A DNA stretch of 64,000 nucleotides, taken from assembly GCF_964355755.1 (NCBI RefSeq), contig NC_092677.1, positions 11,244,601 through 11,308,600 of the forward strand, given 5' to 3'. Below are positions 1 through 64,000 of the stretch, one piece after another. The notes below the pieces were generated by a model that saw only the letters and a list, made by a program, of their open reading frames with translations, had not been told where the DNA came from and did no database searches. The position numbers and the translations under genes are program-made. The first letter of the stretch is position 1. Each line of letters starts with the position of its first letter. Source of the DNA: Antedon mediterranea (Eukaryota > Echinodermata > Crinoidea > Comatulida > Antedonidae).

Positions 1-46
1 TATTAAGGTTTCCAATGCTATAACCATCTGTTAATTTGCATTTCAG

Positions 47-3000
47 GTGCCACAGCAAATGCAGCGAAGCAGAACATGTGTCCATATTTTCTTCAAATTA
101 TGGAGCCACTCAGAGGTTATCTACTGGAATCAGATATGGGCTCAGCATTAGTTTTAAAAATTCAGGCTGTAGGTATGTTAATAAATATGTGAATTGTATT
201 TTCTAAAAGTTGTCAAGGGATTAGTGAATTTGATCAGTTGTACTATTTCTAAGGCTAACTTTGAATGATGTATTGGTTAGCTCCGCATGCATAATTACCT
301 GCCTTGGCCCATCATCATCCAAATAATAGTTAAATCCAGACTGTATTCTGGCCTAGTGGTTCCCTTTTTTCTGATCTTTTTTTTATGTCTTGGTATTCCT
401 CTTTTTCTTATTTTTCTGGTGTTCTCGTCTCTCTTCAGATACACTTGGCGTTTTAGCAAGAACAATAGGAGCGGAGAATTTCATACCATTAGTAAATGAG
501 AGTATTCAATTAGGTTTACAGTTAATTAATGAGGTCAACGACCCTGATTTAAGGAGATGCACGTAAGTAGATAACTATATTCCAATTCAAGACAAATTTT
601 GGACAATTTTACACACTTCAAAATTCTAATTAAAAAGTGACCAGTTTGTGACAAAAATCTTTTTTTTTAAAATTTGATAGGTATGGTCTGTTTGCTTCGA
701 TATCTACTGTAATCAAAGAAGGCATGGCACCTCACTTAAATACAATTGTAAAGCTTATGATAGACTCCTTACAGTCAACAGAAGGAGTTGTGGTAAGTGG
801 CTGGATGCCTCAGTCTAGCATTATTTTTTTATGGAAAGGTTTTCTCTGATGTAGGGTGGTTAAGAAAATATTTTTGTGTGTGTATGTATATTTGATAAAC
901 AAGGCTCCCGTAGGTGAAAATCAGGTGGGAAGTACGATACTTATATTTGATCATGTTTACTGCTTCTTTTAGGCTCATTTCAAAGAAGATGAGAATGAAA
1001 TGCTGCAAGTATTTGGTGAGGATGATGGGGAATTAGACGAGGAAGAAGACATTAGTATAGAAGAGGAGGATGAAGAGGAAGATATTGAAGGGTACTACCA
1101 CAGATTTGTTCCTTTTATTGTATTATTTTTATACTCTTTTTATATCTTTTTATATTATAACTCCCTGTTTTATATCGGTCTGTTGTAAAAATATTACACG
1201 TTTCTGTACTCTGCAGATACAGTGTTGAGAATGCTTATCTTGAAGAAAAGGAAGACACATGCAATGCATTAGGAGAAATAGCTTTTAACAGTAGGTAAGA
1301 GAATAGTGATAAATCAACTATTTGTTACAATCATCAGATATTTACCCACCCTTGTTTGTTATATAAGTATAATAAACTCTGCATGGCTGTGTAATAAAGT
1401 CTTTATACTACTGTATAATCAAAATATTTTTGATCGGAATTGATAATGTTTAATCAATTTTCTTTCTTTTAGTTTGGCATTTTTACCACATATCGATGAA
1501 TGCTTTTCCGAAATAATGGAGCTAATTGAATATCCAGCCAGTAACATTCGTAAGGCCGCCCTCTGTTGTATGGGTACAATCTGTCGTGTACTCTCAAGAG
1601 CGCAAAACGCAGTTGACAATGGAGGTGAAGGTAAAGGCTACATTAATATATTTATTGTAAACGTGGTCACATGCTGTACATCATGAATATTCATATTTAT
1701 TAATTATGCATTTTTCCAAATTGCAGTATTTGCAAAAGCATTGGAGAAGGTTATACCTTGTTTTATCAACATTATCAACACAGACTCGGAACGAACAGTT
1801 GTCATGGCAGCGCTAGAAACAATAAATGAGATGCTGAAAGAGGGCAGTAGTTCAATGGTGTCGGAGCAAAGCCATGTTTCAAGTATTACAAGTGCAATAA
1901 GAAATGTGCTTCAATTAAAGGTAAACAAATGTGCGATGAACTTTGACCCTGATGTTCTAATAGTGAACATGTGACATGAACTTTGACATGAATATTTTAG
2001 TACTTCACAATATTGTCAGGGAGTTTTCGCAACCTTACAAATACGATAACAAAAACGGATACGTCACGCACACGTATTCGTTTTTCGTAAGCCAGTAAAA
2101 ATCTGTTTCGCGCCGTCCAAAATATGACTGCGGTAAATTTGAGCGAAGCGCAGGTACGTGTTGCTTGGCTGCCTAGGCCTAGCGTAACATCAAAGCAAGT
2201 GAGGACTTTAAAAACTGCTATTTATCAAAATTGACCTGGAATTTTAGTAAATTACTTTAGTAAATTACTTTTAATAAAGTATAATTATATTATAATCATG
2301 AATCATTCCGGATTCAAATGCAAAATGTGCAAAATAGATCAAAAACTATACTCGTTTTGTAGTTACGAATATGACTGGTAATATTCGTCAACACGAATAC
2401 GCTTTACGAATATGAAATGGGGATCAGCTCAAAAGTTTCACAAATGTGTGACGTATCCGTTTTCGTTATCATATTCGTAAGGTTGCGAAAACTCCCTATT
2501 ATAAAAAGAACATATAAAAAACAAATGAAACACAAAAATATAATATAAATGTAAAAGGATGTGAATAGCCTAAATAAAGAATATCATAGTCCAGACTCCA
2601 TTCGAAACTCGCCATGAATGAATCTCCTAGTTGCAGGCAACAGGACGTTTTTTATTCAATAGATAGTTTACAAAGTTATCAGTAGTTAGTTTTTTGTTTT
2701 GTTATATATTTAGGCAAATTGCCAAGCATAACCATAAGCGATTAATTCATTATCCTTAAAAGTGGAAATCCTGTTCACAAGACAAACATATACACAAGAT
2801 GCTCTACATAAATAAAGTCTTTTTACAAGTCTTTGTGAGTGGAGTTGTAAATTGTCATTAGAAAAATCCTGAAATGACAGGACTTGATCCCAGGACCCTT
2901 GGATTTGTAGCCAAGCATCATAACCACCAAGCCACAACTCCACCATGGCACCATTTAGATTATTATATAGTTTAGAATGTCTATGTATCATATAACGGGC

Positions 3001-6000
3001 AAATTCTGTGATACAGAATTACATGTCTTTCACATGTGATGCTTGTATCATAGGCCATTATATGGTAAGCGATTGAATTTATTTATGTGTGTTTCAGACT
3101 GCTTGCCAAGATGAGGATGATGAGGATGACTATGATGAGGACCCTCAGCAGGCAGAACATGATGAAATGTTGATAGAGTATGCTGGAGAAATCATACCAT
3201 CACTGGCTAAAGCTATGGGTGGCCAGGCCTTTGGACCATACCTAGCAGGGGCATTACCACTACTTGTCATGAAAACCGTACGTATCATACTGTAATGCAC
3301 GGTTATCAAGGACATTGTGCCCAAAAGGTTTTTTAAATGCACTGGGTATTATTTGTAAACAACACTGAACCGGCAATAGTAAAGAGTAGTGCAGGACTAA
3401 AATAAGGTCAAGAGGAGCCTTTTATTGCCCTGGTCTTAACCACTTGACCACTCAACTCAACCCATCTGGTGCAGACACAATTATTTAGAAATAAAGCATG
3501 AATAATCTATTGCATAATACCCGACACAATGGGAATTTTCCAGACCATTAGTAGTATACAAAAGAAATTATATTTTTTCCAAAGCTCTGTCTACACTCTT
3601 AAACTAAGGTGACAAAAAATGTGATGTGCCATCATGAACATGATGATGTCATATCACTACTATATTTGAGCATATCACTACCATATTTGGGCACATCACA
3701 CTTTTTATCGAACTAATTTGATAATGTAGACATATTAATCTCTTCATTATTAGAAAAAGACATGCACGGTGGCAGAGAAGTCATTTTCAATCGGGACACT
3801 CTCTGAAATAGTCATCGCTATGGAAGATAGTATTCAGCCATTTGCCGGTCACCTTGTCCAAGTATTCGTCCAGGGTATGCAGGAAGAGGACCCAGAAGTA
3901 CGCAGCAACGCAGTCTTCGGTATCGGGGTCTTAGCAGAACATGGAAAGGAAACACTTTTTACGTATCTTTTAAAAGATGTTCACAACACTTTTATAGTTT
4001 GGACAATACTCTGCCTGTCATTGAAATATTTGTTCTTTTAGACCCCTGTAAATAATTCCTTGGCTTTGGACTTATGCATGTAGTTGTTACTGGTTTTTTT
4101 AAATACATCATCATTATTAAAGGTTTTCCAGCATGGCTCTCCATGCAGTACAATCTTCAACCACTATCTTCACTTCTACGTAAGATGATTCTTATATCAT
4201 TATTTGTTAAATCTTCATTCTTTATATACAAATTATTGATATACTGTATATTATGTATAAATTTCCTATAACTTTTACATAGACATTATCCAGTCATACT
4301 AAGTGTTATATCAGATCTAATTGGAAAAGAAGATGACCAGTGTGTAATTGATAACATTTGTGGAGCTGTTGCAAGGTTGGTCTTGACAAACACTGAAGCA
4401 GTACCAGTTGCCCAGGTAATCATTGAACGGGTTGGTTGTGGTTCTACTGTATCTCGTGACATCTTCCTGTCGCTCTTCTCGATCTTTGGCTATTTATCTG
4501 CCCATAATTTCTTCCACTCTCTATATATGTTATCTTTCTTTTAGACGCTTTTCTTCTGTTCTTTCTTTCAACACTGTTTGTAACTAACTCTTGTATATCA
4601 GAAGTTTTTAGTCTGATCTGTCTTCTGTTCCTTATGATCACCAGTCAATACTATATGTTAATAAACTTTTGTAGGTGTTGCCACGTCTTGTGCAGCTCCT
4701 ACCATTGAAGGAGGATCAAGAGGAGAATAACACCGTGTTCAAGTGTATTCATCATTTATATGGTTCTGGCCATGAAGCAATCCCTTCTTTAATTCCACAG
4801 CTGCTAGCAGTCTTTGCTCAAGTCCTTGGTACTACACAAATTAAAGAAGGTATAGCATGGGTTTATTATTTGAAACAAGGCTAGACCAAATGTTTGATAT
4901 CAATAATAAACTGTAATTTTGTTTAACTAGATGGTATGCTCGCTTCGCTCGCGTACCATCTAGGTCGTGCCCACAGATGGTTCTCGAATACACAGTAATT
5001 TCAGCGTAAAAAAATGCTTTTTTTTTTATGTACGTACTGCAGGATGATAATAGTTATTATTGTTTACAGAAACGAATAAATAGACACGATGATTTATGTA
5101 TTAAACTGAAATTAGCACACTGGGAATTACTTCCGAAAGAAAAACTTGTCACAAAATGAGTCCAAATTTGTTATTTGGACTCATTTAAACAAACCCAATT
5201 TGTGTTTTGTGTGTAACATTAGGGTTGAGGGATGGGGAAAGAGGATATGGGTACAAAGAAGAACAATGTTTTAATATATTCTTTATCTACTCAGTAACGA
5301 AATATGTTTTTCATGTTTGATAGGCCTATAAATAATATACCACTTGATACAGTAACACATTTGCGATTTAATACTTTGTTAAAACTGTCACTGTTATAGT
5401 CCATTGAAATAGCATGTACATGTAACGATACACGTACCACTACAACGTTTATATTCTTTGTAATTATTAATTAATACAAACATTGAGAAGCAACTGTCAG
5501 TAGTACAGTTTATTTGTATATTGTACGTTTTGTATAACAGTAGGGCCTACTCACAGGCCTATAAATAATATACCACTTGATACAGTAACACATTTGCGAC
5601 TTAATACTTTATTGTTAAAACTGTCACTGTCATAGTCGATTGAAATAGAATACGGTAGTACATGTAACGATACACGTACCACTGCAACGTTTATATTCTT
5701 TGTAATTATTAATTAATACAAACGTTGAGAAGCAACTGTCAGTACTACAGTTTATTTGTATATTGTACGTTCTATATAACAGTAGGGCCTACACTCACAG
5801 TAATATGTTTATTTGTACATGATTGTGTTATACATCTAACAGTACCCACACTCACAGTAAATTCAATGGCGACCACAAATGTTAATACGTATTTATTGCA
5901 ATACTATATCTATATATAGGTTTTAGGTTAATTCCCCAAGGGCCATTAAATTTACCTACAGCTGGTGGTACTTGTGTTAAAGCAAAGAGTTATTATTGGA

Positions 6001-6986
6001 ATGTTCCATTCATCGGAAATCAATACATTTGTATAAATGTATATTAAATCTATCAAAATAGTATGTTTTTAAGAAAATAGGTCTGTCTTCAACATTATGA
6101 TGCTGTACTCGAGCTGTTCAACCGGTTTTCATCCCTTAAAAACAATTATCGTAGGAGGAGATAGGAAAATGCGAAGCATCCTCGTATTATTGTATGCGGG
6201 TATTTTTCAAGATATACATGCATTGGACAGTGTATACCACGATCGGAAAACACCCCTATTTGGGGCAAATCGTTGAACCTAAATTCGTTTTAATCGTCAA
6301 TAACTAATTATCGAACTCCATTTAATTAGTAAACAGGGTTACATCAGGTGGTTAAAATCAGTATCGAAAGTACGAACCAACGTTATATACCATCGAGTAA
6401 ACATTCTAGAAGTAAGGCGCGATTTACCGAATTTTGCCCTTACGTAAATTTATATATAGATTACCGTGGAGTAGTTTTTCGTCGGAGAGTCAAGTGTTCT
6501 TAATTTACTTGTATAAAATACAAATTATCTCAGAGTAGGGCAAAAAAATCTTACCAATCATAAACTAGCTGAAGAGTAGAGGTAGCCGATGCTTGGTACT
6601 GTATCTTTAATTTGTTGCCATAGGTGACATGTGTCATATGTGACACCTGTATCATAGACCATAATCCTACCAAAACCTTAAAATACTATAGGTGCCACAT
6701 GTGATACATATGTGACACTGTATTGCAGAATTTTCCTATGATATAGGACAGATAATAATATGTAGATACAGTACACAGAATCCAATGACCTGGTAATTTA
6801 ATTAATTTCATTTTTCTGATATTTAATTTATGGTTAATTTATGTTTTTTCAGAGACGCAGGGACTTATTATTCAAATTATACAGAGTATTCACAATCAAA
6901 GTCCAGATGAATTCAATAGATTACTGGCAGCATTACCGCAAGATCTGGCTGTCAGGTTATCTGCTGTTGTTTGTGGTTCATCTTAG
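47..6986 (+). CDS. IPO4: Importin-4, C-terminal part (gene runs in from the left edge)
   Basis: Karyopherin-beta nuclear import receptor; the family carries cargo such as histones and ribosomal proteins through the nuclear pore and is released by Ran-GTP. Twelve exons are joined here: 47-172, 439-562, 681-792, 973-1091, 1217-1294, 1473-1630, 1727-1920, 3098-3277, 3754-3962, 4283-4415, 4675-4849 and 6853-6986 (stop TAG). All have GT/AG borders and compatible phases, giving about 579 residues in frame; human importin-4 has about 1080, so the N-terminal half lies left of the window. The protein consists of HEAT-type helical repeats. An acidic stretch rich in Glu/Asp is encoded at 1015-1090 and a second at 3107-3150. 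Diagnostic segments are LIEYAGEIIPSLAKAMGG (3169-3222) and CTVAEKSFSIGTLSEI (3763-3810). The large introns (1921-3097 and 4850-6852) are filled with mobile and duplicated sequence. Identification is from family knowledge. Confidence 0.9.
2018..2498. mobile_element. MITE-like element with about 48-bp terminal inverted repeats
   Basis: The left end (2018-2067) begins GGGAGTTTTCGCAACCTTAC and the right end (2447-2497) is its near-complete inverse. The inner parts of the arms share AACGGATACGTCAC. The 380-bp interior has no coding capacity, so a non-autonomous DNA transposon in an importin-4 intron is the natural reading. Target-site duplications are not clear. Confidence 0.75.
3581..3735. mobile_element. 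MITE, family with AAAGCTCTGTCTACAC termini (copy 1)
   Basis: This copy lies in an importin-4 intron. It starts AAAGCTCTGTCTACACT and ends TTTGATAATGTAGACA, with the interior words ATATTTGGGCACATCAC and CACTACCATATTT that recur in the other copies near 24.6, 29.7, 45.8, 53.5 and 56.6 kb. Confidence 0.7.
4927..4963. repeat. Short palindrome (hairpin)
   Basis: CTAGATGGTA at 4927-4936 is followed after a 17-base GC-rich centre by TACCATCTAG at 4954-4963. The centre itself is nearly self-complementary (GCTCGCTTCGCTCGC), so nearly the whole 37 bases can fold. It sits at the start of the last importin-4 intron. Confidence 0.7.
5323..5800. repeat. Tandem duplication of about 232 bp
   Basis: Copy 1 (5323-5554) and copy 2 (5555-5800) both start AGGCCTATAAATAATATACC and run in parallel to a shared AACAGTAGGGCCTAC near their ends, with a few substitutions and small indels. 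The duplication lies in the last importin-4 intron. The rest of that intron (4964-5322 and 5801-6852) has no feature I recognise, apart from an inverted GTGATACA-type repeat at 6620-6735. Confidence 0.85.
6620..6735. repeat. Degenerate GTATCATA/GTGATACA repeat
   Basis: Words such as CACCTGTATCATAGACC and CACATGTGATACATATGTG recur here and near 2998-3060, 18100-18290, 21200-21300, 28740-28960 and 55850-55940. Copies are strongly diverged, so only family membership is claimed. Confidence 0.5.
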
Positions 6987-7635
6987 CACAAGACAATGGC
7001 AGAAATGCAAACTGTTAAGGCCAACCCAGACAGCGTCACACAACGAGGCCCTATGAATAGTCACGTCAGAAGAAAATTAAATATGTTTCAGGTTTAGAAA
7101 CTACTGTCCAACGCTATCATAAGACTACCCGTCTCGTCTGGATTCAACGAGTCAAGATGTTTCGTCGGGCCTCGTCGTACGATTTCGTTTCGTTTCGTTT
7201 ATTTATTTTTTCCACTCACTTATATATATATATATATATATATCATTTACATTTACATAACATAACATATATTAAATGTGGGTGGATGGAAGTCACAGTA
7301 AGTTCACTGAACTTTAAGTCGTGACTCCCGTATGCCTAAGTATACTAACATTGCTACAGAGTAGACTAAAATATAAATATATAATAGTGAAAGTACATAA
7401 AATAAAGAAATAAAAAAAAAATTTAAATTATAGAAGTTAAGATAAACCAGGCAATTATATAATATATGATAAAAGGGATAATGATAACAATTAGAGTACA
7501 ATATGAAATATAATTAAATATGGTATAATAACAAGTATAACGATACAATGTAGCGGAGATTATTGAATACCAGGGTGAAGGATTTAATGCCATGTATCAC
7601 CACCAAATAAATAAGGATAAAAGATCGGCGAAAAT

Positions 7636-8728
7636 TTATGTAGCATATTCTGACACCATTTTGTGTTTGAAATTAGATTTAAAACTAGAAAAGGAAGATT
7701 TCTGTTTAAGTTCATTTGAGAGTGAAGTCCAAAGTTTGGGACCAAAATAATACATAGAAAATCGTCGAGCCTTAACATTTAAATTATCAAGGATATAATT
7801 GTTAACAGAGGATCGGGTTTTATAGGAATGGCGTTCGTCAATTCTTGTAAATAAAGCATTAAAATGTGAAGGCAGTAAATTGTTAGATAAACGGTACATA
7901 AATGAGGCAACTTGTAATTTATTTAAATCATAAATGTTTAAAACGTTAAATCTTTTAAAAAGTAATTTTGTATGGGCTCTAAATGATTCTCCCGCGCAAA
8001 TCCGAAGTGCACGTTTTTGTAGTTTAAAAAGGCGGTCAATTTGAGTTTTCTCTAGACTTGTCCAGGGGCATAACGTATTAAATTTATCTAGAGTAATTGC
8101 CCAACATAAATTGGCATAAGAAAGGTAAGGCAAAACTAAAGTATTATAAAGGGTTAATAAGGTTTTTTGAGGGAAGATATGTTTTAATTTGTTCAATATT
8201 CCAACATTTCTAGAAACTAGATTACTGATTTTATTTATATGTAGTTTCCAAGTCAGAGAGGCATCTATGGTTACTCCTAAAAATTGGGTTTCATTAACTC
8301 GTTTGATCATTTTATTATCAATGTATATTTGTTCATTTAAAGAATTTGAAATTTTACGTTTAGAAAATATTATATAGTTCGTTTTGAATGTATTAAGAGT
8401 TAATTTATTGTGTTTGAGCCAATTTGAAACTTTAAGTAACTCATCATTGACAATTTTAAACAAGGTATTTAATTTAGGATGAGAGAAAAAAATATTTGTG
8501 TCGTCAGCAAATAAGATAAAATTTAGTAATTTAGAGCTGTTTGGTATATCGTTAACAAAAATCAGGAATAAGAGTGGTCCAAGAATCGATCCTTGGGGAA
8601 CACCACAGGTTAAACGGGAATAGGAAGAGTTAAAATTATTTAAGGAAGTAAACTGAACACGATTGGAAAGGTAGCTTTTAATTAGTTTTAAAGGAAGGCC
8701 TCTGATACCGTAATTTGAACATTCCGAT
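7636..8728 (-). pseudogene. Reverse transcriptase, C-terminal fragment (LINE ORF2)
   Basis: The frame is open for about 363 codons but has no initiator of its own. Motifs in order are SYLSNRVQF, then GVPQGSILGPLLFLIFVND (reverse-transcriptase block 4), then FADDTNIF (catalytic block 5), then QFLGVTID (block 7) and the thumb-like YNTLVLPYLSYANLCW and LQKRALRI. This order is typical of Jockey/CR1-like LINE elements. The endonuclease and fingers are missing, so the fragment cannot encode a working enzyme. The absence of stops suggests a fairly recent insertion. Confidence 0.85.
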
Positions 8729-8772
8729 CACTAGTATGGCAATGGAATTTCGAAAGGTTTACCGGAACTATT

Positions 8773-9465
8773 TCAATGGAATTTCGAAAAGTTTACCGGA
8801 ATGCCAGTTGAAGTTCGCCATTTTCCAGCCGTAAAACGAAGCTTGGTACCTTTATTGTACATCTCTTTTACTTGTGATCTCCATTTCTTTTTTTCCAGTA
8901 GATCGGCAGCAGTAAGATCATCTATGATATAAAATTTCTGGCTATCTAGCGCAGAACTTCGTTGTTTCATAACTTCAATCTTAGAAGCGTATGAGAGAAA
9001 ACGGGCAATGATATGCCTTGGCTTGCCGTTCATACTTTTACCATCTCGGTGGGCCCGTTCGATTGTTGGCCTGGGATCGAGTGTGAAAAAATCGGAAAGA
9101 ATGTTCTCAAAGATTAACTTACAGTTTTCTTTTGTGTTCTCTTCCACACCAACAATTCTTACGTTATTACGACGAGAAAAGCGTTCCGTCTTGTTAATTT
9201 TTGCCAACAGGTCAGTTGTACTACCTTGTAAATTAGCAACTGTTGTTGTCAGCTCTGTGACAGTCGTTTTTAATTCCTTGTTTTCATCTTCAAGGGCATC
9301 TATTCTAGCAGAATTAAACGATATTGCTTCGTAAAGCTCAGCTTTATTAGATTCTTGGCCTTTTAAAATCGATTCAAGTTTTTTTTTAACAAACGATTCA
9401 CGATCGATGCTGTCTGAGTTGGCCTTTAAAGAATCAGTGTTGATTGTAGCTTCAAAGTTGGCTTA
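8773..9465 (-). pseudogene. LINE ORF1-like nucleic-acid-binding protein fragment
   Basis: About 230 codons are open on the minus strand. The N-terminal half is rich in Lys, Glu and Leu with coiled-coil-like heptads (LEDENKELKTTVTELTTTV). The C-terminal half contains RRNNVRIVGVEE, IERAHR and PRHIIARFLSY, the pattern of the L1 ORF1p RNA-recognition domain (the 'Transposase 22' family). A TAA lies just upstream at about 9466, and no ATG starts the frame, so the 5' end is truncated or rearranged. Confidence 0.75.
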
Positions 9466-10006
9466 ATAAATTGAACACAGTAGAACCCCTATATGGAGGA
9501 CTCGTCAGGAACTAAAATAGGCGTGTTCATTGATATAAATAGGGGTGTAGTGTTATATATTGCCTCAAATTCTTTTCACAAAAAAATGTCCCCTTAAAAG
9601 GGGTGTCGCAAAGGATAGCTTCGAATTGCTCACTGTTGTAGTTATTATTTATTGATTGATTAACATTCAATAAACCAATTGGTCTTTGATCAAATCAAAT
9701 AATATTTATACGCCATATCTCATCACGCCATATCTCATCTCCCCCCCCCCCCTTTATTGCAAAGAAGCTTTATTTAAAATGATTGATATCCTTTATTTGA
9801 TTAGATAAGTCAACTGCCAAACTTTGTAAGTGTAACAAATAACAAAATCATTAAAAACAAAATTAATTTTAATTTTTGTACTTTATAAACAAAAATGATT
9901 ATTATTAAATTATGTTATCAAATAAATTTGATACAGCAAATAAACTGACACCTGTAAGTCTTGTAATAACTTTGAATTTATTTTATACATACAGTATTGT
10001 GTAAAG

Positions 10007-10355
10007 TTAAAGATGTATTGTCCCCCTGAAAAAATAATTGTAAGAATTATTATTTTTTTTTTTAATATTCCATTTTATTGTAACATAATAGTTATCCACT
10101 TTTATCAAAAATTAGATGGAAAAAAAATGTATTTCCCTGAAAAAAATGTAATTTAAAGCAAAAAATGGTCAAATTGGCTGGCAGCCAATGGATTTTTGGT
10201 TAAATTTAACCATTTATTTTGTCATTTTATAAGTGAAAACATTTTTTTTTTTTTTTCGTTTTTTTTATGGAAGTATTAAAACTACAAAATAACATTAAAA
10301 GTCTGTTTTAATAAATCGTCATTTTTCATGTTTTTGGGGGAAAATACATCTTTAA
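10007..10355. mobile_element. MITE with TTAAAGATGTATTGTCCC termini (copy 1)
   Basis: The left end is TTAAAGATGTATTGTCCCC and the right end GGGGGAAAATACATCTTTAA, an imperfect inverted repeat. The interior carries GGCTGGCAGCCAAT, AACTACAAAATAACATTAAA and AAATGGTTAAATT-type words found in the copies at 36.1 and 50.0 kb. Length is 349 bp. Both ends are TTAA, compatible with a TTAA target duplication. Confidence 0.8.
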
Positions 10356-11173
10356 TGCTTCTACATTGCAATTACTTTAATTTTTAATCATAAGCTAGTA
10401 ATTTCATGCTTGTGAATTACACAACACATGGCGTTTCATACGTATAATACATGAGCTCGTATTTTCAGACAAGAACAAGAAATATTTCTTACAAAAAACG
10501 CTGCTCGCTTATTGACGTAACAGTTTTAAAGATATATTGTCCCTCTGAAAAATATTTTTATATTAAATTAGTTTTTGAATGTCTCATTTTATTGTCACAT
10601 TAGTTGATTTTATTGCTGAGGTCAAGTCTGGGGGTCACTTCATCAAGCCTAGATGCTTCAAGTGTGAAGTATCCTATTACAAACAAAAACTCATTGTAAA
10701 TACCAGAAATGCTTTGGGATTTGTAATTTTAACATGACCTGCCCTAGTTTAAAAAAAACCAAAAAACGTCGGACTCTAGAACTAGAACTGATGCTTGCTT
10801 CCAGCTTCTGAATGAGTAGTCCTCTTGGGACGTAGCTGCCTAAAGCAGCAGCGTGAAAAGACAATTAATACATACAGTGGAAAGTCTATAGTAGGCCTAA
10901 TGTAACGTAGATTTATGTTTATGAAATATTAATAAAAACTAGATATAGATCATAATTATAGGCCTACAAGTTAAACAAATTTTTAAAATTCCAAGGAACA
11001 CTATTCGTTTTACACGGTTGGTCGTTTATGTCGCTCTAAATCCTGACGCTAAAAAAATAGAGGATATACGATTTTTGTGAATGTTGTATTTCAATGACGA
11101 CACATAAGTAATACACAGTTCCGGTAATAATTATTACTAAGGTTATGTTTTTGTTCCATTTGTTTTCGGAAAG

Positions 11174-11647
11174 TTAAAGATGTATTGTCCCTTGAAACAC
11201 ACAAAAATTAAGTTCAAAATATTCTAAATTTAAAGTGGCCATATCAAAGTACTGTAATATTAAAGTTATTCACTTAAAGTTGAAAATTTGAGGCAAAAAC
11301 AACAAGTTTACGTAATTAACAGGTAAATTAGTTTAATTACATTTCATCTGGAAAATCGTCACGAGCAAAAGTAAACAAAGATTTCAAACCATAAGTACGC
11401 ATTATGCATATGCTAAATTAGGATTGTTTACAACTCGTCACGGTTAAGAAGGTATTTTCACACAGATCATGAGGAAGTTTTATGATTATGCATACAGAGT
11501 AGCCAAACAAGCGCGTTTCATTATGGGATATGTTTTTGTTTGGTGATAGTTAATAACTATTATGATACTTCAAAATGACCCACAGTTTTTCGAAATCTTT
11601 TATTTTTTATTTTTTTGGAATTAGTCAAAGGGACAATACATCTTTAA
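11174..11647. mobile_element. MITE with TTAAAGATGTATTGTCCC termini (copy 2, diverged interior)
   Basis: The ends are TTAAAGATGTATTGTCCCTT and GGGACAATACATCTTTAA, nearly perfect inverted repeats, again flanked by TTAA. The 470-bp interior is unlike copy 1, so it is a second subfamily using the same termini. Confidence 0.75.
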
Positions 11648-12232
11648 TATTTCCACATTATTCATCAATTCAAAATGTCAATTGGTTAAGCTTCTGTTCC
11701 CACTGTGACGTACAGTATGAACGCAACTAATTTGACCAATCACAAGGAATGGATCATCAAAACTGGATTTACGCGTAACACAATATGTTTTACTAAATTT
11801 TACAAAATGCAACAAATTGATTCAACTTCCTTACATTACAATGTTTAATTGTCGAATCCTTTAGTAAAAACAACTTTAAAGTGATCCTCTAAAACAATTA
11901 ACTTAAAGGTAAAGATAGCTTGAAATTAATGTACACAACGACTTACCGACGTAATCTAAAAATGAATTCATAAAACACTAAATAGACACAACCAAATACT
12001 GTAGGCTATACCAACAATGAATAGAATAATGCCATTAAGCCTACTCACTATAAATTATAGAATGACTCACAATAATGCACTGTATATCAACCGTAAAACG
12101 AAGAACAAAATAATTCTTTTGTATAATAACACGGAAATAAAAGCATATAAAGTTCACTCTCGGCAAGGATCCGTCCAGAACCAGACGACATAAATTACGG
12201 TAGGCCTACTATCGTTCAAAAGGGCATCTGAG

Positions 12233-15200
12233 ATGACTATATACGTACAGAGAGGAGAATGTAGTGCCAGATATCACATTGCAATACTGTTAGTTCTTTT
12301 GACGGTTGGTAGTAAGTAGCTCTTAAAATTGTTTTAGTTAAAAACAAAGGTAGACTAAAATGTTTTATTCTAAATACTTATGTTTCACCTTTCTCTTTTC
12401 CAGCCAGAATTTATCGAGAATACATTCCATACATTTGAGGCCACTCGCCGAGTGGGCATCGTCTATTCACATTGCCGATAAAAATTCCTACTTTATCTAT
12501 TATGTTACGTTTCGCTACGATTCATGCACCGTTTAAAAAAGTCTATAAATAGACCTACAAACAAATAAAATAGTACTTGGCTTTAAGTCAACAAGACGGA
12601 AATGCTGTAGGCCTAGATAGGCAATTGTACTAAACTTACTTACCCTAACCAGCATGCATTTCGAGCTAACGTCTAAAAATATAAGTATAATAAATCGTAT
12701 CCGGATATTCACCCCCTGGACATTTACCCCCCCCCCCCGGAAAACTACCCCCCGGACAACCACCACCTGGACAACTACCCCCTTAGGACAACTACCCCTT
12801 TAGGACAACTACCCCCCGGACAAATACCCCCCGGACAACTACCCCCTTAGGACAACAACCGCCTTAGGACAACTACCCCCTGGACAACTACCCTCCGGAC
12901 AATTACCCCCTAGGAACAATTACCCCTAGGAACAATTACCCCTGACAATTACCCCCTCCCCCGGGTAAATACCCCGCGGACATCTACCCCACCCAGACCA
13001 TTCAACAACCTGACTCTGCAACAGTGTATTATAGGAATTAATAACTATATTTTAATTCGTTACTTAGACGAATTACTATTCATTATTGTAAACAAAAGTA
13101 AAAGATTGAACATAATTATAGCCTGGTATAAACTGAAGATTGTCACACATGATCATAGGATAGTCGAACGTATTTTATAGTACTCCCTGTATTTACTGTA
13201 AAGACTGGTTCGCTAATAATAATAATAATATTTTTTGCGTCAGGACAATGCTTCGATAACCACTGGTCTTAAAAGAATTAATTTTTGTCTCAAATTTGTC
13301 ATATATGTATTTTTGTACACTTGATGAATAATATCACTTTTGATATTTGACCTCAATGTTCACTCACCGAGTAAACGGCGATCTTTAAATAAATTCCCCT
13401 CAACTTAAACGGTGACCATGTTACTCCCATGAAACATCATATGGAATAATCGGCGTCTATTTCCATTAGATTATACCCCCTCCCATTGAATAAACAACTT
13501 TCTTCCAATAAATGTCCACGTACCTAAAAACCACCTGAACAATAAACAGCCCAGGCCGTTTTTTCAATAAATACGGTACTTTAAATCTAGCACATCTATG
13601 GTCTAGTGTGCTGTTAAACAGAATAATCGGTTAAAAACGGGTGTTTCGAAACTAGAGACCCGAGACCAGAGACCAGAGACCCGAGAGTGGGGTCTCCCTT
13701 TTCGTATAGTGGGGTCTCCATTTTCGTACGTGGGTCTCCCTTTTCGTATATTTAGGTCTCCCTTTTCATATTGGGTCTCGTGTCAGGTCTCTAGTCTCGG
13801 GTCTCTAGTTTCGAAACACCCGTTAAAAACAGATGATTTCATTTTTACAGAAACCGGTGTCTATTTCCATTAGATTATACCCCCTCCCATTGAATAAACA
13901 ACTTTCTTCCAATAAATGTCCACCTAAAAACCACCTGAACAATAAACAGCCCAGGCCGTTTTTTCAATAAATACGGTACTTTAAATCTAGCACATCTAGG
14001 GTCTACCGTGCTGTTAAACAGAATAATCGGTTAAAAACGGGTGTTTCGAAACTAGAGACCCAAGACGAGACCAGAGACCCAATACGAAAAGGGAGACCTA
14101 AATATACGAAAAGGGAGACCCACGTACGAAAAGGGAGACCCCACTATACGAAAAGGGAGACCCCACTATACGGAAAGGAGACCCTAATATACGAAAAGGG
14201 AGACCTAAATATACGAAAAGGGAGACCCAAATATACGAAAAGGGAGACCCAAATATACAAAATGGGAGACCCAAATATACGAAAAGGGAGACTCACTATA
14301 AGAAAAGGGAGACCCCACTATACGAAAAGAGAGACCACACTATACGAAAAGGGAGACCCTAATATACGAAAAGGGAGACCCAAATATAGGTCTCCCTTTT
14401 CGTATTGGGTCTCGTGTCAGGTCTCTGGTCTCGGGTCTCTAGTTTCGAAACACCCGTTAAAAACAGATGATTTCATTTTTACAGAAACCGGTGTCTATAT
14501 ATTTGTCTACTTTTGGATTGGGGGGGGGGGGGGAGTTGACCGGGGGTAGTTGACCGGGGGGTAGTTGACCGGGGTAGTTGACCGGGGTAGTTACCTGGGG
14601 GGTAGTTATCCTAAGGGGGTAGTTGTCCTAAGGAGGTAGTTGTCCGGGGGGTAGTTGTCCGGGGGTAGTTGTCCGGGGGTTGTTATCCTAAGGAGGTAGT
14701 TGTCCGGGGAGTAGTTGTCCGGGGAGTAGTTGTCCGGGGGGTAGTTGTCCTAAGGGGGGTTGTTGTCCGGGTGGTAAACATCCGGGGGTAACTGTCTAGG
14801 GGGTAGGTGTCTAGTGGGTAGGTGTCCTAGATAATAAATAATTATCTAGGACACCTACCCCCTAATTATCTAGGACACCTACCCCCTAGACACCTACTAC
14901 CCCCCCCCCCCTAGACAGTTACCCCCCGGATGTAAATATACTCAAAACTTTTTTTTTTAAAAAAGCGGCCGCCGCCGCGTGTCGTAACCGGCACCTTCAC
15001 CACGTGTCGTCATCACGTGTGCAAATTCAACAGACAGCGCGAGCAGTAGTCTAGTTAGCAGCACATGTAGCAGAAGATCTCGACAGGAACTGAGGAACAT
15101 AAAATTAGAAATACAATTATCATAAAATTAGGACTACCTACAGTAGTAGTAGACGCAGCTCCGGCTAGGCCCCCGGCTAGGCCCCAAAACCAAGACAACG

Positions 15201-16877
15201 TAAGTAAGCCCATTAGGCATTACATTAGTTAAACTTAGCTTAAACATGCGCACTAGAGAGGCCTAGCTAGTAAAGTGGCCAGGGCTAGACTATATAGACT
15301 CTAGGCCTCCTACCTAGATAGGCTAGAGGGCCTAGATAAATAGTATTTTAATAGGCCTAAGGCTAGGCTACGTTTAATGTAGTAGGCCGCGCCTAGTTAT
15401 TTTAAATAGCCTGAGAAATGTTCATTTAATAGTACGGTACCGTTCCGTATCCATACTTCTGGCTACTGATTCAATGAAGGCTGATGCCAGGGTAGGCTGG
15501 GAAATGTTCATTTCTAGATACGGTACCGTACCGTATCCATACTTCTGGCTACTGATTCAGTGAAGGCTGATGCCAGGCTTAGGCTGGGCCTACGTAGTAA
15601 CGGTGGTGCCAGCACTACAAACGAACCCTTCCCGGCCAGTTGTAATCGGAATCAAAAGATATTCGCGTATTTCGCTCCAAGTACGCTGTTACAAAGAATG
15701 CAATGATATAATGTTAAGTATACGAAGTCGGACGGTACGTTTGGGAAAACGACTAGTAGTAGGCCTATATTAGTAGGCCTAATCTACTACATTTCGGCAA
15801 ACGTCACACGACGAAGGTGACCAAGTTTGTTTAGAATACGTATATATCATTACAAAATAACAAAAGGTCTACATGTATTATTTAGGAGAGCTTTTCCTGC
15901 AATATTTTCAATCCATCTTGCAGGTAATGTTGCATATGACATACGCTTAGTGAACGGTAATTCAAAACATGAGGGTCGTGTTGAAATACTCGTGGACGGT
16001 AGTTGGGGCACGATATGTGATACAAATTGGTGGGTAGCAGAAAGCGATGCCGTATGTAAAAAGCTAGGCTATGAACATGGATCTCACACGTATAAAGGAG
16101 CCCATTTCGGTGAAGGACCGGATCAGATTTTGTTCTACAGCGTTAATTGTAGTAAAGGTATGGACTTTGATGACTGCCATTTTGAGCCTACGTCGATTCA
16201 ACCTTGTTCACATCATCGTGATGTTGGAGTAAAATGTAATACCGGCGAGGATGATGATGGTAAGTTTTAAACATCCTAATAAAAAAAGTTGTCTAACAAC
16301 GTTTAAGACGTACTCAAGAAACAATATGCAATTAGAAAAAAATTCTCCAATCATTTAATTTATATGCTGCTAATTAGAACTTTACAGCTTAACCTATAGG
16401 CAATCTATACAGTAAAAAAAATCACCATAAGTGTTTTAAAGACTTAATGTTCAACAAACTCTCTATAGACCTAAAAAATTAAACATTTTAAATGTGATTG
16501 AAAAAATTCATCTCCTTCCCAAATTGAGAAAGTGCGATGCTAACGCACGAAACGTTGGTAAGTTTCAACGTTTATTTTTCACCTTCATGAAAAACGAAAA
16601 TTTGATTTCAAAAATTTTAAATGTGAATTGATATCTTTTAATAGGTTCTGGTAACAACAAAATGTTGGTGGGCGTAATAGTCATTGTTCTGTTAGTTATT
16701 GTCTGTCTGATCTTCGGAATTCATATAATCCGCAACAGAAGAAGAGCTCGTAATGAGCATGCGCATCGCAGAATTAAATCAGAAGAAGAGGAACAACAGA
16801 CAAAGCCTATTAATGAAAAGGAACTTATAGAAAATGAAGCACAAAAACCTGAAGAAACCGAAACGAAAGACGTTTAG
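12233..16877 (+). CDS. Single-SRCR-domain type I membrane receptor (gene A)
   Basis: Probable cell-surface receptor; ligand unknown. Exons: 12233-12311 (signal peptide), 15924-16259 (SRCR domain) and 16645-16877 (transmembrane helix and tail, TAG), total 215 residues. All introns are phase 1. Exon 1 encodes a basic start and a hydrophobic core IAILLVLLTVG. The SRCR domain runs from VAYDIRLVNG through GSWGTICDTNWW, AVCKKLGY and FDDC to DVGVKC, with six cysteines as in group A, but in one exon. The last exon has MLVGVIVIVLLVIVCLIFGI as membrane helix, then a basic stop-transfer RNRRRAR and a Glu/Lys-rich tail of about 45 residues without obvious signalling motifs. The paralogue at 30.1-32.3 kb shares exon layout and phases, which supports the remote exon 1. 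Alternatively a different 5' exon is used, because the SRCR frame is open upstream to 15827. Confidence 0.75.
12700..14940. repeat. Nested inverted minisatellite complex in the SRCR-A intron
   Basis: Four layers are visible. (1) A C-rich array of GGACAACTACCCCC units at 12713-12990. (2) Its inverse, GGGGTAGTTGTCC units, at 14520-14820, ending in a short foldback at 14850-14935. (3) Between them a roughly 200-bp direct duplication (13455-13660 and 13855-14062) starting TCTATTTCCATTAGATTATA. (4) An array of TATACGAAAAGGGAGACCC units at 14075-14395, with inverted units (GGTCTCCCTTTTCGTA) at 13690-13780 and 14390-14410. GTTTCGAAACTAGAGACC and its inverse bracket the inner modules at 13645/13805 and 14045/14440. 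A run of about 14 G lies at 14520. Confidence 0.9.
15413..15585. repeat. Tandem duplication of about 90 bp
   Basis: Two copies of GAAATGTTCATTT followed by ACGGTACCG, CCATACTTCTGGCTACTGAT and GAAGGCTGATGCCAGG, within the SRCR-A intron. The neighbouring 15000-15400 is rich in CTAGGC/TAGGCCTA words and holds nothing else recognised. Confidence 0.8.
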
Positions 16878-17336
16878 ATTTCTATACAATGTTTATATTT
16901 TTCATCAGACTAATATACATTTAGCGTTTTGACAAACTTGCAACCTTATGTCTGAAAAGTTTGTCTAAATGTCCGACATTTTGCTTATACCATATTATAC
17001 AGACAATTGATTTAAAAATTCTAGCGACAATAATTTTTCTTTTTGATTTAGTGGATTTGTACCTTAACTACTTAAATATTCCTGGTAAGAATAACAATAG
17101 TTAAATAAAATAGTATTTTAATTTAATATGTATACAGATACTAATCTACGTACATTAGGCCTATACGTAAATATTGATGCATACAATGCAAATATCACAG
17201 TTCAATTATTAAAGTTTGCAATTTTAGGTGAGTGTATTCAAGTTGTGGTGTCTATACACACGATCCCCGATTGAAATACTAATAATTATAATACATGGAG
17301 TCGGGAGTATTCCCATCTTGTTTTGAACTTAAATTT

Positions 17337-20300
17337 TCAAAGTTGACTTTGAGCAACGGTTGAATGTCCTGCTGCCGTCATCGCGTTAGTACTTTTAGTC
17401 CCCTGTTGTAAAAAAAAAATCAATTAACTTAGATAATAGGTAAACACATTACACAGATAGGAAATTGATCTAATAATACTCAGTAGTGATTAATGACTAT
17501 AACTCTGTACTTACCTGAGAGGTCGATAGATCTTTGATCTTGTTGTTCCATCGAAAGTGTTTTGCCATCCATTTTTTGCCAGCTCCGCAGATCTGTAAAA
17601 TAATATTTATCTATAATATAAATGATAACTAAAAACAAAATAATCAGTAATATAACGGTAAAAACTCAATCATTGCCAATGGTTTTACTAAAAATAACCA
17701 ACAGAACATCTCGTGATTTCGTATTTTTATAAGGCCTATATGTTTTTTTTTTGCTACTGACCTCATTGTCCAGCAGGCAGCAAACAACAAATACAAAAAC
17801 ACCTTGTAAAGAGTTCAGAATATTAAAGAGGTAGACAACAAACAGGCTCGCGTTGGCAAACGCTCCCAATACCCACGTCACACCCAGAATAGGGAGAAGT
17901 ACGAAGCTTCCTCTGACAGCGGTTCTAAAAATGGCAATGTCAGGGTGTTAAAATATGGGGAAACATGTATCTGTACTTTATATTTTGCTAAGTTTCTCTA
18001 GTATTGTCACCATAATATTGTAATGTAGATCACCTTGAGGTGGTTTCATAAAAGATACTCAAAATCACTGATTTATACCAGTGGTATCTGCATATGACAA
18101 TATTTGTCTAGTATCATAGACAAATTCTGTAATACAGCATCCCATGTGTTCAGATATGATGCCTGTATCATGGACGGTTAAGTTAAGAGTTAGGTTATGA
18201 ATTAATACATGATTTACATATGTTTCACCTAAGATACTGTATCACGAAAGTTGCCTGGTCAAATTTAGAAACAGTACCGAGAATCGGCTACTATGGCTCT
18301 GTCACTGACAGTCAGATATCAAACTGTACATATTCATTGAAACAGCTAATAAGCTACTCTTTTTAGATCTAAATAATACGAGGTATACCGCTCAACTTAA
18401 CTTACCATATTCATTATTTTTATCAATAGGCCTATATTTCCCTAAACAGGTCACGAATTTCCTTAATACCAAGTTATTATTTTTCTCCGTTGTGGCATAA
18501 CCACAACTTCATCTATTACAATACGTAGTTATACCACGAAGGAAATGAATAACTCATATATATTGATATACACAATTATCTTATTATTGACACATTGTTG
18601 TTGGCCAGATTGTTACGGATATAGAACTTTGTATGCATTTAATTTGTATTGATTATTTCTAATTTCAACAAATTTCATCCGTTAATAATGATATTTTCCT
18701 TTCTTGGCACATTAGATTGATTATAGAAAATTTACATTATAATGAGGTTTTATTTTAATTATTATATGCAGTATGCCCAGCCTATCCTAGATTGTATAAC
18801 TGTTATTAGGTTTTACCAAATTGCTTTTTCAAATCAAATTATTTTACTTATTTATGATTGACAGATCTCTCTCATTTTTCTTGTACAGTTTGTAAGATAA
18901 TTATAATGTAACATTAAGATACATTGCCTTACATTCGTTGTATATGATTTTTTTATTCTTGTTATAAATTTCAGTAACTTTAAACTCATTTAAGTCTGCG
19001 ATGAATCTTTCCAATACAAAACAGGCACATGTATTATTTTAAAATTTCATTTTGAGTATAACGAAATATGTTGATACAGTAGCATGCTTGGTTGTCTCCG
19101 ATTCAGTTCATAGGGCCTAACAGACAAGACAGAACTAAACAAATTTCGTTACCTTAGTTGTTTATATTCCTTTTGTATCTTCGGCGGTTTTCTTAACATT
19201 GGTCCCGATCTTTTGTAAATAACGTAAACCATTTTTGCCAATACTACTATATTTACCTGTAATAATTGTAATATAAATTTATGAATTGTGACTTGCGAGT
19301 TTGTGACAATGGTGTTCCAGTGTACGCTGTAGGTTCTCTGTACAAACAGACACAGTTTTATTTATTTAATGTTGTTGAAATAAAAGCTTACCCCAACTAT
19401 TAAAAGTGCTGGAATTGCAAAAACCAATCGGCAGCTACTTCTCAGCCAGCACCTAAAATGTAATGAAGATCGTAACCTCAACTTGATATTAGTTTTTGGT
19501 GGTTGTTTTTATGGTCTCCCGGAGCCAACTGCATGGTCACACTTAATATGTTAAACAATTTATTCGAACTATAACTCTCCTCCTCTAACGTACTTCCGGT
19601 TATTCACATTCCCTTATCGGTATCTATCAACTCTTACGCACTTCATCCATCGTTTTCTTTCCAACTTGGCCACCTAGCATCTCGAATCCAAATCCAACCT
19701 GTTCCGTCTCTCAAAGCAATAGGCACACTCTTCCACTCTCAAGCAATCTCTCTACTTCCACCTCTCAAAATAATTTAGTGAGCTGTCTCTTACATTGTTT
19801 CAGTGACATAACAGTCATATCTGACTGCAGCAAACACGCCGATGAAACATGCTGGTGTCAGGTAACAAAATAGCATATAATGCATCAGCTTCAATTTGTT
19901 GGATGCGTTCTTGATCACCTTAATGACAAGAAAACATGCTTCCGCCAGCATCCACATGAACATGCAGAAGATGAGATAGTGCAGAAGAATCGCAACGAAC
20001 TTACACGACTATAATAGAATAAACAATAAGCATTTACGTCGCTTTGTCAGTCAGTCTTTCGGTATCGGGCAACTACTCTATCTTTGTCATTGAATGTCAC
20101 TGATCTCACCAGTACTAGTGGTTTATGGGTCATTCTTTCAACCATTACCTTTTGTTCTGTTTTGTTAATGGCTGTCAGAAAGAGCAAGTCAACACCAAGC
20201 ATACACACAATGAGATTGACGTGGATCTTGTGACGCACAGACATTTTGTCACATCTACCAATAAAAGAAGAGGAGAAAGTGAATCATAAGCCTCTTTCTC

Positions 20301-23300
20301 TTTCATTTATTTGTTAAAAGTGTCCAAATTGACACCTATATCTGATCATAATGTTAGGGCCTACATGAGATTCGAATTTTTTAACAAGCTACTTTGGGAG
20401 TTGCGAGCATGGTTCGATATCATTTTAAAACAACCGCCGCTACTGTCTGGTCTCCTAGTTTAGTGACAGTGAACCGTTAACATGTATCAAATCACCGTCA
20501 AGCTAGATACAACGTCAGGCCAGACTATGTTAATGGTGGTTGCAGCTTTTCAGACATATCGAAGAACACTGGCCTAGCATACTTTGGAAATATTACAGGT
20601 GGACCACGACCTATCAGTACGCGCTTTTATTGTGATGACTATGATGATTCTATGGAGTAAAGTAGTGAATTAATGGAAGGCAGGCTAAGGTTGTTAAACG
20701 AATTAAATACCTCAATACAACATATACCAATAGACATATTATCAACGTCACAACCGAGAGGCTTAGTCCAATTATTGTAATCCAGGAATTTATGACGTCG
20801 TCTTTTGCTGACACCTTAAAAGGTAAGAAAACATACGGTATAAATGTGTTTGTAGTCCCTGTTATTACTTATTATTACTAATGTCGAACTGTGTTAGATT
20901 GCCTTAGTTAAAACAAAGTAGGCCTATATACCTCATCATCCGAGACTTGCATAAGAACAGCAAAGCTTGTCATATGAGAACAGAAACAGTGAATAACCTG
21001 TGTTGTAGAATTGTAGTTGAGCATCTGACATCCTCTTGTTGACCATTTGCTGAAAGTTGAACACAAGTTATTTTTCGAACTGAACTTATAATAATTATTC
21101 TCACGGAATCTCGAATATTTGTGTCAAACTGTCGATTTTAGGCGTATTAGTATGATGTAAAGGATTTTCCACATTATTATTTTCATGATACCGTACATGC
21201 GTTGCAATTGAAACATCATGAGGTGCTGTATCACGGAGTTGTCCAGGAAACTGGACAAATCCAGATACAGTACCTTGTTCGGATAACATTTTGGTGAGTA
21301 CCCGGTCTGTAGATTGCATTCAGTTTTTAAATTTTATGCTACAACGACGAAATATAATTACCTCGATTTTATATCGTAAAATACACACAGAGAATTCTTT
21401 TCTATATATTCTGATGATTCCTGTAAGAGAAAGGTATTGTATTATTCACTCCGACTGATTTTGTCATCATGCATCTGGATTATTGTTTTCTCATTTTTTT
21501 AAATATAAAGTTTGCGGTACAACACGTATATTAGTTCTGAAAAGAACATTTTATGATGTGCTTCATTGTTATTGAAGAGTTTATTGTAAACTTCTGTACT
21601 TTTTCTAAAAGGTAGTTTGTTTAGCTTACATTAAATGGGTTGATCGGTAAACTTAACTCCACTTGTCCGGCAATAAGGGTGTCGTTTATTCCATAGATAC
21701 TTATCGATAATAACCCACTTATGAGTATAAATATATCATCTCCATCGTGTAAATCATTGCTGCAAAATTAATATTATTGCTCATACCATGGATAAATAAA
21801 ATAAATAATATTAAATAATATTTTTTTCCTCCATGATCATACATATTAGTAAATGGAAAAAATAGCTCTTGTTTGTACAGATTAAATTAACCATGATGGT
21901 CCTGGTCATCGCAAATTGAAAGCTCCCTAAGTTAGTGGAACTTTGAGAGAGAAGAGAAGAAAATTAAAAAGAATCCATTATGAATTGTAACAGTCAGAGT
22001 GACATGGTTAAAGATCATTACAGACGATTTACCATTTTTGTATCAATATATTAACGGGTATGTCGGGTCCGTTAGCCACTAATCACGTTCAAAATAGATT
22101 ATATCAAAGTATTAACGTTTTACTTACGTCGTGTGATCATAATCTACGTAGACATCTGGTCCGTTAGCCACTACGTCACGTTCAAAATAGATTATATCAA
22201 AGTATTAACGTTTTACTTACGTCGTGTGATCATAATCTACGTAGACATCTGGTCCGTTAGCCACTACGTCACGTTCAAAATAGACAGAAACCAGTACCGG
22301 TACCACTATATAGTTTTCTATTAAAACATAAAATATTTAAATCGTTTATGTTATATTTCAATGAGGTATGGCGTTAGTGACGAGCAGGTTAATCAAAAGA
22401 GTACATTTAAAATTCTGTAAATTATAATTTATCCCGTATAACATTAATTTCAATATCAGTTAAACTGGTAACCTTGGCATTTTACGCTTTCGCCTGTGGG
22501 ATAATTGTTAGAATACACGATTGTTTGATTACCTATAGGACTTTTTCTAAAGTATTACTTGCTATTGTCTGTATGTTTATTTACACGTTAACGTCCACAA
22601 TTTAAAGTTATCATCCTGGTTTTGTTTATATAAGCATATAACAGACACTGTAATGAAAATATATTAATATTGGTACTTCACAAAACGTTTTGAAATCTCG
22701 AGTTATCTTCTTCAATATGATACGAAATATTATATAACACGTCCTCTGTTGTTTCTTCATTTTGTATATGCATTCTGTATATTGCTTATAGGAGTCCCTT
22801 AGTTTGGGTTTCAGACGGAGTTTTGATTTAATATTAGATAAATATATTGGCACACATGGCGTTTCATACGTGTACTCGAAATAACTACAGACTTAGGGAA
22901 AGTCTCTAGGAGTCCCTGTTTCTAAATGCAAAATTTAGTTTTTTACCTTCGTTTGGCGAAACTTTAACACTGAAAAACACGGATTTGTCGTTGGCAGTTT
23001 TAATCTCCTGGTGAACGACGCTACTTGTTTTGCCAATCCATGAGGCCTTTGAATCTGAATTTAATTTCACGGAATTTAGGTATCAAACATAATTATGCAA
23101 CGATAATTCCGATTATAATTTTTTGTATACGGTAATTGTTTATTACAATGGAAAACATAATTTAGTCTTTCTCTGTTAAAAGATGAGACAATTACTGAAT
23201 TTTATTACCCTGGTAAAAATGATAAAAATAACATGTGATTTATTTCTGTCATCGATAAAAAAATGGAAGTCGTCGACCAAAATATTTGTTTTAGGAAACA

Positions 23301-26019
23301 CGACTGCTGTAGTTGTACCAGTGTACTACTAAGAAAAGTGCGTTATACATTTATTTTTTGAAGTATAAAACTCACAGACTGACTGGTGCTCAAAAGATAT
23401 AACATCACTTTCTGTACTCCTCAGAGCATGAACAATATCAACTTCTTTTGATGCCATCCATGAACTCAGTGTTTGCCCAGCCTTTATATGAAATAACAAT
23501 AACTGCATTTAGTATATAGCAAATTTTTATATTTTAGTTTGTAAGAGATAATATGAATAAAAAAAAACATTAGCGAGACCAACCTGCATTTCTTCTTCTG
23601 AAGAAGCTGTCCGAGAAGGACAGTGAAATTGCCAAGCAGGTTAGTATCGTTAACTTTTGGTTCTTTCGAAAATAATTAATAATGACTATCCAAAACCAGA
23701 GGTTTTTATCATATGAGATAATATTGTATGCACTTTTTATTTTATTTCAACTACATCCAACAGCGAAAAAATCTCCAATTATAGGATGCCTTAAACATAT
23801 TTTGATATAAATATTTACGTTAAAACACAGAAAAATATGTAACATACAAAATGGTAAACGTAGCTGTAAAAACTTTAGATTAAAAAATTGACAAACTGTA
23901 AAAAAAACAATATTGAATCGTTTCTTAGCATATGCGCTTAAGAAACACCATATCCAAAGAAATGACAGATAAAACAAAAAGAAATGAATGAGAAATGAAA
24001 ATAAAGATAACTAGTGGGGTTTAAGTCGAGATTAAAGGGAGAGAGAGAGAGAGAGGTTCATCGGAAGTTGGTTCCAGGGCTTCTAGCAAAAATCAGTCGG
24101 TATTCAGAAGACAATTTAGAGTTTGTTAGAGAAAAAAGCATTAAAATTAAAACTTACAATATTACCGTCGGCAGAAAGAAACAGGATCTCCGTAGTTGAT
24201 GCCGCAGTTGACGGTAACGGCTCGCTGGTAGTTTTAATGGATGTTGTCGGTGTCGCCGTTGTCGGGTTTGCTGTTGTTGATGTCGCCGTTGTCGGGTTTG
24301 CTGTTGTTGATGTCGCCGTTGTCAGGTTTGCTGTTGTTGATGTCGCCGTTGTCGGGTTTGCTGTTGTTGATGTCGCCGTTGTCAGGTTTGCTGTTGTTGA
24401 TGTCGCCGTTGTCGGGTTTGCTGTTGTTGATGTCGCCGTTGTCGGGTTTGCTGTTGTTGATGTCGCCGTTGTCAGGTTTGCTGTTGTTGATGTCGCCGTT
24501 GTCGGGTTTGCTGTTGTTGCTACTACAAACACAACAATATAATACTATGTAGAGGTGATTCTAAAGCTTTGTCAACACTAGTTTGACAAAATAGTGTTAT
24601 GTGCCCAAATATGGTATTGATATGACATCATCGTGTTCCATATATGGACACATCACATTAAACATAAATGTGTAGACAGAGCTTTAGACAACATAGGCTA
24701 CACGACGATGTTCTAATAATACTGAAAACAAACTTATCGTAGAGTTGATTTTTTTAAAGTTTCCTAGTAGTAAAGTAAAATATAAAAAAAATATTACCTT
24801 TACATCCAATAACTTCAAATCGTAAACTGACATGGCCACTCCACCCCGTTGGATTGATACGGATGAAGCGAGCCAAGACAGACTGATAAAATGTGTTTGT
24901 TACCTGGGTATTACTATCCGAATTTCCTGGAAAAGCCTAAAAGATCGTCACCAGTACTTTATGAACAATTACAGAAAACTATATACAAATACAGGTAATT
25001 CATATCGCCATTTGCCTAAATAATTAGCCTACGTACCGCTTCTGATCCAAACTCATCCACTATATTTTGCAACGGTAAACTGATATCAGTCGTGTAAAGA
25101 ACTTTGTATGACGTCACGTAAAAAGACGCATGACTTCTTCCTTGTGTTATTACTCCAGTTACTTTGTTGATTTCTAGAAGATCAGCTTGTATCCATTGGT
25201 TATTGTCTTGAGCACCTGCAGTCCAACCTCCTCTTCCCCCACCATCATGTTGCATATTAAGACGTCCACGATCGGCTCTACGTTCGTAATTGTATTCACT
25301 AGAAGCCGTCAGCTCTGCAGTTCCCTGTTCAACGCCAAGAGCTTCGGGCGCTGTACATGACTCCGTTGCCGCTGCAAGACAAAGATGATAATGATTGGAA
25401 TTTTTTTTCAGTAACATAAGCCTATTCATATAGCGTCGTTCGATGAGGTAAAAGTTTTTTGTTTTTTTTGACAACCTAAAAACTACGCCCGACGCTATCT
25501 CAAGACGACTTGTCTCGTCGGGATGATTCAAGGCAACTCAGACGGTATTGTACGACGAGGCTCGACGAAATGTCTTGACTTGTCGTGCTGTTGAATCCCT
25601 ACGAGACTAGTCCTCTTGAGACAGCGTCGTGCGTAGTTTTTAGGTCGTCGGTAGAACAATCAACATTTTTTTTCTTCCGACGAGACGATTGGTCGCTGTC
25701 TGAGTTTTGGAAAATTATAGACCTTGTAACAAACATTGAATAATTTACGTTTAGACAGAACGGACACTATTACTGCAAAGGGGACGAAGACAAACATTTC
25801 CAACCGTTGTTCATCTTTACAAATCCGAAATTCTTTTTATAAAAGAAAGCAACACATTTATGTCATATACTTTTTAATGTATAACGTTTTAATGATCAGC
25901 TGGTTGGAAGAAAACAAAAGATAAGGAAGAATAAGCCACAAGGAGACAAAATCGTTCTTACCGAACACACTCACGGACAACACGATACCAGACAACACGA
26001 TACCAATCAACAGGTTCAT
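17337..26019 (-). CDS. Adhesion GPCR with discoidin (F5/8C) domain and Thr-rich stalk
   Basis: Cell-surface adhesion receptor. Exons in gene order: 26019-25962, 25371-25037, 24936-24798, 24522-24166, 23606-23584, 23481-23376, 23054-22947, a link not firmly resolved, 21717-21630, 21420-21362, 21049-20932, 20814-20711, 20254-20149, 20008-19794, 19452-19392, 19256-19153, 17924-17762, 17592-17515 and 17402-17337 (TGA); about 770 residues. Signal peptide MNLLIGIVLSGIVLS; F5/8C domain from CTAPEALGVEQG through QWIQADLL and VTGVITQGR to RFEVIGC; a Thr/Ala/Pro stalk of 10-residue repeats; a GAIN region; GPS with CVFYD, KWSTRGC and CFCSHMTSF, which keeps the His-x-Thr cleavage site. The seven helices include KIHVNLIVCMLGVDLLFL (TM2), LLHYLIFCMFMWML (TM3), CWLRSSC before TM5, and VLLPILGVTWVLGAF with YLFNILNSLQGVFVF (TM6-7). 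The cytoplasmic tail is short. The link between 22947 and 21717 needs about 28 nt to keep frame; a weak candidate micro-exon is at about 22459-22486. Confidence 0.85.
18100..18290. repeat. Degenerate GTATCATA repeat copy
   Basis: Contains AATTCTGTAATACAG, GATGCCTGTATCATGGAC, GGTTAAGTTAAGAGTTAGG and AGTACCGAGAATCGGCT, matching in the same order the copy at 28740-28960. It lies in a large adhesion-GPCR intron. Confidence 0.6.
22066..22290. repeat. Tandem repeat of about 92 bp, 2.5 copies
   Basis: GTCCGTTAGCCACTA starts units at about 22068, 22159 and 22252. Each includes ACGTTCAAAATAGATTATAT and ACTTACGTCGTGTGATCATA. It is intronic in the adhesion GPCR. Confidence 0.85.
24249..24520 (-). repeat. 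30-bp coding minisatellite (GPCR stalk)
   Basis: About nine head-to-tail 30-bp units, alternating a single G/A variant, lie entirely inside one exon of the adhesion GPCR. On the coding strand each unit encodes ten residues of the form TTANPTTATS or TTANLTTATS, a Thr-rich, mucin-like stretch expected to be O-glycosylated. Because 30 is a multiple of three, copy-number change would keep frame. Confidence 0.9.
24560..24690. mobile_element. MITE, family with AAAGCTCTGTCTACAC termini (copy 2)
   Basis: The left end is AAAGCTTTGTCAACACTAG and the right end GTGTAGACAGAGCTTT, with ATATGGTATTGATATGACATCA inside in shortened form. It is intronic in the adhesion GPCR. Confidence 0.7.
25475..25643. mobile_element. 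MITE-like element with about 35-bp terminal inverted repeats
   Basis: The left arm starts CCTAAAAACTACGC and continues CGACGCTATCTCAAGACGAC. The right arm is the inverse, ending GCGTAGTTTTTAGG. The interior is rich in TCGTCG/ACGACGAG words. A half copy lies at 7098-7190. It is in the intron before the discoidin exon. Confidence 0.75.
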
Positions 26020-28739
26020 GTTGTTTTATAAACACGTCCAGAAGGTAAACTAACAATGATATAAAAAATATCTATTAGAATTAGAAATCGAACAAATTAT
26101 GTGAACCGGTAAATATCGAGAAATAATCCGTTGCAAATAATCTACAAAAATAGCCGTTGACCTACTGTACTGCGCGGGTTATGAATACTCTGCATATTCA
26201 TAATGATTAGGCCTATCCCATTTTTTTGTCTTATGTGAGATCGTCCCACTTTTATTTCCATCACCATCATCAAAATTTTTAATATAAATACTGTATAGTA
26301 ATTTATGCATATTTGTTTTAACATTTTATTTTTGTTATGTGTATATCATAAATGATTATTGTCGTTTATAGTCTTTTCCATTATCATTATTTACCATAAT
26401 TCTCTCTTATCTTTTAATGTATGATTACCCACTTTTCTATCGGGGCCATGAATATTTTTTTCACAATGGAAATTAACATATGTTTTTAAATCTATTAATA
26501 AAGACCTCGTTGCATGACTGTTGTTGCATGGATACAACAATTTATTATCATTATTGGGCTTTATTATTAAAATACCGAAATGATAAATGAAAGGATTAGT
26601 TTATACGAGGGTGGTATCATTTAATGATAAACGGTTTACATTCAAATAATAGTTTTTTGGGGGTTTTTGTTCTAGTAAATGTCTTTTGAGGCCAGTTCGA
26701 ATTTTTGTTATCATCTACTCTTCTGTTTAATTTATCGAAAACTTTAAAATGTGAAGCCCATACAAATTTACGAACTACGGATGTTCTCTAGAAATTTATG
26801 TTATTTCTTATGACCATTACACAAAACGCGGAGCTTACGGGCGGTTTCCGCTCAGGAGGATAGATACATAGGCCTATTCTTTGTGCGACAAGCTACGCGT
26901 TTTTCCGCTTACAGTTACCGCTCGTCCTTGTAAATTGGCCTTTACCAGTTAATACTACTGTATTCCCTTACACTATTCTCTCATTCACTGTGCATTGTCG
27001 AGGTGGTTGGAGAGTCCTTTCCACTGTCCGTTCGTAAAGAAATAAAGTGAAAAGGTCTTTACATGGAGAAATAAGTTATTTCTTCATGATTTGAATAACG
27101 TTAAACGTATTTATTGAAATATATTATAAAAGACACTTTCACTGATGAAGCCCGAAGCTAATTTTTCTGGTTGTTTTACTTTATCGCTTTGTTTCAGATT
27201 TTTGCTTATTTCATTTTGTATCTCTATTGAGATTCAGCCACTGATACCCACATCATGGTCATTTTTTCGTTGCTTATTTTATTTTGTATCTCTATTGAGA
27301 TTCAGCCAGTGATGATTCCCACACCATTTTCATTTTCAGCAATTTGCCTTTGGATTTATATTTAAGACAGATAGACATATTGCATTAAAACACCTTTTGG
27401 TCTATGCTTGTGTGTCCAAGGTATGCCTAATATACCAATATGTTCAATAACTGTCTTTACCGCATACACGTTATGCCTACTTATTTTGATCGATTTCTCT
27501 TTCCGTTATAATTAATATTTATTTGCAATAAAAACTAACTAGAGTTAGGGTTAAAAACAAATAAAATATATTTTTAAATAAATATGAAGCATACTTACAT
27601 TTTGTAATCCCAGTGATGTTTTTAAATAGATAGGCTTAATGTGAACTTGGTTGTAAACTCGACAAGAGCACGTCATGCACTTATATCACAGTTCCTCCAA
27701 TCATCGCACAACACGTGTAGGTTTGTTATTGGAAGAGAATTGCTATTCAATAATAATGTATAAACAGAGAATAAATTACATTCTTCAAATTTAATTTTTT
27801 TTTAAAATATACATTATAGGATACGGTTTCCATCGGTCTTATAAAAAAAAAAACAAGATTTAAATTGCAGAAATTTTTGAGTAAGGCCTATACCGAAAAA
27901 TGCACCAAATGTGAAATTAAGTACAATACAATTGTCTATTGTAAACATTTCATTCGATGACACTATTATAATTCTGTTCATCTCTGTGGTGGTTTATATA
28001 ACTTAGTTTACTATAGAATAGAAACTGTTTTATACTCTTTATTACGATTATATATTGTTTATACACGGAGTATTTATAGGTTGATGAGACTATTTTATGA
28101 TTATAAAATATACTGTCAGATAATCGATCTATTGGATCGTTTTCGTTTTTACACCGCATTGTGATAATTGCTCTTTATTATTTTTCTGTATAGAAAAGAA
28201 AGATTAACAATACAACATACGTGTTTATAAGGGTTTAAACCACTGCTATATTCAAAACATTTTAGCAGGTCATCACAATAGTTTACCATTACAAAGCGCT
28301 TTGTAATTCCAACTCACGTCGCACGATAAAAACGTACTAAAAAAAGTACTAATAAATCTATAATATGTTGTGCCTTAGCTAGTTAGATAGACTTGTGCCC
28401 CAAGTCTGTCGTTATTTCGAGGCTTTTCGATGTTTACAAGCTCAAGTAGTACACGTATGAAACGCCAAGTGTGCCAAAATATTTATCTTTTAACTAATAA
28501 TTAAGTCAAAACTCCGTCGGGAACCCAGACTATAGGTTAGATTGTGCGTCATATTACAATACTCGTTGCTGTATTCACTCAATAAGCCATTAAAATATAT
28601 ATAAACATTGTCACTGAAACGAAGTGAAAAGTGTACCTTTGGCCTATAAATTGTTAATAAAAACACATATTAAGGAAAAAATTACTGACGTTTCACCCGA
28701 TTCCCAGATTTGGGTGTACCTCCACATTATTTCCGAACT

Positions 28740-28960
28740 ATTAGGAATATTTGGTAATACACAGCATCTCATTTATGGTGCCTGTATCATGTAAGGTTAG
28801 GTTAAGCGTTAGGTTACTACTCTAGCATGGAGGTATAAAATATATATATTTTTTTAATTGTATACCTCCATGCTACTAGATACATGTGAAACACATGATT
28901 TTGTATTAACAAATATGATACTTCGGAAATTGATACAGAGTACCGAGAATAGGCTGGACG
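28740..28960. repeat. Degenerate GTATCATA repeat copy
   Basis: It has GGTGCCTGTATCATGTAAGG, GGTTAAGCGTTAGG and AGTACCGAGAATAGGCT, parallel to 18100-18290. An inner inverted pair ACCTCCATGCTA/TAGCATGGAGGT at 28820-28875 forms a hairpin. Confidence 0.6.
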
Positions 28961-29625
28961 TGAGCAGTATACAACAACTCGATTCTGCAGCTGTCATGAG
29001 ATAGATTCTAATTGACTATCGACAGTCACTTGTGATTATGTATTACGGAATTTTGCATAATACTGGGGAAATATTATGATGTAGATGTGATGAGAGGACT
29101 GATGATGTCAATGTGTCTGTAAGCCATGCTATTTGATTTGAGTGACTGATACAATGTACTGTACTATTATACATATCGGCTGTGTTGTTCTATCTTTCAC
29201 TGAAGATAAAAAATAATATGAGAAATGATACTTTTTACGTGACGTTAATCAAATGAACAGAAACCTATAATTAGAAATAATTATGTAATGGAGTCTTTGA
29301 TTATGCACTGTTATATTGTAATCATGTGTCAAGTTTGTCATTATTGTAATTGAAGAAGATATCTTGCATAGCAACGTTTTTAAGTTGTTGTAAAGAACTA
29401 AAATAAATTTCCAATATTTAAAATTATTAGGTGTAAATTACCATTGTGATATTAATGAAATAGATTGTAGGGTTTCGATATAATATGATTAGATAGAATA
29501 AATCGATACATGCTGATGTTTACATCAACCTTATAAATATTATGTGTCCTTGGTTGTTTCACGCCAACGGGTTTATTTTACAATAATGAGTATCAACTTT
29601 AAAGATACTTTCCTTCTGGAACTAT

Positions 29626-29824
29626 AGTCTAAAGCTTTGTCTACACTATAAAACTACTTTGACAATAAAGATGTGATGTGCCCAAATATGGTAGTGATAT
29701 GCCCAAATATAGTAGTGGTATGCCCAAATATAGTAGTGATATATCATACATATCGTCATATCCATTATGTGGGCACATCACATTTTGTTGTCACATAAAG
29801 TTTGATAGTGTAGATGAAGCTTAA
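29626..29824. mobile_element. MITE, family with AAAGCTCTGTCTACAC termini (copy 3)
   Basis: The left end is AAAGCTTTGTCTACACTATA and the right end TTTGATAGTGTAGATGAAGC. The interior has three tandem copies of a unit containing TGCCCAAATATRGTAGTG, so this copy is internally expanded. Confidence 0.75.
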
Positions 29825-30128
29825 TAGGCCATTTTAATGTGACATAAAAGGTCTTTACTTTGACCAAAAATTGGATCGGAAAGAAAATATTTATTTTATG
29901 AAAATGTGAATTTAAAAAAAAACCGGAAGCAAATTTTCTGTTATTTTCTACAAAATGGCCCATTTAAAGTTTTATTTTATACATTTTTAATTATTATATT
30001 GTACATAATGTAAATGGATGAAGAGATACAAAAATGTCCAAATATATACGTTTTTCGTTTAAAATAGAAAGATACCTAAGATCAAAGGCTCACGAATTTC
30101 AAAAGACAAATGTTTTATATCTCGTATT

Positions 30129-32277
30129 CTACGCAACTCTGTGATCCAATGATTCTTCGTATGTAGGCGGTACACTTGATGTATCTGATGGTGGTGCAAT
30201 CACATTAGGTGCCGTGTAAGGAGGGGGTGGTTCTCCTGTATATGGTACAGTCTCCTCAATCGACATGTGATCACCAACACACGGATCATCGCCCGACGAT
30301 AGTGGAGGATCTATCACATCACGACGTCTTCTATCCTCTTCACTGCCTTGTCTATGAAAGCTACTATAAGTCCCATTTAACTGGGATTGTTCGCCTGTTG
30401 TTAAAGGCGGCGGTATTATATCGCTATTATAAGGAAAATTATGAAACTGTGATGGCGATTCCGGTGGTGCTGTATCTGAAATTTCTGAATATGCTGGACA
30501 TGGATCGACTGTCATTATTGTGGGCATGTCCACATAATTGGGTGTCTGTGCAAATTGAGGTTCTTGTCGCACTGTTTGCGTCCGATTCGGGTAGCGATGG
30601 TGTCTTTTAATCCCACAAAACAACATTAGGACAGACAGGAGACCGAATGTTCCAAGTCCAATACTAGTTAATCCAACACTTGTGTTATCTTTATTATGTA
30701 TAAAAAAAGAGAAGCTTAGTTGAGTAATCACATTTTGACATACATCAAAGCTTATTATTTTAGGATAAAAATGAAAACAAAAATTATTTGTTATGTATAC
30801 TACAGTACAGGATCCCTGTAGTAAGGAGACACTTAGATAGGGGTTCCTGTTTACGCAGGGAACACCGATATGGTTTCCCATAAATACGGGGTGTCAGATG
30901 GAAGGGATTCTGCTGTCATTTTCTTTTCAAATGTTTTCTTTCTTTTTCATATTTAGGCCTATATTTTTTTTTGTGTAAAAACAATCAATGTTGTTTGAAC
31001 GAGTTTTACTCACCAGTCTCGTGAATAAATAAAGTGTATTTATATATATATATATATATATATAAATAAAATAAATAAATAAATAAAATAACAGCAGAAA
31101 ACTTGGTTACATATATATATATATCAGTGACGTTGGTAAATATGTTCAAGAAACTTACCACCATCTTCCTCACCCTCACCCTCACCGGTATTACATCTTA
31201 CTCCAACTTCACGATGATATGAACAAGGTTGAATCGACGTCGTGGGAACAAACTTGCAGTCATCAAATGCCATGCCTGTAATACATTGAACGCTGTAGAA
31301 CAAAACCGGACTTTGTCCTTTTTCAAAATGGGCGCGTTTATACGTTTGAGATCCAGGTGCAAAGCCTAGTTTTACACATACCGCATCACTCTCTTCTGTC
31401 CACCAGTCTGTATCGCATATCGTCCCCCAATCGCCGTCGTCCACGCGTATTTCAACACGGCCCTCAAATTTACTTTCTGAATTTCCTTGCATTAACCTCA
31501 ATTCATAGACAGCATTACCTATACAAGATTGATGACATGTTCTCATATTAATAATATATCTGTAATATCTAACGTTTGTAAAGTAAATATAAATAGTAAA
31601 CATTAGACTATACTCTTGATAACCAAAAAGAAACCTAAACCCACACCCCCACCCCAGTTTAAATCCTCCTAGATACTAACTATTCCGGTTTTGATGTGTC
31701 CTATTAAAAAGATTGACTGTAGGGAATAATCTCTCAAATAGAATGTACACGTCTTTAGTTATACGTTTCTAATATCAGTTTCCTAAAGATCATTGTTTAT
31801 AGGAAAAGGACCCATAAAATATATGGCAAAACTCTAGGGGCAGGGCTGGGGCAAGGTGTCAAAATTTGTCAAACATATATTTAACACGCCCACGTACCTC
31901 TAGCTCCTTCGCAAGGCCCTGTTTGGAACAGGTTGTGTGTAGGAAAAGGACCCCATAAAATGCTACTCTCACTGAGAGTAAATTCAGAAGAATCTTAGAT
32001 TGGAGCAGCAAATTGTAAAACTCTTAATTGAGAATGATTTTCTCAAATCTACACTTAATCTAAAATGTCTGTACGGATATTTTAACGTGACGTGATGCTA
32101 CTAATATTAAGACTGACGTAATGGAAAAGAGTTAGATAGCAAAATAAAATAATTTGAGATAGACATTTCGTGACTAATAAAACTGGGCCCGGATGAAAGG
32201 AACTTACCACCAACGACCATCGACGTCAAACACGCTAAAAATACTATGACTTTGGTTCGTCCCTTTTTTGTTGTCAT
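30129..32277 (-). CDS. Single-SRCR membrane receptor with PPxY cytoplasmic tail (gene B)
   Basis: Paralogue of the SRCR receptor at 12.2-16.9 kb, on the opposite strand. Exons: 32277-32208 (signal peptide MTTKKGRTKVIVFLACLTSM), 31518-31159 (SRCR) and 30688-30129 (membrane helix and tail, TAG); 329 residues, all introns phase 1. The SRCR domain runs from VYELRLMQGN through WGTICDTDWW, AVCVKLGF and FDDCKF to EVGVRCN with six cysteines, followed by an acidic linker. The membrane helix is about TSIGLGTFGLLSVLMLFCGI, then basic KRHHR. The tail of about 150 residues is Pro/Ser-rich with PPPPY and PPTYEES near the C-terminus, which match PPxY, the ligand of WW domains (known for Nedd4-family ubiquitin ligases). 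YVDM and PAYSEI could be Tyr-based signals. This tail is unrelated to that of gene A. The exon-3 acceptor (AAAG at 30689) is not ideal but keeps frame. Confidence 0.8.
31040..31125. repeat. TA / TAAA microsatellites
   Basis: A TA run at 31040-31064, AAATAAAT repeats to about 31090, and a second TA run at 31112-31125, in the last SRCR-B intron. Confidence 0.9.
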
Positions 32278-34159
32278 GTCAAATGTAGGCTTCTCTTGGC
32301 TCGTATATTATTGATACCTATAAATACTGTACGTGTTGGTTTTCGTAGTTCCTGACTTGCATAGTATATTAGTGTTTACTGAAGCCTGTACAAGAGTCAT
32401 TGTTGTTTTTATATTGTATTTCACCAGTGTCCCATTCTAGACGTTCCTTTCAATTTATCTATTGACTATATGTTTGGTAACTGTTATGTAATCCCAGACG
32501 ATACGTTTCAGTGATTTGCACATAGTGTATGTTTAATGATCGTCACATAAGAATTCTTTTGAGCTTTTCCTTTTAATGTGTGATCCAGTGGTCTAAATAT
32601 GCCTATTATTTAGAGTTAGACATACTTTATATTGTATATAGTCTACTGTCAACTTTGTGAATTATAATATCGTATCACTATAAAAGCAATCTTTGATAAA
32701 AGCCATACAATCCGTATATAGAGGGCGATGTAGTTAACTATATACAAAACAGAATATGAGTTATTGCTAGCGTTTATTAAGGTAGATAATTCATCAGCGG
32801 TCATCACTATTCCAGTGCCACCTTATGTGATATTAATTACTCATAAAAATTCTTTCGCTTTTTTAAGAAACAGCATATACTGTACCTCTTTTATTTTTTT
32901 TATAATCTATACAGTATTTCTAAATTTCAAAGATGGAGGCGCGATTTTACATCGGGCGTGTAATGCGCATTGGTCGATAGGGCAACAACAAATAATTATT
33001 CATTTTTAGTATAATCCATTGGTTTTTTTAGTAGAAAAATATAATATACTTCTCTCGCTTTCATCCGGCGTCCCCGGATGATAAAAACTACTGACCAATC
33101 AGAAACAACTTCCCAAATATGACCCAATCACGGCATCATAGGCACCGTCGTCGCGATGACACGTGGTGGTGTGAAATCTTGACAAATCGTGAGTGTAAAC
33201 ATTGACCTAGGCCTATATAATTTAATTAATTAATTAATCTTTGGTTTCCATTATGAGACCCAACAAAAACATCGCCAATATCTTATCTTGTAGGTCTCAG
33301 CCTCTTATTTAAAGAAATCACGAACCAGGCCGAGACACTTGTATATAGGGCTTTCCCTGGGAAAGAGCAGGAAGGCCTACAGTGGGAAAGAGCAGGAAGG
33401 CCTACAGTAGGCTAGATCTAAAACAAAATTTATCTTCTGTAGTTTGTTTATTTTATTCAATCGAAACCAACAGCAATAAATTACCCCCACTAACAGGTTT
33501 CATACAAACAATGCCACCATGTCCATACACTGGGCACGCTTTTTAAAAAAATTGATGTTTTTCAAATACACGTTTGAGTGAAAGTAGAAAAGAAAGTTCA
33601 ACGAATAAAAACAAATTCAAAGAGTATCAGATGGTTGATTTTTTTGTTTTCATCATTTATTTTGTTAATAATAGTACAGTATTTAAATACAGTGACTGGA
33701 CTGGACAAATTACACAATACATTGTGCATGAATTAATGTCCAATGGCTAGTAAATCCATGTAAAATGTAATAATTTTCATAACAGCTAAATTTAATATAA
33801 TTTTTATTATTCTTGACCAATCATTATTCTAAATTTGCAAGTTTTCACTTCATAAAATGTCACGTGTCAATTGTTTAAAAAAGGTTTGATAAAAGTTAAA
33901 TATCTCAAACCAGACATCATTGGTGACGTACAGATTTTTCAGAATACAAATAAAAAGAGTAAGTACCGTAACAATGTTGGAATGTTCACTGGCTAAGATT
34001 CAGAGGATTCATTTGTGTTTTTTTTTTAGTTACCGTATTGTAATGCTGTTGAGTGTTTTGATGTCAATTGTAAAACAAAGAAATCAACAAAAGATCTAAT
34101 CTCTGTATCTCAAATTAATCCATAACTTGCAGTTTTATTTACTATGCTTAGTGTAAAAA
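32278..34159. other. Gene-free stretch upstream of SRCR-B
   Basis: No exon recognised. It should include the SRCR-B promoter next to 32277. A 25-bp direct repeat (GGGAAAGAGCAGGAAGGCCT twice) is at 33360-33408. CCAAT-box-like words (ACCAATCAG, CCCAATCAC) cluster at 33095-33130. Confidence 0.5.
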
Positions 34160-34276
34160 AAACCAGATAGTTATTTATTTGTTTAATCTGGAAGTTTCAT
34201 GTGGGCTTTACTGTACATGGTACAATGCAATCTGCACTTGGTACTTCTGTTGATTGAAATTCCTGTGTCTTGATCC
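34160..34276 (-). other. Possible 3' untranslated exon of DAD1
   Basis: On the minus strand a pyrimidine-rich acceptor TTTTCTTTTCAG ends at 34277 and is followed by about 110 bases ending near AATAAATAAC, a poly(A)-signal-like word. A donor-like GGTAAATT follows the DAD1 stop at about 34593. This fits a spliced 3' UTR, but no protein similarity supports it. Confidence 0.35.
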
Positions 34277-34601
34277 TGAAAAGAAAATATGGAAAAATGA
34301 TGGTTATGTGTTGATGGAATGTACCATTATCTTACAGGGGTGGCTATTTTATTTCTTTATTCTGATATAAAATCAATAAGATAAAAACACAAAAAAGTAC
34401 GGAGACGGCAAACTTATTTCCATTGTGGTCCTAAAGTTTAATATATTTGAGTTGTATGTAGCTTGTAGGTTAATGTCGGTTTATCCAGGTAAGCTAGGCA
34501 CAGAATAGACTTACAACTGTGATTTCAAATTCAAAGCAATTTATTGTTGAGAGAATATTTATATAATGAATAATAAAATAGCAAATTTACCAAAATATTT
34601 G

Positions 34602-35241
34602 TTATCCTATGAAGTTCATAACCACAAGATGTAAAACAACGCTTGCGAAAATAAAATCTGCAAATGCTCTTTCAGATGATATTCCTTGAAATGTGGTTTT
34701 ATTTTGAGGGTTTACTTGTAGTCTGAAACAAACTATTAAAAAAAAGAAAAGATGAAATAGCATAAAGGATAAGAAAAAATGAAATTGTGCAGTATAGTAA
34801 ACAATGTAGGACTAGCCTAGTCTTTCTCTAGACTAGGCAGTAGCTAGGCCTAGACTAGGTTTAGCTAGAGAGAGGCCAAAAAGTAAACAACCTGCTTTTC
34901 ATTTTTTTAATTAAAAACTGGCCTCTTCAATTCAGGCATAATATTGGTAGTGTGGGTTCAAAATTAAAAACATTTAGCTTGGTGCTAATTAGCTAGTTAG
35001 CTTTCTAGCTAGGCCTGGTCCTAGGCTTACCTGCCAGTACAAACGACCCTACGCTTGAAATAAATCCCGACAAGAAAGAGTTGAATGGAAACGTTCCGAC
35101 AAGACAACAGTAGGCAAATTGGATGATTCCTGTTAACAGAATATAAGTTAAATATACATCAATAATTTTCAGTTTCTGCGATGTCTTTGTCATGTATTCA
35201 TTGTAAATTTTCTGCACTACTGTGGACAAGTTAGCCGACAT
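34602..35241 (-). CDS. DAD1: DAD1, subunit of the oligosaccharyltransferase complex
   Basis: Subunit of the endoplasmic-reticulum oligosaccharyltransferase, which transfers N-glycans to nascent proteins; loss causes apoptosis in vertebrate cells. Two coding exons: 35241-35031 and 34732-34602 (TAA), joined in phase 1, giving 113 residues, the same length as human DAD1. The start [16 protein letters not shown] is the only ATG in a good position before the conserved part. Conserved segments: [34 protein letters not shown], then after the junction [23 protein letters not shown] and [10 protein letters not shown] at the C-terminus. There are three membrane helices. The acceptor used is AATAG at 34733-34734; a second TTTCAG a few bases downstream would break the frame. 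Confidence 0.95.
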
Positions 35242-36140
35242 TTTAATAGTGAAATAAAGTAAGTCTTGCACTGGGACTAAAAAAAACTCTTTACGTAGGC
35301 CTAGCGAGAGCGGAGAGAAGGAGTCGAGCACCGCTACCAGACGTACGTTCGATTGTACACAAAAATGCGACGTGGCGTGTGTAGACACTTCGTAAGTATG
35401 GCGCGCATTAAGTGCAATTCGTATGGAACGCCATTAATGTATTATAGTTACAGTACTTGCAAAAGGCAAATCTTATTTTAAAGCTTTTATAATAGCTGTT
35501 TAAAATAAAATTGTGGAGTAGGGAAAATATAATTGAAAATAGCACACAATAATATTTAATAGAAAAGTTAATTTATTTCCAACACAAAATCTTCATAATT
35601 TGTTTTAATATATTCATTGAGTCAGCAGCAATCTTGGTTATGCATTAAAATATCACATCATCATGCTCTTCCATCATAATCCTAATATGTATGCATTAAA
35701 ACTCATCACTTTGTCTTTGTGACTCTTAGCATAGGAATATTGTATTTCCCAGTTCAGAAAAGATAATTGGCATTTTGTACTTTGTACTTTAATACTTTTA
35801 TCCTCATTTTCTTCACATATTTCAATGTATTTTATCAATGGATTTGATATAGCCTAGTATTCTAAAGTATTATTGAATCTGACATACATTACTACTAACA
35901 TATTCAGACCATCAAACCAACATAATATTCTACTCTGTATATGACCATCCGCCGCGTATATCTCACCTATGAATTTAGGCTAAATTTGGACACGAGACTT
36001 GGGTAAACCCATTGTTAACCTTAGCATGATCTCCTGCCTCTTACTTTCATCAACTTTGGTACCCAAGCCTCCTGAGATTATACTTGGGTCATATACAGTA
36101 TGACATCATTATTATAATTATAAAATAAAATAATATAAAA
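35242..36140. other. Short intergenic region between DAD1 and the MTG2 3' end
   Basis: The part next to 35242 should hold the DAD1 promoter (GC-rich with CGAGAGCGGAG at about 35303 and ACGTACG at 35341). Nothing recognised in 35450-36140. Confidence 0.5.
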
Positions 36141-36473
36141 TAATGTATTGTCCCCCAAAAATGAAAAATAAAGATGAATTAAATTGACTTTTAATATGTT
36201 ATTTTGTAGTTTTAATAAAGTTAATCACTTCAGTAGAAAAAAAAACGAAAACAAAAAAATAATGTTTTCACTTATAAAATGGCAGAGTAAATGGTTAAAT
36301 TCAACCAAAAACCTATTGGCTGGCAGCTAATTTGACCATTTTTTGCTGTAAATTACAGTTTTTTCAAGTAAATACATTTTCAAAGTGGATAACTATCATG
36401 TTACATTAAAATGGCATATTCAACAACATTTTTGTTAAGAATTACTTTTTCAGGTAATTCTTTTCATCTTTAA
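36141..36473. mobile_element. MITE with TTAAAGATGTATTGTCCC termini (copy 3), at the MTG2 stop codon
   Basis: It runs from AATGTATTGTCCCCC on the left to CATCTTTAA on the right, with GGTTAAATTCAACCAAAAA and TTGGCTGGCAGC inside as in the copies at 10.0 and 50.0 kb. The right end reads TTAAAGATG on the minus strand, and its TAA is the stop codon of MTG2. Confidence 0.8.
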
Positions 36474-39400
36474 ATGATATGATGCTCTTCAGAAGTCTCC
36501 TCTAACTTATTTACATATTTGTTAGAAAGTTCACGTAAATGTTTTTTAAGTTCTGGTATATGCAAATTATAATGTGCAGAAATTGCAATAACAGGCAAGC
36601 TAATATTTTCTTGAATTATCTTAAGATTTTGCTTAGCTTCAGGAATGTCAATCTTATTTCCAACAACTGCATGCGGCCGTTCAGCTAGACCTGGCAAATA
36701 CTGATCCAATTCATATTTCAGGTGCTGAAGTTGCTCTAGAGTGTTTGGTTGAGAGAGGTCGATGACATACAATAAGCAAAGACAGCGCTCTATATGCCTA
36801 AGAAACGAATGTCCAAGGCCTTTATTTAAATGCGCACCTTGTATCAGTCCTGGAATGTCTGCAACTAATAAAAGAAATACTAAATGTTAATATTTTATAT
36901 TTTCTTATAGGTACTTTATTCTAGGAATTTCTACTTCCTACAGTGCAATCATACAGGTATTTATTTCATTTCTATTTATTAATCCACCACAATTGGTTCA
37001 AGAGGATTGTGTCATCAATAAAGCGTTATAACACATTGTGTCCGCAACCCCTATTTATATTAATAATAATAAATAATAATATTTATTCGGTCATCAATAG
37101 GCAGAATAGGCTAAAGCCCAAACAGATTCTGCACTCACTCCAATTGTTACCGTGTGTAGCCCTAGTAAGTTGCAAGGAAAGTTTTTGCAAAAAGTGGACA
37201 AATAGCAGCAGTTAGTTTGAGCAGGGAGTTGTAATTACAATTCCCTGGTTTGAGAAAAAAATATGCATTGCTAATGAGGCTTTTAAAAAAGATACTACTA
37301 CTAGTATAACATAATAGATTTAGTTACAAACAGACTAGTCACCTGCTATTTGTTCCATATCATCATATTCAACCATTCCTACATGTGGATTCAGAGTGGT
37401 GAAAGGGTACGCAGCAACCGCTGGCCGAGCCCTTGACAAAGCACGTAATAAGGTAGATTTTCCAGCATTTGGAAAACCAATCTAGATACAGTAAATGTGA
37501 ACAGATTGATATACTGTAAACAATTATTTATATAACACTCCAACAGCAGAAACCTATCAATTATGTTCACACATGCAGATACAGATACATTAATTGTCCA
37601 ATATAAATGGAAATGACAATGCTCATAAATTATCTTGGCTTGCCTAAAATAAATATAAGGGGAAAAAAAACAACAGCTATCTAACAAATCTTTTGTTATA
37701 ATGCCTTATCCCAGCTGGGTAGAACGAGTACATGTAACGGTCCGTCTGCACGTTCACCGCAAGTTGCAAGTCAACAATTCAGTCAATCAATATTTTACCT
37801 AAATCAAACAATCCCAGAGGTCATGGGAATTCTCAAAAACCATACAAATATACTGGAGCCGCTGCCGAAACCTGGATATAACATATCAACGCAATTACAC
37901 AAACACAATACTTAATCTTACCAATCCAAATTGTGCCATAACTCTCAATTCCAATTCTAAAATTCGCTGTTCGCCTCTCATACCTCGTGTGGCAATTGTC
38001 GGTGCTCGGTTTTCATTTGATAAGAATTCTCTATTTCCTTTTCCACCAGCGCCCCCACGAGCTGCAATAAACTAACAATAAAACATAAGAAGATTAACAT
38101 TTACTGTATGTACAAAACAGTATTATTATTATTATTATTATTCATTCATTCATCTTTTATTTCGGGAAAAAAAAAAAAATTCTCCATAGCTCAATTAATA
38201 TGTAAATATATATATATAAATATAAATTTGAAATGATAAAGATGAGGAAATCTGTGAGAATGAGAAAAAGTCGGCCCAACCGAGACTCAAACTCGGACCG
38301 CCTGCTTGATATGCAGATGTCCTAACCATTAGACCACTGGGGCTTTCATGGTATTGTTCAAACTCGATTGGATAGGGCGTATCAATTTGATCTCTGGTGC
38401 GCGTACGTACAACTGAGGATTAGTGCTGTTCCACCGTACCACGCCGAGAATGTTAAAGAGTCGCTATCCAATCGAGTTTGAACAATACCATGAAAGCCCC
38501 AGTGGTCTAATGGTTAGGACATCTGCATATCAAGCAGGCGGTCCGAGTTCGAGTCTCGATTGGGGCGACTTTTTCTCATTCTCACAGAATTCCTCATCTT
38601 TATCATTTTAAATTAATTAATTAAATTTCAGTATATCACCGGGCGGTTTAGAATTAATGTTCATTGCCTGATGTGTTTATATATAAATATATAAATCCAA
38701 AGGCAAATTACTGAAAAAAATGACAATGCTGTGGGTATCAGTGGCTGGATCTCAATGGAGATTTTAAAAAAAAGCGAAAAGCTAAATCAAAACGATAAAG
38801 TAAACAGCCAGAAAAGTTAGCAGAGCTTTCGGGCAACACTAGCCCTTCATCAGTGCAAAAATATAAATATATAAAAATAAAACCTACGCCACATAGTCAC
38901 GTGGTTAAAAACAATAGCTTCATCCATCTACCATGTAGATTGGATGAAGGAAAAGCAAATTCATGAATACATATTGTCTGACCTCCCCAACCTGCCATAT
39001 TCAGTACCACCTTACGTTGTAGTTCATATTATTATTAATATTATTATAAAGTATTGTTGAAGTATATAGTGGTTGCTGTTGGTAATAAAATTAACCAACT
39101 ACTGTACAATGACACTACATTGCTTTATGAATATATGTCCATATATCCAAAAATGACCAGGGTAATAATATGTACAGCGCTTAGAGGTTTCACAAAAGTT
39201 AGGCGCTTCATAAATCCAGGATATTATTATATTTTTGCTGGATCTATCTCTATGTTACTGTACACAATATTTGTGTACATGTAGGGCTAATAGTGGCATT
39301 TATTAGTTACCTCATCACCATCATGTTCAAGGTCTACTAAACAAACATCATTTTCCTTTATCATAGTTCCAACAGGTACCTACATTAATAAAAGAAGAAT

Positions 39401-41366
39401 AAACATTGTAAAAGTCCAGATGTTCCAACTCTTCCGATAACTGCAGGATGGTTTCCCGATAACTTGAGTGATCTCCCCGCCTACCATTAAAGGTGAAATT
39501 TCTCTAGATTATTTTAAATATACAAAAAATATCTCTGCTTGATATATCCACTGATATATATGTTGCCACAGATTTTTAGAAACAGCTTATCCTCTATGTT
39601 TGGGTATATTTTGTACAAATTATAAGCACCTTCTATAGGTTGGCCATACTTGTATAAAGTCTCCCAATATGTAATTTTTCCAAGTTGGGACCTCTGCAAG
39701 TGCAAATCGGTAAACAGAAGCTGCAATGACACTGTAGGCTATATTCGTCTAAACACCTACTGTGACTTTTGATACTAGGCAGCTTTGGATACAGGCGACA
39801 CAGAAGTGTACCACGTGCTTGTTAGAAAATGGAGAGAAGCAACTTCAAATCGCGTTGCCTGTTCAATGGTCCGCGGGAAGTTTTCTTGTAACCACATGCC
39901 CATTAGTGTAAATTGCATTCACGGTTGTGTGTGGCTCACTGCTGCGTCGCCTGTTTTGAAAACTGCCTACTATTACTGTACTACTACATTACCTCAACAA
40001 TTGTGTGCGTTGCATTCTTCCCATGACTATTACTACTGCTTCCTCTTACACCATTTTCTCCTTTGTAAGTTGATACAACTTTATCCAAACTTTTGATTTT
40101 TTTGGATGCTAAAAGGAAACAATTTTTTTCCAGTATCTAGTAAGCAAAATTCTGTAATACAGTGTCATAAAGGTCATAAGTCTAAAGGTCTGTCCACACT
40201 ATCAAACTTTATCTGAACTAAACTGTAATGCAGAATATGTGGAGATACAGTAGAAAAAATTGGGTGCTTAAACTAAAGAACTTATAACACAAGAATCTCC
40301 TGTTCTTCAATTTGCATTCAAAACACAGTATCGGAAGTACAGGGTTAAAAGGTCAAACTGGGCGACGCCATTTCACAGCATGGAGCAGCGCCCCCTCCAA
40401 ACTAGGAAGTCAATTACTCTACCCCCCTAGAGTATTAGCAGATCCCCACTATGATTTTGACTTTCTAATTTGATGCGGGTGCCCTACTCCTCAGTCAATT
40501 ACTCTATCCCGCCTAGAGAATTAGCAGATCCCCTCTATGATTTTGACTTTCTAATTTGATGCGGGCGCCCTACTCCATGGCTCACAATGGCGCCACCCAT
40601 TAGCTCTATTCTATCCCACAATGCCTTTCGAAATTGTTACGCGCTTCGGACAAACAGGAGATTCTTGTTTTATAAGTTCTTTGAAACTGCAGTGTTACAT
40701 ACATCGTACAATGACCTTTGCCCCATTTCCTCCATTTCCACCATCAGGGCCTCCAAATTCCACATGTGCCTCTCGTCTCATAGATATGCAACCATCCCCT
40801 CCTTCCCCTCCAATGAAAACAACTTTCCGCCAATCAATGAATTTTTTAGTCTAATAATTATTGAATTATAAAAATGAGTAACATCAATTTTGTGTTTTAT
40901 TGATATGAGAATAGTAGTCTACTATCAGTTTGTAAATAATACATTTTTATAATAACATGATAATGTAAGAACTGAAATAATGAATTACCAAAGCATTTTT
41001 TTAAATTATGTTGACTAATATAAATGTATTTAGATTTTTAATAGTGCCCTCAATGGTTTGAAGTATTTTTTAAAATGTTATAACCCAATTTATGAATGAA
41101 AATACAAATTTTCATGCATTTTACTTCCTGACTAAAAAGCATTTCTAACTTTATTGTACTACAAAATAAAACAAAAACTTTACCAATTTTTTTTCTGTAA
41201 GTTTTGGTTTTTTTGAGAAATATCGACGCAATGTATAATCTATAGATATATGATCATGTTCTCTTATTCCTCTTTTCTTGAATATTCTAATCAAAGTGCA
41301 CCATCTTGTTGATTTACAGTTTAACTGTTTAAAATATGACATTACAGCTGGATAAAATGCAAACAT
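36470..41366 (-). CDS. MTG2: MTG2 / GTPBP5, Obg-family GTPase for mitochondrial ribosome assembly
   Basis: Obg-type GTPase; in other animals it acts on the large mitochondrial ribosomal subunit. Exons: 41366-41184, 40850-40703, 40108-39993, 39379-39311, 38071-37922, 37481-37343 and 36864-36470 (TAA), all phase-compatible, 399 residues (human about 406). The chosen ATG at 41366 gives [13 protein letters not shown] followed by many Arg/Lys and few acids, a plausible mitochondrial presequence; the frame is open to an acceptor at 41388, so an upstream 5' UTR exon is likely. The Obg fold has [33 protein letters not shown] and [11 protein letters not shown]. The G domain has G1 GFPNAGKST, the switch segment [11 protein letters not shown]3 [21 protein letters not shown] and G4 [13 protein letters not shown] and [12 protein letters not shown] match MTG2 rather than GTPBP10. 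Confidence 0.92.
38273..38343 (-). tRNA. tRNA-like sequence, anticodon ATC (probably not functional)
   Basis: Inverse partner of the copy at 38496. D arm, anticodon arm with loop ATATCAA and T stem (CCGAG/CTCGG) can form. The acceptor stem has one C-C mismatch, and the normally invariant C of the T loop (TTCGA) is T (TTTGA). These changes suggest a SINE-derived or pseudo-tRNA. Confidence 0.45.
38496..38566 (+). tRNA. tRNA-like sequence, anticodon ATC (Glu-like body)
   Basis: Seventy-one bases fold as a cloverleaf: acceptor GCCCCAG/TTGGGGC (7 bp with one G-T), D arm with A-box TGGTCTAATGGTTAGG, anticodon stem TCTGC/GCAGG with loop ATATCAA, 4-base variable region, and T arm with B-box GAGTTCGAGTC and one C-A mismatch. 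The anticodon read from the loop is ATC (codon GAT, Asp), yet the D arm is like tRNA-Glu. The odd anticodon and the inverted twin argue for a tRNA-derived repeat rather than a working gene. Confidence 0.5.
38690..38860. repeat. Dispersed repeat, inverse of 27120-27360
   Basis: CCAAAGGCAAATTACTGAAAA, GTATCAGTGGCTGGATCTCA and GCCAGAAAAGTTAGCAGAGC followed by GCCCTTCATCAGTG are shared, in inverse orientation, with 27120-27360. Nature unknown; it is intronic in MTG2. Confidence 0.7.
40410..40579. repeat. Tandem duplication of 85 bp
   Basis: TCAATTACTCTA begins both copies (40410 and 40495); each includes TTAGCAGATCCCC, ATGATTTTGACTTTCTAATT and GCCCTACTCC. It is intronic in MTG2. Confidence 0.85.
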
Positions 41367-41387
41367 TCCAAAGTTTCCAATATGCAC

Positions 41388-42783
41388 CTAATATGGTAAA
41401 TAAAATTAGGAAAAATCAAGATAAAACACTACCGTATATCCTCTGGTATAATCCCACCCCTAGAACATGAAATTGGGGGGTGGGACTATACCCTGGTTCA
41501 GGAAAAAAAATGATTGGTAAGCATTTCTTGTAAAAACTCATCTGAACTGGCTAAAGAGAGGCCTACATCCAGACCAAAGTCATACTGGGACTATACTCGG
41601 AAATATGCCCGTTTGTGAAATCAGACATAAAGGTGGTGGAATTAGACCACAAAGTGTATAGGATCGAAACGGTTCTGTCTGCATATTGGATACACAGTAA
41701 TTCATTCAGTTTTATTGATCTGAGTTAATGAAACATGAACGTTGGCATTGCACTGATTTCAATCTTTTGGTGTCTTTGGCATTATAATAGACTCATACAA
41801 ATCAATGTAACCCCCACCAGGAATATACTGTATATTTGAGAGAAAGTGTGTTTACAAAAATAAAATAAAAATCTTTTATGTATTATATATATATTTTAGA
41901 AAGGTAGCCCTAATTTATTTATATAACTATTTATATTTCAATGTTTAGCGGCTTAACTTCCCTTGATATAATTATTAATATTTGTATGCTACAATGTTTA
42001 TAATTTATATTATTTATAGCCTCAGGTAAATAAAGAAAGAAAGAATCGTAGATTGTTCACCAATCATGCAAGGTGGTAAGAAGTTGAAAAAGTACACTAA
42101 AATATTGTCTTATTTATAAATTTTTTTAAATGATATCCTAAGGCAAAATTGTGCAATATATACTGTCTTTATTATAATAATTAATATACAAAAAAATGAA
42201 AAAAAGTCATGCCCCATACAAGGAAGTTGTAAGATAAGAAGTATATATTGTATTATTTGTTGATTCTTCAAAGGTGAAAGCAGTCTACCTTATAAAACAC
42301 AATGCCTTCACATTGTCATTATAGATTACATTGTTGTAGGCCTTTGATCTTTTGAGTAACCCAGCAATACAATTACAAGTACACATGATCAACTAACTGT
42401 ATATTCAATTTTTTGCCTAGGATAGGGCCTAACAAGTAACACAGAGTGTGTGGCCTAAAATGGATAGAAAAAGTAAGGGTAACACGATCGACGGAATATG
42501 AACAACTTGATGGTTAATTTATGCCTAATTTAGACAACTAAAATATCATACTATGTGCAATAACATCAAAGTTTTTGACCCGAAAGTTCCCCCTCTACCA
42601 AATACTCAGCCATCCACCATCTGCTCTTTAAAGGTGCATGCAGTGCGCATGAACCGTACCACCCACCGGTGTGGTATCTTTATCAATATTTGAGTAAAAA
42701 GTTTTTTAATTGGCTGGAATTTGTTATATTATTCGGCTTATCCAATAAGAGTCGGCAATACACCCACTACTGGAGCGTAGCAA
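41388..42783. promoter_or_regulatory. Shared upstream region of MTG2 (-) and PEDS1 (+)
   Basis: The two genes are head-to-head about 1.4 kb apart, so promoters for both should lie here, possibly with an MTG2 5' UTR exon. The segment 42600-42780 next to PEDS1 is the most GC-rich part and has ATTGGCTGGAAT and CCAATAAG, both CCAAT-box-like. No TATA box stands out. At 41440-41480 a short inverted GGTATAATCCCACCCC / GGGGTGGGACTATACC pair occurs. Confidence 0.5.
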
Positions 42784-45700
42784 ATGCAGTACATTGAGGA
42801 CGTTATGGCGACTTCCGACCGGGTTGTGGCGAAGGCTAAGAAGATGACAGAAGAGGACCTAAATTGTAATCAAAAGGGAGTTACCAAACAAAAAAAGGTA
42901 TCAAGATGGGGTCCAAATCATGCTGGTGCAAAAGAGCTAGCTGGACTGTATACAAAAGGTAAGAATATGATTAATTTTACGTTTCAACCTTACCTTACGT
43001 AACGTACGTAGCTTAGGCCCAGACTATAAGTTTAGCATGTTGGGTTGGTCAGGTCACTTAATTTCATCAAGTAGGCCGTAGTGTGCTAGGCGAAGGCAGT
43101 AAACCTGGCTTGGAGATATTACTATTCTAGGTCGAAACCCTGGCCCAGCTTTTTAGCTAGGGTATAATATTTGATGGTAATGTTATATTATATTACTAGC
43201 CTAGAGGCTGTGCTAGCTAGTAGGGGAATGTTTTAATTTTATTAAATAAATATTAAATTCTTTTTACTATTTTACGATAATTTTAAGAGGAATGGAATGG
43301 AATGGAAATGAACATGTCATTATTTAGACTGGGCCTATTATTTTTAATTTGTATTAACACATAGAAATCTGAAACAAAATTAATGAGACAAAACATAGCA
43401 ATAAGGAAGTATAGTAAATGTGTTACATAATAGAATGGCATAGACTAGTAGTAGAAATAGTATTGCTACCAGCCTAGGCCGTGATTTTGTATAAAGTCTT
43501 TAACATAAATTATAGGCCTAGGCTAGGCCTAGTTAGTAAAGTAATAGTAGTGTTGTACTACATTTTGATCAATGTGAAGCCTTTTACTTTGCCAGTGGCT
43601 TCTTAATAACATTTAATTATATAATCTGTAGTAGTATGACTAGCTGTTTTGTATTTTCCCTCTTATATAATAATACTAAGGGAAACATTTTAGACATGAA
43701 AAACAATTACTAGACCTAATTAAAATGAAAAATGATTTATACAAAATTTAGAAGGATAAGTTTAATTATTTTACTACAGTATATAAAATGATGTTATAGG
43801 TAAAATATTGGCAACGAGTGTATCAATTTTATAAAATTAATCGATGATGAATCAAGATTTTAATGCAAAAAAAAAGAATCATTGATTTAAACAATGAATT
43901 ATATAATCAAGGTAGTTTATATTCCATTAAACTACTGTAGTATTAATAATAACAATTCCTTGGTGGTAATTACTAATATTAATAACACTAATTTTAGGAC
44001 CCCTCTTCAAAAACAATAGATAACTTTAAATACAGGTTGTGATAATAGTAAGAAATAATAAGGAATGAAATTGTGTAGTATTTATTTCTCAGTTTATTGC
44101 ATAGTACAATGACAGGCTACTAGAAAGTTTTCAACCTGCAAGGGTACCTGTGCAGTACTAAACTTCTCAGGGTATTCAAACAATAGGCATAAAATGCCTT
44201 TTAAAACCAAGAGATTATGTATACAAAATAACAATGAATATTGATTACAAACTTGTTGTTCTTTTCAGGGAAGCGTACACAAGAGGTTACATGTGTATAC
44301 ACCTGTTTGTTTTTGGCAATCTTTAACATTTTTCAACTGGTCTACCATTTTAGCATTGAAAATTGGGCTGCCCCATTTGCGGCTGCATGTGAGTAATTCT
44401 TTAATCTTTGTTGAATTTACCAATTACTGACCAGTCATTACTACAAATACTAAGCCAAATGAATTGCATAATTAGTATTCTGACCTAGTATGATCCCACT
44501 CCCTAATTTAGAAAAAAAAATTGAACTCAGAACTTTGGTAAATCCATTGTTATGCAGGTAATCTAAATCAGGGTTAGACATTTGATTTTTTATTCACTCT
44601 AGTAAACCTTTTAAACCTTGAAAAAAATCTAACTAGCAACATACTACTTGCTAATTTTTGACTACCAAAAAATAATATATAGTCTACTAGCAAGTTGCTC
44701 GTTTGCTAGGGTGAATTAATCCCACCCCATAATTTAATCAGACAAAAGACTAAATCCATTATTAATCATAAAGGCAATCTGAGTATATTCTATTCCTAAA
44801 ATGGCCAATCAAATGTCCCCCCCCCCTCCCCAATGAGACTACAGTGTACTTTATAGGCCTACTATACTGTTATAATACAGTGAATTGTTTTATAGATTAT
44901 ATACATCTACTGTATGCTATATTCTCAATATATATTTTTTTTAAGTAGGTTATTTAGAATTCTGACAATCAGAAAAGCACTTGTTTATACCTTGATACAT
45001 ACAGTACACTGAAGTGAGCGTACCAGCATGCTATGTCTAAAATTAATTTTTACGACCCGTGATGTTGTAGTTCATACATACTGTTATAACGTCCTATTTT
45101 GTTTTAAAAATGATATTCGAATAATGTTATTTTGTATTTTGCAGTGTTTGGCATTGTGGTCGCTGATTTTCTCTCAGGTTTTGTTCACTGGAGTGCCGAC
45201 TCCTGGGGATCCATAGAACTTCCAATTTTAGGACAAGTAATTTTCTTTCTTTTTTTCTTACTACAACCACGTGTTATGCTGGGCTTGCAGAATCAGTTGC
45301 GCTTGGCCTGGGGGCAAACAAACATTTTCTGTAGGTAAACTATGGCAAGTGAAAATTGCAAAAACAAACCCTGTGATATTGAGACGGCAACCAAATCTCA
45401 GGTACTAGTTGCCATCATGACAATAAAAATCTTGATTCTGCGAGGCCTGCGCTAAGTTATAACCTTATTTCATGTTCAACACCCCTACATATTCTTACGC
45501 TCAATAGGAGTGAATCTGTCAATTTGGAAATGTATGTTAACAGTAAAACATCTAGATAAATAAATGATTCAAGATTAGATTTATTGTCCACTCACTACCG
45601 AAGGAGATACAGATCATCAGGTGATGTATAGATATTGATATGTTTGTTCAGTACAAACAACCCAGTATGAAATATGTAATGGGTGTTCCCTACCAAATTT

Positions 45701-46405
45701 AACTACAGTACAAGCATGATATAAAAAGATAAATGTTAAACTAAAGCTCCGTCTACACTCAAATATGGTAGTGATATGACATCATAATGTCCATATTTGG
45801 GCACATCACCTTTTTTAGTCAGTTTGATAGTGTATATTTAACTTTTAAGATGCGTATAAACTTCGCCACTGCAGGTATTTAGGTTTTTACAATTAGTAAT
45901 GTTGGTTTTTTTTTTTTTTTTGCAGAATTTTATACGTCCATTTCGAGAGCATCATATTGACCCGACTGCAATTACACGTCACGATTATATCGAGACTAAT
46001 GGAGACAATTGTATGATGGCTATTCCATTATTGGCCTGGCAGGCATTCACCTTCTGCGTTTACACGAATGAACGAATACGTGAACTTTATAGCTGGGAGT
46101 GCTTCCTATTTCTTCTCTGTATATTTATTACACTAACTAATCAAATTCACAAGTGGTCGCACACCTATTTCGGCCTACCACCGTGGGTGGAGTTTCTCCA
46201 AAGATGGCACGTAATACTGCCGAAGCAACACCACCGAATACACCACGTTTCCCCACACGAAACGTATTTCTGTATTACCACCGGTTGGCTCAATGGGCCG
46301 CTAGAATTTTTGAAATTTTGGAGCAGGGCTGAGTGGCTACTTGAAAAGTTAACCGGTCACAAACCAAGATCAGACGACCTGAAGTGGGCGAAAAAAACGA
46401 ATTAG
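42784..46405 (+). CDS. PEDS1: Plasmanylethanolamine desaturase (PEDS1 / TMEM189)
   Basis: Endoplasmic-reticulum desaturase that introduces the vinyl-ether double bond of plasmalogens. Exons: 42784-42958, 44269-44388, 45145-45236 and 45926-46405 (TAG), phases 1, 1 and 0, 288 residues; a second in-frame ATG at 42805 (MATSDRVV) would give 281, closer to the human 270. Conserved RWGPNHAGAKELAGLYTKGK precedes the first helix. The Kua/TMEM189 histidine motifs are all present: DFLSGFVHWSADSWGS, RPFREHHIDPTAITRHD, NQIHKWSHTYFGLP and HRIHHVSPHETYFCITTGW. Helix segments lie around YTCLFLAIFNIFQLVYHF, FGIVVADFLSGF and YSWECFLFLLCIFITL. In mammals this gene can be read through into UBE2V1; no UBE2V1-like exon was seen within the next 8 kb. 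Confidence 0.95.
45743..45840. mobile_element. MITE, family with AAAGCTCTGTCTACAC termini (short copy 4)
   Basis: AAAGCTCCGTCTACACTCAA at the left, GTTTGATAGTGTATATTTA at the right, with ATATGGTAGTGATATGACATCA and ATATTTGGGCACATCAC between. It is in the last PEDS1 intron. Confidence 0.7.
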
Positions 46406-47289
46406 CTTTATTAATTGATCACCCATCCTATTCTCTTTAGTTCAGAGCTGAAGCCCAAAGCAGTGATGGTTCAATAGGAAATGTTGGTATTGCCAATGGT
46501 TGGCAATACAAAAAGTAATGTTTTGTTGGTTGCTGAATACCTTTATGATCTTCTTTTGTATGTTTGATCAGACGTTAAGGTAGGCATATGCAGTCTATAG
46601 TAAACAAAGAGCTTTGTTATGTCATTCATAAAATGTTTACTTACTTTAGTTTCGTGGGGTTGTATTTAATGCAAATATGAAATCACTATTCAGCTCGCTT
46701 AAAGTTGGCAGTATACAATACAAATCATGAATATTCATGAGTTGATAGATTGACTATCCCATTAAATGAGGCTAAAACAGAGTTTTAAATAAAAACAGTC
46801 GTGTTTCAACAAATTTGAAACAAAAAAGACAAATTTGGCATGTTCTTCAAATACAAAAGTCATTTTTTTTATATAATGCACCTGTTCTAGAGTAATCAGC
46901 AATTTCCGTCTTTAATGTCTAAGGCTTCTGTGCTAATAATAAAAAAAAATAACTCTTACATAAGGAAATGTATTTACGCAAATTATTCTTACAGGTTTAA
47001 AAAAATAAATGGCACTTTGTAATGTCTAAATTTTCCTATAATAAAAAGTTAACTTAGCACTTTGAATTAAACTGGCTGAACTTAACAAATACATTTTTCT
47101 TACCCGTAAATGAAAAACGTGATAAACATTTTTAAAATGTACTTTTAATGTATGATTTATTAGTTAACCTCTGTATGGGTGGTTTAACCACAAACAATAT
47201 ATTTCGTGTGATGGTTTGAATAATGGGAAATACTATTGTTGTTCATGATAATTGACACTTTTATTGGCACAGAATGCCTCGTTTTCTGG

Positions 47290-47880
47290 AAAGTGTTATT
47301 GTGATATTAGAAATCTTTCGCTTTGCGATCACCTAGATCATACTCGAATATCTTGTCGGTTGTTGCCTGAACCTACAATCCGTCAATACCATTAAGTGTT
47401 ATTGTGATATTAGAAATCTTTCACTTTGCGATCACCTAGAACATTGTGTTGTCGGTCGTTGCCTGAACCTACAATCCGTCAATACCATTAAGTGTTATTG
47501 TGATATTAGAAATCTTTCGCTTTGCGATCACCTAGAACATTGTGTTGTCGGTCGTTGCCTGAACCTACAATCCGTCAATACCATTAAGTGTTATTGTGAT
47601 ACTAGAAATCTGTCGCTTTGCGATCACCTAGAACATTGTGTTGTCGGTCGTTGCCTGAACCTACAATCCGTCAATACCATTAAGTGTTATTGTGATACTA
47701 GAAATCTTTCGCTTTGCGATCACCTAGAACATTGTGTTGTCGGTCTTTGCCTGAACCTACAATCCGTCAATACCATTATTAAGTGTTATTGTGATATTAG
47801 AAATCTTTCGCTTTGCGATCACCTAGAACATTGTGTTGTCGGTCGTTGTGTGAACCAAGAAGCCGTCAATACCGGAATCT
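47290..47880. repeat. Tandem repeat, six copies of a 96-bp unit
   Basis: GTGTTATTGTGATA begins units at about 47293, 47396, 47492, 47588, 47684 and 47783 (spacing 103, 96, 96, 96, 99). Units also share TTTGCGATCACCTAGA, TTGTCGGTCGTTGCCTGAAC and CTACAATCCGTCAATACC. The first unit differs (ATCATACTCGAATATC) and the last has a changed end, as in an array growing in the middle. It lies about 0.9 kb after the PEDS1 stop, perhaps in its 3' UTR. Confidence 0.92.
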
Positions 47881-49987
47881 AGTGAGAAATGACGTCCCCA
47901 CATGTGCACAATAAAATAACATGATAATAATACTAGTTTAAAGTCGTCTAATTCTGGTTTTAAGAGAGTTGATATTGATTATGATTACATTGATCATGAT
48001 GCTTTTGATTTCAAGATTATTATGATCATATTAATTATGATTCATATAATAAATAATGGTGTTGATTGTATTTATTATGTGGATGGGAACATATTATCAA
48101 TCAATCAAAGTAACATTTATTTCTCTTATAATTTAATAGTAAATAGAAATTAACAGTAAATATGATTAAAATAAGAAGGGCAAAATTCCAAGAAAGCGAA
48201 ACTTGTATAAGGCAGCACATAAAACTGAAAAAGAAAACCGGACAACACAGGGTTGTTGATTGTTTGACTACTACGTGCACCAAATTTAGATCCTTTGTTT
48301 TGTGTTATATGGTTGTTAAACTGTATATTAATATGAAGGATATAATAAGTCTAGATTACAGCAACTCCTAATTTGTTAATCTAAATATACATTGTAATTC
48401 CAAAGGATATTAACTTTTATAACCCCACATGATTTCACTATATGATACAGAACACTGTAAGTAAGGTCTATGTGATTTAACAGAGCATCGAATATTATCA
48501 ATATTAAAATAATTCATTGCATAAATTTGCTACCACTATTCACTTGTTGCAGGTAGTCGACGACGTTGGATACAATAATAATTTAAATTACTAGTACTAA
48601 TACACTTATAAGCTAGGACCATCCTTTTATTAATGATTTAGGGACCATGTTCTATTTCAACTAGAAATTTACATTTTAATTTAGGATATTGAGCAATATT
48701 AAATTGGTAACATAGGTTTGAGGAATCGGTAATTGGTTAATGGTTTCAATTCTGAAAGCTGTTTATTCGAACGATTACAAATTTTGATTGTTTCAAATCC
48801 CATTATATGTGATTATTTTCTTTTATAAAGAGTATCTTTTGTGTAAATTTGTTTTATGATCAATGTGAAAAAAAGATAGAAAACCAAGGGTACAGCAATG
48901 GTAAATCCTTTAAAGAAAAAAAAATTCTTGATGAGGAAACTAAATTAAAAATATTTAATAGTTTGAGGGGAAAATGTTTAAGGGAAAATATGTTTGAAGG
49001 AAAAAATATTTGAGGAAAAACTGTTTGTTTGCAGGCACCGTTTTTATTTTAATGGGCTACTACCATTAAATGTTTTTCAGTATCTTGGCAGATGATATTT
49101 ATTTATTATTGTAATACATAATTATTGTACATGTGTTGAGGCCATGCTAAACATAAAGGTATATTTTACATTGTGTGTGAATTATTAGTTGTATTATCGT
49201 TTAGTTTGGTTACTAAAAAAAATAATGTTATGCGAGTGCCTTTTGGCCTATTTAATGGGCAAATATTAAAATGCAGTATTTTGGCTTATTTATAACTTGG
49301 TTTAGATTATTGAACAGTTAATATTATAATACTATGTAATAGTGTGATTTGTTTTTGAACAACTCGCATGCACCTAATATTTGGTGCACTGAACCATGAA
49401 ATGCAATTTAGGGTTCTGACATTTTTAACATGGTATGTTTAGGCAAAATAATAAAAATGTGTTAGTTTCAAGTCCGGTTTTTAAATTATTTTTTGGATAA
49501 GGGCTTTATTATTAATATTCATGATTGTGTGATGTACTAATATATGAGAATGATTCAAAAGTCCAGTTACACACTTCAGAATGCTTGAAAACCGCAATCA
49601 TGCAATTTTTATAGATAATTGATTTATTATTTACAAATTTTTAATGAAAGGAAGTGAAATTAACATTTTTTTTATTTCGCCTTGATTATTGGTTGAAATA
49701 TTTAGTTATTATGCAGATGTATGTTGGTTTTTAAAAAAAAATATATTTTTATTAGTTCAATGAAATAAGTTTATGCCGAAGGTTTGCTGTACAAAGAGTG
49801 TGATATTATTCCATATTAGGATATTTTTTTATTTTGCTATGATGTATACATTTTTAATCCTCTATGGCCACCGCGGCTGGTAGAACAGTGACACATTTTG
49901 ATTTAACAGTAGTTTCTAGACTCCAACAACTTAGACCCTTGTTGAAAACCATCATGTTTTTTTCCTATGTGACATCTCAATAGTCTC

Positions 49988-50314
49988 TTAAAGATGTATT
50001 GTCCCCCAAAAACATGAAAAATGAAGATTAATTAAATAAGATTTTGAATAGGCTATTTTGTAGTTTTAATAAAGTTAATCACTTCTGTTTTCACTTATAA
50101 AATGACAAAATAAATGGTTAAATTCAACCAAAAATCTATTGGCTGGCAGCCAATTTTACTATTTTTTGCTTTAATTTACAGTTTTTTCAGTTAAATACTT
50201 TTTTTTATCATCTAATTTTTGGTCGAAGTGGATAATTATTATATGATATTAAAATGGCTTATTCAACAAACAAATTTAAATAATTATTTTTTCAGGGGGA
50301 CAATACATCTTTAA
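49988..50314. mobile_element. MITE with TTAAAGATGTATTGTCCC termini (copy 4)
   Basis: TTAAAGATGTATTGTCCCCC at the left and GGGGGACAATACATCTTTAA at the right form a perfect 20-bp terminal inverted repeat. At 327 bp it is the best-preserved copy here, with GGTTAAATTCAACCAAAAA and TTGGCTGGCAGCCAATTTTA inside. Confidence 0.9.
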
Positions 50315-51317
50315 CGAAAAAGGGATTTTAATTTTAAAATTCTAGTTTTGTAGTGGCCAATAAGTTGCTTATATTGCTGGAATTGAGCAAAGTGACCACA
50401 TATATAAGGTTCAACTCCCTTTTTAATACTTCACTGGTTTTACAGTATTGTTGGTAAAATTTAAACAATATAGACATATTGCTAATATTAAAATTCCTAT
50501 GCAAGTATTAAGTAAGGCCACTAAAACCTAAATATACTTCTATGTGAAAGTAAACGTGTGTTTATCTTTCGTGAAATAATTACATAATTATATTTAAATT
50601 ATGATAATGATGTCATCTATTTTAATTTCTATCCAAATCAAAGTCAGTACCCTGTGCATAGTTGTAATTGGTCGATTCTTGTCATCAAAGTATTGTACCT
50701 ATATGTTAATAGATTAAATCTTCGCCATGCTAATTACATGCACTGTGTAGTATTAATGCATTTGACAATAAGCATAAAACTGATTAGGGGAAAGACAATA
50801 AACATAATTGTATTGTCTATACAGGTGTTAATAACCAAAAAGTATCAATAGAATGTAAGGGTTTGTTAACAGTATTTACTTTAGTAGTAATTTGACCAAT
50901 CACAAGCGATGGATTATCCGAACTGTCGATTGTCATTGGTCAACTCGCTTGCGCTGCGGTTACGTCTTTGCGTTGCGTCCTCTAGTGTGAACAATGCCGT
51001 GACTTGATTTCACATAGCAGCTATAGATCCGTAATAAGGCACTGGATCTAAATTAATATTTACTTGTAATTCTTTATTTAACAGTGTATAGTTTTATTTA
51101 TTTTCAATGTATACATGCTTAAAAACGTGATATGAGTAATGTGGGTACGTGTTTATAGCATTGCTGTATAATAAACTAATTGAAATGAAACTAATAACAA
51201 TGAATTTACTGTTTATTGTTTTTGTCTTCTTAATAGAGTTGTATTTATCCCTAAGAAACATGAAAAATGAAGATTAATCAAATCATACTTTAAACAGGCA
51301 ATTTTGCAGTTATTCTT

Positions 51318-51935
51318 GCTCCAAGTATAGAGATATTATACTATCTCTATGCTCTAAGTATAGAGATATTATACTATCTCTATGCTCCAAGTATAGAGAT
51401 ATTATACTATCTCTATGCTCTAAGTATAGAGATATTATACTATCTCTATGCTCTAAGTATAGAGATATATACTATCTCTATGCTCTAAGTATAGAGATAT
51501 ATACTATCTCTATGCTCTAAGTATAGAGATATTATACTATCTCTATGCTCTAAGTATAGAGATATTATACTATCTCTATGCTCCAAGTATAGAGATATTA
51601 TACTATCTCTATGCTCTAAGTATAGAGATATTATACTATCTCTATGCTCTAAGTATAGAGATATTATAATATCTCTATGCTCCAAGTATAGAGATATTAT
51701 ACTATCTCTATGCTCGAAGTATAGAGATATTATAATATCTCTATGCTCTAAGTATAGAGATATTATACTATCTCTATGCTCCAAGTATAGAGACATTATA
51801 CTATCTCTATGCTCCAAGTATAGAGATATTATACTATCTCTATGCTCCAAGTATAGAGATATTATACTATCTCTATGCTCTAAGTATAGAGATATTATAC
51901 TATCTCTATGCTCTAAGTATAGAGATAGTATATCT
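51318..51935. repeat. Hairpin satellite, about 18 copies of a 33-bp unit
   Basis: Each unit consists of a spacer GCTCYAAGT and an inverted repeat ATAGAGATA-TTATAC-TATCTCTAT. Unit-to-unit variation is small (C/T in the spacer, loss of TAT in two units, CATTAT once). Each unit can therefore fold on its own, and the long open frame it creates (an 11-residue repeat) is a by-product of the 33-base period. It starts next to a truncated TTAAAGATG-family MITE (51233-51315). Confidence 0.95.
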
Positions 51936-52102
51936 ATTTATTGTCTTTTTTTATGTTAGTTCACCACTGTTGACGTTTCGATTTTTGTCTGGAAGCTCAC
52001 GTAATATTCGTATGAAAACGCCATGTGTGCAAACAAATATTATCTTTTTACTAATATTAAGTCACAACTCCGTCTGAACCCAGACTATTAACCTACTAAC
52101 GC

Positions 52103-53227
52103 CGTCTTGTACCCCTTTTACACTATCACCGTGACAGCGGTGTAATCCCGCAGTTGTTAGTACACCGGTGTTGTGGTTTTTATTGACTGGTGTAAATGGG
52201 AAAATCCAACCACCCCGGTGTGCTCTCCCCTGGGTGAAACGAAGCTGAATGTTTTCCGGTGTGCCTTCTCCGGTGTAGTCGAATCTACACCGGAGACACG
52301 AAATGTAAACGGTTTTTGTGGTTCAACACCGAGCTGTTAAAGGTCATTGACGTGAAAATGTAACATGTTGTCACAGAAATACAATATATTATGCAAACAA
52401 AATAGGTTTTTTTGCATAAAATACATTTTATTTGCTTAAAATAATAATTGTACGATATATTGTGCTGTTCGTTATTTTCTTTTAAAGGCACAAAAACATT
52501 TGTGATTTTTCTTTTCTGCAGAAAATATTGAAATTGTTCGTGTACATTCTACCTTACCAGAAAGCCTAAAATAATGTCATATTGGTGTAACTCTACCTGG
52601 CCGATTCTATGTAGGCCTAATTATTGAAAAAGGAAAAAAAATATATAGGCCTAATACTGACGTCTCAATGGATGAAAATGACATCTTTTTTAGGAACTGA
52701 AAACGTACCATACAATAATTAATTTTCCTTCATTGATACATTGTTATGCTAATAAAAATACATTTTTTCTTTTAAATACCTACCCTATTTTTACGCCAAC
52801 CTAACAATGTAAGGCCTATTTATTGTATGTACAGTCTACAAGGCGGAAATGCAGTGATTTTAAAAAGAAAAATAATTGTTAATGTTTAAAATAATAAATA
52901 ATAATCTTAATAAACAGCCACAAAGAAAATGTAACACTGCACTACATTCAAAATTAAATAAATTGTGTGTAAATTCGGATTATTATGCTTTGATATGAGA
53001 TTGGTCGATATGTTCCAGTGTTTAAACGTGTAAACCATAGTCAGTTAAGTTCCACGTGTGCGCTCGCAATAGTGTTTTGATTGACAGCACCGGGGTGATC
53101 GATGTAATGTAAATGGGCGCAACTCGAGTTCATCTCGCAGTTTTTTTGGCTAGTGTAAATGGAAATTGCCTCCAAGTTCAACTCGTGTTCCTCTCCCAGT
53201 CGATAGTGTAAAAAGGGTCTTGGAAAC
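52103..53227. mobile_element. Non-autonomous DNA element of about 1.1 kb with terminal inverted repeats
   Basis: The left end carries ACCCCTTTTACACTATC (52111-52127) and the right end GATAGTGTAAAAAGGGTCTT (53202-53221), inverse of each other. Subterminal words (GTGTAAATGG, GTGTAAACGG, CACCGGTG, CTCCGGTG) recur at both sides in both orientations. No open frame of length; transposase absent. TSDs not resolved. Confidence 0.65.
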
Positions 53228-53427
53228 GACGACCATTTTGTTCTGCGTATCTCTTTTGTCGGTCAAATCCGATTGAAATGAAATAATAATTATGTACATT
53301 GTACATGTACTTCTGGTTGTGTCTTTTTTTGTATTTTTTTTTTATTCCCCCTGAAATAATACACGCTTGGGTTATTTTGGCTATCTCTCATGCGCATGTG
53401 TATCATGTTTTTGCATCATCGGTATAT

Positions 53428-53590
53428 ACTAAAGCTCTGTCTAAACTATCAAACTTGATGTGATGTGCCCATATATGGACACGATGTCATAATATCACTA
53501 CCATATTTAGGCATATCACTGCCATATTTGGGCACTTCACGCTTTTTTTGTCAAACTACTGTAGTTTGATAGTGTAGACGGAGTTTAACG
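53428..53590. mobile_element. MITE, family with AAAGCTCTGTCTACAC termini (copy 5)
   Basis: AAAGCTCTGTCTAAACTATC on the left, GTTTGATAGTGTAGACGGAG on the right, with CACTACCATATTTAGGCATA and ATATTTGGGCACTTCAC inside. Confidence 0.85.
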
Positions 53591-54552
53591 ATGAGTTGCG
53601 CGAATTTGAATGCCTGTCACCGCCGATGCACAGAAAACAATTCAGTTTTGTTCTTGTGAGATTAGTAGTATTTTTACTACGATGAGCTCATAAAGTTTTT
53701 AATTCCTGGTGATGACATAATGTTTACAACCAACCATTGGAGGAATGTATAGTAATACTCCATGTTGTAACAATCTAAGGAAATAATCTTGGTGAAGTGC
53801 CGGAAATGTCTCCACAAGTATTGAGACTGATTTAATTATTGACTGAAACATTGGCTCACTTGGTGAAATATACACATTTTAGGATTTCTGTAGAATGTAT
53901 ACAAGAAATTAATGTAAGTAAGTTCTTCACTGTTTCGTCACCCGTTTCTAGATGATACCGGTAATTAGGCCTATTAACTGGTTCATGGAATGTAGTACAT
54001 TACAAGCTATGTAGGCCTATAGGGCCTAAAAGATAGTTAATGAAATAGGCCTTTGTTTTAATACCATAGGCCTATACATCCATGGTGGCCCATGTTGACG
54101 TTTCGATGACGCACCATAGACGAAAACGAGTATATTTGACGTATGATAAGCCAATGATCAAAAAGAATTTACGAAGACATTGGTCAAAATTTCCATTGGT
54201 ATAGTATTAGGTCATAATTAGTAAAAACTAGTACGACCAATCACAGACAACAACGACGTCCCATGATTACGTTTAGGCCTACGTGTCTGGCATGCGTTAT
54301 AGCTTCACTGATCCTTTACCGTAAGTGTTTTCAAGATACAGTATTTAACATAATTAGGCCTGATAATGAATCAATGTTGACTTTGACCCTATTTAAACTT
54401 ATCCGATAGATCTCATTATTAAACAAATCTTGCTATGGTGTGTGAACAACAAACTGGGCGTGCGTTGATAATGTGTATACTATAGGAAATACTTCTGGTC
54501 GACGACGAATATAAGTGTTCTTTTTTATAGCACATTCTCTTGTTTCCGTAGA

Positions 54553-56539
54553 ATGTCTGAACCGGTAAGGACCACAGAGAGTTCACATAAAGGCACGGTT
54601 ACTGTCACAGAATCAAGTAGCCATGAGACGAGCCTCGGATGCGATACCATCTACCTCACGTCTGTGCAAGGCTTACTTAAATTGACCCAAATGGTAAGTA
54701 ATATGACCATACTACCATCTTTGTGATAAAACGAGGAAGTGGTTGCCGTATTGGAAATAACCAGCACCTTATTGTTACCTTTAGGAACTGTGACAACGTG
54801 TCAGATGCCAGTATTCACGACAATATAGAAACGACACATGGTCTTTCACACCTGTTTCGGCACGATTCCAGTCCGGAGCCGGCAAATCAAATCAGACGTC
54901 AGTTTTTCGTTTTCACGACGCTCCACGCGGATATGCGCCAATTGATATGCGCGTAGCCGCGTGAAAACGAATCATTGACGTTACAGTATTTGATTTACCG
55001 GACCAGAACCGTGCCGAAAAAGTTACGTGTGAAGACCCATAAACAATAGTTGATTTTCGTTCGTTATCAGAACATGACAGTAACTCATGTGGGAGAACCT
55101 GTTGAGAAGCAAATATTCTTTTATTTTTTGTGTGTGTTTTTATTCCAACATCTCATTTTCTATGCCCATATTAACAAGTTTGACAGGTCTTCAGAAAAAA
55201 CCCCATCTCTTGTAAGCTTGGTTCCCACTATTAGGACGCAACGCAAGGACGTAAGCCCAGCGACCAATCGTCACAAGCGATGGGTTATCCGAACTGTCGC
55301 TTGGATTGGTCAATTCGGTTGCGGTTTACTTGCGTCCTAATGTGAACCAAGCTTTAATATTGAATTTAATCTTTTTATTTATTATTTTGTTCCAGGCATT
55401 TTCCTTCATCGCTTTTATGTGCGTCACGTGTGCTCCTTGGTGGGAATACTCTCATACATCTGGTTATCAGTTCTTTCAATTCGTCTCTATGACTTGCCTT
55501 GTACTGACATCTATCCAGTTATTTCTTATCTGCACCAAACTTATATTCAAGATTCCGCTTCCATGGAATATCATTGTAAGTGTATACAATTTTAAATTCA
55601 GTTCTTTAATTTTAAAAGTTGTAGTGAAACTCTTTTAGCCCGACGGTGGTTACATGCCTGGGTTATACTCTCAAAAGATCCATGGTTATCCAGACCAAGT
55701 ACCCGAGTTGTAACTAACGAAAGTAATCCAGGCTGGCTACACACTCCAATAATCGTCAAATTAGACAAATTAAAGCAACTTAAACAAAATACGGCAATGC
55801 TGTATCATCTCTACTACGACAGTTCAGTATCGTTAAAAATTCGTTAAAGGCATCTGTTTTGTATCACACGAAGGGTTATGCAGTGATGCTGTATTTACCG
55901 AATATTCCTGTATGATGATCTGTAGATACAGTCGAGAACGGGTGAATAGCACGATTATAGTTTCTATCTTGTATATTCTGAGGTTCCTTTGCAGTTGGGT
56001 ACAGCAGCAATAAGGCGTAACTATAGGCTAATCAATGTGCATTGGGCCTATATAGATTATTATTCTGGTTTTTTCTCGAAGTTATGTATTATAATAGTAT
56101 TAGCTTCTAAGTATAATGCAAGTTGAATACTATTGTAATTATTATATTTCCTACAGGATGTCGTTTACCATGCATTTGCTGTAGGGTTTTATTTTTTGGC
56201 TTCATGCTTAGTTGCAGCCTGGGCCTATAATAGTTCATTGGCTGCTGGAGCGGTAAGTTAAAAAAGCACCAATGAATTTTTACAAGACGAGCGATACTAC
56301 TATGTAAAATCAACACGAAAGTGAAGTTTTACATCATTTGTTTATTTTTTTTTTAGGCATTTGGATTCTTTGCATTTGTCGCATATGCAGGGGGATTGTA
56401 TTTTGCTATAATGGATTACAGACGATCACAGCAACTAACTGAAAACCAGCCGAACACAATGTCTACGACTGTAACAACAACCACAACCGTTATAGGTTCG
56501 ACAGTAATTGAAACTCCGCCAATGCAACCGGAATACTAA
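54553..56539 (+). CDS. Four-helix MARVEL-domain protein (MAL/plasmolipin/CMTM-like)
   Basis: Integral membrane protein of the MARVEL superfamily, whose members act in membrane apposition and vesicle traffic. Exons: 54553-54693, 55396-55575, 56157-56252 and 56357-56539 (TAA). All introns are phase 0, giving 199 residues. The start MSEPVRTTESS is followed by a Ser/Thr-rich hydrophilic N-terminus of about 33 residues. Four hydrophobic segments follow: about SVQGLLKLTQMAFSFIAFMC, SMTCLVLTSIQLFLICTKLI, YHAFAVGFYFLASCLVAAWA and FGFFAFVAYAGGLYFAIMDY. The acidic/charged DYRR then leads into a Thr-rich tail ending EY. The pattern LKLTQ before helix 1 and the Y-H-A-x-A in helix 3 fit plasmolipin/CMTM relatives; a precise orthologue is not assigned. 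Intron 1 is occupied by two inverted-repeat elements. Confidence 0.85.
54840..55037. mobile_element. Foldback element of about 200 bp
   Basis: GGTCTTTCACAC (54840) matches GTGTGAAGACC (55027-55037) inversely. Moving inward, TTTCGGCACGATTCC pairs with GAACCGTGCCGAAA, CAAATCAAAT with ATTTGATTT, and CGTTTTCACG with CGTGAAAACG, leaving a centre of about 40 bases. So almost the whole element is one imperfect hairpin. Confidence 0.85.
55214..55356. mobile_element. MITE-like element with GGTTCCCACTATTAGGACGC termini
   Basis: AAGCTTGGTTCCCACTATTA and the following GGACGCAACGCAAG are inverted at the right end (GCGTCCTAATGTGAACCAAGC). The centre has GACCAATCGTCACAAGCGAT, TTATCCGAACTGTCG and GATTGGTCAATT. 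Related diverged fragments are at 11690-11760, 50888-51000 and 57055-57150. Confidence 0.85.
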
Positions 56540-56555
56540 AATAAAACTTATTATA

Positions 56556-56702
56556 TAAAGCTCTGTCTACACTATCAAACTTTATGTGAAAACATAATGT
56601 GTCGTGCCATGTCATATTATATATCTAAGCATATCACTACCATATTTGGGCACATCACAGCTTTTTTGTCAAACTAGTTTGATAATGTAGACAGAGCTTA
56701 TA
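56556..56702. mobile_element. MITE, family with AAAGCTCTGTCTACAC termini (copy 6)
   Basis: AAAGCTCTGTCTACACTATC and GATAATGTAGACAGAGCTT form nearly perfect inverted ends only 20 bases after the MARVEL stop codon, so the element is within the 3' UTR of that gene. Confidence 0.85.
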
Positions 56703-57154
56703 ACGACGAATTGTTAATAAGGAGTGGATAAGTAAATTGGCAATGGCAATATCTGACCAATTTTGATATTTTAACTTTTGGTCAAATGTGTTTATGTTTA
56801 CTGACAACTCGATAGGGTAAAGTGTTAGTGTTTTGCACAAAAATATTGTTCCTTGCTTTTTTCGTTATTACAGTTCATTGCATTAAGCCTATATACGTTA
56901 GTTTTGCTATTCTTTTAGGTCTACATTCAAGTGTGACCAGAATAGTCATAAATGTTAAATCTTCCCTATTATATCACTATTATATCACTATTTAATTTAT
57001 GAAATGAATGAGGTTGTGTGGACGTCATGTCGAGGTAGTAAAATAAGTAAGCCGTTGGTTCCAACTTGGACGCAACTCAGGGCTGGCTCAGAAAACTTTG
57101 GACCAATCACGACGCCGTGCGTCATCCGAACTGTCGCGCGCTGAGTGGGGAAGA

Positions 57155-57450
57155 ACAAGCCTGCATGTACCGACCGTGGTCACGTAGTAGGCCTAGGCCT
57201 AATTATATCTTTGATGTAAGCACTAACAGTTTGTGGTAGAGAAGGTTATTAGAGTAAGCCTGCATGTAGGCCTACCGACCGTGTTCCCGTATTAGGCCCA
57301 GGCCTAATTATATCTTTGATTATAGGCTACAGTTTAGGCCTATAGAGAAGGTTGTTAATGTTAGAGTGGGAAGAAAAAGCTTGCAAGTACCGACCGTGGT
57401 GCCGTAGTAATTATATATATAATGTAATGTAAATATTAACAGTTTGTGAT
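57155..57450. repeat. Tandem repeat, three diverged copies of about 120 bp
   Basis: Three units each contain GCATGTA or GCAAGTA, then TACCGACCGTG, then GGCCTAATTATATC, with AGAGAAGGTT between. It lies upstream of the zinc-finger gene; the surrounding 57450-58040 is AT-rich with TAGGCCTA words and has no other recognised feature. Confidence 0.75.
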
Positions 57451-58039
57451 ACTCCCACGCCTATTTCTATTTGTAGTAACTAGTAGGCCTAGGCCTAGTT
57501 TGAAGACAGTGATCCCGGTTTTTGCATTGTTTCCAGTCATAGGATAATAAAACATTCCGATTCATATAGTAGCCTACTCAGCGTCTTTGTAGGCCTAAAA
57601 TTGCTTATGTTGTTAATTAAGACATGACAAAAACAATTAAATTTCCAACAAACGAACAAATTGTTTTCTGTTTGAAGTAGACTTCTCGTACGTAGTAGGC
57701 CTACTTTATAGGGCCTACAAGTGAAAAGGCTGACCTAACTAAAGGGCTTCATCAGAAATTGGATATTTGGCGTTACAATAATTTATGAACCACAATTTTT
57801 TTTCTCAAACATAACTCTCATCAACTCTCTTTTGTGAACGGCAATTTGTTGGGGGATTCGATGACGGATCCGGTCATGAAATCAGCCTGCATGAAATACG
57901 ATTGTAGAGGGAAATGGATTGTAATATTTTAATTTCGCGCAATTTCATAGCTGCCGCGAATAATCTATCACGTGATCGATCACCTGTCTATTTTACTTTG
58001 TCACGTGACTGACAAACGTTCAAGGCCATTTTGGTCTCG

Positions 58040-58134
58040 CTAGCTCGCGACATAAATGTTCTGTGCTTTCTACCGTATTACTCGATCTAGCGTGTCTATG
58101 TGTGCTTAGTTCTTTTGTGGTTACCTTTATCAGG
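58040..58134 (+). promoter_or_regulatory. Probable promoter and 5' untranslated exon of the zinc-finger gene
   Basis: A donor CAG/GTAAGTG at 58132-58140 follows a transcribed-looking segment, and an acceptor TTTCTTTCAG at 58632-58641 precedes the coding exon. The 5' boundary is not visible. Upstream 57960-58060 holds two CACGTGA words that could be E-boxes. Confidence 0.5.
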
Positions 58135-58687
58135 TAAGTGTATTTAATATAATAATTATCTAATTAATATCAAAATAAAACCGCATATCATTGTATTCTT
58201 AGTCGGTGACGACGAAATGATGGGCCGATGACGATCGTCGTCGTCGATCGTGCCTCTCGCCCTTCTAACATAAACTTGCTAGAGGCTAGCCTACTCATAG
58301 AAGAAGTCATGATGATAGTAGATGAGCCAGTAGGGACAAGCCTTCTTAGCCTGACCAGGCCTGTTGTGTTGGTGGTAGGACAGTACCGTATCTTTAGCCA
58401 CGGCGATAATTATTATAATGTAAATTTAAACTATTAGGCCTAGCCTAGGCCAACATGATGATTGGCTGGCTCTAGTCACCGATGTTTAAAGATGCACTTA
58501 CCAGGATGGAAAGTAAATAGTTAAACAATAAAGTAATTTATTAATCTTAATAATGAAATTTGTGCGCATTCGCAAATAACAATGAATTCCTCTTGTCTCA
58601 AAATCTATTTAACAAAATAACAGTATTTATTATTTCTTTCAGATCGTAACTATGATGATTACTGTATTTGATTTATAGTATTTGACG

Positions 58688-61600
58688 ATGTCATCAACAA
58701 ACAATGCCAAAGTCATTGTTAAGCCAGTTCATGAAGTGCAAGTTCGGCTGGACATAAGTGAGAATGTCGAGACCCATTCTTCAACTAAAGAAGATGAAGT
58801 CTTCTCTTCTATGCCTGTTGTTGATATTCCATTTTCGTGTGTAAAGATTGTGCCTCAGACTGAAGAATCCTGTTCACTGCCAACATCAGAACAGTTAACT
58901 CAATCAAGTCAACCTACGAGCAAACAACAATTGATATCAAACCAAGATGATGTCTTGTCTGTTGTAATTCAAAAGCTTACAGAATTAGTAGAGAGTAGCG
59001 ATAGTTCAAAAGAAGCTAACTTGTCCGGATCTAGCACGCCAAAAAGCAACGTCGAAGCCACAAATGAAACCAATTTAGAACAGACAAAAAGTAAAGGAAA
59101 ATGCAAACTATTCAAATGCCCCAACTGCCCATGCTTGTTCTCGGTTACTAAAGCACAACTTCGTCGCAAGGTTCACCCTTTATGCCCTTGCTGTGTAAAA
59201 TCGAAATCAACACAGCACCTTCATGTTGAAAAAACTGTCAATCAAACGTTAATAAAATGTGAGCTATGTAACGCCTTATTCTCATCCTACTCGGATGTTC
59301 TCTTGCATTTAGGTACTCACACTAATGTTACTATATTCAAGTGTTGTCTGTGTGATTTTGTGACAACACAACAGCAGAACATTTTAAAGCATGAATCTGT
59401 ACACTACACGCGACAAAATGAGCACAAATCATTTAAATGTGCTCAGTGTAATCTCTCGGTTTCCGACTTTGCTGAGCTTCAGACTCATTTAAAGATGCAC
59501 AACCAAAATCAAGAACTCTTGTTCAAGTGCTCAGATTGCGGATTTGCGAGTAAATGTGAAGACAGCCTGCGTAAACACATGTGGATGCACATGCAACAAC
59601 CAAACAGTAAGTACAAACAGAACCCGCACTGCGCTCTGATGGAAACGCCAGTTGCGTCATCGAAGGAAGACGTCAATCATGACATGCTTTGTAGAATTAA
59701 AGGTTCCGTATGTCCGATGCAAGATGGGTTGAACACTCAAGTATTCCTCTATAAATGTCCACTATGTTCTTATATTTGTGAGAAGTTATCAACATTAAAA
59801 TGTCATGTATGGAGACACGCAGGTGACAGAAAATGTGCCTATCCACTCATTGATGACATAGAAAGTTTAAAAGAAGCAGTAATTCCGGTGACGACAAACG
59901 TTAATGACATTAATGTACAAAAAACAGGACAGACAAAAATAGCAGTAGGATGTTGTATAGATAATAATAAGACTTGTTGTGAAAAACGTAATGACAGCAG
60001 TTGTCAATGTGAAGCCATAAGTGTTTCAAAAGAGCATTATCCAATTATTGAAAATTTAATAGATAACCCTGATAGTATTCATCAAGCCTCTACCGAAGAT
60101 ATCTCTGAACCAAATAATAATAAGACTGTGTCTGAAATTGTTAAACAAAAAGATGTGCAACTGCTTTCAGAAACGCTTCCACCTATCTCATTTGTAGAAA
60201 GTTCAACAGGAGTTCAAAATACCAGTATCAATTCCATCCAAGATATATTCTTTCACATCGATGGAAGTATTATAATACCAAATCCAGAAGAAATTGTTGT
60301 TTCACAAGCTGTTGAAATCCAAGGGAATAGTACACACCAGATTGAAATCCCTACTGACTTGGTTCCATCAGTGGTTCCGTTGGATGAAGAGAATAAATCT
60401 TCAGCAGCTGCTGACTCTGTTAGATGTAATGATGTTGCAGTGTTCAAAGAGAGGAAAGAAGAAGAAACTGTGGCGAAAATTCCAATACTGGAAACCTTGC
60501 TTAAGAACTCTGAAGAAATTTCAAAAATAATTCTCAACGAGAACGAGAATGCAGATTCAAGCTTAATTAATTCGAATAAAAGAAACACTAATGAAGAAAT
60601 TGAGCAGTTCAATGTGAGAGAAGAAATTGTACAATCAAGTCCCATACATAGTTTATCTGATGACAGTGAGAAAACTGGTATATGTGACTCACTTTTATGT
60701 GTTATAGAAACACTTGTAGAAAGCTCTACAGATGAAGAGAGTCCAAAAACAAAGAGAAAACGGAAACAAGGTGAAAATGTTGAAAATAATGTTCGAAAGA
60801 CGGCAAGAAAAGACTTCCAGTGCGAGCTTTGTTCATACAAGACAACTAGTTCAGGTTATATGCAACGGCACATGAAATACCACACTGCTAGTAAACCTAA
60901 CCAATGTCCGTTTTGTCAGTTTCAGGCTGTTGATTCCGAGCAATTGAATACGCACATGGTTACAGACTGCCAAAAAACAATTTATACTTGTGAAACGTGT
61001 TCTGCTAAATTCCATTTCAAAAGCAAGTTTATTAATCATATGCAAACACATGATAAACACCTGTTTAAATGCAAATATTGTTCCTTTGAAACAACCTCTA
61101 AAAACGAGGTTGAAAAACACAGCTCTGTGCATCAAAAGTGTGATGGAGTAGATATTGCACAACCACTGAATGATACAGATACTGAAGAATGTATTTCATT
61201 CAGTTGTAACATGTGTAACACGATTGTACAGAGTCAAGATGATTTAGAGACTCATATGAAAATTCACATGAAAACTTATAAATGTCAGTTGTGCGACTAC
61301 TCTTCGGCTACTGCAAACGGCGTTAAAAATCACATGAAGTTTCATAGCAAGGATCGACCGCATAAGTGTCCCCTGTGCAAGTTCTCCGGAGCATATCCTC
61401 AAAGTCTGCGTGCTCACATGAAAACGCACATGCAAGAGTATAACTTTTCTTTGCCTGCAACCAGTGAGGTTTTCAAGTGCAAGTTATGCGGTTATACCTG
61501 TAGTCATTTGCCGTCTCTGAAGTCTCATATGTGGAAGCATGCTAGTGACCCTCACTTTAACTACGAACGTAGCATGAGTCACATTAAGCAAGGAAATGAT

Positions 61601-61789
61601 CCACAGAGTAAAGGATTAAACACTGAGGCTAAGTCCAAATCAGACAAGCCAACTAATCTGACTGCGAATGAAGAGAATCTAGTACTTGTACGGTACCAGT
61701 GTGCTCACTGTGGATATGTTGGTACCACCAAAGACTTGCTCATTACACATATCCGAGCGGAACACAATATTCAGGAAGATAACCAATAG
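58688..61789 (+). CDS. C2H2 zinc-finger protein resembling ZNF507
   Basis: Predicted nuclear DNA-binding protein of 1033 residues in a single coding exon; the first ATG (MSSTNNAKV) follows an in-frame TAG at 58676. About six fingers lie in residues 140-380, then an acidic, Ser/Glu-rich linker (about 390-700) with a basic NLS-like TKRKRKQ near 688. Eight more closely spaced fingers (about 708-930), then a finger with the unusual knuckle GYTCSHLPSLKSHMWKHASD and a last one YQCAHCGYVGTTKDLL near residue 1004. Fingers are mostly C-x2-C-x12-H-x3-H with FKC/YKC starts. The knuckles CHVWRHAGD and SLKSHMWKHASDPHFNYE are what I associate with ZNF507 of vertebrates, so orthology is likely but unproven. 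The first finger-like unit (FKCPNCPCLF, then HPLCPCC) lacks a normal HxxxH and may be a distinct Cys-rich module. Confidence 0.85.
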   Translation: MSSTNNAKVIVKPVHEVQVRLDISENVETHSSTKEDEVFSSMPVVDIPFSCVKIVPQTEESCSLPTSEQLTQSSQPTSKQQLISNQDDVLSVVIQKLTELVESSDSSKEANLSGSSTPKSNVEATNETNLEQTKSKGKCKLFKCPNCPCLFSVTKAQLRRKVHPLCPCCVKSKSTQHLHVEKTVNQTLIKCELCNALFSSYSDVLLHLGTHTNVTIFKCCLCDFVTTQQQNILKHESVHYTRQNEHKSFKCAQCNLSVSDFAELQTHLKMHNQNQELLFKCSDCGFASKCEDSLRKHMWMHMQQPNSKYKQNPHCALMETPVASSKEDVNHDMLCRIKGSVCPMQDGLNTQVFLYKCPLCSYICEKLSTLKCHVWRHAGDRKCAYPLIDDIESLKEAVIPVTTNVNDINVQKTGQTKIAVGCCIDNNKTCCEKRNDSSCQCEAISVSKEHYPIIENLIDNPDSIHQASTEDISEPNNNKTVSEIVKQKDVQLLSETLPPISFVESSTGVQNTSINSIQDIFFHIDGSIIIPNPEEIVVSQAVEIQGNSTHQIEIPTDLVPSVVPLDEENKSSAAADSVRCNDVAVFKERKEEETVAKIPILETLLKNSEEISKIILNENENADSSLINSNKRNTNEEIEQFNVREEIVQSSPIHSLSDDSEKTGICDSLLCVIETLVESSTDEESPKTKRKRKQGENVENNVRKTARKDFQCELCSYKTTSSGYMQRHMKYHTASKPNQCPFCQFQAVDSEQLNTHMVTDCQKTIYTCETCSAKFHFKSKFINHMQTHDKHLFKCKYCSFETTSKNEVEKHSSVHQKCDGVDIAQPLNDTDTEECISFSCNMCNTIVQSQDDLETHMKIHMKTYKCQLCDYSSATANGVKNHMKFHSKDRPHKCPLCKFSGAYPQSLRAHMKTHMQEYNFSLPATSEVFKCKLCGYTCSHLPSLKSHMWKHASDPHFNYERSMSHIKQGNDPQSKGLNTEAKSKSDKPTNLTANEENLVLVRYQCAHCGYVGTTKDLLITHIRAEHNIQEDNQ

Positions 61790-64000
61790 GTTCGCCATAG
61801 TTTTTTTGGCCTTAAAAAAACCTAACTGTACAATGTAACTTAATTTTCTGGCTTGTAACCTGAAGAAAATTTCTCACCCCCTAGCATCACTCCTACATCC
61901 TTCCCGGACCCGTCTTACATAAATTCTCAAACTTGAGGCCTTATTAGAAAATAGAGATAGTATATTTAACATAGTAACATATTTAAAAGCTTTAGTCCTA
62001 TTTAAATATTCTATGTTGCTCTGTAGTAGGGGAGGAACAGAGATTTTTTGAACTGGGAACGCCAACAATAATATGCCAAAATATAGATATCAAAAAGTAG
62101 TTAATAATTTTAGCAGGCAAAGAGGAGCACGCAAACCCCCCCCCCCCCCCTCCCCTCCCAAAAATCAACCACTGTATCCTCCAAAATAAACCCCTGTATC
62201 CACCCACCCCCTTTATAGTACATTACTATCATTCTTAAGATAATAACTTAGAAAATAAAAAGATTGTAAGGTGCTCGTATTTGCTTTTAAGTGCTGTATA
62301 GTTCTTATGTATGAGTTATATTTAAATTGTTATTAAATTATTTAATATAATATTACTGTATATAGATCACTTAAGGTATTTGTGATATTTACAATAGTTA
62401 TAACATTTATTTTATGCAACGTTAAGTTACTTTATATTACATGGTGCTGTGTGTTTGTCAGGGTTGTTAAATCATTTTCATTGTGGTATAATTTATAGAA
62501 TTTTTTTTTTTCATATTCCAAAAATAGCGGTTAACATAGCAGTGTATTGTAACGTATTCAACAATTACAATTATCAATTGATGTTGTATTGCATGCCTGT
62601 ACAAAGTTAAGTGAAATAGAGCATTTCAGTATATTACTGTGTAAATAACAAGGTAAAAATAGTTAAGTTCCGTATTCATTTTGAACGCAACTATAGAAAA
62701 ATGAGCTATTAGGAGCTATTGTACTAAGCCTCTAGCATTAAGTGCTAGGGGTGTCAGTTCCTTTCCATGCCACACCTTATCCTCTCTAATATTTTTCAAC
62801 CAGGTACTGTACTCATTTACAGCTGAGTGACTCGGAGTTGATATCTGTATTCATATTCAAGTGTGTTATATTTAATTTATTCAATGTAATTCTAGTTACA
62901 TTTAGCAAGTGTAAATAATATGAGGTGCTATATTTCCATTGAGATGAATTGAGAACACTGCCATAAAAAAAAAATGATTTTGAAATAATTTTGCTATACT
63001 TAACATGGGCTTTTTTTCATGTGTGTTCGATAAAATAAAAACTTCAGTATTTTTTGTTAAAATTTAACCCCAAACAGTATTTTAATCAATGATGCCTTGA
63101 TGTCATGCCGTATATAATATTGTCAGATTCAAGCTTCATATGCAATATAGGCCTGTGTGATATGTTATGGTTTATAGAAAGGCCAAAGTAGTTCTTGTAG
63201 GGTTAAATTATTATTCTGTACTATATATTATCATGTTGTTGTACAGATTTTAAGAATTTTTAATATTGTACTTTACAATTGAATTTGAAAATAAATGGTG
63301 TTCCAAATCAATTCATTTGATTTTGTATTTTTGGGATGATGTTACATAACAAATTTGATCTTAATGATAAGGATGATAAATATTTGATTGTGATATAGAA
63401 TATTGATAATTATTACGATACTTAGATAATAAAAAGATGGGTGCTTGATATTGATTTATTAGTACTACAAATGGTTTTACCTTTAACTTAATATAAAAAA
63501 TAACTAGTTATTTTATCAAAATTTTAATAGTAATACAGTATATATATAATAGACTTTTATTTTGCAGTTTTTCAGGTAAATAATTTTGTTTTCGATCTAA
63601 TTTTTGGTCAAAGTGTATAACTATTATGTGACATTAAAATGGGTTATTCAAAACAAAAAAAATACATACAGCTGCTGTGAAAATGTCAAAATACTTTTAT
63701 TCTGAAACTAAAGACCGCCCTCTGTTATAAGTGAAGTTTTTGTAGCCCCCCCCCCCCCCGCGTTGAAAAGAACACGTTGTGCACTATACGTGACGAATGA
63801 AAATATAAACCGATATTTTTTAATGATTAGCCTAGATTTTTTTCTGAAAATAAAAATATATAAGTTAAATTTACCACTGGAGCATGTTAATAACTTTAAC
63901 TGATATTATTTTATATCATACGAGCCTATATAGTAGTAGATATGTCCGATGTACGAGGATGAAACAACTGCTCTCCGTCAGGTTATCAAAAAACGACTCC
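61790..64000. other. 3' UTR of the zinc-finger gene and downstream sequence
   Basis: AT-rich sequence without exons. Possible poly(A) signals include AATAAA at 63034 and AATAAATGG at about 63291. A part of the TTAAAGATG-family MITE interior is at 63565-63650 (TTTTTGGTCAAAGTG, ACATTAAAATGGGTTATTC). Poly-C runs are at 62138-62151 and 63748-63760. Nothing recognised at the right edge. Confidence 0.5.

Follow-up and report, generated by a model that had tools for sequence, protein, structure and literature searches.

Do the discoidin (F5/8 type C) exons that lie upstream of seven receptor helices in the crinoid Antedon mediterranea belong to the same gene as those helices, or do two genes adjoin here? 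The locus falls within a 64,000-nucleotide stretch of the genome (GCF_964355755.1, NC_092677.1, positions 11,244,601 to 11,308,600), hereafter the window, to which coordinates without a prefix refer. Rebuilding the gene from the raw sequence yielded a corrected minus-strand model of 18 exons, 26019–17337, with a single 803-aa reading frame (CDS of 2,412 nt, one stop, none internal); all introns are GT-AG, and phases agree at 17 of the 17 junctions (Table 1). Start and stop are unchanged from the original prediction, and all the elements that it had named (leader, F5/8C domain, Thr-rich stalk, GPS with HMT site, seven helices) were recovered where it had placed them on this strand, TM1–TM7 being spread over six exons (20814–17762). 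The product is best explained as an intact adhesion GPCR (class B2) with a discoidin head, a Thr-rich stalk, a predicted self-cleaving GAIN domain, a tethered agonist and a head that would be exchangeable, a reading to which we assign a probability of about 0.88 on the sequence evidence.

Table 1. Exons of the receptor gene (window coordinates) and related loci of the same genome
Feature	Location	Strand	Basis
Exon 1: ATG at 26019, signal-peptide-like leader MNLLIGIVLSGIVLSVSVFA, phase 1 donor	25962..26019	-	Hydrophobicity by inspection; leader-like ORF and splice signals only
Exon 2: first two thirds of the F5/8 type C (discoidin) domain	25037..25371	-	Pfam PF00754
Exon 3: last third of the F5/8 type C domain; phase 1 end after ...EVIGCK	24798..24936	-	Pfam PF00754
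Exon 4: Thr-rich mucin-like stalk, 122 aa	24158..24522	-	Gene model; homologous position in paralogue
30-bp minisatellite inside exon 4, 9.3 copies, encoding TTANPTTATS repeats	24242..24519	-	TRF score 521
Exon 5: putative GAIN (SSWMASKEVDIVHAL)	23376..23481	-	Gene model; homologous exon in C5 paralogue
Exon 6: putative GAIN	22947..23054	-	Gene model; paralogue homologue (ASWIGNATNIKEEID)
Exon 7: putative GAIN	22221..22317	-	Gene model
Exon 8: putative GAIN (LISGLLSISIYG)	21630..21759	-	Gene model
Exon 9: putative GAIN / GPS start (CVFYD)	21362..21420	-	Gene model, Pfam
Exon 10: GPS, HMT site, tethered agonist TSFAVLMQVSDDE	20932..21049	-	Pfam PF01825
Exon 11: TM1	20711..20814	-	Gene model, Pfam
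Exon 12: TM2	20149..20254	-	Gene model
Exon 13: TM3-TM4, WMLAE motif	19794..20008	-	Gene model
Exon 14: extracellular loop 2 Cys-Trp, TM5 first half	19392..19452	-	Gene model
Exon 15: TM5 second half, intracellular loop 3	19153..19256	-	Gene model
Exon 16: TM6-TM7	17762..17924	-	Gene model
Exon 17: cytoplasmic tail	17515..17592	-	Gene model
Exon 18: tail end (...VAQSQL), TGA stop at 17337	17337..17402	-	Gene model
Trio of adhesion GPCR genes headed by tandem WSC domains (L011-L016)	C5:1.749-1.766, 11.842-11.859, 11.887-11.904 Mb
F5/8C-then-GPS loci L017, L018	C11
F5/8C-then-GPS locus L019/L020, two F5/8C domains	C3
F5/8C-then-GPS locus L021, two F5/8C domains	C6
F5/8C-then-GPS loci L022, L023, L036/L024	C7

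A putative exon at 23662–23584, included in a first model of 19 exons, was dropped; it clashes in phase with 23481–23376, and L013 on C5, the closest of the paralogues examined, shows that it is unneeded. There, a gtaagt donor closes the S/T-rich exon in phase 0, and the following exon that can be recognised (IDFSPISWIASEEP..., homologous to AGQTLSSWMASKEV...) also begins in phase 0, with no recognisable exon between the two. When the equivalent strong gtaagt donor at 24158 is used in the window gene, the stalk exon likewise ends in phase 0 and joins 23481–23376, and the clash disappears.

On the 803-aa product, Pfam places F5_F8_type_C (PF00754, residues 40–173, E = 2.7e-24), GPS (PF01825, residues 457–498, E = 3.5e-11) and 7tm_2 (PF00002, residues 516–746, E = 2.4e-39) in that order, each above its curated cut-off and well beyond chance. 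The nearest PDB sequences are ADGRL3 (2.1e-45) and ADGRD1 for the helices and ADGRF1/L3/D1 for the GPS, and the latrophilins (ADGRL) and ADGRD1, the closest solved 7TM/GPS sequences, resemble the window receptor at the family level only. Of the SUEL lectin, olfactomedin and HRM domains of the vertebrate ADGRL subfamily, Pfam detects none in the 803-aa model. ADGRL proteins, too, carry a lectin-type head; that of the window receptor is a discoidin domain. The putative GAIN part upstream of the GPS has no Pfam or PDB match of its own; its assignment to GAIN is suggested by its position, by exon homology to paralogues and by the GPS motif.

In the GPS, the Cys/Trp pattern is present, and both the cleavage site CFCSHM/TSF (slash at the cut) and the tethered agonist TSFAVLM are intact. 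Adhesion GPCRs cleave themselves in the GAIN domain at the GPS; the two fragments remain associated until the tethered agonist is exposed by release or by flexing (PMC12716839, PMC9672506). Since the HM/T site and TSFAVLM are kept, self-cleavage and tethered-agonist signaling are most likely the mode of the window protein, by analogy with the family. From family knowledge, GAIN would cut itself at HM/T in the secretory pathway, and the discoidin head, on a probably O-glycosylated stalk, would bind some ligand, be it matrix, glycan or cell-surface. The tethered agonist, freed or exposed by tension or by that binding, would then insert into the 7TM bundle and activate a G protein. At the end of the short tail, the terminal SQL would presumably fit a class I PDZ ligand.

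In the putative GAIN region, a 93-bp tandem duplication (22066–22284; 2.4 copies, 98%) repeats the 3' part of exon 7 and its splice donor in the following intron; splicing from a donor copy further down would run into a stop. This partial duplication could be taken as a mark of a decaying or pseudogenised receptor copy, which we regard as highly improbable, given that all splice sites are canonical, the frame holds no internal stop, and the 7TM, GPS and tethered-agonist motifs are intact.

The discoidin domain itself is complete, covering positions 2–127 of the 127 in the PF00754 profile, and is flanked by cysteines (SC...IGCK). Its nearest PDB sequences are neuropilin-1 b1 and the factor V/VIII C domains (1.6e-31); neuropilin b1/b2, the factor V/VIII C domains and the discoidin domains of DDR1/2 belong to the same fold family, with flanking cysteines. 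Ligands of such domains include collagen, phospholipids and glycans, and the window head may bind one of these. Neuropilins, factors V/VIII and DDR1/2, unlike the window receptor, lack a GAIN domain and are no GPCRs; DDR1/2 likewise carry a discoidin head on a signaling receptor. The leader ends in phase 1 and the stalk starts in phase 1, and the discoidin head is a symmetric phase 1-1 module.

Do these exons join the helices? Very probably they do, judging from four features of the sequence: the phases match, the GPCR part would otherwise be leaderless, the arrangement recurs at other loci, and the closest paralogues fill the same slot with WSC exons. Seven other loci of the genome have F5/8C exons upstream of a GPS, on the same strand and within 10 kb (Table 1). 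These seven pairs lie far above the approximately 0.35 expected by chance, a rough upper estimate by our own arithmetic from the 163 F5/8C and 150 GPS matches that the 354 Mb contain, which clustering blurs. A separate secreted discoidin protein (24798–26019) beside an adhesion GPCR with a short N terminus is disfavored on this evidence, and we think it quite unlikely. Many discoidin clusters of the genome (on C2, C10 and C8) do lie without a nearby GPS match, and reading on past exon 3 meets a stop after about 15 residues; on the other hand, exons 3 and 4 are joined by phase-compatible splice sites, no AATAAA or ATTAAA occurs on the gene strand between exon 3 (24798) and exon 4 (24522), and two genes would leave the GPCR part without a signal peptide and would have to account for the repetition at seven loci and for the shared phase-1 slot. 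The one-gene adhesion-GPCR reading of the original prediction thus gains from the matching phases, from the nearness of the helices to ADGRL3 and ADGRD1 and from the discoidin-GPS order elsewhere in the genome; what weakened was its hint that the head might be new, discoidin being already listed for amphioxus adhesion GPCRs (PMC2246102).

Between the discoidin and GAIN lies the exon 4 stalk, 43% Thr and 11% Ser over its 122 aa, most of whose sequence comes from the 30-bp minisatellite. Because several frames of this repeat, on either strand, are open, exon 4 could be an intronic minisatellite misread as coding, with discoidin joined directly to GAIN. There is very little room for such a misreading: when exon 4 is removed, phase 1 meets phase 0 and the frame is broken; its 3' side contains non-repeat T/S-rich sequence; and Thr-rich repeat stalks built of different units stand at the same place in L021, L022 and L023, where each follows a discoidin head.

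The relatives of the receptor were placed in a maximum likelihood tree of 17 loci, built on their GPS, TM1, TM2, TM3-4 and TM6-7 exons. The window receptor is sister to the three WSC-headed receptors on C5 (UFBoot 100), with which it shares 60.6–62.3% identity over 236 positions (GPS and TM exons). This trio has WSC domains upstream and no detected discoidin. Its exon structure is similar to that of the window gene, and the WSC exons (phase 1 at both ends in L013/L014) occupy the same phase-1 head slot; however, two WSC domains stand where the window gene has discoidin, and a short S/T-rich exon stands where it has the repeat stalk. For the other related receptors, heads were assigned by same-strand position upstream of the GPS and not from full gene models. 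On that assignment, the wider clade (UFBoot 97) includes discoidin-headed receptors on C3 and C6, a C10 receptor downstream of a C-type lectin domain (L033:6230-6832) and a C3 receptor downstream of SUEL lectin and HYR domains (L032:4830-6031), each on the same strand.

Heads thus seem to have been swapped between receptors, with discoidin and WSC on close relatives; the family would share one GAIN-7TM chassis, and the head, whether discoidin, WSC, C-type lectin or SUEL lectin, would have evolved as a phase 1-1 exon module open to exchange. The discoidin/WSC change may have gone either way: C5:19103601, the closest outgroup, is weakly placed itself (UFBoot 59), and its head is unreadable because much of the upstream stretch is N. 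More tentatively, and with the odds rather against it, the set may be a lineage-expanded one in which symmetric phase-1 exon shuffling exchanged carbohydrate-type heads (discoidin, WSC, C-type lectin and SUEL lectin) on a single GAIN-7TM chassis whose Thr-rich stalks are made of repeats, giving diversified surface-recognition receptors, possibly for immunity or self/non-self recognition.

Two further loci deserve mention. At L037 (C11:1075500-1085400), exons for WSC, Thr-rich repeat and discoidin occur together in two adjoining sets, and no GPS match is listed closer than 100 kb; these sets possibly encode non-GPCR proteins, and the locus may have supplied both head modules. In the C3 receptor L019/L020, an 817-aa open frame lies between the discoidin exons and the GPS (joined, minus strand, 11585-9135), possibly a very long stalk.

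The discoidin-headed architecture is already known in kind: discoidin (DS) is among the N-terminal domains of amphioxus adhesion GPCRs and absent from the human set (Nordstrom et al. 2008, PMC2246102, Fig. 2 legend). The amphioxus Adhesion family resembles the crinoid genome in its discoidin heads, its C-type lectin heads and its domain-shuffling reading; discoidin is named there in the figure legend only, with domain order and number not comparable with the window receptor, and WSC, in contrast to the crinoid relatives, is absent from the legend's domain list. A text search for literature pairing F5/8 type C with 7tm_2 or adhesion GPCRs returned nothing relevant, and discoidin is mentioned neither in the accessible part of a 2026 adhesion GPCR review nor in a sponge GPCR paper. 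For WSC domains and adhesion GPCRs, a search of partial coverage gave only a review of polycystin-1 and a fungal paper on another subject, and the WSC-headed 7tm_2 sister group may be undescribed. Polycystin-1 (PC1) combines WSC and C-type lectin domains with GAIN/GPS (PMC9672506), as do the relatives of the window gene, but it is an 11-TM protein and ion channel subunit instead of a 7tm_2 receptor, with no mention of a discoidin head.

These receptors bear on how adhesion GPCRs acquire new ligands. A close pair with 61–62% identical 7TM/GPS exons and different heads, discoidin versus WSC, amounts to a natural domain-swap experiment; exchanging head and chassis could show whether ligand choice lies in the head alone, with the tethered-agonist mechanism unchanged.

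Elsewhere in the window, an SRCR-domain gene lies on either side of the receptor, at 15821–16270 (+) and 31124–31675 (-) (Pfam SRCR, 9.5e-23 and 2e-17); after the former comes what may be a single transmembrane exon, near 16632–16877. Tandem repeats at 13971–14549, 47337–47882 and 51485–51959 contain long open frames (e.g., SLYLEHRDSII, CVVGRCLNLQSVNTIKCYCDIRNLSLCDHLEH) and are probably non-coding satellites. By inspection alone, an open frame at 7636–8727 (-) looks like a LINE reverse transcriptase, and the octamer TAGGCCTA occurs 34 times in positions 1–64000, against 0.65 expected from base composition.
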